Part shown: in pieces, positions 1 to 64,000 of the stretch | Numbering within the stretch: the first letter of the stretch is position 1 | How the letters are laid out: the number at the start of each line of letters is the position of its first letter | Origin: Solirubrobacter pauli | Lineage (GTDB): Bacteria; Actinomycetota; Thermoleophilia; Solirubrobacterales; Solirubrobacteraceae | Length of the DNA: 64,000 nucleotides | Reading direction: 5' to 3' | NCBI RefSeq assembly: GCF_003633755.1 | Contig: NZ_RBIL01000001.1 | Coordinates: 3,953,426-4,017,425, forward strand | Made by a program: the position numbers and the translations under genes | The notes under the pieces: model-generated | Databases searched by the model: none | What the model was told of the DNA's origin: nothing | The model's input: the letters and a program-made list of their open reading frames with translations, nothing else

Positions 1-2
1 GA

Positions 3-905
3 CTAGACCCGCTGGCCCTGCAGCTGCGCCTCGAGGCGGGAGAGGGCCTCGATGCGCTTCTCCATCGGCGGGTGCGTGGCGAACAGGCCGCCGATGCTCG
101 TCGGGAAGATGAAGAACGCGTTCAGCTCGCTCGCCGAGCGCAGGTCCTTCTGCGGGATCTGGCCCATGCCGCTCGAGATCTTGTACAGGGCGCTGGAGAG
201 CGCGCTCGGCCGGCCCGTGATCAGCGCCGCGCCGCGGTCGGCCGCGAACTCGCGGTACCGGGACAGCGCCTGGATGAGCAGGAACGAGACGAAGTACACG
301 ACGATCGAGACGAGGAACAGGACCAGGAAGCTCGGGTTGTCGTCGTCGTCCGAGGACGAGCCACCGCCGAAGAAGAAGCCGAACTGGACGATGTAGGCGG
401 CGATCGTGGCGAAGAAGGACGCCACGGTCATGATCGCCACGTCACGGTTGGCGACGTGCGTGAGCTCGTGCGCCATGACGCCCTCGAGCTCCGCGGGCGT
501 GAGCAGCTCCATGATGCCCGTGGTGGCGCACACGGTCGCCTTCTTCGGCGAGCGGCCGAGGGCGAAGGCGTTGGGCATGCGCGTGTTGGCGATCGCGACC
601 TGCGGCTTCGGCAGGTCGGCCTGGACGCACAGCCGGTCGATCATCGCGTGCAGCTGCGGCGCTTCCTGCGGCGTGACCACGCGGGCGCCCATGGCCGCCA
701 GCGCGAGCTTGTCCGACGTGAAGAACTGCAACGCCGCCAAGCCGCCGAGGATCACGATCATCAGGACCGCGCTCTTGAGGAACAGGAACAGCACCGCGCC
801 CAGCGCGACATACACAGCGCCGAGCAGGAACAACGTGACGGCCATGCGGATCTGCAGGCCGGTGTCCTTGCCGAAGGATGTGGGTCTGGGCATCTGGCTT
901 CTCAT
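3..905 (-). CDS. htpX: HtpX-like M48 family membrane zinc metalloprotease
   Basis: This is an integral-membrane metalloprotease of the HtpX type, which degrades misfolded membrane proteins with its active site facing the cytoplasm. With the ATG at 905 it has 300 aa. Two hydrophobic helices lie at about residues 22-60, the zinc motif HELTH at 146-150 and a likely third ligand in EFAAD (Glu219), with a further helix near 190-212. A Ser/Asp/Gly-rich loop near 180-190 is unusual. The reading frame stays open upstream to 1352, but that part is antisense to the next gene and reads as non-coding. An ATG at 893 is an alternative start. The gene is divergent from the M23 peptidase. Confidence 0.9.
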   Translation of the reverse strand: MRSQMPRPTSFGKDTGLQIRMAVTLFLLGAVYVALGAVLFLFLKSAVLMIVILGGLAALQFFTSDKLALAAMGARVVTPQEAPQLHAMIDRLCVQADLPKPQVAIANTRMPNAFALGRSPKKATVCATTGIMELLTPAELEGVMAHELTHVANRDVAIMTVASFFATIAAYIVQFGFFFGGGSSSDDDDNPSFLVLFLVSIVVYFVSFLLIQALSRYREFAADRGAALITGRPSALSSALYKISSGMGQIPQKDLRSASELNAFFIFPTSIGGLFATHPPMEKRIEALSRLEAQLQGQRV

Positions 906-951
906 TTTCGCAGCAGGCCGCCAGGCCTTATGAAGATTTAGCCCTGCACCT

Positions 952-967
952 TGCAGGCAAGCCTGCA
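952..967. promoter_or_regulatory. 16-bp palindrome in htpX/M23 divergent region
   Basis: TGCAGGC and GCCTGCA are separated by two A bases, giving a perfect inverted repeat in the 97-bp region between two divergent genes. It could be an operator, but only its position and symmetry support that. Confidence 0.3.
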
Positions 968-987
968 GACCGCGCGCGAACTGCGGA

Positions 988-993
988 TAGCCT
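988..993 (+). promoter_or_regulatory. Probable -10 hexamer of the M23 peptidase gene
   Basis: TAGCCT fits the TANNNT consensus and ends nine bases before the ATG at 1003, so the transcript would be leaderless or nearly so. No convincing -35 element is visible. Confidence 0.4.
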
Positions 994-1002
994 GGACCGC
1001 CG

Positions 1003-2196
1003 ATGCAGTCGCGTGCGGTCTGGGCCGCTGCTGTATTCCTGTGCTTGGTGCTGCCCGCGGTCGCGATCGCGCAGCAGAGCTCGGGACAGCTCCAAAAGAA
1101 GATCGATCGCAACAACTCGCTGATCGGCGGGCACAAAGCCCGTGAGCGCGTGCTGACGAGTGACATCACGTCGCAGACGAAGCGCATCGGCGGGTTGCAG
1201 TCCGACATCGACCGGCTCTCCGCTCGCCAGCAGAAGCTGCAGACGTCGCTGGACGCCAAGCGCGCCGAGCTGGCCGTCGTGCAGCGCAAGCTGCGCAGCG
1301 AGCGCGCCCGGCTCACGCGTCTGAAGGCGCGGCTGGTGGTCGTGCGCCACACGCTCGCCCAGCGCCTGCTCGACCTCTACAAGGCCGGCGACCCGGACCT
1401 GATCTCGGTCGTGCTCAACGCCGACGGCTTCGAGGACCTGCTCAGCCGCACCGAGTTCATGACCCGCATCTCCCGCCAGGACGCGAAGATCATGAACATC
1501 GTCGCGTCGGCCAAGCGGGACGCGACCGCGACCGAGGCCCGGCTCGACACGCTCGAGGCCAAGGAGGCGAAGGTCGCCGCCGCGATCGAGTCCGAGCGCG
1601 ACGAGGTGTCCACCGTGCGGGTCGGGCTCGTCGACCGCCGCGAGCGGATCGAGACCGCCCGCAGCACGAAGGTCGCGCTGCTGCGCGGCTCGCGGGAGCG
1701 TCGTCACGAGCTCGAGGACGACGTCGCCGACCTGCGTGACGCGCAGGCCAAGGTCCAGGCCCGGCTCGCGCGCCTCTCCGGCGGCCCCGCCACGGCCGGC
1801 CCGATCAAGCCCGGCCAGGGCGGCCTGATCTGGCCCGTCAACGGCCCGATCACGTCGCCGTTCTGCGAGTCCCGCGCCTGGGAGTCCTGCCACCCGGGCA
1901 TCGACATCGGCGTCCCGGCGGGCACGCCGATCCGCGCCGCGGCGTCCGGCAAGGTCGTCCTCATCCAGGGCGAGGCGGCCTCCGGCGGCTACGGCAACTT
2001 CACCTGCATCCAGCACACGAGCTCGCTCTCCACGTGCTATGCGCACCAGTCCCGCTTCGCCACGTCGATGGGCGCGAGCGTCAAGCAGGGGCAGGTCATC
2101 GGCTACGTTGGGTGCACCGGCCGCTGCTTCGGCGACCACCTGCACTTCGAGACCCGGGTCAACGGCTCGGTCGTCTCCCCGATGAACTACCTCTAG
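1003..2196 (+). CDS. Secreted coiled-coil M23 (LytM) murein hydrolase or hydrolase activator
   Basis: The 397-aa protein starts with a clear signal peptide (residues 1-24, cleavage near AIAQQ). A long charged coiled coil follows (about 30-265), then a C-terminal M23 domain. The zinc and catalytic residues of LytM are present: H297 and D301 in HPGID, and H379/H381 in HLHFE. The architecture is that of EnvC/NlpD-like proteins, which cut peptidoglycan cross-links or activate amidases during cell separation. Because the zinc ligands are intact, it is probably active rather than a degenerate activator. Lgt follows after 7 bp, suggesting co-transcription. Confidence 0.88.
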   Translation: MQSRAVWAAAVFLCLVLPAVAIAQQSSGQLQKKIDRNNSLIGGHKARERVLTSDITSQTKRIGGLQSDIDRLSARQQKLQTSLDAKRAELAVVQRKLRSERARLTRLKARLVVVRHTLAQRLLDLYKAGDPDLISVVLNADGFEDLLSRTEFMTRISRQDAKIMNIVASAKRDATATEARLDTLEAKEAKVAAAIESERDEVSTVRVGLVDRRERIETARSTKVALLRGSRERRHELEDDVADLRDAQAKVQARLARLSGGPATAGPIKPGQGGLIWPVNGPITSPFCESRAWESCHPGIDIGVPAGTPIRAAASGKVVLIQGEAASGGYGNFTCIQHTSSLSTCYAHQSRFATSMGASVKQGQVIGYVGCTGRCFGDHLHFETRVNGSVVSPMNYL

Positions 2197-2203
2197 CCAC
2201 CGC

Positions 2204-2941
2204 TTGTATCCAGAGCTCCACCTCGGTCCCTTGACCATCCAGATGTTCGGGCTGTGCCTGGGCATCGCCTTCCTCGTGGCCGGGTGGATGGTCGCCCGCC
2301 GCCTGGCGGAGCTCGGCCGCCCGGTCGACCTCGCCTACGAGATGGTCTTCGCCGCGCTCATCGGCGGCGTGGTGGGCGCGAAGCTGTGGTTCCTCGCCGA
2401 GAACGGCGGCCCGCTCTTCAGCGGCACCGGCCTGACGTTCTACGGCGGCCTGATCGGCGGCGCGCTGGCCGTGATCGCCTGGACGAGCTACCGCGGCGCG
2501 CTGGACCTCAAGCTCGCCGACGCGGTCGTCCCGTCGCTGGCCGCGGCCTACGCGATCGGCCGGATCGGCTGCCAGTTCGCCGGCGACGGCGACTACGGCA
2601 AGGCCTGGGACGGCCCGTGGGCGATGAGCTACCCGAACGGCACGGTCCCGATCGACACGCCCGTGCACCCGACGCCGATCTACGAGACGCTCGCCATGGG
2701 CGCCTTCGCGATCGTGCTCTGGCGCCTGCGCGACCGCTTCTCACCCGGCATCCTGAGCGGCATCTACCTGATCGGCGTGGGCGTCGAGCGCTTCCTGATC
2801 GAGTTCCTCCGGCGCAACGATCCGATCGCGCTCGGCCTGACGCAGGCGCAGTGGGTGTCGGTCGGCTTCATGGTCGCCGGAATCGCCCTTCTGCTCGTGC
2901 TGCGTGGACGCGTCTCCGCACCCGCTGCCCGCACCGCGTAG
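2204..2941 (+). CDS. lgt: Prolipoprotein diacylglyceryl transferase
   Basis: Lgt transfers diacylglycerol from phosphatidylglycerol to the lipobox cysteine of prolipoproteins, the first step of lipoprotein maturation. The 245-aa protein has seven or so hydrophobic segments. Family signatures include YGGLIGG near residue 82, the IGRIGCQ region, HPTPIYE near 155 and ERFLIEFLRRND near 195. The start is TTG at 2204, seven bases after the upstream stop, with no strong ribosome-binding site. A substrate candidate in the window is the lipoprotein at 10660. Confidence 0.92.
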   Translation: MYPELHLGPLTIQMFGLCLGIAFLVAGWMVARRLAELGRPVDLAYEMVFAALIGGVVGAKLWFLAENGGPLFSGTGLTFYGGLIGGALAVIAWTSYRGALDLKLADAVVPSLAAAYAIGRIGCQFAGDGDYGKAWDGPWAMSYPNGTVPIDTPVHPTPIYETLAMGAFAIVLWRLRDRFSPGILSGIYLIGVGVERFLIEFLRRNDPIALGLTQAQWVSVGFMVAGIALLLVLRGRVSAPAARTA

Positions 2942-2963
2942 CGAGCCCCTAACCTCTTCGGCC

Positions 2964-4208
2964 GTGCCCGCCACGGCCAGCCACCTGTACCCGCACGCCT
3001 CGAGCGTCGATGACGGCCGCCTGACGATCGGCGGCTGCGATGCCGCCGAGCTCGCGCGCGCGTTCGGCACGCCGCTCTACGCGGTCGCGGAAGACGACCT
3101 GCGAAGCCGCGCCCGCGAGTTCCGCGCCGCGATGGGCGAGGGCGAGGTCATCTTCGCCTCCAAGGCCTTCCCGTGCACCGCCGTGCTGCGGGTGTTCGAG
3201 GAGGAAGGGCTCTCCGTGGACGTCGCGTCCGGGGGCGAGCTCGCCCTCGCGCGCAGCGCCGGCTTCCCCGGCGACCGGATCATCCTGCACGGCAACGCGA
3301 AGTCCGCGCGCGAGCTGGAGACGGCCGTGGACATGGGCGCGCGGATCGTCGTCGACAACTTCGACGACATCGACAAGCTCGACGCGCTCGGCAAGCCCGC
3401 GAACGTGCTCATCCGCGTCACGCCGGGCGTGGTCGCCGACACGCACGCCGCGATCCTCACCGGCCACGCCGGCTCGAAGTTCGGCTTCAGCCTCGCGCAG
3501 GCGCCGGAGGCGATCGCGCGCCTGCAGGCCGCGTCCTGGGCCGACCTGCACGGCCTGCACATGCACATCGGGTCGCAGCTGTTCGACCTGGAGCCCTGGC
3601 GACTGGCGGTCGAGGCGATCGCCACCCTCGGCGACTTCCCGGCCTACGACCTCGGCGGCGGGCTCGCCGTCGCGTACACGCCCGATCGCCGCCCGCCGAG
3701 CGTGACCGAGTTCGTGGGCAACATGATCGCGTCCGCGAACGAGCTGCTGGGCGAGGGCAAGCGCCTGAGCATCGAGCCCGGCCGCGCGCTCACCGCGACG
3801 GCGGGCGTGACGCTCTACAGCGTCGAGTCGGTCAAGGACGTCGACCTGCCGGACGGCAACGTGCGCTTCGTCGCCGTCGACGGCGGCATGAGCGACAACC
3901 TGCGCCCGATGCTCTACGACGCGCCCTACCAGGCCGACCTTGTCGACCGGGTCGGCGCCGTGGGCACGCCGTGCACCGTCGTCGGCAAGCACTGCGAGTC
4001 CGGCGACGTCCTGATCCGCGAGACGAGCCTGCACGAGCCGAAGGTCGGCGACGTGCTCGTCACCCCGGTCACCGGCGCGTACGTGTACGCCATGGCCAAC
4101 AACTACAACGGCGTGCCCAGGCCCCCCGTCGTGTTCTGCAAAGACGGCGACGCGCGCCTGGTCGTGCGCCGCGAGACCTTCGAGGACCTGCATGGCCGAG
4201 ACGTATAA
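2964..4208 (+). CDS. lysA: Diaminopimelate decarboxylase
   Basis: This PLP enzyme decarboxylates meso-diaminopimelate to lysine. The GTG at 2964 gives 414 aa. An in-frame ATG at 2904 would overlap lgt and add a non-conserved proline-rich leader, so it is disfavoured. The PLP lysine lies in FASKAFPC, followed by HMHIGSQ, the glycine-rich GGGLAVAY, and the C-terminal CESGDVL and YAMANNYNG segments of fold-III decarboxylases. It overlaps hom by 17 bp and heads a lysA-hom-thrC-thrB operon, so lysine and threonine synthesis appear co-expressed. Confidence 0.95.
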   Translation: MPATASHLYPHASSVDDGRLTIGGCDAAELARAFGTPLYAVAEDDLRSRAREFRAAMGEGEVIFASKAFPCTAVLRVFEEEGLSVDVASGGELALARSAGFPGDRIILHGNAKSARELETAVDMGARIVVDNFDDIDKLDALGKPANVLIRVTPGVVADTHAAILTGHAGSKFGFSLAQAPEAIARLQAASWADLHGLHMHIGSQLFDLEPWRLAVEAIATLGDFPAYDLGGGLAVAYTPDRRPPSVTEFVGNMIASANELLGEGKRLSIEPGRALTATAGVTLYSVESVKDVDLPDGNVRFVAVDGGMSDNLRPMLYDAPYQADLVDRVGAVGTPCTVVGKHCESGDVLIRETSLHEPKVGDVLVTPVTGAYVYAMANNYNGVPRPPVVFCKDGDARLVVRRETFEDLHGRDV

Positions 4209-5418
4209 GGTCGGGCTGCTGGGGCATGGCACCGTCGGTGCCGCGTTCGAGCGGCTGCTGAGCGAGCGCGCGGACACGATCGCGCACGTGACGGGCTGCC
4301 GGCCCGAGGTATCCGGCGTGCTCACGCGCTCCCGCGGCGACTTCGAGCAGATCCTGGCCGACAGCGACCTGATCGTCGAGCTGATCGGCGGCATCGACCC
4401 GGCGCGCGACTACGTGCTGCGCGCGATGCGCGCCGGCAAGCACGTCGTGTCCGCCAACAAGCTGCTGCTCGCGAGCCACGGCGAGGAGCTGTGGAGCACC
4501 GCGCGCGAGCACAACGTGCAGCTGCGCTTCGAGGGCGCGGTGGCCGGCGTGGTGCCCGTCATCCGCGTGCTCCAGGAGACGCTCGCCGCGGCGCACGTGG
4601 AGCGCATCCACGGCATCGTCAACGGCACCACGAACTTCATCCTGAGCGAGATGGCGCGCGGCGGCACGCCGTACGCCGAGGCGCTCAAGCGCGCGCAGGA
4701 GCTCGGCTACGCCGAGGCCGACCCGACCGACGACGTCACCGGCAAGGACGCCGCCGCGAAGATGGCGATCCTGGCCCGGCTCGCGTTCTCGACCCCGGTC
4801 ACGCTCGACCAGGTCACGTACGAGGGCATCGAGCACATCACGGGCGAGGACATGAACTACGCGCGGGACTTCGGCCTCGCGCTGAAGCTGATCGGCACGG
4901 CCGAGCGCGTCGACGGCGGCATCAGCGTCCGCGTCCACCCGGCCTTCCTGTACCCCGGCCACCCGCTCGCGTCCGTCAACGGCTCGTTCAACGCCGTCAC
5001 GGTCGAGTCGGAGGCGATCACCGAGATCACGCTGTCGGGCCCGGGCGCCGGCGGTCCGCAGACCGCGAGCGCCGTCCTGGGCGACGTGATCAGCGCGATG
5101 ATCCCGCCGGCGTCCACGCCGGAGACGACCGCGTCGCTGGCGGTCGTCGCCGACGTCAAGTCCGCCTTCTACCTGGCGATGGAAGTCGATGACGAGCCGG
5201 GCGTCCTCGCCCAGGTGGCCGAGGTGCTCGGCATGCAGGGCGCGTCGATCAAGTCCGTGGTCCAGCGCGGGCTCGGCGGCCAGGCGCGGTTGGTGATGGT
5301 CATCCACCCGCTGCTCGAATCCCGCTTCTACGGCGCGGTGCAACTGCTGGCGCGGATGCCGTTCGTGCGCGCGGAGCCGCGCGCGATCCGCGTGCTCGAC
5401 GAGGAGTTCAACGACTGA
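4192..5418 (+). CDS. hom: Homoserine dehydrogenase with ACT domain
   Basis: The enzyme reduces aspartate semialdehyde to homoserine with NAD(P)H. At 408 aa it has the N-terminal Rossmann motif GHGTVG, then ANKLLL, the catalytic-domain signature NGTTNFIL, and [18 protein letters not shown]-terminal ACT domain from about residue 325 ([16 protein letters not shown]) probably binds threonine for feedback inhibition. The ATG lies inside the end of lysA, and the stop overlaps the thrC start as TGATG, so the three genes are probably translationally coupled. Confidence 0.95.
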
Positions 5419-6428
5419 TGGGCCTCATGACCCGGTACGCCGACCGGTTGCCGTTCGCCCCCGGCGACCCGATCGTCACGCTCGAAGAGGGCTCGACGCC
5501 GCTCGTGCTCGCCGAGCGCCTGTCCGAGCGCGTCGGCAAAGAGGTGTGGCTGAAGGTCGAGGGCGCGAACCCGACCGGCTCGTTCAAGGACCGCGGCATG
5601 ACGTGCGCGGTCTCCGACGCCGTCCGCAACGGCGCCGAGACCGTCATCTGCGCCTCCACCGGCAACACCGCCGCGTCCCTGGCCGCCTACGCGGCGCGGG
5701 CCGGCATCAACGGCGCCGTGATCGTGCCCGACGGCAAGATCGCCACCGGCAAGCTCGCCCAGGCGCTGATGCACGGTGCGCGCGTGATCGCGCTGCGCGG
5801 CAACTTCGACGAGGCCCTCAAGCTCGTGCGCGAGCTCACCCAGCGCCACCCGATCGCGCTCGTGAACTCCGTCAACCCGTTCCGGCTCGAGGGCCAGAAG
5901 ACGGCCGCGTTCGAGCTGCTGGACTCGCTCGGCGAGCTCGACGCGCTCTGCATCCCGGTCGGCAACGCGGGCAACGTCACCGCGTACTGGAAGGGCTTCA
6001 AGGAGATGGGCGCCGCGCCGCGGCTGTTCGGCTTCCAGGCCGAGGGCGCCGCGCCGCTCGTGACCGGCAAGCCGTTCCCGAACCCGGAGACCGTCGCGAG
6101 CGCGATCCGGATCGGCAACCCGGCCCGCTGGGAGGAGGCGATGGACGCGTTCACCTCCTCGCACGGCCGCGTCGCCGCCGTCAGCGACGAGCAGATCCTC
6201 GACGCCTACCGGTTCCTCGCGGCGAACGAGGGCGTGTTCTGCGAGCCGGCCTCGGCGGCCAGCGTCGCCGGGCTGCTCAACCACGGCGCGGAGGACGCCG
6301 AGCGCGTCGTCTGCGTGCTCACCGGCAACGGCCTGAAGGATCCGCAGACCGCGCTCTCGCAGGCGGGCGCGGTCGTGCCGTGCGAGCCGGAGATGGCGGC
6401 GGTCGAGAAGGCCGTCCTGGGTGCATAG
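5418..6428 (+). CDS. thrC: Threonine synthase
   Basis: This fold-type II PLP enzyme converts O-phosphohomoserine to threonine. At 336 aa it matches the short actinobacterial/plant-like threonine synthase class. The PLP lysine is in [11 protein letters not shown] near residue 55, and the phosphate-binding glycine loop is [14 protein letters not shown]. Its ATG overlaps the hom stop by one base, and its end overlaps thrB by 8 bp. Confidence 0.94.
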
Positions 6429-7269
6429 GAGCCGCACCGTCCGGGTTCCCGCGTCCTCGGCCAACCTCGGCCCGGGGTTCGACGTCATGGGCGCGGCGCT
6501 CGACCTGCACATGGAGGTCGACGTCGTCGAGACGGGCCAGTTCGCCGTCCACACGGACCTGAAGATCGCGCGTGACCGCCGCAACCTGATCGTCCGCGGC
6601 TTCCAGGCGCTCGCGCCGGCCGACGGCTTCGAGTTCACGATCCGGTCGGACATCCCGCTCTCCGGCGGGCTCGGCACGAGCGCGGCGGCGATCGTCGCCG
6701 GCCTCGTCGCGGCCGACTCGATCTTCGAGCTCGGCGCCGACGTGCTGGGCGAGGCGACGAAGATCGAGGGCCACCCGGACAACGTGGCCGCGGCGCTGCT
6801 CGGCGGTTTCGTGCTGTGCGTGGACGGCCACGCGGAGCGCTTCGAGCCGCCGCCCGGCCTCGAGTGCCTCCTGGTCGTGCCCGAGCAGGCCGTGCGGACC
6901 GCCAAGGCCCGCGAGGCGCTCCCGAGCCGGATCCCGATGAGCGACGCGGTCTTCAACATCGCGCACGCCTCGATGCTCGTGCTCGGCCTCGCGCGCGGGG
7001 ACCTGGGCCTCGTCGCGCGCGGCCTCGGCGACCGGCTGCACCAGCCGCGGCGCGCGCACCTCTACCCGCGCTCGTGGGAGCTCGTCCAGGAGGCCAAGGG
7101 CCTCGGCGCGCTGGGGGCGACGATCTCCGGCGCCGGCCCGACCGTGCTCGTCTGGTGCGACATGGCCAGCACCGGCGCGGTGGTGGAGCGACTGCACGAG
7201 CGCGCCGACGGGTGGGCCGACGTGCACCGCGTGCCGTTCAGCGCCGCCGGTGCGGAAGTCCGGTTCTGA
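6421..7269 (+). CDS. thrB: Homoserine kinase
   Basis: This GHMP-family kinase phosphorylates homoserine to give the ThrC substrate. The 282-aa protein begins at GTG 6421, inside the thrC end. It has the N-terminal substrate motif [12 protein letters not shown], the ATP-binding GHMP motif [12 protein letters not shown] at 79-90, and a C-terminal [12 protein letters not shown] segment. It closes the operon. Its 3' end overlaps the convergent MEDS/GHKL gene by 32 bp, and no terminator is visible between them. Confidence 0.94.
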
Positions 7270-8089
7270 CGCGAACCGCGCCCGGCCGGATCTGCACGAG
7301 CTCGCAGACCTGGTTGGCGATCCACAGCCCGCGGCCGCCGAAGGCGTCCACGTCCGGTCGCATGCGCCCGGCCAGCGGGTCGCGGATGATGCCCTGGTCG
7401 CGCACGTCGCACACCAGGTCGTCGTCCTCGCGCCACAGGCGCACGATCCCGCGGCCGCCGCCGTGCTGGACGCTGTTGATCGCGACCTCGTCGACCGCGA
7501 GCACGAAGTCGGGCTCACCGCCCGCCTCGCGCACGAGCTGACGGACCTCCGACAGGGACTCGAGGTCGAACCCGAGCACGCGCGAGCCGGTCGGTGGGGG
7601 CGGCAGCGGCGCGAGCGGCAGCGGCTCCTCGCGGAAGTGCGCGCTCGGCTCGCCGTCGACGACCGCGTGGCTGCGGCACGCCTCGTGCAGGACCTGCTCC
7701 GACAGCCCGTCCGCGTCGTACGGGCACAGCAGCGTGAAGTCCTCGTCGAAGGCGACGTTCAGCAGGGACTCGTGCAGCTGGCACTCGACGAGCTCCGCCG
7801 GCCCACGACCGGCGTAGACCGGCTCGCCGATGCCGCGCACCGGGCCGCGGTGGCTCTCCACGAACTCGCGCCAGAAGGGGATGATCCGCGCGGGGTTGCG
7901 GTCGATCTCGACCAGCTCCACGCGCGCCGCGTCCTCGCCGAGCGCGGCCCGCACCGGCTCCAGCGTCTCCGCACGCGTGGCCACGCGCACCGGCTCACCC
8001 TGCTGCAGACCCGCGCGCACGTAGGGCAGGATTCCGGCGAGAAGCTCGTCGGTCCCGTGGTACCGGAGCGCTTGGTGGGTGAAGGCCAC
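7238..8089 (-). CDS. MEDS-domain sensor fused to a GHKL (RsbW-like) ATPase domain
   Basis: The 283-aa protein pairs an N-terminal MEDS/DcmR-type sensory domain (about 5-160; start FTHQALRYHGTDELLAGILPYV) with a C-terminal HATPase_c_2 domain (about 175-275). In the latter, VDEVAINSVQHG matches the N-box and RDQGI the G1 box. There is no phosphoacceptor histidine domain, so it resembles anti-sigma/serine kinases rather than a two-component kinase. An orphan receiver gene lies 5 bp upstream in the same direction, so the two may form a signalling pair. The ligand and target sigma factor are unknown. Confidence 0.82.
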   Translation of the reverse strand: MAFTHQALRYHGTDELLAGILPYVRAGLQQGEPVRVATRAETLEPVRAALGEDAARVELVEIDRNPARIIPFWREFVESHRGPVRGIGEPVYAGRGPAELVECQLHESLLNVAFDEDFTLLCPYDADGLSEQVLHEACRSHAVVDGEPSAHFREEPLPLAPLPPPPTGSRVLGFDLESLSEVRQLVREAGGEPDFVLAVDEVAINSVQHGGGRGIVRLWREDDDLVCDVRDQGIIRDPLAGRMRPDVDAFGGRGLWIANQVCELVQIRPGAVRVRTGLPHRRR

Positions 8090-8094
8090 GGCCT

Positions 8095-8454
8095 TCAGGC
8101 GACGACTTTGCGGATGGCCTCGATGAGCGGGCCGTCGTCGTCGCCCTTCTCGAGGTAGGCGTCGGCGCCTTCGCCGAGCGCACCCTCTTGCATCAGTCGC
8201 ACGTAGCCGGAGTAGACGATCACCTTCACGCCCGGGGCGACCTCGCGGATCGCGCGCAGCAGCGTGTCGTCGCCGGGCTTGCCGAGCGTGTCCAGGAGGA
8301 CGACGTCCGCCTCGGTGCCGGCCAGCGCTTCGAGCGCGCCCTGCGCCGTGTGGGCCTGCCCGGCGTGGACGATGTCGTCGTAGTCGGCCAACCAGAACGC
8401 GACGAGGCGCGTGAACGCCTCGGAGTCGTCGCAGTGGAACACCCTGATCCCCAT
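8095..8454 (-). CDS. Stand-alone response-regulator receiver domain
   Basis: The 119-aa protein is a single REC domain with no output domain. D9/D10 form the acidic pocket, D55 in VVLLDTL is the probable phosphorylation site, and K103 in YLEKGDD is the conserved lysine. It is transcribed toward the MEDS/GHKL gene with a 5-bp gap. Single-domain receivers usually act by protein-protein contact. No classical histidine kinase was found in the window, so its phosphodonor is unknown. Confidence 0.88.
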   Translation of the reverse strand: MGIRVFHCDDSEAFTRLVAFWLADYDDIVHAGQAHTAQGALEALAGTEADVVLLDTLGKPGDDTLLRAIREVAPGVKVIVYSGYVRLMQEGALGEGADAYLEKGDDDGPLIEAIRKVVA

Positions 8455-8463
8455 GCCGACGCG

Positions 8464-9243
8464 TCAGTGTACGAGCAACGGCGCCAAAGCGCCACGGGCC
8501 GCTTCGCGCCCGAGGCGTGCGAGCACCTCGTCGGCCAGCGCGTAGTAGTCCTGGCCGAGGTCCGGACGGTAGTCCAGGATGGAAAGCGCTTTCTCGGCCG
8601 ACTCGGCGTAGGCGATCGACGAGCGGATCACGGCGTCGAAGACCTTCTCGCCGTAGTTCTCCTGAAGCTGCGCGTACGCGTCCCGCGAGTGCGTGGTGCG
8701 CATGTCGGCGATGTTGAGCAGCACGCCGAGCAGCTCGAGGTCGTCGTTGTAGTACTCACGGACCTGCTCGATCAGCTCGATCGCGCCCGTCGTGCCCTGC
8801 AGGGCGAAGTACTGCGCCTCGCTCGAGATCAGCGCGTGGTCGGCGGCGACGAGCCCGTTGATGGTCAGCAGGCCGAGCGCCGGCGGGCAGTCGACCAGGA
8901 TCACGTCGTACGCCTTGCGGACGTCCTTGAGCGCCTTCTTGAGCACGAGCTCGCGACCCATCTTGCCGGAGAGCGCACGCTCGACCTCGGCGAGGTTGAG
9001 CGAGGACGGGATCACGCCCTCGTGGACGGCGGCGGAGGCCTTCGCGTCACCGGACAGGACGTCGGCGACGGTCGGCGTGGCGTCGCGCGGCACGTCGAAG
9101 TAGTCCGAGAGGTTGCCCTGCGGGTCGAGGTCGACCGTCAGCACGTCGAGGCCGACCTGCCGGAGCACGTCGGCCAGGGTGCGAACCGTCGTGGTCTTGC
9201 CCGTGCCGCCCTTGAGCGACAGGACCGCGATCGTGTCGGCCAT
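8464..9243 (-). CDS. ParA/MinD-family ATPase (orphan)
   Basis: The 259-aa P-loop ATPase has a deviant Walker A motif KGGTGKTT at residues 11-18, the A' segment DLDPQGNLSDY, and the Walker B-like VDCPPALGLLT. These place it in the Soj/ParA group that forms dynamic dimers on DNA or membranes to position cargo. No ParB, parS cluster or replication gene lies nearby, so a chromosome-partition role is not supported. The FHA gene 24 bp upstream on the same strand may share its transcript. Confidence 0.88.
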   Translation of the reverse strand: MADTIAVLSLKGGTGKTTTVRTLADVLRQVGLDVLTVDLDPQGNLSDYFDVPRDATPTVADVLSGDAKASAAVHEGVIPSSLNLAEVERALSGKMGRELVLKKALKDVRKAYDVILVDCPPALGLLTINGLVAADHALISSEAQYFALQGTTGAIELIEQVREYYNDDLELLGVLLNIADMRTTHSRDAYAQLQENYGEKVFDAVIRSSIAYAESAEKALSILDYRPDLGQDYYALADEVLARLGREAARGALAPLLVH

Positions 9244-9267
9244 GCCGCTCGAACCCTACAGGGGCGT

Positions 9268-9726
9268 CTACTCGGTGATGGCTGCCGGGTGGGCGGAGCT
9301 GGGCACCGCCACGGTGTCCAGGAAGTACAACGCGTGACGGCCGATCAGGACCTCGTCGCCGTCGGTCAGCGGGCTCCACTCCACGCGCCGGCCGTTGACC
9401 TGGATGCCGTTGAGCGAGCGGTCGTCGAGCACGCGGACGCCGCCCTCCTCGCTGGCGATCAGGGCGTGGCGGCGCGAGACGGTCGCGTCGTCGAAGCGGA
9501 TGTCGGCGGCGAGCGAGCGGCCGATCCGCGTCCACTCCCGGGTGACCGGGATGACGACGATCCGCTCGTCCTGCTCGAACGCCAGGTAGCGGCCGGCCTC
9601 GCCCAGGCCGGCGCGGGCCTCCTGGAGCCATGCGGGTGGCTCCGGACGTGTTGAGACGCGCAACATCTCCGTACCCGGCAGCGTGCCGGTGTACTGGGTG
9701 TCGTCGTCGAATCGTGGGTGACTCAA
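9268..9726 (-). CDS. FHA-domain protein
   Basis: The start is set by a strong ribosome-binding site: AGGGAGG lies eight bases before the TTG at 9726, giving 152 aa. The first 45 residues are variable. The forkhead-associated domain spans about 46-140, with the phosphothreonine-binding residues GR at 69-70, SRRH at 84-87 and NG at 106-107. FHA domains bind phosphothreonine, which implies a Ser/Thr kinase partner. None is present here. The open frame continues upstream to 10236, but only as antisense to other genes. Confidence 0.85.
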   Translation of the reverse strand: MSHPRFDDDTQYTGTLPGTEMLRVSTRPEPPAWLQEARAGLGEAGRYLAFEQDERIVVIPVTREWTRIGRSLAADIRFDDATVSRRHALIASEEGGVRVLDDRSLNGIQVNGRRVEWSPLTDGDEVLIGRHALYFLDTVAVPSSAHPAAITE

Positions 9727-9861
9727 GACAGCTTCCTCCCTGGGTTCGACCGACCCCTCCGCTGCGGGATCATAAACCCCGGAGGGTGGGGCGACGACCC
9801 CATCTTGGACTTTGGCTTGCAACGAGGAGGGCCGGAGAGGCCCGTCGCGAAGGACGCCGAC

Positions 9862-10125
9862 ATGCCCTCCCTGTCGCTTCTGAAACCGCTCGGGCCGCCG
9901 GAGCTGTCGTTCGTCCGCGCGTCCATGCGGGCCCTCGCCGGCGGCCGGCGCGGGTGCGAGCACTGCCACCGCACGCCGCTGCTCGGCGAGACGGTCTACA
10001 TGTACGGCGAGCGCATGGTGTGCGAGCTCTGCCGCCCGCTGCGACGCGGTGAGGCGCCCGGTCGGATGGAGATCGTGCACTCGATCGAGCGCGACCACAC
10101 CGTGAGGCGCCGTTTCGCCGCGTAA
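9862..10125 (+). CDS. Small protein with a two-CxxC zinc-ribbon-like core
   Basis: The 87-aa protein has two Cys pairs (CEHCH near residue 34 and CELCR near 54) spaced as in a zinc ribbon, with basic ends. The ATG at 9862 is preceded by AAGGA at a suitable distance. A longer frame from GTG 9718 would overlap the divergent FHA gene and is disfavoured. The family was not recognised. It is followed by the SRPBCC gene after 12 bp. Confidence 0.65.
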   Translation: MPSLSLLKPLGPPELSFVRASMRALAGGRRGCEHCHRTPLLGETVYMYGERMVCELCRPLRRGEAPGRMEIVHSIERDHTVRRRFAA

Positions 10126-10137
10126 ACTGTGGCGGTG

Positions 10138-10644
10138 ATGGACCCCATCACCGCCCACGTCGTCATCGACCGTCCCCGCGAAGAGATCTTCGAGTACCTC
10201 GCGGACATCGCCAACCACCCCGAGTTCTGCGACCACTTCATGAAGGAGTGGCGGCTCACGCGGGTCGAGTCCTACGGCCGTGGGGCCGGGGCGCGCTTCA
10301 AGCTGGATGCACCGCTGGACCGGTTCGCCTGGGGCGACATGACGTTCATCGAGATGCAGCCGCCGTACCAGATCGTCGCGGCCGGTCGCGGAGGGAAGTT
10401 CAACCGCAACGAGACCTGGACCACGTGGACGCTCACGCCTTCGGGCGGTGCCACCCGCGTGGAGGTCACGACGGAGTCCGCGCCCAAGCTGCCGACCGAC
10501 CGGTTCATCGAGACCGTCACGGGCCGGCGCGCCTGGTACACGCGCAACCTCAAGAAGGCGCTCGGTCGTCTCCAGGGGAACCTCGAGGACAACGACGAGC
10601 GCGCGACGGACCGCGGTGTGCGCGCGACCGTCGGCGGGTTGTAA
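10138..10644 (+). CDS. SRPBCC (START-like) family protein
   Basis: The roughly 168-aa protein shows the polyketide-cyclase/coenzyme-Q-binding fold: ITAHVVIDRPREEIFEYLADI at the N terminus, the central TWTLTPSGGATRVEVT strand pair, and a long C-terminal helix around RRAWYTRNLKKALGRL. These proteins bind hydrophobic ligands, and the ligand cannot be read from sequence. Start alternatives are GTG 10129 and GTG 10135. TAAACT just upstream could serve as a -10 element. Confidence 0.8.
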   Translation: MDPITAHVVIDRPREEIFEYLADIANHPEFCDHFMKEWRLTRVESYGRGAGARFKLDAPLDRFAWGDMTFIEMQPPYQIVAAGRGGKFNRNETWTTWTLTPSGGATRVEVTTESAPKLPTDRFIETVTGRRAWYTRNLKKALGRLQGNLEDNDERATDRGVRATVGGL

Positions 10645-10659
10645 GGTCCAACGCTCGCC

Positions 10660-11199
10660 ATGCGTCGTCTTCTAGCTCTTGCCGCCGTCGTCGCCCTGGG
10701 CCTGTCCGGGTGCGGCGACAAACACGCGTACAACCACGAGGCCGAGACCGAGGGTGAGTACGTGGACGTGGGGAACCTCGTCTACCAGGTCCAGATGTCC
10801 CGCTTCCTGAACCCGGGGGACCGCGAGGACCGCGAGTACCTCCAGGGCCTGCCGGCCAACACGCCGCCGCTCGAGGCGGGCGAGGAGTGGTTCGGCGTCT
10901 GGATGCGCGTGAAGAACTACTCGAACGACACGATCGACCCGGCCACGGACATCACGATCCTGGACACGGAGGAGAACCGCTACCAGCCGATCCCGCTGGA
11001 GAACGTGTTCGCCTACAACCCGGGCCCGCTCGGCGCCGACCAGGTGCTCCCGCTGCCCGACACGGCCGCCGCCAGCGGTCCGATCCAGGGTTCGCTGATC
11101 CTCTACCGCCTCAAGGAAGAGTCGATCTCGAACCGGCCGCTCACGCTGCACATCGAGAAGCCCGGGGCCGAAGGCTCCGAGATCTCGTTGGACCTCTAG
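10660..11199 (+). CDS. Predicted lipoprotein of unknown function
   Basis: The 179-aa product has a lipoprotein signal peptide (basic MRR, a hydrophobic stretch, then lipobox LSGC with Cys at residue 20). The mature part includes GEEWFGVWMRVKNYSND and TDITILDTEENRYQPI, which resemble the Ig-like DUF4352 group of extracellular lipoproteins. That family call is tentative. Its stop overlaps the stop of the convergent penicillin-binding protein through a shared CTAG. Confidence 0.75.
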   Translation: MRRLLALAAVVALGLSGCGDKHAYNHEAETEGEYVDVGNLVYQVQMSRFLNPGDREDREYLQGLPANTPPLEAGEEWFGVWMRVKNYSNDTIDPATDITILDTEENRYQPIPLENVFAYNPGPLGADQVLPLPDTAAASGPIQGSLILYRLKEESISNRPLTLHIEKPGAEGSEISLDL

Positions 11200-12887
11200 A
11201 AGGCGGCGTCGAGCACGACCCGCGCGGCAGGGGCGGCGGTATCGCCGCCCGTGCCCTGGGCCACGAACAGCGCCGCGACCGCGACCTCCGGGTCGTTGTA
11301 CGGCGCGAAGGCCACGAACCAGGCGTCCGTGTCCGTCGTGTCGTCCTCGGGCGGCGTGACGGCGTCGGGGTCGGTGACCTCCGGCGGCGGCTCCTCCTTG
11401 ACCGTCGTCCGCAGCTCCGCGGTGCCGGTCTTGCCCGACACCTTCACGTTCGGGAGCGCGGCCGCGCCGCCGGTGCCGTCGGTGACGACGGTGCGCATGT
11501 AGCTCTTGATCGTGCTCGCGACGCTCTTGCTCATCACGCGGGTGGTGCGCGGGTCGTCGCCCCGCAGGAGCGTCGGGGTGGCCTTCACGCCGTCCGCGGC
11601 CACGGTCGCGCCGACGACCGCCATCTGCAGCGGTGTGGCGAGGACCTTGCCCTGCCCGATCGCGGTGGAGCCGACCGCGAGGTCGTCGCCGATCTCGTCC
11701 GCGGGCGGGATCGTGGACCGGGCGGCGCCCGCGACCGACGGGTCCTGGTTGAAGCCGAAGGCCTCGGCGGTCGCGACCAGCTTCTCCGCGCCGAGCTTCG
11801 CGCCCAGCGGCGCGAAGACGCTGTTGCACGAGTGGGCGAACGAGGTGCGCAGCGAGCCGCCGCAGTACTCGCCGTTGGCGTTCTGGATGTCGACGCCCTC
11901 GATCGTCGTGCGGTCGGTCACCTCGTAGCTGTCCGTGCGCTTGGCGACCTTGTTCTGCAGCACGCCGGCGAGCGTGACGATCTTGAACGTGCTGCCGGGC
12001 GGCTGGGGCGCGGACGTCGCGATTCCCGCGAGCGCGAGCACCTCGCCCGTCTTGGGCGCGATCACGGCGATCCCGCCGTAGCGGCCCGCGAGCGCCTCGA
12101 CGGCGCCGCGCTGGATCTTCGGGTCGATCGTGGCCTTCACGTCGGCGCCGCGGACCGCCTCCTTGCGGGCGAGCACGCGGCCGCCGGCGTAGAGCACGCC
12201 GCCGGGGGTGCCGGACAGGCGGGCGTCGAACTGGCGCTCGAGGCCGGTGAGCCCAACCGGGGCGCCGTCGGGCACGCCGCGCTTGGCGAGCTCGGCCCGG
12301 CGCTCCTCCGGCGCGGGGCCGATCCGGCCGGCGATCTCCGAGGCGAGCGGTCCGAGATCCGACAAGCGGTCCGGCCCCTTGGCCAGCGGCGTGCCGTCGC
12401 GGGCGAGGATCGACGCGCGCTCGGGCAGCGTCGTCTCGCGCTTGAGCTTCTCGCCGCGGTGCAGGCCGGGGTAGACGAGCTCCGACGTCCAGTCGATGCC
12501 TGGGTCCTGGTCCTTGCGCTCGCCGGTCGTGAGCACGAGGACGCCGCGCAAGGTGCCGAAGATGCGGGTCTCGAGCGCGACCGGGACGCGGTCGGCCTGC
12601 TCGACGCGCCCGACGCGGACCTGCTCCAGCGTGAGGGTCTCCGCGGCCTGCTTGTACGTGCGCTGCATGCGCTCGAGGCTCGTACGCCGGCGGGCCTCGT
12701 CGGACAGCAGCGCGTACATGGCGCGCTGGTCGCCGCGCTCGTACGCGGCCGCGAAGGCCTCGACGGTCCGCTTCTCCGGCGGCACGTGGCGCGCGCCGAC
12801 CACCATCCCGCCCAGCAACGCGACCGCGGCGGACGCGGCGAGCGGGGCGAAGCGCTTCGGGCTGGCGATGACGTGTCGGCGGGCCAC
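11196..12887 (-). CDS. Class B penicillin-binding protein with MecA_N domain
   Basis: This D,D-transpeptidase cross-links peptidoglycan. With GTG 12887 it has 563 aa: a short cytoplasmic end, one membrane anchor (about 12-32), an NTF2-like MecA_N domain (about 40-150), a dimerisation module and the transpeptidase domain. The catalytic motifs are S299-TF-K302, S353-C-N355 and K486-T-G. The layout is that of PBP2a/PBP3-type enzymes and mycobacterial PbpA/PBP-lipo relatives. An acidic Pro/Thr/Asp-rich insertion follows the KTG motif. TTG 12890 is an equally possible start. Confidence 0.9.
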   Translation of the reverse strand: MARRHVIASPKRFAPLAASAAVALLGGMVVGARHVPPEKRTVEAFAAAYERGDQRAMYALLSDEARRRTSLERMQRTYKQAAETLTLEQVRVGRVEQADRVPVALETRIFGTLRGVLVLTTGERKDQDPGIDWTSELVYPGLHRGEKLKRETTLPERASILARDGTPLAKGPDRLSDLGPLASEIAGRIGPAPEERRAELAKRGVPDGAPVGLTGLERQFDARLSGTPGGVLYAGGRVLARKEAVRGADVKATIDPKIQRGAVEALAGRYGGIAVIAPKTGEVLALAGIATSAPQPPGSTFKIVTLAGVLQNKVAKRTDSYEVTDRTTIEGVDIQNANGEYCGGSLRTSFAHSCNSVFAPLGAKLGAEKLVATAEAFGFNQDPSVAGAARSTIPPADEIGDDLAVGSTAIGQGKVLATPLQMAVVGATVAADGVKATPTLLRGDDPRTTRVMSKSVASTIKSYMRTVVTDGTGGAAALPNVKVSGKTGTAELRTTVKEEPPPEVTDPDAVTPPEDDTTDTDAWFVAFAPYNDPEVAVAALFVAQGTGGDTAAPAARVVLDAAF

Positions 12888-12913
12888 CAAGGGGGATCGT
12901 AGGCGAGCACCGG

Positions 12914-12919
12914 TACGCT
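12914..12919 (+). promoter_or_regulatory. -10 hexamer of the MarP-like gene (leaderless type)
   Basis: TACGCT ends eight bases before the GTG at 12928. The intervening run of G could also act as a very close ribosome-binding site. Confidence 0.4.
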
Positions 12920-12927
12920 CGGGGGGA

Positions 12928-14073
12928 GTGACGGGGATCGACTGGCTGATCGTGGGCGTCGTGGTGCTGCTCGGCCTGTTCGGCTGGGCGCAGGGTTTTG
13001 TCGCCGGGGCGCTCGCGCTCGTCGGGTTCGCGGCCGGTGCGTTCGTCGGCACGCGCGTCGGTCCGCTCGTGCTCGAGGAGGGCAGCCGTTCCCCGTGGTC
13101 GCCCGCCTTCGCGCTCATCGGGGCCCTGATCGCGGGCATGGTCTTCGCGATCGGGTTCGAGGGGATCGGGGCGCGATTGCGCGGGCGGGTGCGATCGCCC
13201 GCAGCCACCGCGCTCGACGGCTTCTTGGGGTCGGTCCTGACCGCCTGCGTGGGCATCGGCATCGTCTGGGTGCTCGGCGCGTTGGCGCTCGCGAACGGCG
13301 GCGAGGCGCGGCGCGAGGTGCAGCGGTCCACGCTCCTGCAGGCCATCAACACCGTGCTGCCGCCGTCCTCCGGCCTACTCGACGCGCTGGCGCGGCTGGA
13401 CCCGTTCCCGAGCATCGACGGCCCGGAGGCGAACGTGGCCGCCCCGACCGCGGGCATCGCGCGGGCCGAGGGCGTGCGCGCCGCGGCGGCGTCGGTCGTG
13501 AAGATCCTGGGCAACGCGTGCGGGCTGGGCGTCGAGGGCTCGGGCTGGGTCGCGGGCGACGGGCTGGTCGTGACCAACGCGCACGTGGTGGCCGGCCAGA
13601 AGGACACGCGAGTGCTCGTCCGGGGCCGTGAGCCGGGCCAGGACGCGGTCGTCGTGTCCTTCGACCCCAAGAACGACCTGGCCGTGCTGCGCGTCGACGG
13701 GCTGGACGCGCCCGCGCTGACCTTGGCGGTGAAGCCGAAGTCCGGTACGTCGGCCGCGATCCTCGGCTTCCCCGGCAACGGTCCCTACGACGTGCGCGCC
13801 GGTCGTGTCGGGCAGACGCGTGAGGTCATCACGCAGGACGCGTACGGCCAGGGTCCCGTGCGGCGGACGATCACGTCATTGCGTGGCGCGGTGCGGTCCG
13901 GCAACTCGGGCGGGCCGATGGTCGACAAGGACGGGCAGGTCGTGACGACCGTGTTCGCGGCGACCACCTCGGGGCCGCGTGGCGGCTTCGGCGTCCCGAA
14001 CGCGATCGCGGCCGCGGCGCTGGAGCGCGCGAGGACCTCCAGCGGGGTCTCGACCGGTCCTTGCACCAGCTAG
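12928..14073 (+). CDS. MarP-like membrane-anchored trypsin-fold serine protease (CvpA + protease)
   Basis: The 381-aa protein has four transmembrane helices in an N-terminal CvpA-like domain (about 1-120), followed by an extracytoplasmic chymotrypsin/HtrA-like protease domain. The catalytic triad is visible: H219 in TNAHVV, D250 in NDLAVL and S327 in GNSGGP. This is the architecture of mycobacterial MarP (Rv3671c), needed for acid and oxidative stress resistance through cell-wall hydrolase processing. GTG 12928 is chosen because it removes a long non-conserved upstream frame. It is divergent from the penicillin-binding protein with about 40 bp between. Confidence 0.88.
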   Translation: MTGIDWLIVGVVVLLGLFGWAQGFVAGALALVGFAAGAFVGTRVGPLVLEEGSRSPWSPAFALIGALIAGMVFAIGFEGIGARLRGRVRSPAATALDGFLGSVLTACVGIGIVWVLGALALANGGEARREVQRSTLLQAINTVLPPSSGLLDALARLDPFPSIDGPEANVAAPTAGIARAEGVRAAAASVVKILGNACGLGVEGSGWVAGDGLVVTNAHVVAGQKDTRVLVRGREPGQDAVVVSFDPKNDLAVLRVDGLDAPALTLAVKPKSGTSAAILGFPGNGPYDVRAGRVGQTREVITQDAYGQGPVRRTITSLRGAVRSGNSGGPMVDKDGQVVTTVFAATTSGPRGGFGVPNAIAAAALERARTSSGVSTGPCTS

Positions 14074-14092
14074 CGCTACGCTGACGCGCCCA

Positions 14093-16336
<2,244 letters not shown>

Positions 16337-16339
16337 ACG

Positions 16340-16383
16340 CGCCGGGCGGTCCGGCGCCATGGTGCTCAGCGCGCGACGCGCTG
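16340..16383. terminator. Two small hairpins after topB
   Basis: CGCCGG/CCGGCG (loop GCGGT) is followed by CAGCGCG/CGCGCTG (loop CGA). They lie between the ends of two convergent genes and lack a T-run, as is common in high-GC terminators. Confidence 0.4.
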
Positions 16384-16447
16384 GGCCTCATGGCCGCGTT
16401 CGGGGAGCACGTCCGGCACCCGAGAGCGCCACCCGAGCTGAGCTCCG

Positions 16448-16780
16448 CTAGGCTGAAGGCTCGCCCGCGCGCCGCTGCGGCTGCCGCCGGTCCTCGGCCG
16501 GCGCGGGAAGCGCGGCGCGGGCGGCTTGCGGGTGCAGGATCGCGTTCCAGAGCGCGGAGATGCCCTGGGCCATCGCGACGATCAGCTCGCCCAGAGGCGT
16601 GATCGTCGGGTGCGCGGCGTGCTCGTCCGCGGTCATGGTCTCGATCTCCGGCGGCAGGCCGGGGCCTTCCCCGTGCGTCCACGTCACATAGAGCTCGTGG
16701 CTGCCGACCACATGCGCCACCTCGGTGGCGAGGGCAACATCCGTGTCGGTGTGGGCGGCGGGGAGGTGCAGGGTCGGCAT
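16448..16780 (-). CDS. Hypothetical protein, 110 aa
   Basis: No family was recognised. The ATG at 16780 has GGAGG five bases upstream, so the start is well supported. The protein has a His/Thr-rich N-terminal part with an ELYVTWTHGEG segment, a central amphipathic region (GELIVAMAQGISALWNAI), and an Arg/Pro/Ala-rich tail. It stands alone between the topB terminator hairpins and the divergent AddB gene. Confidence 0.6.
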   Translation of the reverse strand: MPTLHLPAAHTDTDVALATEVAHVVGSHELYVTWTHGEGPGLPPEIETMTADEHAAHPTITPLGELIVAMAQGISALWNAILHPQAARAALPAPAEDRRQPQRRAGEPSA

Positions 16781-16953
16781 CACTGCCTCCGGAACAAGGG
16801 TCGAAGCGGACTGGCCCGGTCAATGTTGCAACTCTTAATGGGTTCCGCTGTCGTACATCCGTCCAGATTCCGTTTCGTGCTGCAATCGGGCGGGAAAGGC
16901 GGCGCGCCGGCGTCAACCCGTCCGGTCAGCACGCGACCCTATGGGGCCCGTCG

Positions 16954-19900
16954 ATGCCTCTCACGCTGATCACCGGTCCGGCCAACGCCGCCAAGGCGGG
17001 CGCCGTCCTCGAGCGCCTGCGCGCGGCGCTCTCGCGCAACCCCGTGCTGGTCGTGCCGACCACCGCGGACGCGACGCACTACGCGCGTGAGCTGGCCGGC
17101 GCGGGCCTCGTGTTCGGCGCCGAGGTGACGACGTTCCCGTTCCTGATGCGCGACCTCGCCCGGGCGGCGGGGATCCGGACCCGGCCGCTCGGCCGGCTGG
17201 CCCGCGCGCAGGTGGTGCGGGCGGCGGTCGCCGACGTCGAGCTCAAGGCGCTGAAGGCCTCCTCCCAGGGGCCGGGCTTCGCCGAGGCGCTGGGGGACCT
17301 GTTCGCGGAGCTGCAGCGCTCGCTCGCGAGCCCGGGGCGCTTCGGCGCGGCGATCCGCGCATGGCGCGAGGGCGGCACAGCCCCCGCCCACGCGGGGGAG
17401 CTCGCCGCGCTCTACTCCGCCTACCACGCGCGGCTGCAGGCGCTGGAGACGGTCGACGCCGACGGGCTCACGCAGCTCGCCCTGGACAAGGCGCGCGAGG
17501 CCTGGGACGGCCGGCCGCTCTTCCTCTACGGCTTCGACGAGCTGCTCCCGACGCAGCTCGACCTCGTCGAGTCGCTCGTCCGCCACACCGAGACCGAGGT
17601 GACGGTCGCGGTCACCTACGAGCCCGGCCGCGCCGCCCTCGCCGGCAGCGCCACGACGGTCGAGCTGCTCAAGCCGCTGGCGCGCGAGCACGTCGTGCTG
17701 CAGCCGCGCTCGGAGCACTACGCCCAGAGCGCCCGCGGCGCGCTTCACCACCTCGAGCGCTCGCTGTTCGAGCCGCTCCCCAGGAAGGTCCCGCCGAACG
17801 GCGCCGTGCGCCTGCTGGAAGCGGGTGGCGAGCGCGCCGAGGCCGAGCTCGTCGGCGCCTCCGTCCTCGAGCTGCTCCGCGACGGCCTCGCCCCGGAGGA
17901 CATCGCCGTCCTCGTCCGCGGCCGCCCCGCCAGCGAGCTCTTCGCCCAGGTCTTCGACACCTACGGCATCCCCGTCGCGCACGAGCGCCGCACCCCGTTC
18001 GGCGAGACCCGCCTGGGAGCGGGCGTCCTCGCCTTCGCCCGCGCCGCCTCCCCGGCCGGCACGGCCCAGGACGTCGTGACCTGGCTCCGCACGCCGGGCA
18101 AGCTCGCCGCCGCGCCCGAGGGACTGCTGGCGGGCCCGCCGCGACCGCCGGAGGGGGAGACCGCCGCGCCGGGCGCCGCGACGCCCCGCGAGGACGTGGC
18201 CGCTGAGCCGGGCGCGTTCGCCGCGCGGCCCCTCGACGATCTCTTTGGACCCGGCGAGCCGGCGGCCGACCAGGGCGCGTTGTTCGCCACCGGCCAGCCG
18301 GACGAGCTCGACGTGCCGGCCGCGGACGACGGGGGCGACCCGTTCGCCGACGACGACGAGCGTCCGCCGTTCGACGAGTCGCTCGCGCCGGAGTCGGCTT
18401 CCGCGCCGGCCGAGGCGTTCGGCGAGCCCGGGCCCTGGGAGGAGGCGCCGCAGGGCGCGGCGAGCCCGTCGCCCGAGCGCGCCGCGGCGCTCGATGCCGT
18501 GCCGGAGCCGGTCGGCCTCGTGCCGCCCGACGAGCTCGGTGAGATCTCCGCGCGCCGGCTCTCCGTGCCCAGCAGCGCCGACCTCGCCGACCGGCTCGAG
18601 GTCGCGGTTCGCCGCCACGAGGCGCGGAGCGCGCGTGAGGCGCGGTACCACTGGGAGCGGCTGGGCGGGCGCGAGCTCACGGAGCTGGACGCGCTGGGGG
18701 ACGCGGAGGGCGTCGAAGCCGTCTTGAACCTGCTCGTGGCCGAGGCGGACGCGATCTGGACGGCGCCGCACGTGCGGGCGGCGGACGTGCTGTCGAGCGA
18801 GGCGGAGGCCGACGCGCGGGCCGCGCGGGCGCTCCGCCAAGCCGCGAAGGAGCTGACGAAGCTCGCGGACATCGACCCGAAGCTCGTCGAGGACGTCACG
18901 GCTGCGCTGGGGGCGATCGAGGTCCGCGACAGCGACGCCGCCGAGGGCGCCCCCGGCGTGCTCCTCGCCGACCCGCTCAACATCCGCGCGCGGCGGTTCC
19001 GCGCCGTGTTCGTGTGCGGGCTGCAGGAGGGCGACCTGCCGCAGCGGCCGCAGCCGGAGCCGTTCCTCGACGACGGCGACCGGGCGCAGCTCGCGATCGC
19101 GTCCGGGCTCGTGCTGCCGCGTCACGAGGACACGTTGGCGCGCGAGCGGTCGCTGTTCTACGCGTGCGTGTCGCGCCCGGAGGAGGCGTTGTTCCTGTCG
19201 TTCCTGACGTCGGACGAGGAAGGCGGGCCGCAGCAGCCGTCGCCGTTCCTGGACGACGTCCGCGCGCTGTTCACCGACGAGCTGTGGGAGGGGCGCGGCC
19301 GGCGGCTGCTCGCCGAGATCACGTGGCCGCCGGCGGAGGCGCCGACGCCGCACGAGCTGCGCCGCGCGCAGGCCGCCCGCGCCGAGGGCGATCCGCCCGC
19401 GCCACTCGGCGCGCCCCAGGCGCCGGAGGTGCTGCACCTGCTCGCGGCACGTGACCGCGAGTCCGCGCGTGGGCTGGAGACGTTCGCGGGCTGCCCGGTG
19501 AAGTGGCTGATCGAGCACGTGATGAAGCCCGCGCCGGTCGACCCGGATCCGGAGGCGATGCGTCGTGGCTCGCTCGGGCACGCCGTCCTCGAGGCGACGC
19601 TGCGCGGCCTGAAGGCCGACACCGGCTCGGCGAAGCTCACGTTGGCGACCCAGGACGCGGCGCTGCAGGAGCTCCACACCGCGATCGACCAGCTGATCGC
19701 CGCCGCCCGCACGATGCCCGCCCGGGCCGCGGCGCGGGCGCTGGAGGTCGATCTCGAGCGCTACATCCGCCACGAGTGCGCCACCGGCGCCGCCTACGAG
19801 CCGGAGCAGCTCGAGTGGAGCTTCGACGCGTTCATGATCGACGGGGTCGCCGTCTCCGGCCGCGTGGACCGCGTGGACCGCAAGGGCGCCACCGCGATCA

Positions 19901-20265
19901 TCCGCGACTACAAGGGCCGCACCGTGCACCCGGGCGCGAAGTGGGCCGAGGACGGCAAGATCCAGGCCGCGCTGTACGCGCTCGCCGTCCGCGAGCAGCT
20001 CGGGGTGGAGGTCGTCGGCGCGCTCTACCAGCCGATCGGCACGTCGGACCAGCGCCCCCGCGGCGTCGTCCGCGACGACGTCCCCGGCCGGTACGTCAAC
20101 GGCGACGTCAGCGACCGCGAGACGCTGGAGACCCGCCTGGAGGAGGCCCGCGCGATCGCCGCCCGCGCGGCCACCGACCTGCGCGCCGGCCGCATCACCC
20201 CCTGTCCCGACCGCTGCGGCTACCAAGGCGGCTGCGCTCACCCCGGCATCTGCCGCGCCGTATGA
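16954..20265 (+). CDS. addB: AddB-like helicase-nuclease subunit with PD-(D/E)XK nuclease and Fe-S cysteines
   Basis: This is the partner of the downstream UvrD-type helicase in a RecBCD/AddAB-like double-strand-break resection complex. The 1103-aa protein has a degenerate N-terminal P-loop (GPANAAKAG), a UvrD-C-like middle (FVCGLQEGDLPQ) and a C-terminal nuclease (D985-Y-K987). Four cysteines fit an Fe-S staple: C847 and a cluster at about 1087-1100. Residues around 395-530 form a Pro/Asp/Glu/Ala-rich low-complexity insertion absent from typical AddB. Its stop overlaps the next start as ATGA. Confidence 0.85.
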   Translation: MPLTLITGPANAAKAGAVLERLRAALSRNPVLVVPTTADATHYARELAGAGLVFGAEVTTFPFLMRDLARAAGIRTRPLGRLARAQVVRAAVADVELKALKASSQGPGFAEALGDLFAELQRSLASPGRFGAAIRAWREGGTAPAHAGELAALYSAYHARLQALETVDADGLTQLALDKAREAWDGRPLFLYGFDELLPTQLDLVESLVRHTETEVTVAVTYEPGRAALAGSATTVELLKPLAREHVVLQPRSEHYAQSARGALHHLERSLFEPLPRKVPPNGAVRLLEAGGERAEAELVGASVLELLRDGLAPEDIAVLVRGRPASELFAQVFDTYGIPVAHERRTPFGETRLGAGVLAFARAASPAGTAQDVVTWLRTPGKLAAAPEGLLAGPPRPPEGETAAPGAATPREDVAAEPGAFAARPLDDLFGPGEPAADQGALFATGQPDELDVPAADDGGDPFADDDERPPFDESLAPESASAPAEAFGEPGPWEEAPQGAASPSPERAAALDAVPEPVGLVPPDELGEISARRLSVPSSADLADRLEVAVRRHEARSAREARYHWERLGGRELTELDALGDAEGVEAVLNLLVAEADAIWTAPHVRAADVLSSEAEADARAARALRQAAKELTKLADIDPKLVEDVTAALGAIEVRDSDAAEGAPGVLLADPLNIRARRFRAVFVCGLQEGDLPQRPQPEPFLDDGDRAQLAIASGLVLPRHEDTLARERSLFYACVSRPEEALFLSFLTSDEEGGPQQPSPFLDDVRALFTDELWEGRGRRLLAEITWPPAEAPTPHELRRAQAARAEGDPPAPLGAPQAPEVLHLLAARDRESARGLETFAGCPVKWLIEHVMKPAPVDPDPEAMRRGSLGHAVLEATLRGLKADTGSAKLTLATQDAALQELHTAIDQLIAAARTMPARAAARALEVDLERYIRHECATGAAYEPEQLEWSFDAFMIDGVAVSGRVDRVDRKGATAIIRDYKGRTVHPGAKWAEDGKIQAALYALAVREQLGVEVVGALYQPIGTSDQRPRGVVRDDVPGRYVNGDVSDRETLETRLEEARAIAARAATDLRAGRITPCPDRCGYQGGCAHPGICRAV

Positions 20266-23200
20266 GCACGCCGAAGTTCACCGCCGAGCAGCGCGCCGCG
20301 ATCGAAGCCCGCAAGGGCTCGTCGCTGCTCGCCGCGAACGCCGGCTCGGGCAAGACGGCCGTCATGGTCGAGCGGATCGCGGCCGCGATCCGCGAGGACG
20401 ACGTGCCCGTCAACGCGATCCTCGCGCTCACCTTCACCGAGAAGGCGGCGGGCGAGCTGGCCGAGCGCCTGCGCCGCCGCCTGACGGACCTCGGCGAGGC
20501 GGAGCACGCCCGCGCGGTCGACGGCGCCTGGATCGGCACCATCCACGGCTTCTGCGCCCGCCTGCTGCGGTCCCAGCCGCTCGCGGCCGGCCTGGACCCG
20601 CGCTTCGAGGTGATGGAGGAGACCGCCGCCGAGCGGCTCGCCAACGCGGCCTACGACACCGCGCTGGAGTCCTGGGGCCGCACGCACGGCGCCGAGGCGA
20701 TCGACCTCGCCGCGTCCTACGGCCCGAACCTGCGCGACCTCATCCGCGGCACCTACTCGACGCTGCGCGCCCGCGGCCAGGCACGTCCGCGCGTGCAGAT
20801 CCCGCCCCAGACCGCCGCCCCCGACGCCTCCGCGCTCGCCGCCGCCGGGGAAGCCGCCACCCGGGACCTCGCCCCGGCCAAGGACGGCGTCCGCATCGCC
20901 GCGGCCCGCACGGCGCTGGAGGAGTGCGCCCGGATCACCGCCCAGGACGGCGTGCCGTGGCCCGGCGAGCTCAACGTCGCCGAGCTCAAGGGCGGCGCGA
21001 AGGCGCTCCAGTCGGACGCGTGCGAGGCCTACCGCGAGGTCTGGGCCGCGTACCGCAGCGCCTGCGCCGAGTACCACTCGCACACCGCGCTGACGCTCAT
21101 AGACGCGCTGCTGCACCGGTACGGGCGCACGTTCGAGCAGGCCAAGCAGGAGCGCGCGGCGGTCGACTTCGAGGACCTCGAGCTGCGCGCCCGCGACCTG
21201 CTGGAGAACGCCGAGACGCGCGAGCGCTGGGCCGAGCGGTTCAGCCTGATCATGATCGACGAGTTCCAGGACACGAACGCCGTGCAGCTGGAGATCCTCG
21301 AGCACCTGGAGCGCGACAACCTGTTCGCGGTCGGCGACGAGTTCCAGTCGATCTACCGCTTCCGCCACGCGGACGTCGGCATCTTCCGGCGCCGCGCGGA
21401 GGGGGTCGTGCGGCGGCTGAACGTGAACTTCCGCTCACGCGAGGAGCTGCTGGACGTCCTCAACACGACGTTCCGGCCCGAGTTCGGCGAGCGCTTCTCG
21501 CCGCTGCGCGCGGGCCGGCAGGAGCCGCCCGCCGACGACGGCCCGACGCTGCGCCTGTTCGCGGTGGACCCGCCGTCCGGCGACCCGCCCGTCGAGCTGC
21601 TGATCACCGACACGCCCGGCTGGGACGAGCATGAGGCCAAGCTCGGCCTCGCCGGCGGCGGCGACCAGCCGTGGCGGCGCGGGGAGGCCCGCGCGATCGC
21701 CCACCGCCTGCGCCAGGAGACCGAAGCGGGCCGCCGCGCCGGGGACATCGTCGTGCTCGTCCGCGCCACCTCGAGCCTCCGCCTCCTCGAAGAGGCGCTC
21801 GAGGAGCAGGGCCTGCCCACGTACGTCGTCGGCGGCCGCGGCTACTGGTCGCAGGAGCAGGTCCGCGACGGCCTCGCCTGGCTGCGTGTGCTCGCGAACC
21901 CGCACGACGAGGAAGCGCTGCTCACCGTCCTCAGCTCCCCGTTCTGCGGAGCGGACACGGACGAGCTCGTCGCGCTCACCGAGGACGGCCGGCGCCGCGG
22001 TTCGCTGTGGGCCGCGCTGCGCGCGCGGGGCGAGACGCGCGACGGCGACCGCATCTCGGCCCTCGCGCGGCTGATCGTCAAGGAGCGCGACCACGCCGAG
22101 CGGGCGCCGCTCGAGGTCCTGCTCGAGCGGGCGATCGTCGCCACCGGCTACGACCTGGCGACGCTCTCGCGCCCGGGCGGCGACCGCCGCCTGGCGAACC
22201 TGCGGAAGCTGATGCGGCTCGCCGGCGAGTACGAGCGGGCCGAGGGCCGGGACCTGCGCGGCTTCCTGGCCGACGCGCAGGCGCGGGACCTCGCCGAGGC
22301 TCGTGAGGGCGAGGCGGCGCTGGAGTCCGAGGGGCTGGACGCGATCCGCCTGATGACGATCCACCGCGCGAAGGGCCTCGAGTTCCCGGTCGTGTGCGTG
22401 GCCGACCTCGGCCGCCAGTCGGGTGGGCGGCGCGCGGCGCTGCTCGTGGGGGAGGACCGGACCGCCGGGCTGCGGCTCGCACCGCTCGGCGGCGGCGACA
22501 CGATCCCGACGGCCGCGTGGGAGCGGCTCGCCGCCGAGGATGCGAACGCCGAGGCCGAGGAGGAGCGGCGGCTGTTCTACGTGGCTTTCACCCGCGCCCG
22601 GGAGCTGTTGATCCTGTCCGGCGGCACCGACACGTCGAAGTGGCCCGCGCCGCGCAACGGCGGCCCGCCGATCGACTGGATCGTCCGCGCGCTCACGCCG
22701 TCGCTGCAGCTGCCGGCCGTGCTCGAGCGCACGTGGGACGGCCGGATCGCCCGCCTGAAGATCCAGGTCAACACGCCCGAGACGCTGCTGGACGAGGCGC
22801 TCGTGAGCCGTCCGCGGACCCAGCACCAGGAGCCGACCGCGCTCCCGTCCGTGCCCGCGAAGGTCACGCCCGAGTTCGTGCGCGGCCGCCCCGCGCCGCA
22901 GCGGCTCTCCTACAGCCAGCTGTCCGACTACGCCAAGTGCGGCTACCGCTTCTACCTCAAGCGGGTCCTGAACCTGCCGAACATCCAGCCGCCCCCGCCG
23001 GTCGAGGGCGAGCCGGAGACCGTCAGCGGGATCGACCCGCTGCTTCGCGGCTCGATCGTCCACGAAGCGCTCGAGGAGCTCGACTTCGACGCGCCGTGCG
23101 CGCCCGCCGACGACGCGGTCCGCGCGCTCACGGACGCCGAGCTCACCGACGAGGAGGTCGCCGAGATCCAGGCCTTCGTCGAGGCGTTCGCCCGGTCACC

Positions 23201-23768
23201 GCTGTGCGGGCGCCTCACACGGGCCGCCCGCGTCACCCGCGAGGCGGGCTTCCACTTCACGCTCGACCAGGACGGCAGCGGGCCGCTCGTGCGCGGGTTC
23301 GTCGACGTCTACGCAGAAGAGCCCGACGGCGCCCACCTCGTCGTCGACTACAAGACCGACCACGTCCCCGAGGGCACGACCCCCGAGGCCTACGTCGAGC
23401 GCAACTACGAGACTCAGCGGCTCGTCTACGCCCTCGCGGCGCTGCGGGCCGGCGCGCCCCGGGTCGAGGTCGCCTACTGCCTGCTCGAGCGCCCGGACGA
23501 GCCGCTCACGGTCACCTACGACGCCCACGACGCACCCGACATCGCGGCACGCATCCGCGAGCTGGCACACGGCATCCTCACGCACGCCTATCCGGTCACG
23601 GACACGCCCCACCGCGAGCTGTGCGGCACCTGCCCGGGCCGCACGAAGCTCTGCAGCTACACCTCGGAAGAGACGCTCAGGCTTCCGCCGGCTCTTTGGC
23701 CGGGAGGACCGGGCCGTCGTACGTCTCCGGCAGGTACTTCGCCCGTCGCAGCCCCACCACGGCGTTGA
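20262..23768 (+). CDS. addA: AddA-like UvrD/Rep superfamily helicase-nuclease
   Basis: This is the ATP-dependent 3'-5' helicase and nuclease subunit of an AddAB-type complex. The 1168-aa protein has Walker A AGSGKT at 27-32, motif Ia LTFTEKAAGEL, the DEFQDT box near D333, VNFRSREELL, helicase C-domain motifs (MTIHRAKGLEF), and a C-terminal nuclease with D1029-Y-K1031. The ATGA overlap at 20262 fixes the start and implies coupling to addB. The final 34 residues, after the CGTCPGRTKLC cysteines, are a non-conserved tail that overlaps the convergent membrane-protein gene by 92 bp. Confidence 0.92.
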   Translation: MSTPKFTAEQRAAIEARKGSSLLAANAGSGKTAVMVERIAAAIREDDVPVNAILALTFTEKAAGELAERLRRRLTDLGEAEHARAVDGAWIGTIHGFCARLLRSQPLAAGLDPRFEVMEETAAERLANAAYDTALESWGRTHGAEAIDLAASYGPNLRDLIRGTYSTLRARGQARPRVQIPPQTAAPDASALAAAGEAATRDLAPAKDGVRIAAARTALEECARITAQDGVPWPGELNVAELKGGAKALQSDACEAYREVWAAYRSACAEYHSHTALTLIDALLHRYGRTFEQAKQERAAVDFEDLELRARDLLENAETRERWAERFSLIMIDEFQDTNAVQLEILEHLERDNLFAVGDEFQSIYRFRHADVGIFRRRAEGVVRRLNVNFRSREELLDVLNTTFRPEFGERFSPLRAGRQEPPADDGPTLRLFAVDPPSGDPPVELLITDTPGWDEHEAKLGLAGGGDQPWRRGEARAIAHRLRQETEAGRRAGDIVVLVRATSSLRLLEEALEEQGLPTYVVGGRGYWSQEQVRDGLAWLRVLANPHDEEALLTVLSSPFCGADTDELVALTEDGRRRGSLWAALRARGETRDGDRISALARLIVKERDHAERAPLEVLLERAIVATGYDLATLSRPGGDRRLANLRKLMRLAGEYERAEGRDLRGFLADAQARDLAEAREGEAALESEGLDAIRLMTIHRAKGLEFPVVCVADLGRQSGGRRAALLVGEDRTAGLRLAPLGGGDTIPTAAWERLAAEDANAEAEEERRLFYVAFTRARELLILSGGTDTSKWPAPRNGGPPIDWIVRALTPSLQLPAVLERTWDGRIARLKIQVNTPETLLDEALVSRPRTQHQEPTALPSVPAKVTPEFVRGRPAPQRLSYSQLSDYAKCGYRFYLKRVLNLPNIQPPPPVEGEPETVSGIDPLLRGSIVHEALEELDFDAPCAPADDAVRALTDAELTDEEVAEIQAFVEAFARSPLCGRLTRAARVTREAGFHFTLDQDGSGPLVRGFVDVYAEEPDGAHLVVDYKTDHVPEGTTPEAYVERNYETQRLVYALAALRAGAPRVEVAYCLLERPDEPLTVTYDAHDAPDIAARIRELAHGILTHAYPVTDTPHRELCGTCPGRTKLCSYTSEETLRLPPALWPGGPGRRTSPAGTSPVAAPPRR

Positions 23769-24627
23769 GCTCCGCGCCGAACAGGAGCGCGAGGTTCGTC
23801 ACCCACAGCCACACGAGCAGGATCACCGCGCCCGCGAAGGCGCCGTAGGTGGCCGAGTAGGACGAGAAGTTCGAGACGTAGACGAAGAACAGCGCCGAGG
23901 CGATGATCCACAGGACCACGCCGGTCACGGCGCCCGGCGAGATCCAGCGGAACTTGCGGACCTCGACGTTGGGCGACGCGTAGTAGACGATCGCGTAGAT
24001 CAGCATCGCGACCGCCAGCGCGGCCGGCCAGCGCAGGATCTTCCAGGCGAGGGCGGCGCTCTCGCCGAGCCCGATCTTCCCGAAGACGTCGGTGGCCAGG
24101 CCACCGCCGAGGAAGATCAGCACGAACGTGATCAGGACGAGCGCCATCACGGCGAGCGTCCACATCAGGTCGGTCGCCTTCTGCTTGACGAAACCGCGGC
24201 CCTCTTCGACGCGGAAGATCTTGTTGAGCGCGCGACCCGCGGCGCCGAACGCGCCGGAGGCGCCGTTGAGGGCGGTGGCGAGGCCGATAATCAGCGCGAC
24301 GATGGCGGTGCCACGCTGCTCCTGGGCGGCGGAGAGCGCGCCGGTGACGGCGTCGACGGTGTCCGCCGGGGCGCCGGCGTCACGCAGGTAGTTGGCGGCT
24401 TGGTCGATCAGGCCTTGCTGGCCGAACACGCCGAGGAGGGCGGCGCAGAACAGCAGCGCCGGGAAGAGCGACAGCAGCGAGTAGTAGGTGAGCGCCGCCG
24501 CGTTGTCCGTGATCTGGTCACGGCGGAACCGCCCGAGGGCCTGCTTGAAGTCGGCAAGCGCGATCGGAGGGCCGGCCTGGCGGCCGTCGGTGACGGCCGC
24601 CTCAGGCTTACCGGAGAAGCGGGTCAG
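23677..24627 (-). CDS. YihY/BrkB family membrane protein
   Basis: The 316-aa protein has a soluble N-terminal segment of about 30 residues and about six transmembrane helices, with the family-typical DNAAALTYYSLLSLFPALL, the FGAAGRALNKIF loop, and the last helix pair YGAFAGAVILLVWLWVTNLALLFGAE with polar breaks. YihY proteins were once called RNase BN; the current view is of a transporter-like membrane family of unclear function. No ATG, GTG or TTG occurs at a sensible place. The likely start is a CTG at 24627 that overlaps the stop of the upstream small gene. Confidence 0.85.
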   Translation of the reverse strand: MTRFSGKPEAAVTDGRQAGPPIALADFKQALGRFRRDQITDNAAALTYYSLLSLFPALLFCAALLGVFGQQGLIDQAANYLRDAGAPADTVDAVTGALSAAQEQRGTAIVALIIGLATALNGASGAFGAAGRALNKIFRVEEGRGFVKQKATDLMWTLAVMALVLITFVLIFLGGGLATDVFGKIGLGESAALAWKILRWPAALAVAMLIYAIVYYASPNVEVRKFRWISPGAVTGVVLWIIASALFFVYVSNFSSYSATYGAFAGAVILLVWLWVTNLALLFGAELNAVVGLRRAKYLPETYDGPVLPAKEPAEA

Positions 24628-24797
24628 TACCCCCGCCTTCCGCCGAAGCGGTTGCCGAGGCCGTAGCCACCGGACGGAATGCCGGCCAGGAGCACGAGCA
24701 CGGCGGCGATGATCGCGACGATCATCGGAAGGCCCAACGCCACGCAGAGCGCGTAGACAAGAGCCGCGAGCAGAACAGCGATCAGAATGCCAATCAC
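24624..24797 (-). CDS. Small hydrophobic membrane protein, 57 aa
   Basis: GTG 24797 is preceded by AAGGGG at good spacing. The product has two transmembrane helices (about 2-22 and 24-42) and a Gly/Arg-rich tail (GGYGLGNRFGGRRGY). Short two-helix proteins of this kind are common in actinobacteria and have no assigned function. It lies directly upstream of and overlaps the YihY gene, so it may be an accessory subunit or a coupling leader. A longer frame from 24827 adds an unconvincing N terminus. Confidence 0.7.
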   Translation of the reverse strand: MIGILIAVLLAALVYALCVALGLPMIVAIIAAVLVLLAGIPSGGYGLGNRFGGRRGY

Positions 24798-24839
24798 GGT
24801 TTCCCCTTCCAGAAATTGACGGTACACCGCTTATTCCCG

Positions 24840-24866
24840 GCACAACTACAACCCAATCCGACCTGT
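24840..24866 (-). promoter_or_regulatory. Candidate promoter with consensus -35 TTGACA
   Basis: On the minus strand TTGACA is followed after 15 bases by TAGTTG, ahead of the small membrane protein gene. The -35 is a perfect match but the spacer is short and the -10 is weak. Confidence 0.3.
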
Positions 24867-24883
24867 CAATCGCGGTTGCCGCC

Positions 24884-25603
24884 GTGCAAGCGGCGACCCA
24901 GGCAGCGCAGTCGGCGCGCAACGCACCGCTGAGAGCGCGTGCCAAGAGCGTCCCCGCCGACCTGGTGACCGACGCCGACGCGCGGGCCGAGCACGCCGCG
25001 GCGGAGATCATCCGCGCCGCGCGCCCCGACGACGCGATCGTCGGCGAGGAGGGCACGAGCGACGCCGGTACCACCGGCCGCCGCTGGTACCTCGACGGCA
25101 TCGACGGCACGGTCGCGTTCGCCAACCGCTTCCCGGGCGGCTGGTGCAGCGCGGTCGCGCTCGTCGACGACGACGGGCCGCTCGTCAGCGCGGTCCACGA
25201 CCCGCTCGGCGAGCTCTACGCCGCGGCCCGCGGCGAGGGCGCGACGTGCAACGGCGAGCCGCTCGCGATCCGCACCGGCCGCACGCTGGAGCAGGCCCAC
25301 GTCGCGCTGTTCCTGCGCCAGGACCGGTTGGTGCAGCCGGGCGTACGCGCCAACGGCCACGCGATCATGGACCGCGCCGGGCTGTTCCGCCATGCCGGGC
25401 CAGGCACGCTGGAGCTCGCCTGGATCGCGGCGGGCCGGCTCGACGCGTGGATCCAGCCGAGCACCGACCCGTGGGACTGGCACCCCGGCGCGCTGCTCGT
25501 CACCGAGGCCGGGGGCGCCACGCGCGTCGTCCAGCGGGAGACGCGCTGGCACGTGGCCGGCCCGTCGTCACTGGTTGACGCGCTCGTCGCGCTGCTTACC
25601 TAG
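24884..25603 (+). CDS. Inositol monophosphatase/histidinol-phosphatase family protein
   Basis: The 239-aa protein has all metal-binding motifs of the lithium-sensitive IMPase superfamily: GEEG near residue 55, the DPIDGT equivalent DGIDGT near 72, and WDWHPGALLVTEAGG near 200. It should hydrolyse a small phosphate monoester such as inositol phosphate or histidinol phosphate; the substrate is not determined by sequence. GTG 24884 is the first canonical start. The conceptual frame extends upstream with family-like residues (DLSIAVAAV), so a non-canonical earlier start is possible. Confidence 0.85.
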   Translation: MQAATQAAQSARNAPLRARAKSVPADLVTDADARAEHAAAEIIRAARPDDAIVGEEGTSDAGTTGRRWYLDGIDGTVAFANRFPGGWCSAVALVDDDGPLVSAVHDPLGELYAAARGEGATCNGEPLAIRTGRTLEQAHVALFLRQDRLVQPGVRANGHAIMDRAGLFRHAGPGTLELAWIAAGRLDAWIQPSTDPWDWHPGALLVTEAGGATRVVQRETRWHVAGPSSLVDALVALLT

Positions 25604-26210
25604 GAGGGAGCAGCGCGTGGCCGTCGAGGACGGTCTGCGCGACGTCCACCACGCGCCGCCCGCTCGAACGCGCGTGCTCGCGCAGGAGTTCGAAGGCGGC
25701 GCGCTCGCCCACCGTGTGGCGCTCCATCAGCACGCCCTTGGCGCGCTCGATCACTGCCCGCCGGTCCAGAGCCGACTCCAGCTGCGCCACCTTCTCGTGC
25801 AGCCGCTCCTCCTCGCGGTGGCGCCGCATCGCGACGTCGATCGCGCCCTGGACGTCCGCGGGCGCCCACGAGTCCACGTAGCCGGCGATGCCCATGTCCG
25901 CGGCGCGGGCGATCGTCTCGGCCGACTCGGCCTGCCGCACGGTCACCAGCACAGGGCCGGACGCGAACGTCACGGTCTCCGAGATCAGCGCCAGGCCGTG
26001 CTCGTCGTCGCCGTCGAGCACGACGAAGGCGACGTCCGGGTCTTCCCGCGCGATCAGCTCTGTGGCCTCCGCGACCGACACCGCGAACGGCGCCACCTCG
26101 TGGCCCAGCGCGTCCAGCACGTCCCCGAGCGCGCGCAGGTCCTCCTTGCGCTCGTTGGCCAGGAGGATTCGAAGGTTGCTCTCGCTCGTACTCGAAACGT
26201 CAGTGGTCAT
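25596..26210 (-). CDS. ANTAR-domain response regulator (RNA-binding antiterminator)
   Basis: The 204-aa protein has an N-terminal pseudo-receiver or receiver domain (about 12-125; D66 in VVLDGDD is the candidate phospho-site), a short coiled coil and a C-terminal ANTAR domain (about 140-200; RAVIERAKGVLMERHTVGE). ANTAR proteins bind paired RNA hairpins and prevent transcription termination. Its RNA target is not evident here. It is divergent from the SigB-type gene downstream and overlaps the IMPase gene tail-to-tail by 8 bp. Confidence 0.9.
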   Translation of the reverse strand: MTTDVSSTSESNLRILLANERKEDLRALGDVLDALGHEVAPFAVSVAEATELIAREDPDVAFVVLDGDDEHGLALISETVTFASGPVLVTVRQAESAETIARAADMGIAGYVDSWAPADVQGAIDVAMRRHREEERLHEKVAQLESALDRRAVIERAKGVLMERHTVGERAAFELLREHARSSGRRVVDVAQTVLDGHALLPPR

Positions 26211-26312
26211 GTCCGTAACCGTCTTCTACACTTTTTGGGCCCGGCCGTGACCCCCGCCGGATGGAATCTTGCGCCCCAGACACCCGGCGCAGACCTCCGC
26301 AACCAAACGGCT

Positions 26313-27119
26313 TTGGCACAACTCGACGACCGAGCGAACTCCGGCAATGCGCCGCGAGGATATCCCGCTGACAGCGAATCGCGGGCGGCCCGCGCACGCG
26401 CCGACAAGGCGCTGCTCGAGCGCGCGCACCGTGGTGATCAGCGTGCGCGTTCCCAGCTCGTAGACCGCTTCCTCCCGCTGGCGCGCCAGCTGGCCCGCCG
26501 CTACCAGCGCGGCGGTGAGCCGCTGGACGACCTCGTGCAGGTCGCCAGCCTGGGCCTGTTGAAGGCGATCGACCGGTTCGACCCGAGCCGGGAGACCGCG
26601 TTCTCGAGCTTCGCCGTCCCGACCATCCTCGGGGAGCTCAAGCGCCACTTCCGCGATAAGGGCTGGTCCGTCCGCGTCCCGCGTGACCTGCAGGAGCTCG
26701 CGGTCAAGCTCGAGCCGGTGGGCGAGGAGCTCGCGCGTGAGCTCGGCCGCGCCGCAACGCCCGCGGAGATCGCCGAGCGCACCGGGACGACCGTCGAGCA
26801 GGTGCTCGAGGCGCGCGAGGCCGCCAGCGCCTACCGCGCCGTGAGCCTCGATCGCCCCCGTGAGGACGACGAGGACGGCGACGGCCTCGGCGCCTCCTTC
26901 GGCGTCGAGGACACCGGCTTCGCCAACGCGGAGGACTCCGCGACGATCGAGAGCCTGATGCGCGTCCTCAACGAGCGCGAGCGCGAGATCCTGCGCCTGC
27001 GGTTCGCCGAGGACCTCACGCAGGCGGAGATCGGCGCGCGCGTGGGCGTCTCCCAGATGCACGTGAGCCGCATCATCCGCCAGGCGATCAACCGCTTGCG
27101 CGACGCCGCCGAGCAGTAA
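26313..27119 (+). CDS. SigB/SigF-family RNA polymerase sigma factor (copy 1)
   Basis: This alternative sigma factor of the general-stress type has region 2 (LARRYQRGGEPLDDLVQVASLGLLKAIDRFD, with SRETAFSSFAVPTILGELKRHFRD), region 3, and region 4 with the helix-turn-helix TQAEIGARVGVSQMHVSRII. The start is uncertain: TTG 26313 gives 268 aa and GTG 26247 is an in-frame alternative, and neither has a clear ribosome-binding site. Activity is probably controlled by the nearby RsbW-like and STAS proteins. The match to copies 2 and 3 in this window is strong across regions 2 and 4. Confidence 0.88.
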   Translation: MAQLDDRANSGNAPRGYPADSESRAARARADKALLERAHRGDQRARSQLVDRFLPLARQLARRYQRGGEPLDDLVQVASLGLLKAIDRFDPSRETAFSSFAVPTILGELKRHFRDKGWSVRVPRDLQELAVKLEPVGEELARELGRAATPAEIAERTGTTVEQVLEAREAASAYRAVSLDRPREDDEDGDGLGASFGVEDTGFANAEDSATIESLMRVLNEREREILRLRFAEDLTQAEIGARVGVSQMHVSRIIRQAINRLRDAAEQ

Positions 27120-27137
27120 GCCGGGTGCCGATCGGGG

Positions 27138-27143
27138 TACGCT
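27138..27143 (+). promoter_or_regulatory. -10 hexamer of the cupin gene (leaderless type)
   Basis: TACGCT ends seven bases before the ATG at 27151, so transcription would begin at or beside the start codon. Confidence 0.5.
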
Positions 27144-27150
27144 CCGCCCC

Positions 27151-27471
27151 ATGGAGCACTGGGACCTACGCACGCTCGACGTTCAGCCGCACCAGCCGAA
27201 GATCCTGCACTCCGCGCGCGGCGAAGCGCGGTCGATCCTGATCAACCTGCCTGCGGGCGAAGCGCTCGGGGAGCACGAGGTCCACGAGCGCGCGTACGTC
27301 GTCGTGATCGACGGCGAGGTCGAGCTCGGCGGGACGACCGGCGGGCCGGGCCTGGCCGCCGTGTTCGACCCGCAGGAGCGGCACGCCGTCACCGCGCACA
27401 CGGACGCGCGCCTGCTGCTCGTCCTCGCTCCCTGGCCGGGCGACGGCCACCCAGGGGCCCGCGACACCTGA
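27151..27471 (+). CDS. Small cupin-domain protein
   Basis: The 106-aa protein is a single cupin barrel: motif 1 lies around GEALGEHEVHERAYVVVIDGEVELGG and motif 2 around FDPQERHAVTAHTDARLLLV, with conserved Gly and His that could bind a metal. Stand-alone cupins have diverse roles (dioxygenase, isomerase, ligand-binding), and none can be assigned. It lies 31 bp after the sigma gene but has its own probable -10 hexamer. Confidence 0.75.
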   Translation: MEHWDLRTLDVQPHQPKILHSARGEARSILINLPAGEALGEHEVHERAYVVVIDGEVELGGTTGGPGLAAVFDPQERHAVTAHTDARLLLVLAPWPGDGHPGARDT

Positions 27472-27486
27472 GGCGAGCGCGGCTGA

Positions 27487-27518
27487 GCCGCCGGGCCCGC
27501 TCATGGCGGGCCCGCGGC
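27487..27518. terminator. Bidirectional terminator between cupin and BON genes
   Basis: CGGGCCCGC and GCGGGCCCG pair perfectly around a TCATG loop, with a further GCCG/CGGC extension past one bulged C. It lies between two convergent genes. Confidence 0.7.
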
Positions 27519-27531
27519 ACCGTGCCGTCCG

Positions 27532-27936
27532 CTACCGCTTGAACTGCTCGGACGCGAGGGAGCGCGGCTCGGCGGCCGGAGTCGGCGTGCCGGGCAGGTG
27601 GAGCAGGTTCTTGACGCCGGTGATGCCCTGGACCTTGCGCGCCTCCTTGGCGAAGCGCTCCGTCCAGGCCTCGTCAGCGGTGCCGCGCAGGTAGACGACG
27701 CCGGCCTGCACGTCCACGGAGACGTCGCCCTTGGGCGCGTCGGGTGCGCGGAAGATCTCGCTGCGCACGCGGTCGGCGAGCGTCTGGTCATCCATCTCCT
27801 CGTGCCGGCGCGGAATGACGTTGTGCGCCATGCCCTTGGCCGGGCCGACGAGGCGGCGGGCCTTGTTGCGGTTGAAGTATCCGGTGGCGATCGCTCCCGC
27901 CGCCGCTGCGCCGAAAGCGATGTACGCGGTCCTCAT
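27532..27936 (-). CDS. BON-domain protein with N-terminal hydrophobic segment
   Basis: The 134-aa protein has a glycine/alanine-rich hydrophobic start (residues 4-20), a basic linker and a BON domain at about 50-115 (DQTLADRVRSEIFRAPDAPKGDVSVDV, with VVYLRGTADEAW). BON domains bind membranes or phospholipids and occur in osmotic-stress proteins such as OsmY. Its place beside STAS and RsbW genes fits a stress-response role by context. AAGGGGG lies upstream of the ATG. Confidence 0.82.
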   Translation of the reverse strand: MRTAYIAFGAAAAGAIATGYFNRNKARRLVGPAKGMAHNVIPRRHEEMDDQTLADRVRSEIFRAPDAPKGDVSVDVQAGVVYLRGTADEAWTERFAKEARKVQGITGVKNLLHLPGTPTPAAEPRSLASEQFKR

Positions 27937-27996
27937 GGTGGTCGTACCCCCTTGTGGTTGCCGTCTGAGGAAACGGCTACCCGGGGGTACGCGCCG

Positions 27997-28356
27997 CTAC
28001 GCCCCGACCGCGCCCGAGTCGAGCGCTTCGTCCAACCGCTGCACGATCGTGAACACGCCGTCCAGACCGGTGATCCGGAACGTCTTGACGATCGCGTCGT
28101 TCGAGCACACGATCACGAGGCGCCCGTCCAGGCGGCGGAGGCGGCGGTGCGCGCCGATCAGCACGCCGAGCGACGAGGAGTCGATGAAGGTCGTCTCGGT
28201 CAGGTCGACGACGACGTGGGTGCGGCCCTCGTCGATGGGGGCGGACACACGCTGCTTGAACTCAGGGGCGGTGAAGAGGTCGATCTCGCCGGCGACGGCC
28301 ACCACGTGGGTGTCGGCGTCGATGGAACGATCTTCTATTGCAAAAGCCATGGCCAT
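27997..28356 (-). CDS. STAS-domain anti-sigma factor antagonist (RsbV-like)
   Basis: The 119-aa STAS protein carries the phosphorylatable serine motif FIDSSSLGVLIGAHRRL near residues 58-72. In partner-switching systems the unphosphorylated protein binds the anti-sigma kinase and frees the sigma factor; phosphorylation by that kinase reverses this. The two GHKL genes just upstream on the same strand are the obvious partners. ATG 28350 is an alternative start two codons later. Confidence 0.88.
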   Translation of the reverse strand: MAMAFAIEDRSIDADTHVVAVAGEIDLFTAPEFKQRVSAPIDEGRTHVVVDLTETTFIDSSSLGVLIGAHRRLRRLDGRLVIVCSNDAIVKTFRITGLDGVFTIVQRLDEALDSGAVGA

Positions 28357-28404
28357 CGCCGTTGGTAATCCCCGGCGACGGCCATTTCCAATCAGCCCGA
28401 ACGT

Positions 28405-28812
28405 CTAGTTGGCAGCGTTCGCGTACTCCAGGCGGACGAGCAGGAACTCCCGCTCGCCTTCCGGAGCCACGCGCAGCTCGTCCGCGAGTTGCTCGATCAC
28501 GTTGCCCACGCCGGGCACGGCCGCGTCGACCACGAGCGCGTCCCCGCCACCCGGGCGAAGCGGACCGACGCGCAGCGAGAGCGTGCGCGGGCCAGGTTCG
28601 AAGGCGACGTCGACGGTGCCGTGCAGCACGTGCGCGGGGGCGCGGGCGGCGATCAGGTCGGCCACCAGGACGGCGTCGTCCAGGCGGTCCAGCGGCAGGT
28701 CGGCGCGCGCGGCGAGCATGCCGACCACGCGGCGCAGGATCGGGCCGACGAGCGGCCCGGCGGCGATCGAGACGGTCGTGGGCGCGTCGGCGCCGCTCGG
28801 CTGGGCCGTCAC
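28405..28812 (-). CDS. Degenerate GHKL/RsbW-like protein
   Basis: The 135-aa product begins at GTG 28812, overlapping the upstream RsbW stop as GTGA. It has the length and alternating hydrophobic pattern of an anti-sigma ATPase (LPLDRLDDAVLVADLIAARAP, then LSLRVGPLRPGGGDALVVD, ending EFLLVRLEYA). The N-box asparagine and the glycine-rich G1 and G2 boxes are missing, so it probably does not bind ATP. It may be a non-catalytic partner or decoy of the adjacent RsbW. The assignment is structural inference. Confidence 0.6.
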   Translation of the reverse strand: MTAQPSGADAPTTVSIAAGPLVGPILRRVVGMLAARADLPLDRLDDAVLVADLIAARAPAHVLHGTVDVAFEPGPRTLSLRVGPLRPGGGDALVVDAAVPGVGNVIEQLADELRVAPEGEREFLLVRLEYANAAN

Positions 28813-29267
28813 GCAGCACCTCCCGGACGATGCCGCGCGAACGTCATCGCCACGCGGCTGCCGCCGCCCGGGACGGGCTGCAGCTCGACCTCGTCGGCGA
28901 TCGCCGCGATCAGCGGCAGCCCGAGGCCGGGACCGTTGGTGTCCGAGCTCGAGCCGATGCCCCGGCCGTGATCGGCGACGACGACGCTCACGGCGTCGTC
29001 CGTCGGCCGGATCGTGATTTCCACTGGTCCGGGGACCTCCTGGGAGTAGGCGTGACGTACGACATTGGTGCACGCCTCGGTGACGGCGAGGCGGAGATCC
29101 TCCACGAGGTCATCAGGCAGCCTCAGCGCCTCGGCGAACGCCCCCAGGACGTGCCGGATCACCGACACGTTCTCCGGTCGGGCCGGAAGCGTCAGCTTCA
29201 CGTCGGTGTCGGTGCGGTCCGTCAACGGCGTGACGGTGCGAAGTTGCGTCTGTGCGTTGCTGCCCAT
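28809..29267 (-). CDS. RsbW-like anti-sigma factor/serine kinase
   Basis: The 152-aa GHKL protein has an intact N-box EACTNVVRHAY near residue 65, G1 box DHGRGIG near 100, and G2 segment GPGLGLPLIAAIADE. RsbW-type proteins bind a SigB-type factor to hold it inactive and phosphorylate the cognate STAS protein with ATP. It is followed by the degenerate GHKL gene and the STAS gene, giving a compact partner-switch module flanked by two SigB-type sigma genes. Confidence 0.9.
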   Translation of the reverse strand: MGSNAQTQLRTVTPLTDRTDTDVKLTLPARPENVSVIRHVLGAFAEALRLPDDLVEDLRLAVTEACTNVVRHAYSQEVPGPVEITIRPTDDAVSVVVADHGRGIGSSSDTNGPGLGLPLIAAIADEVELQPVPGGGSRVAMTFARHRPGGAA

Positions 29268-29373
29268 TGATTGTCACGCGTCCTGGTACCCCCGGCATCG
29301 TGCAGCCTAACCGTTGCAGGGCCTGGAATCTTGCGGTTCGAAGCATGACATGTCGGCGGTGACGCAGAGCCGA

Positions 29374-29865
29374 TCACGCGGCACGGCGGACGGGACGCGG
29401 GGGCACTGCGGGCTCACCCGTCCGCTCGACGCGGTTCGCGTGCGCGCAGATCGCTTTGAACCCGGCCTGCAAGAAGTCGTTCCCGGCGCTGGCGGCGAGC
29501 ACCGCGGTCACCGTCCTGCCGGCCGCCGGCGAGTGCAAGCGCAGCGCAACGAGGCCGAGCGAGCTCCACGCGCCCGTGCAGCGCGTGCACGTGAGGAGCT
29601 CCCCAACGGCGTAGCGCAGCCGCCGCCCCTTGGGCTTTCCGCGCGCCTCGTCCACGAACGGGCGACGCATCCAGCTCTCGACCTTCTCGTGCACGACGAG
29701 CTTGGAGAGGGCGAAGCTCGCCGCGGCGAGCGCGCCCAGCTCCGCGTTGGTGATCGGCTCTCGCCCGCGGGCGCTGATCGCGGTGCCCGCGAGCAGGGAC
29801 CCGTAGATCGCCGACAGCGCCGCGTAGTCGCTCGGCTCGGTCGGGGTGCGGTCGACGGTCTCCAA
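29374..29865 (-). CDS. DUF1360 family protein
   Basis: The 163-aa protein matches the DUF1360 family: hydrophobic N-terminal part (ALSAIYGSLLAGTAI), the FALSKLVVHEKVESWMRRPF segment, and the signature GELLTCTRCTGAWSSLGLVAL with its CxxC. Function is unknown; the protein is probably membrane-associated. The start is TTG 29865, whose first base directly follows the stop of a proline-rich small frame. It may be translationally coupled to that frame. Confidence 0.75.
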   Translation of the reverse strand: METVDRTPTEPSDYAALSAIYGSLLAGTAISARGREPITNAELGALAAASFALSKLVVHEKVESWMRRPFVDEARGKPKGRRLRYAVGELLTCTRCTGAWSSLGLVALRLHSPAAGRTVTAVLAASAGNDFLQAGFKAICAHANRVERTGEPAVPPRPVRRAA

Positions 29866-29985
29866 CTAGATCGGCCGCGGGTTGGGGTCCGGCGGGAGCG
29901 GCAGTGGGTCTGGGGTGGGGGACGGCGGCCGCGGGTCGGGGCCGGGCCCTGGCGGGCGCGGGTCGGGCGTGGCGTGAAGGCGCAT
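29866..29985 (-). CDS. Proline-rich mini-ORF, 39 aa
   Basis: ATG 29985 opens a 39-codon frame in which nearly half the residues are proline, alternating with Asp, Arg and Gly (PDPRPPGPGPDPRPP pattern). Its TAG is immediately followed by the TTG start of the DUF1360 gene. GGGGTAGCC lies six bases upstream of the ATG. It could be a real small protein, a proline-stalling leader that controls the downstream gene, or chance GC-rich sequence. A similar coupled proline-rich frame follows the third SigB gene. Confidence 0.4.
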   Translation of the reverse strand: MRLHATPDPRPPGPGPDPRPPSPTPDPLPLPPDPNPRPI

Positions 29986-30022
29986 GGGGGGCGGCTACCC
30001 CGCGCGGCCGACCCTTAACGCA

Positions 30023-30050
30023 AACGGGGCGCCCGTGAGGACGCCCCGTT
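30023..30050. promoter_or_regulatory. Hairpin ahead of a strong ribosome-binding site
   Basis: AACGGGGCG and CGCCCCGTT form a perfect 9-bp stem with a 10-base loop. The 318-bp stretch 29866-30183 holds this hairpin, a proline-rich frame on the minus strand and a 22-codon frame on the plus strand. No other gene is seen in it. Confidence 0.45.
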
Positions 30051-30067
30051 CACTGAGGAGGAGGGTT

Positions 30068-30136
30068 GTGGCGCGCCAGTCGGAGAGTGGAGGGCATCCG
30101 GGCGACGCGACATCCCGTTTGTTCCCGAAGTCCTGA
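30068..30136 (+). CDS. Possible 22-aa mini-ORF behind a hairpin and GAGGAGG
   Basis: A purine-rich GAGGAGGAGGG lies just before GTG 30068, and a 22-codon frame follows to TGA 30136. The product would be polar (MARQSESGGHPG start). The ribosome-binding site is the strongest feature. The peptide resembles nothing recognised and may be a leader or an artefact. Confidence 0.25.
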   Translation: MARQSESGGHPGDATSRLFPKS

Positions 30137-30183
30137 GTCACAAACCAACGCAGGCTCATTTCCCCGCAAATGCGTCCAGGATG

Positions 30184-30531
30184 TCAGCGCGTGGACCTTT
30201 CGCCCTCGCCCTCGCCGCCGACGACCGGTCGCGCCACGTCGGCGTGGTCGCCCGAGCCGCGGTTGAAGCGCGGCGGCGCGCCCGTGCCGCCCGAGTGCTC
30301 GGCGTCCTGACCGCCGATGGTGCGCCCCTCGCCGTCCTGCTCGCCCGCGTGCTCGCTCGTATCGCCGAGCGGCGTGCCGCTCTCGGAGCCGAGGATCGAG
30401 AGCGGGTTCTGGTCGGCGCCGGGATCTCCGGCGTCGGACAGGTTGTCCTTCTTCATGGAGCTCATGACGAGGAACGTGATGAAGCCGGCGATGATGAGGA
30501 TCGCCAGCACGCCGGCAATGACATATCCCAT
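30184..30531 (-). CDS. Single-pass membrane protein with disordered polar tail
   Basis: From ATG 30531 the 115-aa product has one transmembrane helix (residues 3-24, GYVIAGVLAILIIAGFITFLV) and a long Gly/Asp/Glu/Ser-rich tail, likely disordered and extracytoplasmic or cytoplasmic depending on topology. A longer start at 30576 is possible. GGGTAGCC lies ten bases ahead of the ATG and may be a promoter element. Family unknown. It is divergent from the DJ-1/PfpI gene. Confidence 0.6.
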   Translation of the reverse strand: MGYVIAGVLAILIIAGFITFLVMSSMKKDNLSDAGDPGADQNPLSILGSESGTPLGDTSEHAGEQDGEGRTIGGQDAEHSGGTGAPPRFNRGSGDHADVARPVVGGEGEGERSTR

Positions 30532-30596
30532 ACGGGTCCGGCTACCCGCGCTCGCGTCACGGTGAAACGACGCCACCGGTGGGTAGCGCTGGACGT

Positions 30597-31166
30597 ATGG
30601 CTACTGAACTCGCAGGCAAGAAGATCGCGTTCCTCGCCGCCGAGGGCGTGGAGCAGGTGGAGCTGACGGAGCCGTGGAAGGCGGTCGAGCAGGCCGGTGG
30701 CACGCCGGAGCTGCTGTCGGTGGAGGACGGTGAGGTGCAGGCCTTCAACCACCTGGACAAAGCCGACACCTTCAAGGTCGACAAGATCGTGTCCGACGCG
30801 AGCGCGGCCGACTACGACGGGCTCGTGCTGCCCGGTGGCGTCGCCAACCCGGACTTCCTGCGCACCGACGAGGACGCCGTCGCCTTCGTGCGCGCCTTCT
30901 TCGAGCAGGCCAAGCCGGTCGGCGTGATCTGCCACGGGCCGTGGACGCTCGTGGAGGCCGACGTCCTCAAGGGCCGCACGATCACGTCCTGGCCGTCGTT
31001 GAGGACCGACATCGAGAACGCCGGCGGCACCTGGGTCGACGAGGAGGTCCACGTCGACAACGGGCTCACGAGCTCACGCAACCCGGACGACCTGCCCGCG
31101 TTCTGCGCGAAGATCGTCGAGGAGTTCGCCGAGGGCAAGCACGCCGAGCAGGCCGCGAGCGTCTAG
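30597..31166 (+). CDS. DJ-1/PfpI family protein (class I glutamine amidotransferase-like)
   Basis: The 189-aa protein has the nucleophile elbow VICHGPWTL with the conserved cysteine near residue 105, the acidic residue region ADYDGLVLPGG, and the C-terminal EEVHVDNGLTSSRNPDDLPAF of the YhbO/PfpI/Hsp31-like subfamily. Members act as chaperones, glyoxalases or protein deglycases under stress. ATG 30597 has TAGCGC seven bases upstream. The HAD gene follows after 7 bp. Confidence 0.88.
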   Translation: MATELAGKKIAFLAAEGVEQVELTEPWKAVEQAGGTPELLSVEDGEVQAFNHLDKADTFKVDKIVSDASAADYDGLVLPGGVANPDFLRTDEDAVAFVRAFFEQAKPVGVICHGPWTLVEADVLKGRTITSWPSLRTDIENAGGTWVDEEVHVDNGLTSSRNPDDLPAFCAKIVEEFAEGKHAEQAASV

Positions 31167-31173
31167 CGCGTCC

Positions 31174-31830
31174 ATGGCCACGGCGATCCTCGACATCGAC
31201 GGCACGCTCGTCGACACGAACTACCACCACGCGGTGGCGTGGTACCGGGCGTTCCGCGCACACGGGTTCGTGATCCCGCTGTGGCAGATCCACCGGCACA
31301 TCGGCATGGGCGGTGATCAGCTGGTCACCGCCCTCGCGGGTGAGGGCTTCGACCGCGAGCACGGCGACGAGGTCCGCGCCGCGGAGAAGATCCTCTACAC
31401 GCAGCTGATCGACGAGGTCCAGCCCCTCACGGGCGCGCGTGCGCTGATCGAGGACCTCAAGGGCGGCGGGCACACGGTGATCCTGGCCTCGTCCGCGAAG
31501 CCCGAGGAGCTCGAGCACTACCTGACGCTGCTCGACGCCCGCTCGCTCGTCGACGACTGGACGGACTCCGGCGACGTCGAGCAGACCAAGCCCGAGCCGG
31601 ACCTCGTGCTCGCGGCGCTCGAGAAGGCGGACGCGGACGCCAAGGACGCCGTGATGATCGGCGACTCGACGTGGGACTGCGAGGCGGCGAAGCGCGCGAA
31701 GGTGCGCTCGATCGGCGTGCTGACGGGCGGGTTCAGCGAGACCGAGCTGCTCGACGCGGGCGCCGAGAAGGTCTTCACCTCGGTCGAGGAGCTCCGGAAA
31801 CACCTGGACGTCGATGTCGTAAGAGTTTGA
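31174..31830 (+). CDS. HAD-superfamily phosphatase (phosphoglycolate phosphatase/beta-PGM-like)
   Basis: The 218-aa protein shows HAD motif I DIDGTLVDTN, motif II ILASSAKP, motif III with lysine in QTKPEPD, and motif IV VMIGDSTWDCEAA, plus the alpha-helical C1 cap of the PGP/beta-PGM group. It should dephosphorylate a small metabolite through an Asp-phosphate intermediate; the substrate is unknown. It is probably in an operon with the DJ-1 gene. Confidence 0.88.
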   Translation: MATAILDIDGTLVDTNYHHAVAWYRAFRAHGFVIPLWQIHRHIGMGGDQLVTALAGEGFDREHGDEVRAAEKILYTQLIDEVQPLTGARALIEDLKGGGHTVILASSAKPEELEHYLTLLDARSLVDDWTDSGDVEQTKPEPDLVLAALEKADADAKDAVMIGDSTWDCEAAKRAKVRSIGVLTGGFSETELLDAGAEKVFTSVEELRKHLDVDVVRV

Positions 31831-31912
31831 ACAGCCACCGCAGCGGAGATACGGCCACTCGAGGCCGGCACGGAGGCGTCCGGCGCAAATCGACCGACGC
31901 ACCCCTGCTGCT

Positions 31913-32776
31913 ATGGATACCCTCGAAGCCACCTCGCCGCCCGCGCCCACGGGAAGCCTGACCCGGAGGGCTCCTGCGGCACGAGAGGAGAAGCCCGTCG
32001 CGATGACCTCCGTCCGGTCAGAGGACGGTCCGAGCCGTTCCGAGGAGGACCGGCGCCTGCTGATTCGCTACCACCGCCACGGGGATCAGGCGGCGCGCGA
32101 GCAGCTGGTGCAGCGCCTGCTGCCGCTCGCACGGCGGATGGCGCGCCGCTACCGCCGCTCCGACGAGCCGCTGGACGACCTGGTGCAGGTGGCGACGCTC
32201 GGCTTGATCAAGGCCATCGACCGCTTCGACCCGTCGCGCGAGACGGCGTTCTCGTCGTACGCGGTGCCGACGATGCTCGGCGAGCTCAAGCGCTACTTCC
32301 GCGACAACGGCTGGGCGGTCCACGTCCCGCGCGGGATGCAGGAGCGCGTGATGCAGGTCGACAACGCGATGAAGGACCTCTCGCGCAAGCTCGGCCGGTC
32401 GCCGTCCGCGGCGGAGGTCGGCGAGGCGCTGAACCTCACGACCGAGCAGGTGCTGGAGGCGATGGAGGCCGCGTCGGCGTACGACGCGGTGTCGCTCGAG
32501 TCGTACCGCTTCGGTGACGAGGGGGACGGTGAGACGTACGCAGAGTCGATCGGCGTCGAGGACGACCGATTCGAGCTCGTCGAGTACGGCGCGACGATCG
32601 CGCCGACCCTCCAGGCGTTGCCCGCGCGCGACCGGATCGTCCTCCACCTGCGGTTCGTCGAGGACATGACGCAGGCGGAGATCGCCGAGCGGGTGGGCGT
32701 TTCGCAGATGCACGTGTCCCGGCTCATCCGCCGCGCGCTCGAGCGGCTGAGGACCGTCGCAGAACACTCAGGGTAA
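31913..32776 (+). CDS. SigB/SigF-family RNA polymerase sigma factor (copy 2)
   Basis: This 287-aa alternative sigma factor has region 2 (RRYRRSDEPLDDLVQVATLGLIKAI; SRETAFSSYAVPTMLGELKRYFRD), region 3 with KLGRSPSAAEVGEAL, and region 4 with TQAEIAERVGVSQMHVSRLI. ATG 32003 is an alternative start that would give 257 aa, closer to the usual family length; GAGGAG lies 12 bases before it. It is not adjacent to its own anti-sigma gene, so it may share the RsbW-like regulators at 28.8, 42.6 or 45.5 kb. Confidence 0.9.
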   Translation: MDTLEATSPPAPTGSLTRRAPAAREEKPVAMTSVRSEDGPSRSEEDRRLLIRYHRHGDQAAREQLVQRLLPLARRMARRYRRSDEPLDDLVQVATLGLIKAIDRFDPSRETAFSSYAVPTMLGELKRYFRDNGWAVHVPRGMQERVMQVDNAMKDLSRKLGRSPSAAEVGEALNLTTEQVLEAMEAASAYDAVSLESYRFGDEGDGETYAESIGVEDDRFELVEYGATIAPTLQALPARDRIVLHLRFVEDMTQAEIAERVGVSQMHVSRLIRRALERLRTVAEHSG

Positions 32777-32789
32777 GTTCACCGCGTTT

Positions 32790-32830
32790 GCGGTTAACCC
32801 CCAGGGGGCTAACCGCTTCCCGCGGTTAGC
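32790..32830. promoter_or_regulatory. Two overlapping inverted repeats upstream of the glycan cluster
   Basis: GCGGTTA occurs at 32790 and 32822, and its complement TAACCGC at 32810. The first pair forms a 27-base dyad (13-bp arms, one mismatch, centre 32803). The second forms a perfect 9-bp stem (32808-32816 with 32822-32830). The two structures are mutually exclusive. It may act as a terminator for the sigma gene, an operator or an attenuator. Confidence 0.55.
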
Positions 32831-32882
32831 CGTCTGACGGGGGCGTTTCATTTGAAGCGCTTCTCGGAGAGCGCCGTGGCCA

Positions 32883-34526
32883 ATGGCCCGCGTTCTCGGC
32901 ATCAATGCCGTCTTCCACGATCCTGCCGCCGCGCTGGTGGTCGACGGCGAGACCGTCGCCGCCGCGGAGGAGGAGCGCTTCTCACGGCGCAAGCACGGCA
33001 AGACCCCGGTCGCGTTCTCGACCTGGGAACTTCCGGAGCAGGCGATCAGGTGGTGTTTGAAGACGGCGGGCCTCGAGCCCGCCGACCTCGACGCCGTCGC
33101 CTACTCCTACGACCCCGGCCTCTGCCGGCCGGTCGGCCACGACATCACGACGGACAACTGGGAGGGCCTGCGCACGCTCTACGCGCAGCGCGCCCCGCTG
33201 TTCCTGAAGACCGTCCTCGACGGCTGGGAGGGTGACTTCCGCTGGGTGCCGCATCACCTCGCGCACGCGTCGTCGGCGACGTTCGCGTCCGGGTTCGACC
33301 AGTGCTCGGCGATCGTCCTCGACGGTCGTGGTGAGCGCGGCTCCTACCTGGCCGGGCGGTTCGACCAGGGCCGCTTCGCGGTGCTGCACGTGCAGGACCT
33401 GCCGAGCTCCCTCGGGCTCGTCTACGAGGAGCTGACCGCCCACCTCGGCTTCCGGCGCTCGTCGGACGAGTACAAGGTGATGGCGATGGCCTCCTACGCG
33501 GAGCCGTCGTTCCTCGAGGACTTCCGGAGGCTCGTGCGCGCCGACGGGGCCGGTGGGTTCTGCGTGGACCCGATCGACTTCTCCCGCTTCGCGCCGGCCC
33601 TGCCCCCGGACGGCGCGTGGGGCCCGGAGCACGCCGCGCTCGCCTCGACGGTGCAGGCGCGCCTGGAAGAGGTGCTGATCGAGCTCGCGACGTGGCTGCA
33701 GGCGCAGACCGGCGACCGCGACCTCGTGCTCGCCGGCGGCGTCGCGCTCAACTGCGTGGCCAACTCGCGGCTGTGGCGCGAGGGACCGTTCTCACGCGTG
33801 TGGGTGCAGCCCGCCGCGGGCGACTCGGGCACGGCGCTGGGGGCGGCGATGCAGGTCGCGCACGAGCTGGGCGACCACGTGGCGCCCATGCGCACCGCGG
33901 CGCTGGGCCGCGGCTTCGCCGACGATGAGCTGGCCGCCACGCTGTCGACGGCGGGCGTCGAGTTCACGCGGCCCGACGACATCGCCGACGCGGTCGCCGG
34001 GGTGCTGGCGGACAACGGCGTGGTCGCCTGGTTCCAGGGCCGCTCGGAGTTCGGGCCGCGGGCGCTCGGCCACCGGTCGCTGCTGGCCGATCCGCGTCAT
34101 CCCGGCAACCTCGAGAAGCTCAACGACATCAAGGGCCGCGAGCAGTTCCGGCCGGTCGCGCCGATGGTGCTCGCGCCGCGGGCGGGCGAGATCTTCTGCG
34201 ACGGGCCGATCCCGTCGCCGTTCATGCTCTTCACGCACAACGTCCGCGAGGAGTGGAAGGACCGGATCCCGGCGGTCGTGCACGTCGACGGCACGGCGCG
34301 GATCCAGACCGTGGACCCCGTGGAGGAGCCGCTCGTGGCGCGGATGCTGTCCTCCTTCGAGGCGCTGACGGGCGTCCCGGTCGTGGTCAACACGTCCCTG
34401 AACACCGCGGGCCGGCCGATGGTCGACGACCCGCGGGACGCGCTCGAGTGCTTCGGCTCGAGCCCGGTCGACGCGCTGGCGATCGGGCCGTTCCTGCTCA
34501 CGCGCAACCGGGTGGCGGTCGCGTGA
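32883..34526 (+). CDS. Carbamoyltransferase (NodU/CmcH/TobZ family)
   Basis: This enzyme uses carbamoyl phosphate and ATP to place a carbamoyl group on a hydroxyl, typically of a sugar. The 547-aa protein has the N-terminal ASKHA/Kae1-like domain (LGINAVFHDPAAALVVDGE, the metal-binding HHLAHASSATFASGF, LAGGVALNCVANS) and the C-terminal carbamoyltransferase domain (ARWFQGRSEFGPRALGHRSLL-like motif, then VNTSLN). It opens a tightly packed glycosyltransferase/heptose operon, so a heptose or another glycan sugar is the likely acceptor. GTGA overlap with the next gene. Confidence 0.93.
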   Translation: MARVLGINAVFHDPAAALVVDGETVAAAEEERFSRRKHGKTPVAFSTWELPEQAIRWCLKTAGLEPADLDAVAYSYDPGLCRPVGHDITTDNWEGLRTLYAQRAPLFLKTVLDGWEGDFRWVPHHLAHASSATFASGFDQCSAIVLDGRGERGSYLAGRFDQGRFAVLHVQDLPSSLGLVYEELTAHLGFRRSSDEYKVMAMASYAEPSFLEDFRRLVRADGAGGFCVDPIDFSRFAPALPPDGAWGPEHAALASTVQARLEEVLIELATWLQAQTGDRDLVLAGGVALNCVANSRLWREGPFSRVWVQPAAGDSGTALGAAMQVAHELGDHVAPMRTAALGRGFADDELAATLSTAGVEFTRPDDIADAVAGVLADNGVVAWFQGRSEFGPRALGHRSLLADPRHPGNLEKLNDIKGREQFRPVAPMVLAPRAGEIFCDGPIPSPFMLFTHNVREEWKDRIPAVVHVDGTARIQTVDPVEEPLVARMLSSFEALTGVPVVVNTSLNTAGRPMVDDPRDALECFGSSPVDALAIGPFLLTRNRVAVA

Positions 34527-36052
34527 GCTACGAGATCGTCATCCCGACGTCGGGGCGGGCGTCGCTCGCCGCCGTGTTGGACGCGATCGGACCGGGCGAC
34601 GACGTGATCGTCGTCGACGACCGTCGCGATCGGTCACACCCGCTGCCTGTGTCGGGCGCGCGGGTGCTGGCCGGTCCGGCGCGTGGGCCGGCCGCGGCGC
34701 GGAACGCCGGCTGGCGGGCGACCCGGTCGGACTGGGTGGTGTTCCTCGACGACGACGTGGTCCCGCCGCCGGGCTGGCGTGAGGCCCTGGCCGGCGACCT
34801 GGCGGCCGCGCGCGACGCGGGCGCGACGCAGGGCCGGATCGTCGTCCCGGTCGGGCCGCGGCCGACGGACTGGGAGCGCAACGTCGCCGGGCTGCAGGAC
34901 GCGCAGTGGGCGACCGCGGACATGGCCTACCGCCGTGAGGCGCTCGCCGCCGTCGGCGGGTTCGACGAGCGCTTCCCGCGCGCCTACCGCGAGGACGCCG
35001 ACCTCGGCCTGCGCGTCGTGGAGGCAGGCTGGACGATCGTGCGCGGCGTGCGGTACGTCGTCCACCCGGTCGGCGAAGCCCCGGCCTCGATCTCGCTGCG
35101 CAAGCAGGCCGGCAACGCCGACGACGTGCTCATGCACCGCCTGCACGGGCCGGGGTGGCGAGCGCGCGCGGGCGTGCCGAAGGGACGTCGCCCGCGGCAC
35201 CTGGCGATCGCCGCGGCGGGCGTGGGCGCGCTCGCGGCCGCGCCGCTGCACCGGCGCCTCGCGGGCGCCCTCGGCGCGGCGTGGCTGGCCGGCACGGCCG
35301 AGCTGGCGTGGGCGCGGATCAAGCCCGGTCCACGAACGGGACGCGAAGTCGCAACGATGACGTGGACGAGCGGGGCGATGCCATTCTTCGCCACTGGCTG
35401 GTGGCTTCGCGGTCTGCTCGGCGTGAGTGATGAGGGCGCGCCGCACCCGCTGCCGAAGGCGGTCCTGTTCGACCGCGACGACACGCTGATCGTCGACGTG
35501 CCGTACAACGGCGACCCCGAGCGGGTCGAGCCGGTGCCCGGGGCGCACGCCGCGCTCGAGCGCCTGCGCGCCGCGAACGTGCCGATCGGCGTCGTCTCCA
35601 ACCAGAGCGGGATCGCCCGCGGCCTGCTGACCCCCGACGACGTGATCGCCGTACACGGCCGCATGCAAGCGCTCCTGGGGCCGCTCGGCCCGCTCGAGTA
35701 CTGCCCGCATGGCCCCGACGACGGCTGCGCGTGCCGCAAGCCGGCGCCCGGCCTGATCGAGCGGGCGGCCGCCCGGCTGGGCGTGGCGCCGAGCGACTGC
35801 GCGGTGATCGGCGACATCGGCTCCGACGTCGAGGCGGCCCTCGCCGCGGGCGCCCGGCCGATCCTCGTGCCGACCGCGCGGACCCGCCCGGAGGAGGTGG
35901 CCGCCGCGCCGGAAGTCGCCGGCGACCTGGCCGAGGCGCTCGACCGCCTCGGGTTCGCGCCGCCGCCCGCCGCGGACCGCTCGCCGGTCGCATCGGCGGG
36001 CTCGACCCGCCCGGTCGACGCTCGCCCCGGCGAGATCGGAGCCGTCGCGTGA
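34523..36052 (+). CDS. Fusion of family 2 glycosyltransferase and GmhB-type heptose bisphosphate phosphatase
   Basis: The 509-aa protein joins two enzymes. Residues about 1-270 form a GT2 domain (IVIPTSGRASL, VFLDDDVVPPPGW, FDERFPRAYREDADLGLR), followed by an alpha-helical linker. Residues about 310-480 form a HAD phosphatase (VLFDRDDTLIVDVPYNGDP, GVVSNQSGIARGLL) with the GmhB zinc loop CPHGPDDGCACRKP. GmhB removes the C7 phosphate of D-glycero-D-manno-heptose 1,7-bisphosphate, a step needed between the two HldE reactions. The start GTG overlaps the carbamoyltransferase stop. Confidence 0.88.
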   Translation: MSYEIVIPTSGRASLAAVLDAIGPGDDVIVVDDRRDRSHPLPVSGARVLAGPARGPAAARNAGWRATRSDWVVFLDDDVVPPPGWREALAGDLAAARDAGATQGRIVVPVGPRPTDWERNVAGLQDAQWATADMAYRREALAAVGGFDERFPRAYREDADLGLRVVEAGWTIVRGVRYVVHPVGEAPASISLRKQAGNADDVLMHRLHGPGWRARAGVPKGRRPRHLAIAAAGVGALAAAPLHRRLAGALGAAWLAGTAELAWARIKPGPRTGREVATMTWTSGAMPFFATGWWLRGLLGVSDEGAPHPLPKAVLFDRDDTLIVDVPYNGDPERVEPVPGAHAALERLRAANVPIGVVSNQSGIARGLLTPDDVIAVHGRMQALLGPLGPLEYCPHGPDDGCACRKPAPGLIERAAARLGVAPSDCAVIGDIGSDVEAALAAGARPILVPTARTRPEEVAAAPEVAGDLAEALDRLGFAPPPAADRSPVASAGSTRPVDARPGEIGAVA

Positions 36053-37041
36053 CGCACGTGCTCGTCACCCGGCTCGACAACGACGGCGACGTCCTGCTCG
36101 CGGGCCCGGCGATCCGTGCCGTGGCCGCGGGCGCCGACCGGGTCACGCTCCTGTGCGGCCCGCGCGGCGCGCAGGCCGCGCGGTTGCTGCCCGGCGTCGA
36201 CGAGGTGCTCGTCTGGCGCGCGCCGTGGATCGATCCGGACGGACACGCCGTCGACCGGGCGGACGTCGACGCGCTCGTCGCGCGGATCGCGGCGCTCGGC
36301 GTCGATCGCGCGCTGATCTTCGGCTCGTTCCACCAGAGCCCGCTGCCGACCGCGCTGATCCTGCGGCTGGCGGGGGTGCCGTGGATCGGCGCCACGTCGG
36401 TCGACTTCCCCGGCTCGCTGCTGGACCTGCGCCACCTGATCGACGACGACGTGCACGAGGTCGAGCGCTCGCTGGACCTGGCCCGCGCCGCCGGCTTCCC
36501 ACCACCCACCGACGACCGCCTGAACATAAAGAGGGACAGTCCCGCTTTCGAGTTGGCGCCCGGCTACGTGGTCGTCCATCCGGGCGCGTCGGTGCCGGCG
36601 CGCGCCTGGTCGCCGGAGCGCAACCGCGCGCTGGTGGCCGCGCTCGACCGGCCGGTCGTCGTCACCGGCGGGCCGGGTGAACGCGAGCTGACCGCGTACG
36701 TCGCCGGCGACCACGGCCATGACCTGGGCGGCGCGACGACCCTGGCCGAGCTGGCCTCGGTGATCGCCGAGGCCGACGCGATCGTGGTCGGCAACACCGG
36801 TCCCGCGCACCTGGCGGCGGCGGTCGGCACGCCGGTCGTCTCCCTCTTCGCCCCGACGGTCCCGGCGGTCCGCTGGCGGCCCTGGCGCGTCCCGCACGAG
36901 CTGCTGTTCGTGGACGTCCCGTGCGCCGGCTGCCGCGCCCGCGTCTGCCCCGTCGAGGGCCATCCCTGTCTCAACGGCGTGACCGTCGACGCAGTCGTCG
37001 ACGCGGTCCAGCGCCTTGCCCCGAAGGCGGTGCTCGCATGA
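36049..37041 (+). CDS. Family 9 glycosyltransferase (heptosyltransferase-like)
   Basis: The 330-aa GT9/GT-B protein resembles LPS heptosyltransferases (WaaC/WaaF): N-terminal VTRLDNDGDVLLAGPAIRAV, central VVHPGASVPARAWSPERN, and the donor-binding VVGNTGPAHLAAAVGTPVVSLFAP. GT9 enzymes usually transfer heptose from ADP-heptose, which the same operon seems able to make. A short low-GC palindromic stretch interrupts the middle of the gene without breaking the frame (residues about 161-167). GTG 36049 overlaps the previous stop, and the ATGA overlap joins it to the next gene. Confidence 0.9.
   Translation: MTHVLVTRLDNDGDVLLAGPAIRAVAAGADRVTLLCGPRGAQAARLLPGVDEVLVWRAPWIDPDGHAVDRADVDALVARIAALGVDRALIFGSFHQSPLPTALILRLAGVPWIGATSVDFPGSLLDLRHLIDDDVHEVERSLDLARAAGFPPPTDDRLNIKRDSPAFELAPGYVVVHPGASVPARAWSPERNRALVAALDRPVVVTGGPGERELTAYVAGDHGHDLGGATTLAELASVIAEADAIVVGNTGPAHLAAAVGTPVVSLFAPTVPAVRWRPWRVPHELLFVDVPCAGCRARVCPVEGHPCLNGVTVDAVVDAVQRLAPKAVLA
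36528..36548. repeat. REP-like 21-base palindrome inside a glycosyltransferase gene
   Basis: AAAGAGGGAC and GTCCCGCTTT are inverted around a central A with one mismatch. The local AT richness and the codons used (AAC ATA AAG AGG) are unlike the rest of the gene. Confidence 0.5.
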
Positions 37042-37937
37042 AGATCCTGCTCTGGCACGTGCACGGCGCGTGGACGACCTCGTTCGTCCAAGGCCGCCAC
37101 GAGTACGTCGTCCCGTGCACGCCCGACCGCGGCGCCGACGGCGTCGGCATCGCGCGCACCTACGACTGGCCGGACACGGTCAGCGAGATCCCGCTCGACG
37201 AGGTCGGCGAGCACGACTTCGACGCGATCGTCTACCAGCGCCCGCACGAGCTCGAGCTGCGGCCGCCACGCGGCGAGCAGCTGATCTACGTCGAGCACAA
37301 CGCGCCGCAGGGCCGGATCAACGAGCTCCGGCACCCGATGGCCGACCGCGACGACCTCACGCTCGTCCACGTCACCCACTTCAACGCGCTCTTCTGGGAC
37401 GCGGGCGCCACGCCGACGACGGTGATCGAGCACGGGATCGTCGACCCCGGCGCGCGGTACACCGGCGAGCTCGACCGGGCCGCGGTCGTCATCAACGAGG
37501 CCAAGCGGCGCGGGCGCGTCACCGGCACGGACCTGCTGCCGCGCTTCGAGCGGGCCGCGCCGATCGACCTCTTCGGCATCGGCGCGAACGACCTGCCGCA
37601 CGCGCGGCTGCACGCGGAGATGGCTCGTCGGCGCGTGTACCTGCACCCGATCCGCTGGACGTCGCTGGGGCTGTCGCTGCTCGAGGCGATGCACCTGGCG
37701 ATGCCGGTCGTCGTGCTCGGGACGACCGAGGCCTTCGAGGCCGTCCCGCAAGCGGCGGGCGCGGTCTCGACCCGGCTGGACGTGCTCGAGGCGACGCTCG
37801 CCCGGCTCGTCGCCGACCCCGACGAGGCGCGTGAGCGCGGCCAGGCCGCCCGCGCCGCGGCGCTTTCCCGGTACGGACTGCAGCGCTTCCTCGACGACTG
37901 GGACGAGGTGCTGGCGGCAGTGGAGGTGGCCTCATGA
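37038..37937 (+). CDS. Glycosyltransferase (GT-B fold, family 4-like)
   Basis: The 299-aa protein starts at ATG 37038 in an ATGA overlap. It has a shortened N-terminal half (ILLWHVHGAWTTSFVQG, IYVEHNAPQ) and a C-terminal GT4-like donor site, with RVYLHPIRWTSLGLSLLEAMHLAMPVVVLGTTEAFEAV holding the E-x7-E type motif. It lacks a full-length N-terminal domain compared with typical GT4 proteins of 350-400 aa. Substrates are unknown; context suggests addition of a sugar to a heptose-containing glycan. Confidence 0.82.
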   Translation: MKILLWHVHGAWTTSFVQGRHEYVVPCTPDRGADGVGIARTYDWPDTVSEIPLDEVGEHDFDAIVYQRPHELELRPPRGEQLIYVEHNAPQGRINELRHPMADRDDLTLVHVTHFNALFWDAGATPTTVIEHGIVDPGARYTGELDRAAVVINEAKRRGRVTGTDLLPRFERAAPIDLFGIGANDLPHARLHAEMARRRVYLHPIRWTSLGLSLLEAMHLAMPVVVLGTTEAFEAVPQAAGAVSTRLDVLEATLARLVADPDEARERGQAARAAALSRYGLQRFLDDWDEVLAAVEVAS

Positions 37938-39181
37938 GAGTCGCGATGGTCTCAGAGCACGCGAGCCCGCTGGCCGTGCTCGGCGGTGTGGACGCGGGCG
38001 GGCAGAACGTGCACGTCGCCGCGCTGGCGACGGCGCTGGCCCGGCTCGGCGACCGCGTCGTCGTCCACACCCGGCGCGACGACGCCGGGCTGCCGCGCCG
38101 CGTCCGCCTGGCGCGCGGTGTCGAGGTCGACCACGTCGACGCCGGCCCGCCGACCGAGGTCCCCAAGGACGAGCTCCTGCAGTACATGGGCGCGTTCGCC
38201 GACGACCTGCGCGAGCAGTGGCTCGCCGACCCGCCGGACGTCGTCCACGCGCACTTCTGGATGTCCGGCCTGGCGGCGATCGCCGCTGCTCAGGAACTCG
38301 GCATCCCGGTCGTGCACACGTTCCACGCGCTCGGCACGGTCAAGCGCCGCCATCAGGGGGACCGCGACACGAGCCCGCCGACGCGGATCGCGGACGAGGC
38401 CCGCATCGCCCGCACCGTCGACCGCGTGGTCGCGACGTGCAGCGACGAGGTCTTCGAGCTGCTGCGGATGGGCGCCGACGGGCGCCGGATCACGGTCGTG
38501 CCGTGCGGGGTGGACCTGGACCGCTTCACGCCCGACGGGCCGGCGGAGCCACGGGACGCGACGGGCACCGACGGCGTGCACGCGACCGTCGACACCCCGC
38601 CCCATCGGCTGGTGGCCGCGTGCCGGCTCGTCGAGCGCAAGGGCCTCGCGGACGTGATCACCGCGCTCGCGGACATCCCCGACGCCGAGCTGCACGTCGC
38701 CGGCGGCCCGGAGGCGAGCGCGCTCGAGGCCGATCCCGAGGCGCGGCGCCTGCGGGCGCTGGCGGCGGACCTCGGCGTGGAGGACCGCCTGATCCTGCGC
38801 GGCCGCGTCGGGCGCGCGGCGATGCCCGCGCTGCTGCGGTCCGCCGACGCGGTCGTGTGCGCGCCCTGGTACGAGCCGTTCGGGATCGTCCCGCTCGAGG
38901 CGATGGCCTGCGGCGTCCCGGTGATCGCGACCGCCGTGGGCGGCCAGACCGACAGCGTCGTCCACGGCGTCACCGGCGTGCACGTCCCGCCCCGCGACCC
39001 GGGCGCGCTCGCCCGGGCCGCGAACGCGCTGCTGCGCGACGCCGACCGCCGCCGCGAGTACGGCCGTGACGGAGCGAGCCGCGCGCGGCTGCGCTTCGGC
39101 TTCGACCGGATCGCCCGCTCCACGCGCGACGTCTACGCGCCGCTCGTCGCCCGCGAGACACGCCGGACGGTGGTCCGGTGA
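37934..39181 (+). CDS. Family 4 glycosyltransferase
   Basis: The 415-aa GT4 protein resembles MshA/sucrose-phosphate-synthase-like retaining enzymes: GGVDAGGQNVHVAALA near residue 18, VHAHFWMSGL, and the C-terminal nucleotide-sugar site YEPFGIVPLEAMACGVPVIATAVGG. It follows in an ATGA overlap and is itself followed by GmhA in a GTGA overlap. The donor is probably a nucleotide-activated hexose or heptose. Confidence 0.88.
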   Translation: MRVAMVSEHASPLAVLGGVDAGGQNVHVAALATALARLGDRVVVHTRRDDAGLPRRVRLARGVEVDHVDAGPPTEVPKDELLQYMGAFADDLREQWLADPPDVVHAHFWMSGLAAIAAAQELGIPVVHTFHALGTVKRRHQGDRDTSPPTRIADEARIARTVDRVVATCSDEVFELLRMGADGRRITVVPCGVDLDRFTPDGPAEPRDATGTDGVHATVDTPPHRLVAACRLVERKGLADVITALADIPDAELHVAGGPEASALEADPEARRLRALAADLGVEDRLILRGRVGRAAMPALLRSADAVVCAPWYEPFGIVPLEAMACGVPVIATAVGGQTDSVVHGVTGVHVPPRDPGALARAANALLRDADRRREYGRDGASRARLRFGFDRIARSTRDVYAPLVARETRRTVVR

Positions 39182-39768
39182 GCGCGACCCGCTTCGTCCG
39201 CACGCTGCCTTCGGGGCGCACGCACCTCGACCAGCTGGCGCGGCCGCTCGACGCGCTCTACGCGCAGACCGACCGCCTCGACCGCTGGGGGCGCGAGCTC
39301 GCGCACGTCCTGCAGAGCGGCGGGCGGCTGCTGGCGATCGGCAACGGCGGCTCGGCCTGCCAGGCCCAGCACCTGACCGCCGAGATCGTCGGCCGCTACC
39401 GCGATGACCGCGCGCCGTTCGCGGCGCTCGCGCTGTGCACGGAGACGTCGGCGCTGACCGCGATCGGCAACGACTACGGGATCGAGGAGCTGTTCGCCCG
39501 CCAGGTGCGCGGCCACGGGCGCGAGGGGGACGTCCTGCTCGCGCTGTCCACCTCCGGCCGGTCCCCGAACATCGTCGGCGCGGTCGAGGCCGCGAACGCG
39601 CTCGGCCTCCGTACGCTCGCGCTGACCGGCCCGTCCGACAACCCGCTCGCCGACGTGGCCGACGACGCGGTCTGCATCGAGTCGCCCCACACGGCGACCG
39701 TGCAGGAGCTGCACCTGATGGCCATCCACCTCGTGTGCGCCGCCTTCGACATCGAGGTCGGCGTATGA
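39178..39768 (+). CDS. gmhA: Sedoheptulose 7-phosphate isomerase (phosphoheptose isomerase)
   Basis: The 196-aa SIS-domain enzyme converts sedoheptulose 7-phosphate to D-glycero-D-manno-heptose 7-phosphate, the first committed step to ADP-heptose. Signatures are IGNGGSACQAQHLTAEIVGRY, TAIGNDYGIEELFARQV, LLALSTSGRSPNIVGAVEAA and the late metal-binding TVQELHLMAIHLVC (Glu and His). GTG 39178 overlaps the upstream stop, and the 3' end overlaps hldE as ATGA, so the two steps are translationally coupled. Confidence 0.93.
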   Translation: MSATRFVRTLPSGRTHLDQLARPLDALYAQTDRLDRWGRELAHVLQSGGRLLAIGNGGSACQAQHLTAEIVGRYRDDRAPFAALALCTETSALTAIGNDYGIEELFARQVRGHGREGDVLLALSTSGRSPNIVGAVEAANALGLRTLALTGPSDNPLADVADDAVCIESPHTATVQELHLMAIHLVCAAFDIEVGV

Positions 39769-41090
39769 CGCGGCTCGTCGTGATCGGCGACGCGCTGCTC
39801 GACCGCGACCTCCACGGTCGCGCCGAGCGGCTCGCCCCGGACGCGCCCGTGCCCGTCGTCGACGCGATGGAGCCCGTCGCCCGCGCGGGCGGCGCCGGCC
39901 TGGCGGCCCTGCTCGCGGCCCGTGCGGGCGTGGACGTGACGCTGGTCACCGCGCTCGGCGCGGACGCCGCCGGTGAGGAGCTCCGCACGCTCCTGCGCGG
40001 CGTGGACGTGATCGACCTCGGCCTGCACGGCGCCACCCCGGAGAAGATCCGCGTGCTGGCGGGCGGTCGCCCGGTCGTGCGCCTGGACCGCGGCGGCGAG
40101 TCGTGCGGCTGCGGCCCGCTGCCGGCGGGCGCCCTGGACGGCGCCGACGCCGTGCTCGTGTCCGACTACGGCCGCGGCGTGGCCGCCGAGCCGACCGTGC
40201 GCGCCGCGCTCGCCGACCTCGACGTGCCGCTGATCTGGGACCCGCACCCGAAGGGCCCCGAGCCGGTCCGGGGCGCGACCCTGGTCACGCCGAACCTCAA
40301 AGAGGCAACAGCCTCAGCCTCCACTTCAGGTGAAGACTCGGCCCTCGCCGCCGGTGAGACGGCAGGGCGCGTCCTCGCGGAGCGCTGGCGCGCCGTCGCC
40401 GTCGCCGTCACGCTGAGCGAGCGAGGCGCCGTGGTCGTGTCTGGCGACTCGCCCGCGCTGGCGGTGCCGGCGCCGCGCGTCGCCGGCGGTGACCCGTGCG
40501 GGGCCGGCGACTGCTTCGCCGCGACCGCCGCGGCGCGGATCGCGCAGGGCGCGCTGCCGTCCGAGGCGGTGCGTGCGGCCGTCGACGCGGCGTCCGCGTT
40601 CGTCGCGGGCGACGACACGCCGAGGCGCCACGAGGGCGACGCGCGGGCGGTCGCGGAGCGTGTCCGCGCCGCCGGCGGCACGGTCGTCGCGACGGGCGGG
40701 TGCTTCGACCTGCTGCACGCCGGGCACGTCCGCATGCTCGAGCAGGCCCGTGCGCTCGGCGACTGCCTGATCGTGTGCCTGAACTCGGATGCGTCGGTCG
40801 CGCGCCTGAAGGGCGACGACCGGCCACTCGTCGAGCAGGAGGACCGCGCCGCGGTGCTCAACGGGCTCGCCTGCGTGGACGCGGTCGTCGTCTTCGACGA
40901 GGACGACCCGCGCGCGGTGCTCGAGACGATCCGGCCACACGTGTGGGCCAAGGGCGGCGACTACGCCGTCGGCGAGCTGCCGGAAGCCGAGACGCTCGCC
41001 CGATGGGGCGGGCGTGCGGTGATCGTTCCCTACGTCGCGGGGCGCTCGACGACCCGCCTGATCACGGAGGTGCTCGCGCGTGCGCGATGA
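39765..41090 (+). CDS. hldE: Bifunctional heptose 7-phosphate kinase/heptose 1-phosphate adenylyltransferase
   Basis: The 441-aa protein fuses a PfkB-family kinase (about 1-285; IGDALLDRDLHGR, catalytic D249 in PCGAGDCF) to a cytidylyltransferase-like domain (about 300-441; GGCFDLLHAGHV with H318 and H321, and IVPYVAGRSTTRLI). It makes heptose 1,7-bisphosphate and later ADP-heptose; the intervening phosphatase step would come from the GT2-GmhB fusion. A low-complexity Ala/Ser/Thr segment with atypical codons lies near residues 181-192 in the kinase domain. Confidence 0.93.
   Translation: MTRLVVIGDALLDRDLHGRAERLAPDAPVPVVDAMEPVARAGGAGLAALLAARAGVDVTLVTALGADAAGEELRTLLRGVDVIDLGLHGATPEKIRVLAGGRPVVRLDRGGESCGCGPLPAGALDGADAVLVSDYGRGVAAEPTVRAALADLDVPLIWDPHPKGPEPVRGATLVTPNLKEATASASTSGEDSALAAGETAGRVLAERWRAVAVAVTLSERGAVVVSGDSPALAVPAPRVAGGDPCGAGDCFAATAAARIAQGALPSEAVRAAVDAASAFVAGDDTPRRHEGDARAVAERVRAAGGTVVATGGCFDLLHAGHVRMLEQARALGDCLIVCLNSDASVARLKGDDRPLVEQEDRAAVLNGLACVDAVVVFDEDDPRAVLETIRPHVWAKGGDYAVGELPEAETLARWGGRAVIVPYVAGRSTTRLITEVLARAR
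40302..40335. repeat. Two small inverted repeats in an atypical segment of hldE
   Basis: GAGGC/GCCTC (loop AACA) is followed by CTTCA/TGAAG (loop GG). The codons here (GCA ACA TCA ACT TCA GGT GAA) are AT-ending, unlike the GC-ending codons around them. Confidence 0.4.
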
Positions 41091-41769
41091 AGTCGGAACC
41101 GTCCTTGTCACCGGAGGCTCGTCGGGCCTGGGTGCGGCCGTCGCGCAAGCGGTCGAGAACCACGGTGGCACGCCGATCGTGCTTGACCGGGTGCCGCCGC
41201 CGAACGGGTTCGCCTTCCACCAGGTGGACCTCGCTGACCCGCGGGCGGCCGAGGCGGTCGTGCGCCAGGTGGCCGAGCAGGCCGGCGGGCTCGACGCCGT
41301 CGTCACCGCCGCCGGCACCGACGCGTGCGGGGACATGCTCGACGTCGACGCCGACGACTGGGACCGCGTGATCCTCGTCAACCTGCTCGGCACGGCGGCC
41401 GTCGTGCGCGCGGCGATCCCCTACCTGGAGCGGTCGCAGGGGCGCGTCGTCACCGTCGCGTCCACGCTGGGCCTCCGCGCGCTCCCCGCGGCCACCGCCT
41501 ACTGCGCGAGCAAGTTCGGCGTCGTCGGGTTCACCCGCGCGCTCGCGATCGAGATGGGCGACAAGGTCGGCGTGACCATGCTCATCCCCGGCGGCATGAA
41601 GACGCACTTCTTCGACGACCGCAAGGAGGAGTTCAAGCCCGGCCCGGACCAGCGGCTCAACGACCCGGCCGTCGTGGCCGAGACGGTGCTGTTCGCGCTG
41701 CGCCAGCCGCCCGGCGTCGAGCTGCGCGAGCTGCTCGTGACGCCCGCGGCTGAGCCTTCGTGGCCGTAG
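41080..41769 (+). CDS. Classical short-chain dehydrogenase/reductase in the heptose cluster
   Basis: The 229-aa SDR has the cofactor motif TGGSSGLG near residue 12, NNAG-equivalent VTAAGTDACG, a catalytic serine in VASTLGL, and Y141-x3-K145 in YCASK. It is a classical SDR, not the extended SDR type of HldD, so it is unlikely to be the ADP-heptose 6-epimerase. It may oxidise or reduce a sugar or glycan-linked group. GTG 41080 lies 11 bp inside hldE. Confidence 0.85.
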   Translation: MRDEVGTVLVTGGSSGLGAAVAQAVENHGGTPIVLDRVPPPNGFAFHQVDLADPRAAEAVVRQVAEQAGGLDAVVTAAGTDACGDMLDVDADDWDRVILVNLLGTAAVVRAAIPYLERSQGRVVTVASTLGLRALPAATAYCASKFGVVGFTRALAIEMGDKVGVTMLIPGGMKTHFFDDRKEEFKPGPDQRLNDPAVVAETVLFALRQPPGVELRELLVTPAAEPSWP

Positions 41770-42593
41770 TCCTGATCTACCGCGCGCTCGGGCTCGGGGA
41801 CTTCCTCACGGGCGTCCCCGCGTACCGGGCGCTGCGGCGCGCGTTCGGCGAGCACCGGATCGTGCTCGCCGCGCCGCGCGTCCTCGCCCCGCTCGCCGAG
41901 CTCACCGGCGCGATCGACGAGGTGGTGGACACGGCGCCGCTCGGTCCCGCCCCGGCGGGCGCCGACGTCGCCGTCAACCTGCACGGCCGCGGCCCACAGA
42001 GCATCGAGCTGCTCCGGGCATCGAACCCGACGCGGCTGATCACCTTCACGACCGGCACCTGGCGTGAGGACGAGCACGAGGTCCACCGCTGGTGCCGCCT
42101 CCTCGGCGAGCACGGCATCCCCGCCGACCCGGACGACCTTCAGCTGCGCCCGCCGGACGTCGCCAGCCCCGCGCCCGGCGCGACCGTCATCCACCCGGGC
42201 GCCGCGAGCGTCGCCCGGCGCTGGCCGGCGGAGCGCTGGGCCGCGGTCGCGCGCACGCTCGACGACGACGTCGTCATCACCGGCGCCCCCGCGGAGCGCT
42301 CACCGCTGATCCCCGGGCGCCCGCTCGACACCGACCTGCCGACGCTCGCCGCGACCGTCGCCCACGCCCGCCGCGTCCTCTGCGGGGACACGGGCGTCGC
42401 GCACCTGGCGACCGCGTTCGGCACGCCGTCGGTCGTGCTCTTCGGCCCCACGCCGCCCGACCGCTGGGGGCCGCCGGCGAACCGTCCGCGCCACCGCGTG
42501 CTCTGGGCGGGCCGGACGGGCGACCCGCACGCCACCACCACCGACCCCGGCCTGCTCGAGATCAGCGTCGACGACGTCCTCGACGCCCTCTAA
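41760..42593 (+). CDS. Family 9 glycosyltransferase, second copy (heptosyltransferase-like)
   Basis: The 277-aa GT9-like protein has IYRALGLGDFLTGVPAYRALRRAF at its N terminus, TVIHPGAASVARRWPAERW in the middle, and LCGDTGVAHLATAFGTPSVVLFGPTPPDRW at the donor site. It is shorter than the first GT9 of the cluster, with a reduced central part. GTG 41760 overlaps the SDR stop. Its own stop overlaps the convergent RsbW-like gene by 4 bp, which marks the right end of the operon. Confidence 0.88.
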   Translation: MAVVLIYRALGLGDFLTGVPAYRALRRAFGEHRIVLAAPRVLAPLAELTGAIDEVVDTAPLGPAPAGADVAVNLHGRGPQSIELLRASNPTRLITFTTGTWREDEHEVHRWCRLLGEHGIPADPDDLQLRPPDVASPAPGATVIHPGAASVARRWPAERWAAVARTLDDDVVITGAPAERSPLIPGRPLDTDLPTLAATVAHARRVLCGDTGVAHLATAFGTPSVVLFGPTPPDRWGPPANRPRHRVLWAGRTGDPHATTTDPGLLEISVDDVLDAL

Positions 42594-42973
42594 GAAGAGC
42601 GGCGCTCGGGCCCGATCTCGAACCACACGTGGGTCGAGCCCTCGTGCACGCCCCAGCGCTTGGCGACCTGGTCGACCAGATGCAGGCCCCAACCGCCGTC
42701 GACGGTCGGCTCGACGGTCATCTCGACCTTCGCCCGCTCACCGTCGCCCTGGTCGATCACCTCGCCCTTGACGACGCCGTCGTTGCCGATCCCCATCGCG
42801 AGCGTGATCGGCCGGCTCGGGCCGAACTTCACGCTGTTGGTGACGAGCTCCGAGACGACGAGCTGCAGATCCTCCAGGACGTCCGGGGCGAGGATCTGGT
42901 CGAACACCTCGAGCGCCGCACGCGCTTGCGCGGGTGCGTCCTCGGCGGGTGGGAACTGGAAGCTGAACTGCAC
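42590..42973 (-). CDS. GHKL ATP-binding anti-sigma regulator (RsbW-like)
   Basis: The 127-aa product from GTG 42973 is a compact HATPase_c_2 domain with N-box SELVTNSVKFG near residue 43 and G1 box IDQGDG, but with an altered G2 region (DGGWGLHLVDQVAKRWG). Such stand-alone modules regulate SigB-type factors or other partners by binding and phosphorylation. There is no adjacent STAS gene; the divergent 54-aa acidic small protein shares its upstream region. Confidence 0.85.
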   Translation of the reverse strand: MQFSFQFPPAEDAPAQARAALEVFDQILAPDVLEDLQLVVSELVTNSVKFGPSRPITLAMGIGNDGVVKGEVIDQGDGERAKVEMTVEPTVDGGWGLHLVDQVAKRWGVHEGSTHVWFEIGPERRSS

Positions 42974-43041
42974 GGTGCGGCGACCGAGCCTACGTGTCGC
43001 ACCGGGCTTGCGACATCCCCGATCGGGGGTAGGAGGAGCGA

Positions 43042-43206
43042 ATGGAGACCACCGAATCCGACGTCGGGTACCCGGAAGAGCAGCCCCCTGAGGTCGATGA
43101 TACGCCCGCGGAGGGCACCCCGCAGCGGGACAACAACAACGCAGGCAGAAAACCTGACAACGACGATGGCACGGCCACGGGCAACCCGGACAACGCCGGG
43201 GAGTGA
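43042..43206 (+). CDS. Acidic, disordered small protein, 54 aa
   Basis: ATG 43042 is preceded by GGAGGAG at ideal spacing and by GGGGGTAGG further up. The 54-codon frame encodes a highly acidic, Pro/Gly/Asn-rich peptide (PEEQPPEVDDTPAEG; DNNNAGRKPDNDDG), predicted disordered with no hydrophobic core. A long hairpin follows its stop. It has clean gene structure (promoter-like motif, ribosome-binding site, terminator) but no recognised family. Its place between RsbW-like and Crp-like genes suggests a stress-regulon product. Confidence 0.6.
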   Translation: METTESDVGYPEEQPPEVDDTPAEGTPQRDNNNAGRKPDNDDGTATGNPDNAGE

Positions 43207-43212
43207 GCACCG

Positions 43213-43254
43213 GCCGTGAGCGCCGGGGCCGTCAGCGGTCCCGGCCTCACCGGC
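43213..43254. terminator. Long interrupted hairpin between convergent genes
   Basis: The core stem is 43222-43231 with 43236-43245 (one G-T wobble, loop TCAG). It is extended by GTGAG/CTCAC and GCC/GGC past single bulges. It lies between the 54-aa gene and the Crp-like gene. Confidence 0.65.
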
Positions 43255-43260
43255 ACACCC

Positions 43261-44205
43261 TCAGGCCGCGTCTTCGGGACCGCCGCGACGGCGGTCCAGC
43301 AGCTCACGCAGCTCGCCCGGCTCGAGCGCGTCGCGCAGCCGGTCGATCGCGCTGACGACCTCGGGCTCGGCCTCGGCCGCCTGGGCCTCACGCTCGAAGC
43401 GCCGCGCCGGCCGCATCAGGTCCTGCCCGCGCGCCGACGCCTGCCCACTCGGGGCGGGCTTGCGCGCGAGGGACTCCGCGTCGGGCGGATCGCCCCGCAG
43501 CAGCCACGAGCCGTCGGGCCGGCGGGTGAGCTCCTCGCGCTCCGCGAGCTCGCTCAGCGCGGTCGACACGGTGGGCCGCCGAGCACCCACGAGCTGACCC
43601 AGAATGCGATGAGTGAGCGCAAGTGGCACGATGACGCCATCGCCCGACACGCGTCCCCAGCGCTCGGCCAGGTGCCAGAACAACGCCTTCAGGCGGCGAT
43701 CGACGCGCGTCAGCTGCGAGATCGCCTGCGTGGTGGCCAGTCGGAGGGACCGCTCGGACAGGCGGTCGAACAGCGCGGCGGTGATCTCCGGGTAGCGGGT
43801 CATCTCCGCGGCGAAGCGACGGTCGAGCACCGCGACGGTCATCGGCGAGAGCACGGTCCAGACCGCGTCGACGGGCAGCAGGCCCGTGCGGCTGGTCGGC
43901 TGCCAGGGGCGGACGAGGTCGCCCGGGCCGAGCAGCTCGGCGGACACGTGGTCGGCGACCACGAGCTCACGCGAGAGAATGCCGTCTATGACGAGCAGGC
44001 CGACGTGGTCCGCGGTCGCGCCCGCGAGCCGCGAGACGTCCCACGGACCGACCGGCAGCCGGTGCGTACGGACGACGAGCTCGCGCTCGGCGTGCTCGCG
44101 CCGGCTGTCGTTGAGCAGTCCGCCGAGATCCGGATCGACGTCCAGAAGGCGGACCATGTCGGGGGTCCGGGACAAGGGGATCGCAGCTCCTCTCACGACT
44201 TCCAT
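43261..44205 (-). CDS. Crp/Fnr-type transcription regulator (paralogue A)
   Basis: The 314-aa protein has an N-terminal cNMP-binding-like beta domain (about 20-145; HVGLLVIDGILSRELVVADHVSAELLGPGDLVRPW), a dimerisation helix region (QAISQLTRVDRRLKALFWHLAERWG) and a winged helix (LTHRILGQLVGARRPTVSTALSEL). A Glu/Arg-rich tail follows. The cyclic-nucleotide contact residues of classical Crp are not evident, so the ligand is unknown. It is closely similar to the protein at 52294. The start could be ATG 44205, GTG 44196 or TTG 44175. Confidence 0.82.
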   Translation of the reverse strand: MEVVRGAAIPLSRTPDMVRLLDVDPDLGGLLNDSRREHAERELVVRTHRLPVGPWDVSRLAGATADHVGLLVIDGILSRELVVADHVSAELLGPGDLVRPWQPTSRTGLLPVDAVWTVLSPMTVAVLDRRFAAEMTRYPEITAALFDRLSERSLRLATTQAISQLTRVDRRLKALFWHLAERWGRVSGDGVIVPLALTHRILGQLVGARRPTVSTALSELAEREELTRRPDGSWLLRGDPPDAESLARKPAPSGQASARGQDLMRPARRFEREAQAAEAEPEVVSAIDRLRDALEPGELRELLDRRRGGPEDAA

Positions 44206-44318
44206 CTACCCGAGGGCGTCGGATTCCAGACCTGGGCGCTGCTGCCGATACTTGGAAGGTCACTCTAATTTCTGGCTGGTTTAGTGGAGGCGTTGAGCGG
44301 TGAGTCAAAGGGGCACCC

Positions 44319-45380
44319 ATGGCAACGGAGCGTGACGCCTACAGCACCGGGCCCATCGCGGCCCTCATCGACAGGGGCGAGGAGCGTGGGTGCGTCGACC
44401 TCAAGGAGGTCGACGAGCTCGCTCAAGCCCTAGAGCTCGAGGACGAGGATCTCGGCGCCCTCTACGAGCAGCTGCATGCCCGGCACATCGAGCTGCGCGA
44501 CGACTGCACCCGTCAGGACGCGCCCGAGGCGCCGATCGACGACGCCCACTTCGCGACGGTCACCACCGACACGTTGCAGCTCTTCCTGAACGAGATCGGC
44601 CGCCACCGGTTGTTGACGCCGGCCGAGGAGATCGACCTCGCCAAGCGCATCGAGCGCGGCGACCTCGGTGCCAAGGACCGCATGATCAACGCCAACCTGC
44701 GGCTCGTCGTCTCGATCGCGAAGAAGTACCAGGGCTCCGAGCTGACGTTGCTCGACCTGATCCAGGAGGGCATCCTCGGCCTCATCCGCGCCGTCGAGAA
44801 GTTCGACTGGCGCCGCGGCTACCGGTTCTCCACGTACGCGACGTGGTGGATCCGGCAGGCCGTGGAGCGCGGGATGGACGCGAAGGCCCGCACGATCAAG
44901 CTGCCGATCAACCTCGTACGCACGCAGCGCAAGGTCGCGCGCGCGGAGAACGCGCTGTCACTGAAGCTTGACCGCGCGCCCACGGACGAGGAGATCGCCA
45001 AGCAGGCGGAGATCTCCCTGGAGGATCTGCTCGCGCTGCGCGACGCCGCACGGACGGTGACGTCCCTGGATCGCCCGCTGGGCGAGGGGGAGGACGCCGC
45101 CTTCGGCGACCTGCTCGCGTCCGACGGGCCCGCACCCGAGGACGTCGTGCACGTGTCGCTGCGCGAGGAGACGCTCAAGCGGGCGCTGCTCGAGCTGCCC
45201 GACCGCGAGCGGACCGTGGTCGCCCTGCGCTACGGCATCGACGGCGGCGAGCCGACGCCGCTGCGCGAGATCGGCCGCCAGCTCGGGATCACGCCGGAGC
45301 GCGTGCGCCAGATCGAGTCCAAGGCGCTCGGGCGCCTGGGCCGCATGCGCGAGCTCGCGGCGCTGCGCCAGGCGGCGTAG
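44319..45380 (+). CDS. RpoD/HrdB-type sigma-70 factor
   Basis: The 353-aa sigma factor has a short N-terminal part in place of region 1.1, region 1.2 ([22 protein letters not shown]), region 2 ([41 protein letters not shown]), region 3 ([17 protein letters not shown]) and region 4 ending in [25 protein letters not shown]. It is a primary-type (group 1 or 2) factor; the short N terminus favours group 2. AAAGGGG precedes the ATG. It is followed by two strong hairpins. Confidence 0.92.
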
Positions 45381-45394
45381 CGCGACGAGGTGGT

Positions 45395-45419
45395 GCGTCG
45401 GCGCGCATGGCGCCGACGC
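45395..45419. terminator. 10-bp hairpin after the RpoD-type sigma gene
   Basis: GCGTCGGCGC and GCGCCGACGC pair perfectly around the loop GCATG, 15 bases after the sigma gene stop. Confidence 0.7.
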
Positions 45420-45429
45420 GACGCTTCCT

Positions 45430-45478
45430 AGGAGGCCGCTGAAAACGGGCGGTGCGCCGGTGTTTTCAGCGGTCTCCT
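45430..45478. terminator. 17-bp hairpin, probable bidirectional terminator
   Basis: AGGAGGCCGCTGAAAAC pairs with GTTTTCAGCGGTCTCCT (one G-T wobble) around a 15-base loop that can itself pair. The AAAA/TTTT in the stem gives a weak T-run. It overlaps the stop of the convergent RsbW-like gene. Confidence 0.75.
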
Positions 45479-45966
45479 CAGGCGGGCGAGTCCGCGTCCG
45501 GGTCCCAGCGCCCGTCCGCGCCGACGTTGCCGGTGACCGGGTTGGCCTCGGCGGGGTCGACCGAGCGCGAGTACGCGAACGTCATCCGGACCTCGGTGCC
45601 CTGGCCGGTGGAGCCGCGCAGCTCGAACGCGTCCGAGAGCGCCGCGATCAGCGGCAGGCCGAGGCCCAGCGCGGGCGCTTCAGAGCGCGCCGGGCGCGGC
45701 TGGATGCCGGCGCCGTGGTCACGCACGACGATCGTCAGGCCGTTCTCATCGGCCAGCATCTCGACCTCGAGCATGCCCGCGTCCTCGTCGTAGGCGTGCA
45801 CGACGACGTTCGTGCAGGCCTCCGTGACGGCCATCTTCATGTCCGCCAGGACGGTCGGGTCGAAGTCCAGGGCGTCGGCCATGCCCGCGAGCGCCTGGCG
45901 TACCACGCCGACGCCTTCGGGCCGGGCGGGCATGGTGAGCAGGACCTCCGGGGCCGGGACGGTCAT
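45478..45966 (-). CDS. RsbW-like anti-sigma factor/serine kinase
   Basis: The 162-aa GHKL protein has N-box EACTNVVVHAYDE near residue 50, G1 box DHGAGI near 83 and G2 box ALGLGLPLIAALSD. It is clearly related to the 28.8-kb protein (shared PARPE start and LGLPLIA). Its start codon directly follows the stop of the upstream STAS gene, forming a two-gene antagonist/kinase module beside the RpoD-type sigma gene. The C-terminal 30 residues are a Pro/Asp-rich extension. Confidence 0.9.
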   Translation of the reverse strand: MTVPAPEVLLTMPARPEGVGVVRQALAGMADALDFDPTVLADMKMAVTEACTNVVVHAYDEDAGMLEVEMLADENGLTIVVRDHGAGIQPRPARSEAPALGLGLPLIAALSDAFELRGSTGQGTEVRMTFAYSRSVDPAEANPVTGNVGADGRWDPDADSPA

Positions 45967-46341
45967 CTACTCGCTCGTGCCGTTGCTCGACCGGGCCGCG
46001 GTGATCGCCTCTTCACGGCCCTGGAGGACCGGGAGGACGGGCACGAGGCCGGTGATGTCGAGGATGCGCTGGACTCCCGGCTCGACGGCGTCGCCGACGC
46101 AGACCACATAGCCCTGGCCGGCTTCGATCGCCCGTCGGCGCGCATCGAGCAGCGCGCCCAGCACGGAGGAGTCAACGAAGGTCGCGGCCGTCAGGTCGAC
46201 CACGATGCCGCCGCCGCGGCCGAGGGCCTCGTCCAGCCGCTCTCGGAGCGTCGGCGCGGTGTAGATGTCGTGCTCGCCTTCGACGACGACTACGACGACA
46301 TCGCCGGCGGTCTCGTCGAGCACGATGGGGTTGGCGTCCAT
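45967..46341 (-). CDS. STAS-domain anti-sigma factor antagonist
   Basis: The 124-aa STAS protein has the beta-strand start VVVVVEGEHDIYTAPTLRERL and the phospho-serine loop FVDSSVLGALLDARRR near residues 58-62. From ATG 46341 it is preceded by GTGGGTATCG, which resembles the GGGTAT -10 element of SigB-type promoters. It directly abuts the RsbW-like gene with no intergenic base, so the pair should be made in a fixed ratio. The gene start faces ligD divergently. Confidence 0.88.
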   Translation of the reverse strand: MDANPIVLDETAGDVVVVVVEGEHDIYTAPTLRERLDEALGRGGGIVVDLTAATFVDSSVLGALLDARRRAIEAGQGYVVCVGDAVEPGVQRILDITGLVPVLPVLQGREEAITAARSSNGTSE

Positions 46342-46393
46342 ACGGGCGTGCACGATACCCACTTGTGCCCGATCGGACGCCACAATGGGCATG

Positions 46394-47809
46394 ATGCCGG
46401 ACCGGCTGGACAAGTATCGGGCGAAGCGCGACTTCCAGGAGACGCCCGAGCCCGCGGGTGCCGTCGGCTCCGAGGACGCGCTGCGGTTCGTCGTGCAGGA
46501 GCACTCAGCGCGCGCGATGCACTGGGATCTGCGGCTCGAGCACGAGGGCACGCTCGTGTCCTGGGCGGTGCCGAAGGGCATCCCGGTCGACCCGAAGCGC
46601 AACAACCTCGCGGTGCAGACCGAGGACCACCCGCTCGAGTACCTGGACTTCCACGGCGAGATCCCGGCCGGCAACTACGGCGCCGGCACGATGAAGATCT
46701 TCGACCGCGGCACGTACGAGCTGCACAAGTGGCGTGACAAGGAGGTCATGGTCACGTTCCACGGGGAGCGCGTGCGCGGCCGGTACGTGCTGTTCAAGAC
46801 CGGTGGCAAGAACTGGATGATCCACCGCATGGATCCGCCCGAGGACGCCGGGCGCGAGCTCATCCCCGAGCAGGTCGAGCCGATGCTCGCCACCGCGGGG
46901 GACCTGCCGCCGTCGGACGGCTGGGCGTTCGAGATCAAGTGGGACGGCGTGCGCGCCGTCGCGTACATCGAGGGCGGCCGGATCCGGCTGTCCTCGCGCA
47001 ACCGCACCAACATCACGCCGCGCTACCCGGAGCTGTCGCCGCTCGGCCGCGCGCTCAGCACGCACGAGGTGATCCTCGACGGCGAGGTCGTGTCCTTCGA
47101 GGGCGGCATCCCGAGCTTCCAACGCCTCCAGCGGCGGATGCACCTGACGTCGGAGGCGCAGGTCCGCCGGCTCTCGCAGACCGAGCCGGTGGTCTACATC
47201 ATCTTCGACCTGCTCTGGCTGGACGGGCACTCGCTGCTCGCGCTGCCCTACAGCGACCGCCGGAAGCTGCTCGCCAAGCTCGAGCTCAACGGACCGGCCT
47301 GGCAGTCGCCGGCGCACCACGTCGGCGACGGCGCGGCGCTGCTCGCCGCCTCGCGCGCCCAGGGGCTCGAGGGCATCGTGGCCAAGCGGCTGGACTGCCC
47401 GTACACGCCGGGCAAGCGCTCGAGCGGCTGGATCAAGGTCAAGAACAAGAAGACGGCGGACGTCGTGGTCGGCGGGTGGATGCCGGGGGAGGGCGGTCGC
47501 ACCGGCCGGCTCGGCGCGCTCGTGGTCGGCTTCTACGAGGACGGCGAGCTGCGCTACGCCGGCCGGGCCGGGTCCGGCTTCACCGACGCCGAGCTCAAGC
47601 GCGTGCAGGCGCTCCTGGAGGCGCGCGCGCGTGAGGGCAGCCCGTTCACGGCCGGTCCGAAGCCGCCCAAGCAGGTCCGCTACGTCGAGCCGGAGCTTGT
47701 CGCGAGCGTCGAGTTCACCGACATGACCAACGACGGCACGCTGCGCCACCCCGTCTACAAGGGCCTGCGCGACGACATCGCCCCGGAGGACGTCGGCGCG
47801 CCGGAGTGA
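46394..47809 (+). CDS. ligD: LigD-type DNA ligase with 3'-phosphoesterase domain
   Basis: This NHEJ ligase has an N-terminal phosphoesterase domain (about 25-140; HSARAMHWDLRLEHEG and DFHGEIPAGNYGAG with catalytic His/Asp/His), an ATP-dependent ligase core with nucleotidyl lysine K182 in FEIKWDGVR, and an OB-fold domain (VVVGGWMPGEGGRTG). It has about 472 aa and lacks the polymerase domain found in fused LigD; that function is at 57294. Ku follows downstream. ATG 46385 or 46391 are alternative starts. Confidence 0.93.
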   Translation: MPDRLDKYRAKRDFQETPEPAGAVGSEDALRFVVQEHSARAMHWDLRLEHEGTLVSWAVPKGIPVDPKRNNLAVQTEDHPLEYLDFHGEIPAGNYGAGTMKIFDRGTYELHKWRDKEVMVTFHGERVRGRYVLFKTGGKNWMIHRMDPPEDAGRELIPEQVEPMLATAGDLPPSDGWAFEIKWDGVRAVAYIEGGRIRLSSRNRTNITPRYPELSPLGRALSTHEVILDGEVVSFEGGIPSFQRLQRRMHLTSEAQVRRLSQTEPVVYIIFDLLWLDGHSLLALPYSDRRKLLAKLELNGPAWQSPAHHVGDGAALLAASRAQGLEGIVAKRLDCPYTPGKRSSGWIKVKNKKTADVVVGGWMPGEGGRTGRLGALVVGFYEDGELRYAGRAGSGFTDAELKRVQALLEARAREGSPFTAGPKPPKQVRYVEPELVASVEFTDMTNDGTLRHPVYKGLRDDIAPEDVGAPE

Positions 47810-47855
47810 CACCTGAATTGCGGAACTCCACGGCCCGGTCCGTCAGAATGGGCGG

Positions 47856-48704
47856 ATGCCGCGCTCAATGTGGAGTGGAGCCATCTCGTTCGGGCTCGTC
47901 AACGTCCCGATCAAGCTCTACTCCGCCGTGTCGAAGAAGACGGTGCGCTTCCACCAGATCAACGGTGAGACGGGCAACCGCATCTCCCAGAAGCGCACGG
48001 ACTCCGTGACGGGCGAGGAAGTCGCCTACGAGAACCTGGTCAAGGGCTACGAGCTCACGCGCGACCAGTACGTGATCATCGAGCCGGACGAGCTGGACGC
48101 GCTGGACCCGGAGAAGTCCCGCACGATCGACATCGAGGACTTCGTGGACCTCGCCGAGATCGACCCCGTCTACTACGACCACCCGTACTACCTGGTCCCG
48201 GACAAGGGCGCCGCCAAGGCCTACGGGCTGCTGCTGAACGCCATGCAGGAGTCCGGCCGCGTCGCGATCGCGCGCGTGGTGCTCCGCTCGAAGGAGCAGC
48301 TCGTCGCCATCCGCCCCGGCCAGGACGGCACGGTCCTGATGATGGAGACGATGATCTTCGCCGACGAGGTCGTGCCCAAGGACGCGCTGGACGGCCTGCC
48401 CGAGGCCGAGGAGCTGCAGGTGTCCGACCGCGAGATCGCGATGGCGCAGCAGCTGATCGAGTCGCTGGTGACCGAGTTCGAGCCGTCCCGCTACAAGGAC
48501 GAGTACCGCGAGAAGGTGCTCAACCTGATCGAGGCCAAGGCCGAGGGCGCCGAGATCATCAGCCAGCCCGAGGCGCCGACGCCGACCGCGGTGCCGGACC
48601 TGATGGCCGCGCTCGAGGCGAGCCTCGCGGCGGTGGGCGGCGACGACAAGCCCAAGAAGAAGGCGTCCGCGAAGGCGTCGGAGAAGGAACCCGCCAAGAG
48701 CTAG
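47856..48704 (+). CDS. ku: Ku protein, NHEJ DNA-end binding
   Basis: The 282-aa protein is a bacterial Ku homodimer subunit that threads onto broken DNA ends and recruits LigD. The N-terminal signature MPRSMWSGAISFGLVNVP and the core ring residues (VRFHQIN, KGYELTRDQYVIIEPDEL, YYLVPDKGAAKAYGLL) are intact. The C-terminal tail is lysine-rich (KPKKKASAKASEKEPAK), as in Ku proteins that slide along DNA. CAGAAT six bases before the ATG may be a -10 element of a leaderless transcript. Confidence 0.95.
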   Translation: MPRSMWSGAISFGLVNVPIKLYSAVSKKTVRFHQINGETGNRISQKRTDSVTGEEVAYENLVKGYELTRDQYVIIEPDELDALDPEKSRTIDIEDFVDLAEIDPVYYDHPYYLVPDKGAAKAYGLLLNAMQESGRVAIARVVLRSKEQLVAIRPGQDGTVLMMETMIFADEVVPKDALDGLPEAEELQVSDREIAMAQQLIESLVTEFEPSRYKDEYREKVLNLIEAKAEGAEIISQPEAPTPTAVPDLMAALEASLAAVGGDDKPKKKASAKASEKEPAKS

Positions 48705-48753
48705 GCGATCCTTGCGACGGGCTTCGCCCGTGCTTCGGTCGCTTGAAGATCGC
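48705..48753. terminator. Branched hairpin between ku and a STAS gene
   Basis: ACGGGC/GCCCGT (loop TTC) is nested inside GCGATC/GATCGC and GCGAC/GTCGC arms. It starts right after the ku stop and lies between convergent genes. Confidence 0.6.
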
Positions 48754-48765
48754 TTCGCGGATCTC

Positions 48766-49092
48766 CTAGCGGCGGACGTGCTCCGGCGCGTCCACGAACT
48801 CCAGCCGGTCCGTCATGCGCGTGAGCTCGAACACGCGCTGCACGGCCTGGCAGCCGCGCACGAGCACGAGCCGGCGCTCCTCCTCCGACAGCCGGTCGCG
48901 GGCGAGGAGGATCGTCCGCAGCCCGGCGGAGTCCAGGAACAGCAGCTCGCGCAGGTCCAGCGCGATCACGTCGTCGGTCAGGCGCTCCAGCGCCGATTCG
49001 AGCTCCGCCGTCGCGAGCATGTCCAGCTCGCCCCGCAGCGTGACCAGCGCCGCGCTGCCGAGCGGCGTCGTGTCGAGCTCGAACCGTGTCAT
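48766..49092 (-). CDS. STAS-domain protein
   Basis: The 108-aa STAS protein has LVTLRGELDMLATAELESALERL and the switch loop FLDSAGLRTILLARDRL with the conserved serine. It has no kinase gene beside it, so its partner must be encoded elsewhere. ATG 49092 is preceded eight bases earlier by TACGCT, and TTG 49101 is an alternative start. It is divergent from topoisomerase IB. Confidence 0.85.
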   Translation of the reverse strand: MTRFELDTTPLGSAALVTLRGELDMLATAELESALERLTDDVIALDLRELLFLDSAGLRTILLARDRLSEEERRLVLVRGCQAVQRVFELTRMTDRLEFVDAPEHVRR

Positions 49093-49100
49093 CCGGCGCA

Positions 49101-49106
49101 AGCGTA
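49101..49106 (-). promoter_or_regulatory. -10 hexamer of the orphan STAS gene (leaderless type)
   Basis: On the minus strand TACGCT ends eight bases before ATG 49092. GGGTT precedes it. Confidence 0.4.
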
Positions 49107-49137
49107 AACCCGCGACGGCTTGGGGAGTCTGGGACCA

Positions 49138-50187
49138 ATGGCCAGGCTCCGACGCGCGGACTGCTCAGGCCCTGGCATCACGCGCAAGCGGGCCGGGCGT
49201 GGCTTCGCCTACTACGACGACGGACAGCTCGTGGACGAGGCGGAGGTGCTCGAGCGGATCCGCTCGCTCGGCATCCCGCCCGCGTGGAGGGACGTGTGGA
49301 TCTGCCCGTTCCCGAACGGACACCTGCAGGCGACGGGGATCGACGCCGCGGGCCGCAAGCAGTACCGCTACCACGAGGCGTGGCGCACCCGCCGCGACGC
49401 GGAGAAGTTCGAGGACATGGTGCGGTTCGCGAAGGCCCTGCCCGCGCTGCGCGAGCGCGTCGAGGCCGACCTCACCGGCTCCGAGACGCTGACCCGCGAG
49501 CGGGTCCTGGCCTGCGCCGTGCGCCTGCTCGACCGCGGCTTCTTCCGGATCGGCACCGAGGAGTACACGGTCACCAACGCCTCGTACGGCCTCGCCACGA
49601 TCCGCAAGGAGCACGTCCGGATCGAGGCGGGCCAGATGATCTTCGACTACCCGGCCAAGAGCGGTCAGCGGCGCCTGCAGGCCGTCGTCGACCCGCTCGC
49701 GATGGACATCGTCTGCCAGCTCAAGCGTCGCCGCGGCGGCGGGCCCGAGCTGCTCGCGTTCAAGAACGGCCGTCAGTGGTGCGATCTGCGCTCGGACGAC
49801 ATCAACGCGTACCTGAAGGAGACGACCGGCGGCGACTTCAGCGCCAAGGACTTCCGCACCTGGAGCGCGACCGTGCTCGCGGCCGTCGCGCTGGCGGTCT
49901 CCGGGCCCGCCCACGGGACCAAGACGTCACGCAAGCGGGCGGTCACGCGCGCGATCAAGGAGACGTCGCGCTACCTGGGCAACACGCCGGCGGTCTGCCG
50001 CGCCTCCTACATCGATCCGCGCATCTTCGACGCCTACGACGCGGGGCTCGTGCTCGACCACCAGGTGCTGCTCGACGCGGCCGAGCCGGGGCAGATCCCC
50101 ACGCAGCATCCACAGATCGAGCTCGCGGTGCTCGACCTCCTCAACGAGAAGGAGGAGTCACCGCGGATCGAGAAGCTCGCGGCCTGA
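49138..50187 (+). CDS. Bacterial (poxvirus-like) DNA topoisomerase IB
   Basis: The 349-aa type IB topoisomerase nicks one strand through a 3'-phosphotyrosine and relaxes supercoils. It has the N-terminal domain (GFAYYDDGQLVDEAEVLERI, IPPAWRDVWICPFPNGHLQATG), catalytic Arg/Lys region (RRRGGGPELLAF), and FRTWSATVLAAVAL before the likely active-site tyrosine in CRASYIDPRIFDAY. Such enzymes are scattered in bacteria and often sit near repair genes; here ku and ligD are just upstream. Confidence 0.9.
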   Translation: MARLRRADCSGPGITRKRAGRGFAYYDDGQLVDEAEVLERIRSLGIPPAWRDVWICPFPNGHLQATGIDAAGRKQYRYHEAWRTRRDAEKFEDMVRFAKALPALRERVEADLTGSETLTRERVLACAVRLLDRGFFRIGTEEYTVTNASYGLATIRKEHVRIEAGQMIFDYPAKSGQRRLQAVVDPLAMDIVCQLKRRRGGGPELLAFKNGRQWCDLRSDDINAYLKETTGGDFSAKDFRTWSATVLAAVALAVSGPAHGTKTSRKRAVTRAIKETSRYLGNTPAVCRASYIDPRIFDAYDAGLVLDHQVLLDAAEPGQIPTQHPQIELAVLDLLNEKEESPRIEKLAA

Positions 50188-50198
50188 GCCGGAGCGGG

Positions 50199-50366
50199 CT
50201 ACTCCGTGCCGGGGTCGGGCTGTGGCACCGGCGGGTCGTCCGGCGCCGGGGTCTCGTCGGGCGGAGTCGGGTCGGCCGGGACGGTCGGCTCGTCCGGCAC
50301 GGCGGGCGTCGCCGGCTCGGGCGGAGCGACCGGGGTGGGCGGGTCCGTGGGCTGGGGGACGCTCAT
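50199..50366 (-). CDS. Proline-rich small protein, 55 aa, coupled to a SigB-type gene
   Basis: ATG 50366 overlaps the stop of the SigB-type sigma gene as ATGA, a layout typical of translational coupling. The 55-aa product is about 40% proline, with Asp, Glu, Thr and Val (PTDPPTPVAPPEPATPAVP pattern) and no transmembrane segment. It may be a disordered partner of the sigma factor. No family was recognised. Confidence 0.5.
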   Translation of the reverse strand: MSVPQPTDPPTPVAPPEPATPAVPDEPTVPADPTPPDETPAPDDPPVPQPDPGTE

Positions 50367-51172
50367 GACTCCACCTTCATTCCGGATCCGTAGGCGTACA
50401 GCTTCTCCAGCGACGAGCGGATGATGCGCGAGACGTGCATCTGCGAGCAGCCGACGACGTCGGCGATCTCGGACTGCAGCAGGTCCTCCTGGAAGCGCAG
50501 GCGCAGGATCTCCCGCGCGCGCTCGTCGAGGATGCCGGTGAGCCGCTCGAGCGTGACGCCGGCCTCGACGCGGTCGAACTCCTCGTCCTTGACGCCGATC
50601 AGGTCGCCCGCGGACGCGGAGTCGTTCTCCTCGTCGTGGACGGGCGCGTCGAGGGAGCGCACGGAGCGACCCTCGGTCGCCTGCATGGCTTCGATGATCT
50701 CCTCCGGCGAGCGGTCCAGTCGGTCGGCGAGGTCGGCGACCGTCGGCTGACGGCCCAGCTCGCCCCACAGCTTCTCGCGCGCTTCCTCGAGGGCGAGGCA
50801 GAGCTCCTGCAGGTCGCGAGCGGGACGCACGTCCCAGGTGGAGTCGCGGAAGTAGCGACGCAGCTCGCCGAGGATCGTCGGCACCGCGTACGACGAGAAC
50901 GCGAGGCCGCGCTCGGGGTCCCAGCGGTCGACGGCCTTGACGAGGCCGACGGACGCCACCTGGATGAGGTCGTCAAGGGGCTCACTCGCGCGCCGGTAGC
51001 GGAGCGCGAGGGAACGCGCGAGCGGCATATAACGCTCGATCAGCTCCTCGCGTGCGCGCTCGTCGCCTTTCAGGACGAGGCGCATGAGTCGCTGGTCCTC
51101 ACGCTGCCGCTTCGCGCGGTCGATCGGGTTGGCCGTGTTGCGGGGCCGCTCGGCCGTCGGAGTGGAAGCCAT
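50363..51172 (-). CDS. SigB/SigF-family RNA polymerase sigma factor (copy 3)
   Basis: The 269-aa sigma factor has region 2 (LALRYRRASEPLDDLIQVASVGLVKAVDRWD; LAFSSYAVPTILGELRRYFRD), region 3 (EKLWGELGRQPTVADLADRL) and region 4 (LQSEIADVVGCSQMHVSRIIRS). It has more acidic linker residues than copies 1 and 2. ATG 51172 has no ribosome-binding site, but CGGGTACCG lies upstream. Its genomic neighbours include STAS genes on both sides but no adjacent RsbW. Confidence 0.9.
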   Translation of the reverse strand: MASTPTAERPRNTANPIDRAKRQREDQRLMRLVLKGDERAREELIERYMPLARSLALRYRRASEPLDDLIQVASVGLVKAVDRWDPERGLAFSSYAVPTILGELRRYFRDSTWDVRPARDLQELCLALEEAREKLWGELGRQPTVADLADRLDRSPEEIIEAMQATEGRSVRSLDAPVHDEENDSASAGDLIGVKDEEFDRVEAGVTLERLTGILDERAREILRLRFQEDLLQSEIADVVGCSQMHVSRIIRSSLEKLYAYGSGMKVES

Positions 51173-51247
51173 CAAAGGCTTGCGGTACCCGGGGAAACGG
51201 AAATCACCCCTGGGGTGGCCAAAACCGTTCGTTTGCGGACAGACCGG

Positions 51248-51631
51248 TCAGCTTTCCGGGGCAAGGACGAAGATCTCGAACGCGCGCATCGGCGTGAAGA
51301 CGATCTGGCTGTGATACCCCGCCACGCGGCGTCCGGTCAGCTCCTCGACGGCCCCGATCGCGGTCGGGCCGACGGTCTCCTGGAACGCCAGCCGGTACTG
51401 GCGCACGAGATCCTCCTTGCCGTCGGCGAGCAGCGTCTCCTCGTTGCGCGTGAGGCCACCCTCCAGCACGACGAAGATGTAGTCGTCCTCCACGTACGCC
51501 TTGGCCGCCTCCGGGCCGCGGCCGTAGTAGCGCTTCTTGAGTCCGACCATGGCGTTGGCCAGCGCGGCACGCAGCGATCCAGGGGGCTGCCCGCCCGCGG
51601 CTTCGATGAGTTCCTGAGCTCTATCCGGCAC
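51248..51631 (-). CDS. DUF2294 family protein
   Basis: From GTG 51631 the 127-aa protein matches DUF2294: LANAMVGLKKRYYGRGPEAAKAYVEDDYIFVVLEGGLTRNEETLL, then FQETVGPTAIGAVEELTGRRVAGYHSQIV and a C-terminal FEIFVLAPES strand. Function is unknown; members are linked to stress and bicarbonate-related regulation in some bacteria. It follows the STAS gene on the same strand after 14 bp and may be its functional partner. Confidence 0.75.
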   Translation of the reverse strand: MPDRAQELIEAAGGQPPGSLRAALANAMVGLKKRYYGRGPEAAKAYVEDDYIFVVLEGGLTRNEETLLADGKEDLVRQYRLAFQETVGPTAIGAVEELTGRRVAGYHSQIVFTPMRAFEIFVLAPES

Positions 51632-51645
51632 GATTGTCCGCGGGA

Positions 51646-51981
51646 TTACCCGGCGGTGAAGGTGAAGTATTCGTGCAGTCCTGTGAGCGTGAACAGCCGC
51701 TGGATGCGTTCGTGGCCCGGGATCAGCACCAGAGCGAAGCCGTCGCGGTTGGACGCGTTGTTCCACCGGGTCAGCAGCGTGAGCCCGGTCGAGTCCATGA
51801 AGTACAGCCCGCGCAGGTCCACGACGAGCCGCTTCACACCCGCGTCGAACGCCGTCCGCATGACCGCTTCGACCTCCGAGGCCGTGCTCATGTCGAGATC
51901 CCCCTCAGGGCGCACGAACGCGGCGTCCTCGCGGACGTCGACCGCGCAGTGGAACGGCTTGGGGGCGAACTCTTCTGACAC
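51646..51981 (-). CDS. STAS-domain anti-sigma factor antagonist
   Basis: GTG 51981 has AGAGGA seven bases upstream and gives 111 aa. The STAS core includes VRPEGDLDMSTASEVEAVM and the switch loop FMDSTGLTLLTRW with the conserved serine or threonine. It should antagonise an RsbW-like kinase; none is adjacent. It is followed by the DUF2294 gene. The upstream frame from 52044 has no family-like residues. Confidence 0.85.
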   Translation of the reverse strand: MSEEFAPKPFHCAVDVREDAAFVRPEGDLDMSTASEVEAVMRTAFDAGVKRLVVDLRGLYFMDSTGLTLLTRWNNASNRDGFALVLIPGHERIQRLFTLTGLHEYFTFTAG

Positions 51982-52124
51982 GTGCGGATCCTCTGGGTGG
52001 TGCGGTATCGCTGGAGTCCGCTGGGCGCCCCGTGTTGGAGCCATCCAGACCGTCCTCCTGAGGTTCCGCCTGCCCGAGCCCCCGAACTGGAAGCCTGCGC
52101 CTGCGCGGTCCGCACTCTAACCGC

Positions 52125-52316
52125 TTAAGCGGCGTCATCGTCGCCGACCGCCGAGATCGTGGCGAAGGCCTCGCCGGTCTCGCGGACGTACGCGAGCCCG
52201 TGCGCGACCCTCGCGCGCGTCCCGGATGGTTCATCTCCTGCGGTCAGTGGTAGGACGACGGGGCGGGTGCGGACGACGGACGGCGGCCTTAGGATGACCA
52301 CGAGGATGGAAGCCAA
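52125..52316 (-). CDS. Possible 63-aa small protein (start uncertain)
   Basis: The C-terminal 40 codons have GC-ending third positions and a protein-like composition (ARVAHGLAYVRETGEAFATIS). The ATG at 52316 overlaps the divergent Crp-like gene by 23 bp and has no ribosome-binding site. It could be a real small gene with a shorter start or a chance frame. The 249 bp between the STAS and Crp-like genes hold nothing else that I can support. Confidence 0.3.
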   Translation of the reverse strand: MASILVVILRPPSVVRTRPVVLPLTAGDEPSGTRARVAHGLAYVRETGEAFATISAVGDDDAA

Positions 52317-53325
52317 GCCTCAGCAAGCGCAGCGCGCGGCGGCCGGCGGGCGATCGTTGCTCGACCTGGACGCGGACCTGGGCGCGCTGCTGAGCGACGA
52401 ACGGCGCGAAGCGGCCCGGCGTGAGCTGCACGTCCGGGTGACCACCTTTCCCGTTGGTGAGTGGGACGGGACCCGGCTGGCGGACGCCGATCCGACCCAT
52501 CTCGGCCTGCTGGTCGTCGAGGGCGTCCTGGCGCGTGAGGTCATCCTCGGCGACACCGTCAGCACCGAGCTGCTGGGCCCCGGCGACATCTTCCGGCCCT
52601 GGCACATCGAGGGTCCACCGGAGCTGCTGCCCGTCGCGGTCCGCTGGAACGCGCTCTCGACGCTGCGCCTCGGCCTCATCGACCGGCGCGCGGCCGCGGC
52701 GATCGGCCGCTACCCAGAGGTGTCGGCCGTCATCGTCGACCGGCTGTCCGAGCGTGCGCAGCGCCTGTCGATCACCCAGGCGATCTCCCAGCTCAACCGC
52801 GTGGACCGGCGCCTGCAGGCGCTGTTCTGGCACCTGGCCGAGCGCTGGGGCCGCGTGGCGCGGGATGGGATCGCGGTGCCGCTCGTGCTGTCGCACCGGC
52901 TGATCGGCGAGCTCGTCGGCGCCCGCCGCCCCACGGTGTCCACTGCGCTCGCCGAGCTCGCGCGCGACGGCCAGCTCCTCCGCCGCGACGACGGCACATG
53001 GCTGCTCACGGGCGAGCCGGTCGACGTGCCCGCCGGGGCCGCGGCGGAGGTCATCCGCCAGCGCCGGCGGCTGATGCCGACGCCGGCCGAGCCGGCCACG
53101 GCGGCGGTCGCGATCGCCGAGCCCGCGGGCGAGCGCATGGGCGAGTTGCAGGCGTCACTGCACGCCGCGCGGGCGATCACGCTCCAGCACCGCCGGGACT
53201 TCGACACGATCCGCGCCGAGACGTCCGCGCTGCGCGAGCGGACGCTGCAGCTGCGCAGCCGGCGCGCCGACCATCTCGAGCGCCTGCACGACGCCGCCGC
53301 GGCCCGCGGCCCGAGCTCCAACTAG
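52294..53325 (+). CDS. Crp/Fnr-type transcription regulator (paralogue B)
   Basis: The protein (about 343 aa from ATG 52294; ATG 52306 also possible) matches the 43.3-kb regulator along most of its length: LLDLDADLGALLSDERREAARRELHVR, VVEGVLAREVILGDTVSTELLGPGDIFRPW, ISQLNRVDRRLQALFWHLAERWG and the winged helix HRLIGELVGARRPTVSTALAEL. A C-terminal coiled coil (HRRDFDTIRAETSALRERTLQLRS) is added. It probably dimerises and binds DNA. The ligand is unknown. Confidence 0.83.
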   Translation: MTTRMEAKPQQAQRAAAGGRSLLDLDADLGALLSDERREAARRELHVRVTTFPVGEWDGTRLADADPTHLGLLVVEGVLAREVILGDTVSTELLGPGDIFRPWHIEGPPELLPVAVRWNALSTLRLGLIDRRAAAAIGRYPEVSAVIVDRLSERAQRLSITQAISQLNRVDRRLQALFWHLAERWGRVARDGIAVPLVLSHRLIGELVGARRPTVSTALAELARDGQLLRRDDGTWLLTGEPVDVPAGAAAEVIRQRRRLMPTPAEPATAAVAIAEPAGERMGELQASLHAARAITLQHRRDFDTIRAETSALRERTLQLRSRRADHLERLHDAAAARGPSSN

Positions 53326-53365
53326 GCGCCGGCTCGGAGCGCTCTCGTCGTGATCGCGGCGAAGC

Positions 53366-55231
53366 TCACTGCCCGTCATCGCGCGGCCGGTCCTCCATCA
53401 TCACGACCGCCCCGCGCGGGGACCCGTCGCCCGCCGAGCTGACGAGCGGCAGGATCGTCGCCGCGCACACGATCGCGCGCCCGCGCCGGTTCACCGCGTC
53501 CACCTCGCGCGTCTCACGCGGGCTGGAGCCGCTGACCACCGCACGCAGCGGCGCCGCCAGCTGCTCGGACGGCAACCCGATGTCCAGGCTGAGGAAGTGG
53601 TGGTCGACGGCCTCGTCGGCGCGCAGGCCCCAGAGGTCCTCCGCGCGCCGGTTCCAGACCTGCACCCGCTGCTGGGCGTCGATCACGACCACGCCCAGGC
53701 CCAGCGAGGTGAGGATCGCCTCCAGGAACTCGTTGACCCGATTGAGCTCACCGGTGCGCTCGCGCAGCTCGTCGTTGATGGTCTCGAGCTCCTCGTTGGT
53801 CGACTGGAGCTCCTCGTTCATCGTCTCGAGCTCTTCGTTGGTCGACTGCAGCTCTTCGTTCGTCGTCTGCAGCTCCTCGTTGGCGGACTGGAGCTCCTCG
53901 TTCGTCGTCTCCAGCTCGTCGATCGTGGACTGCAGCTCCTCGTAGGCCAGCTCGAGGTCGCGGCGGTTGCTCTCGAGCTCGCTCTGCATCGCGGCGAAGC
54001 GGGTGACGTCCTCGAACGTGACGCTGACGCCGACGGCGAGGTTGTCGCTCGCGATCAGCGGCGTGACGTTGACGTCCAGCTGGCGGGCGTCACCTCGCTC
54101 AGGCGTGAGCGTGGCCTCGCCGACGGGCACGCGCCGGCGCTCGCGGAGGGCCTGCTCGATCGGCGCGACCAGCTGCGCGGGGCGGTGCGCGAGGTCGGTC
54201 TCCGCGAACGTGCGGCCGATGTCGTCGCCCGCGAGCTGGAAGAGGGCGCGCGCCGGCAGGTTGGCGAACGTCACGCGGCCCGTGCGGGACACGATCACCT
54301 GGGCTGCCGGACCGAGCTCCAGGGCGGCGTCACGCGTCACGCGCTCGTCCTCGCCTGCGGGCCGTTCGTTCTCCTCGGCACCGACGAACGCGCCGGCTCT
54401 CGAACCCATCGTGGTGCGCGGCTGCTTGACGAAGATCCGCTTCTTGAGGTCCGCGGCCGCGAACAGGTCGCGATGCGAGATCATCATCTCGGACTTGCCG
54501 AGCAGCAGCACGCCGGTGTCCAGCAGCGCGAAGTGGAAGTGGCGGAGGATCCTGGCCTGGGTCTCCGCATTGAGGTACATGAGCGTGTTGCGGCAGAGCA
54601 GCAGGTCCAGGCGCGAGATCGGGGCGTCCTGGACGAGGTTGTTGCGGCCGAAGATGACCGTCCGGCGCAGGTCCTTGCGGAATCCCAGCCGCTGGTCGGC
54701 GCGCTCGAAGTACTGCTCGCGCAGCTCCGGCGGGACCGACTCCATCTCCTTGGCCGTGTAGACCGCGAGCCGCGCCTGCGCGAGCGCGTCCTCGTCGATG
54801 TCGGTCGCGTAGATCTTCACGCGCTCGCGGTACTGGTCGATGCCGAGCAGCTCCGCGAGCACCATCGCGCACGTGTACGCCTCCTGGCCGCTCGCGCAAC
54901 CCGCGCTCCAGACGCGGATCGGGTCCGTCGGGTCCTTGTCGGCTATCAGGGCGGGCAGCACATCGTCGCGCAGGTGCCTCCACACGGGCGGGTCACGGAA
55001 GAACTCGGTGACGTTGATGAGCAGCATCTCGAAGAGCTGCCCGTACTCCTCCGGGTCGACCTCGAGGCAGTCCAGGTAGTCGCTGTAGGACGCGCAGCCG
55101 ACCGCGTCCATGCGACGGCGGAAGCGGCGCTCGAGGCTGGTCCGCTTGTAACCCGTGAAGTCGACCCCGCGCGTGCGCCGGAGGAACTCGAGCAGCGCCT
55201 CGAAGGCGGCGTCGGCGGGGGCGTCGCTCAT
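53366..55231 (-). CDS. CheR-type methyltransferase fused to PAS domains and a heptad-repeat coiled coil
   Basis: The 621-aa protein has a CheR N-domain (about 10-65), a SAM-dependent methyltransferase (about 70-270; WSAGCASGQEAYTCAMVLAEL), a PAS domain (about 305-415), a striking coiled coil of repeated EELQSTN/EELETMN heptads (about 425-500), and a second PAS domain (about 505-610). It has no histidine kinase domain, unlike longer CheB-CheR-PAS-kinase hybrids. The ATG overlaps the CheB stop as ATGA. It probably methylates or senses rather than serving classical chemotaxis; no chemoreceptor or flagellar gene is present. Confidence 0.9.
   Translation of the reverse strand: MSDAPADAAFEALLEFLRRTRGVDFTGYKRTSLERRFRRRMDAVGCASYSDYLDCLEVDPEEYGQLFEMLLINVTEFFRDPPVWRHLRDDVLPALIADKDPTDPIRVWSAGCASGQEAYTCAMVLAELLGIDQYRERVKIYATDIDEDALAQARLAVYTAKEMESVPPELREQYFERADQRLGFRKDLRRTVIFGRNNLVQDAPISRLDLLLCRNTLMYLNAETQARILRHFHFALLDTGVLLLGKSEMMISHRDLFAAADLKKRIFVKQPRTTMGSRAGAFVGAEENERPAGEDERVTRDAALELGPAAQVIVSRTGRVTFANLPARALFQLAGDDIGRTFAETDLAHRPAQLVAPIEQALRERRRVPVGEATLTPERGDARQLDVNVTPLIASDNLAVGVSVTFEDVTRFAAMQSELESNRRDLELAYEELQSTIDELETTNEELQSANEELQTTNEELQSTNEELETMNEELQSTNEELETINDELRERTGELNRVNEFLEAILTSLGLGVVVIDAQQRVQVWNRRAEDLWGLRADEAVDHHFLSLDIGLPSEQLAAPLRAVVSGSSPRETREVDAVNRRGRAIVCAATILPLVSSAGDGSPRGAVVMMEDRPRDDGQ
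53755..53935 (-). repeat. Imperfect 21-bp tandem repeat encoding heptads
   Basis: Successive codons for EELQ and EELE alternate with STN, TTN, SAN and TMN, giving about eight 7-residue units in the CheR-PAS coiled coil. Confidence 0.7.
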
Positions 55232-56211
55232 GCGACCGACGCTTCGTCCGCGACCAGGACGCGGCGGATGTTCTCAGCCCGCGCCGCCGCCTCGCGCGCG
55301 CCCCGCTCGAACCGCGCCCGGGTGCGGTCGTGCGTGCCCGGGCGGACGGCGATGCGGGTCAGCAGCGCCGCACGCTCCTCTAGCACCTCGAGCGCGGCCC
55401 ACAGCGCGGACTCGACGGTGTTGTTCTGCGAGTCGACCATCGCCTCCTCGGAGTACGCATGGCCCACGCGGCACCGGTAGCGGAGCACGTGCCCCTCCTG
55501 GTGCTCCCACACCGGGCCGCGGCACTCCGGGCACATGAAGCCGGTCGGGGGGCCGTCAAGGTGCATGGGTCCGTCCACGGACTTCGCGGGACCGGGTTCC
55601 GTCGTCACCGTGTCCTCCTCTCGGAGTGGAGGGATCGCGGACGCGACCACCCGCTCGACCGCTGCGGCGAGCTGCGCCAGGGGCCGGACCTCGGCCTCGG
55701 TCGTCGCGGACAGCGCCGCCGACGGCATGCCCGGGGCCAGCGCATCCTCCGGGTCCTGGACGAGCACGGCCCCGCCCGCGTTCGCCACCACGGCCGCACC
55801 CGCGGCGCCGTCGTCCAGTGCTCCCGACAGCACGACCGCGACCGCGCACGAGCCCCACGAACGCGCGAGCGACCGCAGCAGCGGGTCAGCGGCAGGGCGC
55901 ACGTTGTTCTCCTTCGGGCCCCGGCTGAGCTCGAGGCGGTCGTTGCGCACGAGCAGGTGGTGGTCGGCGGGGGCGACGTAGATCATCCCTGCGCGGAGCG
56001 GGGCGCCATCCTCGGCGAGGACCGCCGTCAGCGCCGAGTCCCGGTCGAGGATCGGCGCCAGCAGGCTCCGGCCGGTCGGCGGGATGTGCAGCACCACGCA
56101 CAGCGCGGCGTCGAGGTCCGCCGGCAGCTCGGTGACGAGCCGGCGCAGCGCCTCGACGCCACCGGCGGAGGCCGCGACGCCGATGACCCGGCGCGGTAGG
56201 GAAGGTTCCAC
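55228..56211 (-). CDS. CheB-type protein-glutamate methylesterase with C-terminal zinc-ribbon-like segment
   Basis: The methylesterase domain (about 8-200) has the catalytic serine S15 in VAASAGG, H42 in VLHIPP, and an Asp in LSGALDDGAAG. The C-terminal part has CPECRGPVWEHQEGHVLRYRCRVGHAYSEE, a Cys/His cluster seen in CheB-like proteins that pair with CheR-PAS. It lacks a receiver domain. GTG 56211 gives 327 aa. TTG 56274 is a longer alternative with a rare TTA codon. It is coupled to the CheR-PAS gene. Confidence 0.87.
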   Translation of the reverse strand: MEPSLPRRVIGVAASAGGVEALRRLVTELPADLDAALCVVLHIPPTGRSLLAPILDRDSALTAVLAEDGAPLRAGMIYVAPADHHLLVRNDRLELSRGPKENNVRPAADPLLRSLARSWGSCAVAVVLSGALDDGAAGAAVVANAGGAVLVQDPEDALAPGMPSAALSATTEAEVRPLAQLAAAVERVVASAIPPLREEDTVTTEPGPAKSVDGPMHLDGPPTGFMCPECRGPVWEHQEGHVLRYRCRVGHAYSEEAMVDSQNNTVESALWAALEVLEERAALLTRIAVRPGTHDRTRARFERGAREAAARAENIRRVLVADEASVA

Positions 56212-56279
56212 TCCTGACGAGGCTACGCCCTCGAAGGTGGGCGCGTGCGGATCTTCGACCGTGGGTAAGGGCAACGGCG

Positions 56280-56450
56280 ATGATCACCGCTTCCCGCTGC
56301 TCTCACTGCCGCTCCACGGTCACCCGCGATGACGTGCCGTGCCCGCGCTGTGGACGCCCGCCGCGGCGGCTCGACACCGCCGCGGTACGGAGCGTGATGG
56401 CGCGGACGGGCGGGCGTCTCAGGCGTCCCGCCCTCAAGCGGAGCCGCTGA
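56280..56450 (+). CDS. Small double-CxxC zinc-ribbon protein, 56 aa
   Basis: ATG 56280 has AAGGG upstream at good spacing and GTGGGTAAGG before that. The 56-aa product has CSHC (residues 7-10) and CPRC (20-23), spaced as in a zinc ribbon, followed by a basic Arg-rich tail (RRPALKRSR). It may bind nucleic acid. The frame is divergent from cheB and overlaps the convergent ferritin-like gene by 17 bp at its end. It resembles the short zinc-ribbon genes at 9862 and 58756 in design. Confidence 0.55.
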   Translation: MITASRCSHCRSTVTRDDVPCPRCGRPPRRLDTAAVRSVMARTGGRLRRPALKRSR

Positions 56451-57261
56451 GCTCCCGCTGGGCCGCTTCCAGGACGGTCACCCGGCGCTGGTGCCGGCTC
56501 TCGTAGTCGCGCACCGCGCCGGCGTGCTCGTTGTCGAGGCGGGCGACGATCTCCTCGGCGGTCGCGTCGTCGTAGCCGGGCCACGGCGGCGTCGCCTTGA
56601 GCTGCTCGCCCTTCTCCAGTACGGCGCGGCGGCTGCGGTTCTCGCGCTCGTAGCTGATGACGGTCGCGAGGTCGTCCTGGCTCAGCTCGCTGAGCTTGGC
56701 GACGACCTGGCCGGCGTTGAGGTCGTCGTAGTCGTCGATCGGGAAGCTCGCGACCTTGGTGGGCTTCGCCTGGCCCGCGAGGGACGGGATCAGCGCGCGC
56801 AGGTCCGCGAGCATCCGCTCCTCGTCAGCGCGGTGACGGCGAGCGAGCTCGGCGATCGCGCTCTCCCCGAGCTCCTCCGCGAGCGCCTCGATCGCGTCGT
56901 AGGTGGCGATCTCGAGCGCCTCGGTGGCGCATTCGTCCTTCGCGTTCTTGAGGAGCTTCTCGTCGAAGTCCGTGCCGCCGCGGAGCAGGTCCAGCGGGCC
57001 CTTGGCCAGCACGAGCGCCTGGCCGACGACGCTCTCGGCGAGCCCGAGCGCGGAGTTGATGATGCTCGAGTCCGGCTCTGAGGCGTGCTCGGCGAGCGCG
57101 CCCGCGTGGCGGCGGGTCTCACGCAGGTGGCGCTCGAGCAGCGTGCGGTAGTCGCCGTGCGGCGTCATCGCGATGTGGGCGGTGAGGGTCGTGACCAGCG
57201 CCCGCTCGGTCGCGAGCGCCTCGTTGAGGTAGCGATTCAGTCGGTGCAGATCCGTTGCCAT
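56434..57261 (-). CDS. Ferritin-like (DUF892-type) helical protein with two C-terminal repeats
   Basis: The 275-aa protein has an N-terminal helical bundle (about 5-165; LNRYLNEALATERALVTTLTAHIAM and RRHAGALAEHASE), resembling DUF892/YciF ferritin-like stress proteins. Two related C-terminal segments follow: YDDLNAGQVVAKLSEL and YDDATAEEIVARLDNE, each continuing to a YE-x5-R-x2-VLE helix. No clear diiron ligands could be confirmed. ATG 57261 has GGGTAGCCC eight bases upstream. It is divergent from the NHEJ polymerase. Confidence 0.75.
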   Translation of the reverse strand: MATDLHRLNRYLNEALATERALVTTLTAHIAMTPHGDYRTLLERHLRETRRHAGALAEHASEPDSSIINSALGLAESVVGQALVLAKGPLDLLRGGTDFDEKLLKNAKDECATEALEIATYDAIEALAEELGESAIAELARRHRADEERMLADLRALIPSLAGQAKPTKVASFPIDDYDDLNAGQVVAKLSELSQDDLATVISYERENRSRRAVLEKGEQLKATPPWPGYDDATAEEIVARLDNEHAGAVRDYESRHQRRVTVLEAAQRELSGSA

Positions 57262-57280
57262 GGTTCTTGGGCTACCCGGA

Positions 57281-57286
57281 TAGGGT
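57281..57286 (+). promoter_or_regulatory. -10 hexamer of the LigD-type polymerase gene (leaderless type)
   Basis: TAGGGT ends seven bases before GTG 57294. Together with GGGTAGCC on the other strand it forms a compact divergent promoter region of about 32 bp. Confidence 0.5.
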
Positions 57287-57293
57287 CTGGTTG

Positions 57294-58193
57294 GTGCCCC
57301 AACCGAAGCGCGTCGAGGTCACTGTGGGGGATGTCACGGTGTCGCTCTCGAACCTGACGAAGCCGATGTATCCGCAGGTCGGCTTCACGAAGGGTCACGT
57401 GATCGACTACTACACGCGGATCGCACCGACGCTGCTGCCGCACCTGGAGGCGCGGCCGTTGACGCTCAAGCGCTACCCGAACGGGGTCGAGGGGACGTTC
57501 TTCTACGAGAAGCGCTGCCCGGCGCACCGGCCCGCCTGGGTGCGGACGGCGCCGGTGTGGAGCGGGCAGAACGAGGGCGACATCGATTTCTGCCTGTGCG
57601 AGGACCTGCCGACGCTCGTGTGGCTGGCGAACCTGGCCGACCTCGAGCTGCACACGCCGATGGCGCGCGTGCCGGACATGGACAACCCGTCGATGGTCGC
57701 CTTCGACCTCGATCCCGGGCCGCCGGCCACGATCGTCGAGTGCGCGCGGGTGGCGCTGGAGCTGCGGCGCTCGTTCGAGTACTTCGGGCTGGAGGCGTTC
57801 CCGAAGACGTCCGGCTCGAAGGGGATGCAGGTGTACCTGCCGCTCAACGTGCCCGGCGTGACCTACGAGGACACGCGGGCGTTCTCGCGCGGGCTCGCGC
57901 AGGTGCTGGCACGGCGGATGCCGGACCTGATCGAGCCCGACATGGCGCGCGCCAAGCGGGCCGGCAAGGTCTACGTCGACTGGTCCCAGAACGACCGGCA
58001 CAAGACGACGGTCAACGTCTACTCGCTGCGGGCGATGGACCGCCCGACGGTCTCGACGCCGCTGACCTGGGACGAGGTCGCGGACATGACCGAGCCGCTC
58101 GCGTTCACCTCGGCCGAGGTGCTCGAGCGCGTCGAGCGCATGGGGGACCTGTTCGCGCCGGTCCAGACGCTCGAGCAGGAGCTGCCGCGCTAG
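57294..58193 (+). CDS. LigD-type NHEJ polymerase/primase (stand-alone Pol domain)
   Basis: The 299-aa protein is the archaeo-eukaryotic primase-like polymerase normally fused to LigD. It has VSLSNLTKPMYPQVGFTK at its N terminus, catalytic D138 and D140 in FDLDPG, KTSGSKGMQVYLPL, and DWSQNDRHKTTVNVYSLRA. It fills and extends broken ends before ligation by the LigD at 46.4 kb. GTG 57294 is chosen because it removes an unrelated upstream leader. Its stop shares a CTAG with the convergent HxlR stop. Confidence 0.92.
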   Translation: MPQPKRVEVTVGDVTVSLSNLTKPMYPQVGFTKGHVIDYYTRIAPTLLPHLEARPLTLKRYPNGVEGTFFYEKRCPAHRPAWVRTAPVWSGQNEGDIDFCLCEDLPTLVWLANLADLELHTPMARVPDMDNPSMVAFDLDPGPPATIVECARVALELRRSFEYFGLEAFPKTSGSKGMQVYLPLNVPGVTYEDTRAFSRGLAQVLARRMPDLIEPDMARAKRAGKVYVDWSQNDRHKTTVNVYSLRAMDRPTVSTPLTWDEVADMTEPLAFTSAEVLERVERMGDLFAPVQTLEQELPR

Positions 58194-58651
58194 GCGGCTT
58201 GGGGCTGAGCGCCCGGACCCGCGTGGACGCGGACGTCCGTGGCGCTGAGCTTGGCGCCGCACGTGGTGCACGTGCGGTGGGCGTCCAGGGTGCCGCCGCA
58301 GTCGCGGTGCGTGAGCACGATCGGCGGGCCGTCCGGCGCGTAGTAGCGGTCACCGAACTGCATCAGGGTGACCATCACCGGCCACAGGTCCAGGCCCTTG
58401 TCGGTCAGCCGGTACTCGAAGCGCTGCGGGCGCTCCTGGTAGGCGACCTTCGTGAGCACGCCCTCCTCCTGCAGGCGCTGGAGGCGCTGCGTGAGGACGT
58501 TGCGGGCGATGCCGAGGCCGGCGGCGATCTCGTCGAACTTGCGGTGGCCGAAGTAGACCTCGCGCAGGATCAGCACCGTCCAGCGCTCGCCGACGAGCTC
58601 GAGCGTCTTGGCGACGCTGCAGTTCTGTCCTTCATACAGGCGGCCGAGCAT
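58190..58651 (-). CDS. HxlR-family transcriptional regulator
   Basis: The 153-aa protein has the HxlR winged helix: CSVAKTLELVGERWTVLILREVYFGHRKFDEIAAGLGIARNVLTQRL split around the recognition helix, with a wing at ERPQRFEYRLTDKG. The early cysteine (residue 11) is where redox-sensing HxlR proteins carry theirs. A C-terminal extension has CGGTLDAHRTCTTCGAKL, a possible zinc ribbon related to the small protein at 58756. Likely a redox- or metal-responsive repressor with an unknown target. Confidence 0.87.
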   Translation of the reverse strand: MLGRLYEGQNCSVAKTLELVGERWTVLILREVYFGHRKFDEIAAGLGIARNVLTQRLQRLQEEGVLTKVAYQERPQRFEYRLTDKGLDLWPVMVTLMQFGDRYYAPDGPPIVLTHRDCGGTLDAHRTCTTCGAKLSATDVRVHAGPGAQPQAA

Positions 58652-58743
58652 CTCCAGTCGAGAGTAGCGTGATGCAACGCGCTGATGGCCGCCTGTGGTC
58701 CGACCGCCGACCTGACCGGCGTTACGGTCGGCCGCGATCGCGG

Positions 58744-58749
58744 TACGTT
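58744..58749 (+). promoter_or_regulatory. -10 hexamer of the small zinc-ribbon gene (leaderless type)
   Basis: TACGTT ends six bases before ATG 58756. Confidence 0.45.
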
Positions 58750-58755
58750 CCCCAC

Positions 58756-58938
58756 ATGGACCTCGAAGAGCGCACCCTCGACGACACCATCGCGCGAACG
58801 TGCTCCGTCTGCGGCGCGAAGCTGACGAGCGCTGAGATCAAGGACGCCCGCGAAGCCGGCGGCCCGTTCCTCTGCTCGGTGCACGCGGCCGAAGTGGCGC
58901 CGGCCGACGAGATCGCGACGGACATCGAGCCTTCGTAG
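58756..58938 (+). CDS. Small Cys-rich (zinc-ribbon-like) protein, 60 aa
   Basis: The 60-aa product has CSVCGAKLTSAE near residue 15 and FLCSVH near 37, giving three Cys and one His as possible zinc ligands, with acidic ends. The CGAKL stretch echoes the C terminus of the adjacent HxlR protein. Family unknown. ATG 58756 is favoured over a longer Arg-rich frame from 58669. Confidence 0.6.
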   Translation: MDLEERTLDDTIARTCSVCGAKLTSAEIKDAREAGGPFLCSVHAAEVAPADEIATDIEPS

Positions 58939-59021
58939 CGGAGCGCGGCTCAGCTCGCGTCGGCGGGTGAGCGGCTTGCGCCGGGTGCGCCCGGGCGCGG
59001 ACCCGCGCTTGCTGCACGGCG

Positions 59022-59060
59022 CTGGTCAGTTTGCTGGGCAGAGCCCAGCAAACTGACCAG
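59022..59060. terminator. Perfect 18-bp hairpin between convergent genes
   Basis: CTGGTCAGTTTGCTGGGC pairs without mismatch with the sequence at 59043-59060 around the loop AGA. The 163-bp stretch 58939-59101 has no gene and holds only this element, between the ends of the Cys-rich and WYL genes. Confidence 0.75.
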
Positions 59061-59101
59061 GTGCACCGCGCCGCCCGCACTGCGCCCCTCCTCGCGGCCA
59101 C

Positions 59102-60031
59102 TCACGCCGCGATCTCGACCAGCCGCTCCCCCAGTGCCCGCACGGCCGCACGCAGCTCCGCCGGCTCGACGATCGTGAACGCACACCCGGCCCCGGCCAG
59201 CAGGCCCGCGGCCCAGTCCAGGGAGTCGGCTCGCAGGCGCAGGCGCGTGCCACCGTCGACGGCGTCGAGCTCGGCCAGCGTCGCCGGGAACCGTCGCGCG
59301 GCCTCGTCGACCGTGCAGTCGAGCACCACCTCGACCTCGTAGCGCCACGGCACGCGCGCGAGGGAGCGACTCACGTAGGCGGTCGCGTCGAAGCCGTCCG
59401 GCGCCGGGGCGCCCGCCGCGCCCACGTCGACCAGGGTCACGCGGTCCGCGCGGAGCGTCCGCAGCGATTGGCGCTGGTGGTCGAACGCGGCGACGTACCA
59501 GCGGCCTGCGTGCGCGACGACGCCGTGCGGGCTCAGCTCGCGCGCCGTCTCGACGCCGGCGGAGTCGGTGTAGATGACGGCGGCCTTGCGGCCGCGGGCG
59601 GCGGCGTCGGCCAGCGCGAGCACGGTCTCGCCGTCGGGCGGCGCGGCCTCGACCTCGCCGGTGAACCCGAGCACGTGGTCGAGCGCCTCGACGCCGCGGC
59701 GCATGCGGTCGGGCAGGACCTGGCGGACCTTGCGCAGGGCGCTGTCGGCCTCGAGGCCCAGCCGCCGGGCGGCGAGCAGCCCGAGCGCGACCGCGGCGGC
59801 CTCTCCGCTCGTGAACATCAGCGGGGGCACGCGGAACCCGGGCTTGAGCCGGTAGCTGCCCCCGCGGCCGCGCTCGCCCTCGACCGGAATGCCGAGATCG
59901 CGTAGGGCGACGATGTCGCGGCGCACCGTGCGTACGTCGACGCCGAGGCGTTGCGCGAGCTCGGGCCCGGTCGCGGTGCCGTGGTCCTGCAGAGCTTCGA
60001 GCAGCTCGAGCACTCGTCCGGCCTTCGCCAT
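59102..60031 (-). CDS. WYL-domain transcriptional regulator (HTH_11 + WYL)
   Basis: The 309-aa protein has an N-terminal helix-turn-helix (about 1-60; LEALQDHGTATGPELAQRLGVDVRTVRRDIVALRDLGIPV) and a WYL domain from about 130 (AAVIYTDSAG...GRWYVAAFDHQRQSLRTLRADRV). WYL domains sense nucleic acids or nucleotides and control DNA-damage, phage-defence or metabolic genes. ATG 60031 removes an unrelated leader. It is divergent from the 129-aa hypothetical gene, a possible target. Confidence 0.87.
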   Translation of the reverse strand: MAKAGRVLELLEALQDHGTATGPELAQRLGVDVRTVRRDIVALRDLGIPVEGERGRGGSYRLKPGFRVPPLMFTSGEAAAVALGLLAARRLGLEADSALRKVRQVLPDRMRRGVEALDHVLGFTGEVEAAPPDGETVLALADAAARGRKAAVIYTDSAGVETARELSPHGVVAHAGRWYVAAFDHQRQSLRTLRADRVTLVDVGAAGAPAPDGFDATAYVSRSLARVPWRYEVEVVLDCTVDEAARRFPATLAELDAVDGGTRLRLRADSLDWAAGLLAGAGCAFTIVEPAELRAAVRALGERLVEIAA

Positions 60032-60061
60032 TAGAGGACCGATTCTGCCCTGTTTACCCCG

Positions 60062-60067
60062 TACGGT
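60062..60067 (+). promoter_or_regulatory. -10 hexamer of the 60075 gene (leaderless type)
   Basis: TACGGT ends seven bases before ATG 60075. The 43-bp region is shared with the divergent WYL regulator. Confidence 0.5.
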
Positions 60068-60074
60068 CCAGCCC

Positions 60075-60464
60075 ATGCCCCACGAACCCCGGAACATCAG
60101 CTTCTTCGGACGCGAAGGCCACACCAAGCACTACGGCGTCGGTGACCCCGATCCGGCCCACGTCGCGGCGGTCCGCTCACGCGCGCGCGTGAGCGAGCCC
60201 GGCTTCACGATCGCCCATCGCGGCGTGTCCGCGGCGCTGAGCCTCGTCTACTGGTGGGCGAACGAGAACGAGCTGCACGCCGACTTCTACGTCGCCCCGC
60301 TGGATGCGCCCGACCAGCTCGTCCCCTACGAGAGCACGGGGATCACGTGCGTGTGGGAGATGGAGGTGCTGGACTTCGAGCGCCGCGCGTGGCTGCAGGA
60401 CGTCCTGATCGACGGGGACCTCGAGGCCTACCTGGACGCGGCGCTCGAGCCGGTGGCCATCTGA
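60075..60464 (+). CDS. Hypothetical protein, 129 aa, next to a WYL regulator
   Basis: No family was firmly recognised. The protein has RNISFFGREGHTKHYGVGDPDP, a central hydrophobic VSAALSLVYWWANENELHADFYV, and an acidic C-terminal helix (VLIDGDLEAYLDAALE). Its stop overlaps the start of the next gene by one base (TGATG), so the two form an operon divergent from the WYL gene. Confidence 0.6.
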   Translation: MPHEPRNISFFGREGHTKHYGVGDPDPAHVAAVRSRARVSEPGFTIAHRGVSAALSLVYWWANENELHADFYVAPLDAPDQLVPYESTGITCVWEMEVLDFERRAWLQDVLIDGDLEAYLDAALEPVAI

Positions 60465-60904
60465 TGCCCGTCACCGACTTCGACTTCCTCCCGGGCCGCT
60501 GGGAGGTCACCAACCACAAGCTCGTCGACGGCGAGTGGCAGACGTTCATGGCGACCTCGACCGCCTTCGCGATGCTCGGCGGCGTCGGCAACCACGACCA
60601 CTTCGTCACCGACGGCTACGAGGGCTTCAGCCTGCGCCTGCACGACCCGGAGTCCGACACGTGGCGCATCTGGTGGTCCTCGACGCAGCGCCCGGGCCGG
60701 CTGGACCCGCCCGTCGAGGGTCGCTTCCACGCGGACGGCACGGCCACGTTCGAGGCCGACGACGTCCTGGACGGGGTCCCGCTGCGCATGCGCTTCGTCT
60801 GGTCGGAGATCACGTCCGACTCCGCCCGCTGGGAGCAGTTCTTCTCCCTCGACGGCGGCAGCAGCTGGGAGTCGAACTGGATCATGGAGCTCCGGCGAGT
60901 CTGA
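60464..60904 (+). CDS. DUF1579-like small beta-barrel protein
   Basis: The 146-aa product has FDFLPGRWEVTNHKL, a WRIWWSSTQRPGRLDPPVEGRFHADG segment, and FVWSEITSDSARWEQFFSLDGGSSWESNWIMEL, the pattern of DUF1579/lipocalin-like proteins that bind small ligands. The function is unknown. It is translationally coupled to the preceding gene and probably controlled by the WYL regulator. Confidence 0.7.
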   Translation: MPVTDFDFLPGRWEVTNHKLVDGEWQTFMATSTAFAMLGGVGNHDHFVTDGYEGFSLRLHDPESDTWRIWWSSTQRPGRLDPPVEGRFHADGTATFEADDVLDGVPLRMRFVWSEITSDSARWEQFFSLDGGSSWESNWIMELRRV

Positions 60905-60940
60905 TGTCCGAGGCGCGCCCACTCGACCCGTCCTTCGGAG

Positions 60941-61040
60941 GTGAAGTGCCCGCGCCGGCCGCGTCGCGCGCGGCCTGCGCGGCGTCCTCCGGCGCCAAGG
61001 TGCCCGTGCCGGCACCGCGTCGCGGGCGGCGTGCGCGGCG
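60941..61040. repeat. Imperfect direct repeat of about 45 bp
   Basis: Copies at 60941-60984 and 60995-61040 share the pattern TGCCCGxGCCGG-CCGCGTCGCG-GCGG-TGCGCGGCG with a few mismatches and two one-base gaps. They lie in the non-coding space between the DUF1579-like and transketolase genes. Confidence 0.4.
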
Positions 61041-61062
61041 CGCCCCGTCGCCGGGGCGCGCC
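61037..61062. terminator. Hairpin between convergent genes near transketolase
   Basis: GGCGCGCCCC and GGGGCGCGCC pair perfectly around the loop GTCGCC, ten bases from the transketolase stop. Confidence 0.65.
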
Positions 61063-61071
61063 GGGCGGGAT

Positions 61072-62907
61072 CTAAGCGGGCGAGGCGACCAGCTTTTGGG
61101 CCGCGTCGAAGATCGCGTCCGCGTCGATCTTCGCGCCGTGCAGGAGCTCCTCGGGTGTGCCGGAGCCGGGGATCTCGCGGACGGCCAGCTTGACGACGTG
61201 CGTCTGCTCGTCGCCGGCGGCGAGTGCGTCCAGCACGGCGTCGCCCAGGCCGCCTTCGGGGGCGTGGTCCTCGACGGTGATGATCGCGCCGCAGTCGCGG
61301 GCGGCGGCGCGGACCGCCTCGGCGTCGATCGGCTTGATCGAGTACGCGTCGAGCACCCGCGCGTGCACGCCGCCGTCGGCCAGGCGCTCGGCGGCCTTGA
61401 CCGCCTCGTCGACCGTGATGCCGGTGGCGATGATGGCCACGTCGTCGCCCTCGTGGGCGACGCGCGAGCCGCCGATGCGCACGTCCTCGTCGGGGGCGGT
61501 GCGCACGGGGGTCTTGCCGCGCAGCGTGCGGATGAACGAGATGCCGTCCTGGTCGGCCAGCGCGGCCACGAGCTTGGCCGCCTGCTGCGCGTCGCTCGGC
61601 TGCAGGACGGTCGAGCCGTGGATCGCGCGGATCGAGGCGATGTCCTCGAGCGCCATCTGCGACGGGCCGTCCTCGCCGATGGAGACGCCCGCGTGCGAGC
61701 CGCTGAGCACGAACTTCGCCTGGGAGATCGCCGCCATGCGGACGAAGTCGTACGCGCGCGAGAGGAACGCCGCGAAGGTCGACATGTACGGCGTCCAGCC
61801 GCGCACCTGCATGCCCACGCCGGCCGCGACGAGCTGCTGCTCGGCGATGAACATCTCGAAGTAGCGGTCGGGATGCGCCTCGCGGAAGTCCTCGGAGTGC
61901 GTGGAGTTGGACACTTCGCCGTCGAGGGCGACCACGTCGCCGCGGATGTTCGCCAGTGCCGCGATCGCCTCGCCGTAGGCCTTGCGCGTTGCGACCTCGT
62001 CGCCCAGCTCGTAGCTCGGCAGCTCGCCGCCGGGCGTCTCGAAGACGTGCGGCTGGCCGGCCTCCGGCTTCGCCACGTCCACCGACAGGTCGCGCTCGCC
62101 GCCCAGCTCCGCGATCGCGGCCTCAGCGTCGTCGACCGGTTTGCCGTGCTTGCCGGGCAGGTCCTCGACGGCCTTCACGCCGCGGCCCTTCATCGTCTTG
62201 GCGACGATCGCGACGGGCTGGCCCGTCGTGGCCTCGGCCTCGGCGTAGGCCGCCTCGATGGCCTCCACGTCGTGACCGTCGATCGCGATCGCCTTCCAGC
62301 CGAAGGCCTCGATCCGGCGCACATAGCCGTCGAGGTCCCAGCCGAGCATCGTCTCACGGGTCTGGCCGAGGCGGTTGACGTCGATGATCGCGGTCAGGTT
62401 GTCGAGCCCCTCCCAGCCGGCGTGCTGGAAGGCCTCCCACATCGAGCCCTCGGCCATCTCGGAGTCGCCGCAGAGCACCCAGACGCGGTACGGGAGCTTG
62501 TCGAGCGAACGGCCCGCCATCGCGACGCCCACGCCGATCGGCAGCCCCTGTCCGAGCGAGCCGGTGGCCACGTCCGTGGGCGGGATCGCCGGCGTCGGGT
62601 GGCCCTGCAGGCGAGACCCGAGCTTGCGGAAGGTGAGCAGCTCGGCGTCGTCGATCGCGCCGACCGCCTTCAGCACCGAGTAGTACAGGGGCGAGGCGTG
62701 GCCCTTGGAGAAGATCAGGTGGTCGTTGGCCGGGTTGTCCGTGTTGGCGTAGTCCAGGCGGAGGTGGCCGTCGATGAGCACCGCCATGAGGTCGGCGGCG
62801 GACATCGAGGAGGTCGGGTGGCCGGAGCCGGCGGCCGCGGAGCTGCGGATGGAGTCCACCCGCAGCTGCTGGCCGAGCTCCCGGCGGAAGTCGGCGTCGT
62901 GGGCCAT
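61072..62907 (-). CDS. tkt: Transketolase
   Basis: This TPP enzyme transfers two-carbon units in the pentose phosphate pathway, interconverting xylulose 5-phosphate, ribose 5-phosphate and sedoheptulose 7-phosphate. The 611-aa length and sequence (GSGHPTSSMSAADLMAVL, IFSKGHASPLYYSVL, TPP motif CGDSEMAEGSMWEAF...IIDVNRLGQ) match the shorter vertebrate-like class rather than the 660-aa TktA type. The C-terminal pyrimidine-binding part has FAAFLSRAYDFVRMAAIS. Transaldolase lies 9 bp upstream, in one operon. Confidence 0.94.
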   Translation of the reverse strand: MAHDADFRRELGQQLRVDSIRSSAAAGSGHPTSSMSAADLMAVLIDGHLRLDYANTDNPANDHLIFSKGHASPLYYSVLKAVGAIDDAELLTFRKLGSRLQGHPTPAIPPTDVATGSLGQGLPIGVGVAMAGRSLDKLPYRVWVLCGDSEMAEGSMWEAFQHAGWEGLDNLTAIIDVNRLGQTRETMLGWDLDGYVRRIEAFGWKAIAIDGHDVEAIEAAYAEAEATTGQPVAIVAKTMKGRGVKAVEDLPGKHGKPVDDAEAAIAELGGERDLSVDVAKPEAGQPHVFETPGGELPSYELGDEVATRKAYGEAIAALANIRGDVVALDGEVSNSTHSEDFREAHPDRYFEMFIAEQQLVAAGVGMQVRGWTPYMSTFAAFLSRAYDFVRMAAISQAKFVLSGSHAGVSIGEDGPSQMALEDIASIRAIHGSTVLQPSDAQQAAKLVAALADQDGISFIRTLRGKTPVRTAPDEDVRIGGSRVAHEGDDVAIIATGITVDEAVKAAERLADGGVHARVLDAYSIKPIDAEAVRAAARDCGAIITVEDHAPEGGLGDAVLDALAAGDEQTHVVKLAVREIPGSGTPEELLHGAKIDADAIFDAAQKLVASPA

Positions 62908-62916
62908 CGTCGGTCC

Positions 62917-63999
62917 CTACGCCGCCACGAGCGTCTTGAGCTTGCTCTCGAGGCCCTCGATCAGGTCCGCGAACGACTTGGCGAACTTCTCGACGCCCTC
63001 GCGTTCGAGCACCTGCACGACCTCGTCGTAGGAGACGCCGGCCGCCTCGAACTGGTCGAGCAGCTTGCTCGCCTCGTCCGTGCCCTCGCGGATCGTGTCG
63101 CCGCGGATCTCGCCGTGGTCGAGGACGGCCTTGACCAGGTCGAGCGGAGCGGTGTTGACCGTGTCCGGGCCGACGAGCTCCTCGACGTACACGGTGTCCT
63201 TGTAGTTCGGGTTCTTCACGCCGGTGGAGGCCCAGAGGCAACGCTGCTTGGAGGCCCCCTTCTCCTCGAGCGCCTTCCACTGGGGCGAGGAGAAGACCTC
63301 TTCGTAGGTCTGGTAGGCGAGCTTGGCGTTGGCGATCGCGAGCTTGCCGAGCAGCTCGTCGTGGCCGCCGATCTGCTGGAGGCGCTTGTCGGCCTCGGTG
63401 TCCACGCGGGAGACGAAGAAGGAGGCGACGGACGCGACCTTGCGGGGGTCGCCGCCGCCGTCGACGAGGCGCTGGACGCCGCGGATGTAGGCCTCGGCGA
63501 CCGCGCGGTGGCGCTCGAGCGAGAAGATCAGGGTGACGTTGACCGGGATGCCGGCGGCGACCGTGTCCTCGATCGCGGGCAGGCCCTCGAGCGTCGCGGG
63601 GATCTTGATGAGGAGGTTCGGGCGGTCGACCAGCTCGAACAGGCGCACGGCCTCGGACTTGGTCTTCTCGGTGTCGTGCGCGAGGTTCGGGTCGACCTCG
63701 AGCGAGACCCAGCCATCCTTGCCGTCACCTTCGTCCCAGACCGGGCGAAGGATGTCGCAGGCGTCGCGGATGTCGTCCTTCGCGAGCTGCCAGAAGATCT
63801 CCTTGGCGTCGTCGTGCTCGGCGCTGAGCTCGCGGATCTGGTCGTCGTAGGCGTCGCCTTCGGCGATCGCGCCCTGGAAGATCGTCGGGTTGGACGTGAC
63901 GCCCTCGACTCCCTGCTCGACGAGGCCCTTCAGGTCGCCGTCCTTGACGAAGCGGCGCGAGAGGTAGTCGATCCAGACGCTCTGGCCGCGCTCGGCCAA
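62917..63999 (-). CDS. tal: Transaldolase (possibly missing its first residues at the window edge)
   Basis: Transaldolase moves a dihydroxyacetone unit between sugar phosphates, producing or using sedoheptulose 7-phosphate. At least 360 aa are present, in the long actinobacterial class: GQSVWIDYLSRRFVKDGDL, GVTSNPTIFQGAI, the Schiff-base lysine in LLIKIPAT, CLWASTGVKNPNY. The first in-frame start seen is TTG 63999. Homologues usually have a few more residues before GQSVWID, so the true start may lie beyond the window. Confidence 0.92.
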   Translation of the reverse strand: MAERGQSVWIDYLSRRFVKDGDLKGLVEQGVEGVTSNPTIFQGAIAEGDAYDDQIRELSAEHDDAKEIFWQLAKDDIRDACDILRPVWDEGDGKDGWVSLEVDPNLAHDTEKTKSEAVRLFELVDRPNLLIKIPATLEGLPAIEDTVAAGIPVNVTLIFSLERHRAVAEAYIRGVQRLVDGGGDPRKVASVASFFVSRVDTEADKRLQQIGGHDELLGKLAIANAKLAYQTYEEVFSSPQWKALEEKGASKQRCLWASTGVKNPNYKDTVYVEELVGPDTVNTAPLDLVKAVLDHGEIRGDTIREGTDEASKLLDQFEAAGVSYDEVVQVLEREGVEKFAKSFADLIEGLESKLKTLVAA

Positions 64000-64000
64000 C

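What the first reader, a model, noticed from the sequence alone, without database searches (positions are those of the whole stretch)
50199..50366. Proline-rich 55-aa protein coupled to a SigB-type sigma gene
ATGA overlap with the sigma gene implies stoichiometric co-translation. A disordered proline-rich partner has not, to my knowledge, been described for SigB-type factors; it could be a novel regulator or tether.
Basis: partly seen in the sequence, partly recalled or inferred. Interest (0 to 1): 0.55.

Follow-up and report, generated by a model that had tools for sequence, protein, structure and literature searches.

The report
Proline-repeat stress protein beside sigma gene
The 55-residue proline-rich protein is real and conserved, but it looks like a small stress protein made under SigB-type control rather than a dedicated partner of the sigma factor whose gene it overlaps.

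Summary
Window 50199-50366 (-) encodes 55 aa (22 Pro, 11 acidic, no Lys/Arg). Its start overlaps the stop of a SigB/SigF/SigG-class sigma gene (ATGA). The overlap is kept in 7 of 7 Solirubrobacter genomes held (one with TTG), and the frame evolves as coding.

The protein is a PXX repeat (Pro every third residue) of a family without Pfam/NCBIfam match, accepted here in 48 of 146 Solirubrobacteraceae genomes. Outside Solirubrobacter no copy that I looked at directly follows sigma: they follow a HAD phosphatase or csbD gene, or stand apart. The sigmas of the Solirubrobacter, g12 and g9 loci do not form one clade. What recurs is SigB-type control: GGGTA 10-11 nt before the start codon in 27 of 36 tabulated outside copies (17 of 371 other genes at 9-12 nt); in Solirubrobacter, GG[GC]TGR-N13/14-GGGTAC before the sigma gene in 7 of 7. 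In several genera the gene sits in a stress island: SigB, DUF6328, HAD, CsbD, ferritin/encapsulin, DJ-1, Ku, TopoIB.

Best reading: an extended, acidic, SigB-regulon stress protein. Expression and molecular role are inferred.

The parts
50199..50366 (-). Pro-rich PXX-repeat small protein gene, 55 aa plus stop
50363..50366 (-). ATGA stop/start overlap of sigma and Pro-rich genes
   Evidence: kept as ATGA or TTGA in 7 of 7 genus genomes
50363..51172 (-). SigB/SigF/SigG-class sigma factor gene
51185..51209 (-). SigB-type promoter-like element GGGTGA-N13-GGGTAC upstream of the sigma gene
   Evidence: same form in 7 of 7 genus genomes; compared with the consensus in passages of PMC8346170
49120..50187 (+). 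Topoisomerase IB gene, convergent, ending 12 nt before the Pro-rich stop
47856..48704 (+). Ku gene, also in the related stress islands of other genera
   Evidence: islands
46265..47809 (+). LigD-type DNA ligase gene

Best explanation
The gene encodes a member of an undescribed family of small (53-94 aa in 40 tallied members), acidic, Pro-every-third-residue proteins of the Solirubrobacteraceae, made as part of a SigB-type general stress regulon. In Solirubrobacter it gets this control by riding, with a 4-base stop/start overlap, behind a SigB-class sigma gene that carries a SigB-type promoter-like element of its own. In most tabulated copies of other genera a SigB-type -10 element (GGGTA) lies 10-11 nt before its own start codon, inside a stress island (SigB, DUF6328, HAD, sometimes CsbD and encapsulin/ferritin, DJ-1, Ku, topoisomerase IB) or, in genus g35, apart from it. 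Shown by sequence: the gene, its conservation, the family, the changing neighbours, the recurring element. Inferred: that the element is a working promoter, that the protein is made under stress, and that it works in the cytoplasm as an extended polyproline-II-like acidic rod, a protectant, spacer or weak scaffold rather than an enzyme or a sigma ligand.
For: Family: profile A3 matches 45 of 146 family genomes at E<=1e-3; a decoy with non-Pro columns permuted matches 0 of 146. Shuffles that keep every Pro in place: S. soli copy against 15 other-genus copies 0/500 in 15 of 15; window copy 0/500 in 9 of 15. Element: GGGTA 10-11 nt before the start in 27 of 36 tabulated outside copies, against 17 of 371 other called genes at 9-12 nt; frequency 0.000335 per strand position. 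HAD genes end in GGG-TAG/TAA in 17 of 19 loci where csbD or the Pro-rich gene follows, against 1 of 19 where neither was seen. In G046 the HAD stop lacks the element but GGGTA lies 11 nt before the Pro-rich ATG; in G043 the HAD is a remnant that has lost its stop while GGGTA stays. In Solirubrobacter GG[GC]TGR-N13/14-GGGTAC lies 11-13 nt before the sigma ATG in 7 of 7, fitting the SigB consensus in passages of PMC8346170. Island genes. Operon sigmas not one clade: p-AU 9.7e-5.
Against: No expression data. In 12 of the 27 the element overlaps the last HAD codon and stop, so coding constraint is a partial alternative. Only 5 of 13 free-standing copies show GTT at -35 spacing (background 25 of 279). 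Genomes of one genus are not independent, so the ratios overstate. Some shuffle tests are weak (S. pratensis copy against G043 77/500, against G047 100/500). The empty decoy search carries the tool's warning that an empty answer alone shows nothing. The protective role rests on composition and neighbours only.
Confidence: 0.62

Rival explanations
1. Dedicated sigma partner: the Pro-rich protein binds the co-translated sigma (anti-sigma, tether or chaperone).
For: 4-base overlap with the sigma gene in 7 of 7 genus genomes; homologues share a locus with a SigB-class sigma in genera g9, g12, g18 and g4.
Against: The sigmas at the Solirubrobacter, g9 and g12 loci are not one clade; outside Solirubrobacter the overlap is with csbD in five copies; no SigB-class sigma ORF at E<=1e-40 in the stretches held of 16 g35 genomes (several contigs are short); no helix predicted.
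Confidence: 0.12
2. DNA-repair accessory: the protein works with Ku and topoisomerase IB of the same island, for example as an acidic spacer or scaffold.
For: Ku and TopoIB lie near the gene in genera g1, g9, g12, g18 and in G021.
Against: No Ku or TopoIB homologue was labelled beside the g35 copies; no binding data; a shared regulon explains the linkage as well.
Confidence: 0.12
3. RNA polymerase-associated disordered protein that works like CrsL of mycobacteria.
For: CrsL is a 5.7-kDa disordered actinobacterial protein that binds CarD and RNAP and is in an operon with otsA (abstract and passages of PMC12709188); 10 of 16 g35 loci have a trehalose-phosphatase gene within about 3 kb.
Against: CrsL has helix-prone segments; this chain is a Pro-every-third-residue repeat. 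No sequence comparison with CrsL was made.
Confidence: 0.06
4. No protein function: a frame kept only for translational coupling or for an overlapping DNA or RNA signal.
For: Low-complexity sequence; a GGGTA element lies just upstream in many genomes.
Against: Coding-type substitution pattern in the genus and similarity beyond the Pro pattern across genera and positions.
Confidence: 0.05

Closest known systems
CsbD-like small stress proteins (PF05532; SigB control recalled)
   Same: Small, no enzyme domain, in the same operon slot; csbD lies directly upstream of the Pro-rich gene in G045, G049 and G009 (Pfam) and, read by eye, G155 and G011
   Different: Unrelated sequence; a Pro repeat; no Pfam match
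CrsL (MSMEG_5890), PMC12709188 (abstract and passages)
   Same: Very small disordered-type actinobacterial protein; CrsL is in an operon with otsA, and a trehalose-phosphatase gene is near 10 of 16 g35 copies
   Different: CrsL has a conserved region 20-45 and helix-prone segments; ours has a PXX repeat and no helix in the model; sequences not compared
RsbW-type anti-sigma factors (recalled; a HATPase_c_2 gene is in the window at 45478-45966)
   Same: Encoded near SigB-class sigma genes
   Different: RsbW is a HATPase; the Pro-rich protein has no Pfam match
Hydrophilins (definition recalled: over 6% Gly, high hydrophilicity)
   Same: Hydrophilic, disordered-type, stress context
   Different: Gly 1.8% in the window copy, mean 3.6% in 40 members

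Membership tests
SigB/SigF/SigG sigma factors (the sigma gene) | NCBIfam TIGR02980 above its curated cut-off | tested here: met
   251.5 bits against 234.35
SigB-type regulon (the Pro-rich gene) | SigB-type promoter sequence, GTTTAA-N12-14-GGGA/TAA/T, or a looser GNNT -35 (passages of PMC8346170) | tested here: met
   Sequence level only: 7 of 7 genus loci upstream of the sigma gene; GGGTA at 10-11 nt in 27 of 36 tabulated outside copies; -35 GTT in 5 of 13 free-standing ones
SigB-type regulon (the Pro-rich gene) | Transcription that depends on a SigB-class sigma and rises under stress | not testable with these tools
   No expression data
Hydrophilins | Gly above 6% (recalled) | tested here: not met
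   1.8% in the window copy; mean 3.6% in 40 members
RsbW-type anti-sigma factors | HATPase domain | tested here: not met
   0 Pfam families for P0001 at E<=0.01
FlgM-like disordered anti-sigma factors | Segments that fold into helices on sigma (recalled) | tested here: inconclusive
   Model without helix or strand; no complex could be modelled
CrsL | Homology in the conserved region 20-45 | not tested
   CrsL sequence not in hand; description from PMC12709188

The most novel reading that the evidence does not exclude
A polyproline-II rod protein is a hallmark output of the SigB-type regulon in Solirubrobacteraceae and serves as a scaffold in a stress island that joins general stress genes, encapsulated ferritin and end-joining (Ku, TopoIB); near-leaderless SigB-type promoters (GGGTA 10-11 nt before the start codon) place it there whichever sigma gene is next door.
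Probability: 0.15. Interest if true: 0.7.

Novelty: new variant of a known kind. Interest (0 to 1): 0.45.

Why it matters
It points to an unannotated small-protein family with a strict PXX repeat, tied by sequence to SigB-type control in a family of soil actinobacteria; the paper searches made (listings only) showed no study of it. The fixed spacing of GGGTA to the start codon offers a simple way to read SigB-type regulons of these organisms from sequence. It also shows that a 4-base overlap with a sigma gene need not mean a protein partnership: close relatives make the same kind of overlap with csbD.

Tried and rejected
Rejected as the general rule: a specific sigma partnership. Rejected: fortuitous frame; hydrophilin; encapsulin cargo in g9, because the Pro-rich proteins there end in PPAPAE-like letters and lack the GSLGIGSLK-like tail of the neighbouring EncFtn (read by eye).

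Beyond the family: class search with A3, 29 of 399 genomes at E<=1e-4, 5 of them outside Solirubrobacteraceae (E 2.4e-5 to 5.8e-5); I did not inspect those five and take them for chance PXX matches. Phylum search with A4: 2 of 396, both inside the family.

Rows dropped. Not accepted: weak hits such as G113, G007, G059, G072, and G127 and G130, whose stretches look like chance repeats. From the 40-member composition tally G008, G100 and G102 were left out. In the sigma tree, two non-operon hits of L162/L163 and one 59-residue fragment were left out. The AU test set was defined by operon but run after the tree was seen. G021's HAD gene, with neither element nor Pro-rich gene next to it, is not in the 1 of 19.

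Slips and corrections. One search printed wrong groups (the prefix 'g3' also caught g35); the corrected 5 of 13 was read from its rows and used. One search had G045's start one base off, mended; it counts as lacking the element either way. One search printed 15 of 17 against 3 of 21 for HAD ends; two searches showed that two of those three (G155, G011) do have csbD and a Pro-rich gene further down, giving 17 of 19 against 1 of 19. The starts of the first 24 outside copies were set before the element was noticed (19 of 24); the other 12 were set afterwards (8 of 12).

Papers: six searches; only passages of PMC8346170 and the abstract and passages of PMC12709188 were seen.

Full report
Observation. 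The 55-aa frame at 50199-50366 (-) and its ATGA overlap with the sigma gene (50363-51172, -) are as described. The sigma is a SigB/SigF/SigG-class factor by NCBIfam. Named close relatives are Solirubrobacter. All 7 genomes of the genus held have the sigma orthologue followed by the Pro-rich frame with a 4-base overlap, ATGA in 6 and TTGA in 1. A purine-rich AAGGTGGAG (6) or GGGAG (1) precedes the start. The frame evolves as coding DNA: differences 190/123/297 by codon position, dN/dS 0.20-1.01 in 15 pairs.

The protein. Proline sits on every third residue, 11 in a row; 8 of 100000 shuffles reach that. It has 22 Pro, 11 acidic residues, no Lys/Arg and no aromatic residue. AlphaFold2 on the 27-row family alignment gives an extended chain without helix or strand, pLDDT 88.6, pTM 0.23; this fits, but does not prove, a polyproline-II-like rod. 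Pfam and NCBIfam give no match.

A family. A profile of the genus copies plus first outside hits matches 45 of 146 Solirubrobacteraceae genomes at E<=1e-3, the wider profile A6 44 of 146. A decoy with the same Pro columns but the other columns permuted matches 0 of 146 (the tool warns that an empty answer alone shows nothing). Weak hits include chance PXX stretches. By inspection and position I accept 48 genomes: 43 tabulated plus G109, G055, G021, G155 and G011; by genus g1 7, g9 7, g12 4, g18 6, g35 16, g3 2, g6 2 and one each in g4, g8, g15, g16. Several were recognised through synteny. Against shuffles that keep every Pro in place, the S. soli copy scores 0/500 in 15 of 15 comparisons with other genera, the window copy 0/500 in 9 of 15, and the S. 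pratensis copy less, with two not significant (77/500 and 100/500). Outside the family nothing convincing was found.

Neighbours. g12: SigB - DUF6328 - HAD - Pro-rich - (DUF6766) - (ferritin) - DJ-1 - Ku - TopoIB. g9: SigB - DUF6328 - HAD (a remnant in G043; none called in the island of G048) - (CsbD in G045) - Pro-rich - (EncFtn - family-1 encapsulin) - ferritin - DJ-1 - Ku - TopoIB. g18: SigB - (DUF6328) - HAD - (CsbD in G049) - Pro-rich - Ku - TopoIB. G009: SigB - DUF6328 - HAD - CsbD - Pro-rich - ferritin - Ku. Not every gene was seen in every genome, and contigs are often short (Pfam/NCBIfam on representatives; other labels by BLAST to these). In Solirubrobacter Ku and TopoIB are still next to the Pro-rich gene, while HAD and DJ-1 lie about 18-19 kb away beside another SigB-class paralogue. 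In the stretches held of 16 g35 genomes no SigB-class sigma ORF was found at E<=1e-40, and 10 of 16 have a trehalose-phosphatase gene within about 3 kb.

Not tied to one sigma. In a tree of 56 sigma sequences the Solirubrobacter, g9 and g12 operon sigmas fall in separate groups; holding the 11 together is rejected (p-AU 9.7e-5; the test was run after the tree was seen). The g12 and g18 sigmas lie in a larger group (SH-aLRT 89) that also holds a second Solirubrobacter paralogue of this window (24969-27116, +). The stop/start overlap also changes partner: sigma in Solirubrobacter; csbD in G045, G155 and G011 (GTGA) and in G049 and G009 (TGATG).

A recurring SigB-type element. GGGTA is rare here (0.000335 per strand position). 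It lies 10-11 nt before the Pro-rich start in 27 of 36 tabulated copies outside Solirubrobacter (27 of 38 with G155 and G011), against 17 of 371 other genes with crudely called starts at 9-12 nt. Those 17 include three Solirubrobacter sigma genes and DUF6328, HAD, Ku, TopoIB and ferritin genes of the islands. In 12 of the 27 the element is the last HAD codon plus stop (GGG TAG/TAA). That ending goes with the downstream gene: 17 of 19 HAD genes followed by csbD or the Pro-rich gene have it, 1 of 19 others. G046 (element off the HAD stop, 11 nt before the ATG) and G043 (HAD stop lost, element kept) argue for selection on the element itself. Five of 13 free-standing copies have GTT at a -35 spacing of 13-14 (background 25 of 279). 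In Solirubrobacter the element is upstream of the sigma gene: GG[GC]TGR-N13/14-GGGTAC in 7 of 7, 11-13 nt before its ATG (window 51185-51209). Passages of PMC8346170 give the B. subtilis SigB consensus GTTTAA-N12-14-GGGA/TAA/T, a looser GNNT -35 for some Streptomyces promoters, and examples such as GTTTGC-N14-GGGTAG. This is sequence evidence only, and genomes of one genus are not independent.

How it most likely works. The simplest account of changing neighbours and a recurring promoter-like element is that the Pro-rich protein is an output of a SigB-type stress response; in Solirubrobacter, coupling to a sigma gene with such an element is one way of getting that control. What the protein does is inferred from composition and company: an extended, acidic chain in the cytoplasm, as protectant, spacer or weak scaffold. 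A sigma or RNA polymerase ligand (compare CrsL, passages) and a DNA-repair accessory remain possible.

Verdict. A real and moderately interesting small-protein family under what looks like ordinary SigB-type control; the proposed sigma partnership is not supported as the general explanation.

Noticed in passing
L155:7998-9137:+ (G109): A Pro-rich stretch of this family lies in frame at the front of a Crp-like HTH gene, a possible fusion; a Crp-like gene also lies at window 52159-53325 (+).
   Followed up: partly
L162:8404-9599:+; L242:3933-5119:-; L244:1028-2235:+: Encapsulated-ferritin and family-1 encapsulin genes sit directly after the Pro-rich gene in the SigB/Ku/TopoIB island of several g9 genomes.
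   Followed up: partly
window 24969-27116 and 31823-32773 (+): Two further SigB-class sigma paralogues lie in the window; the second has HAD and DJ-1 genes just upstream.
   Followed up: partly
window 46360-46380 and 44211-44231 (-): Further GNNT-N12-14-GGGTA sites on the minus strand, the first near the start of the STAS/HATPase gene pair around 45478-46350.
   Followed up: no
window from about 51250 (-): MpsC-like (PF10057) gene directly upstream of the sigma promoter-like element.
   Followed up: no
L163:7892-8485:-: In G043 a HAD gene remnant reads in frame into the Pro-rich gene, without its stop codon, while GGGTA is kept.
   Followed up: yes
L161:8106-8444:+ (G008): A Pro-rich copy whose second half leaves the Pro-rich pattern, possibly a frameshift or sequencing error.
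   Followed up: no
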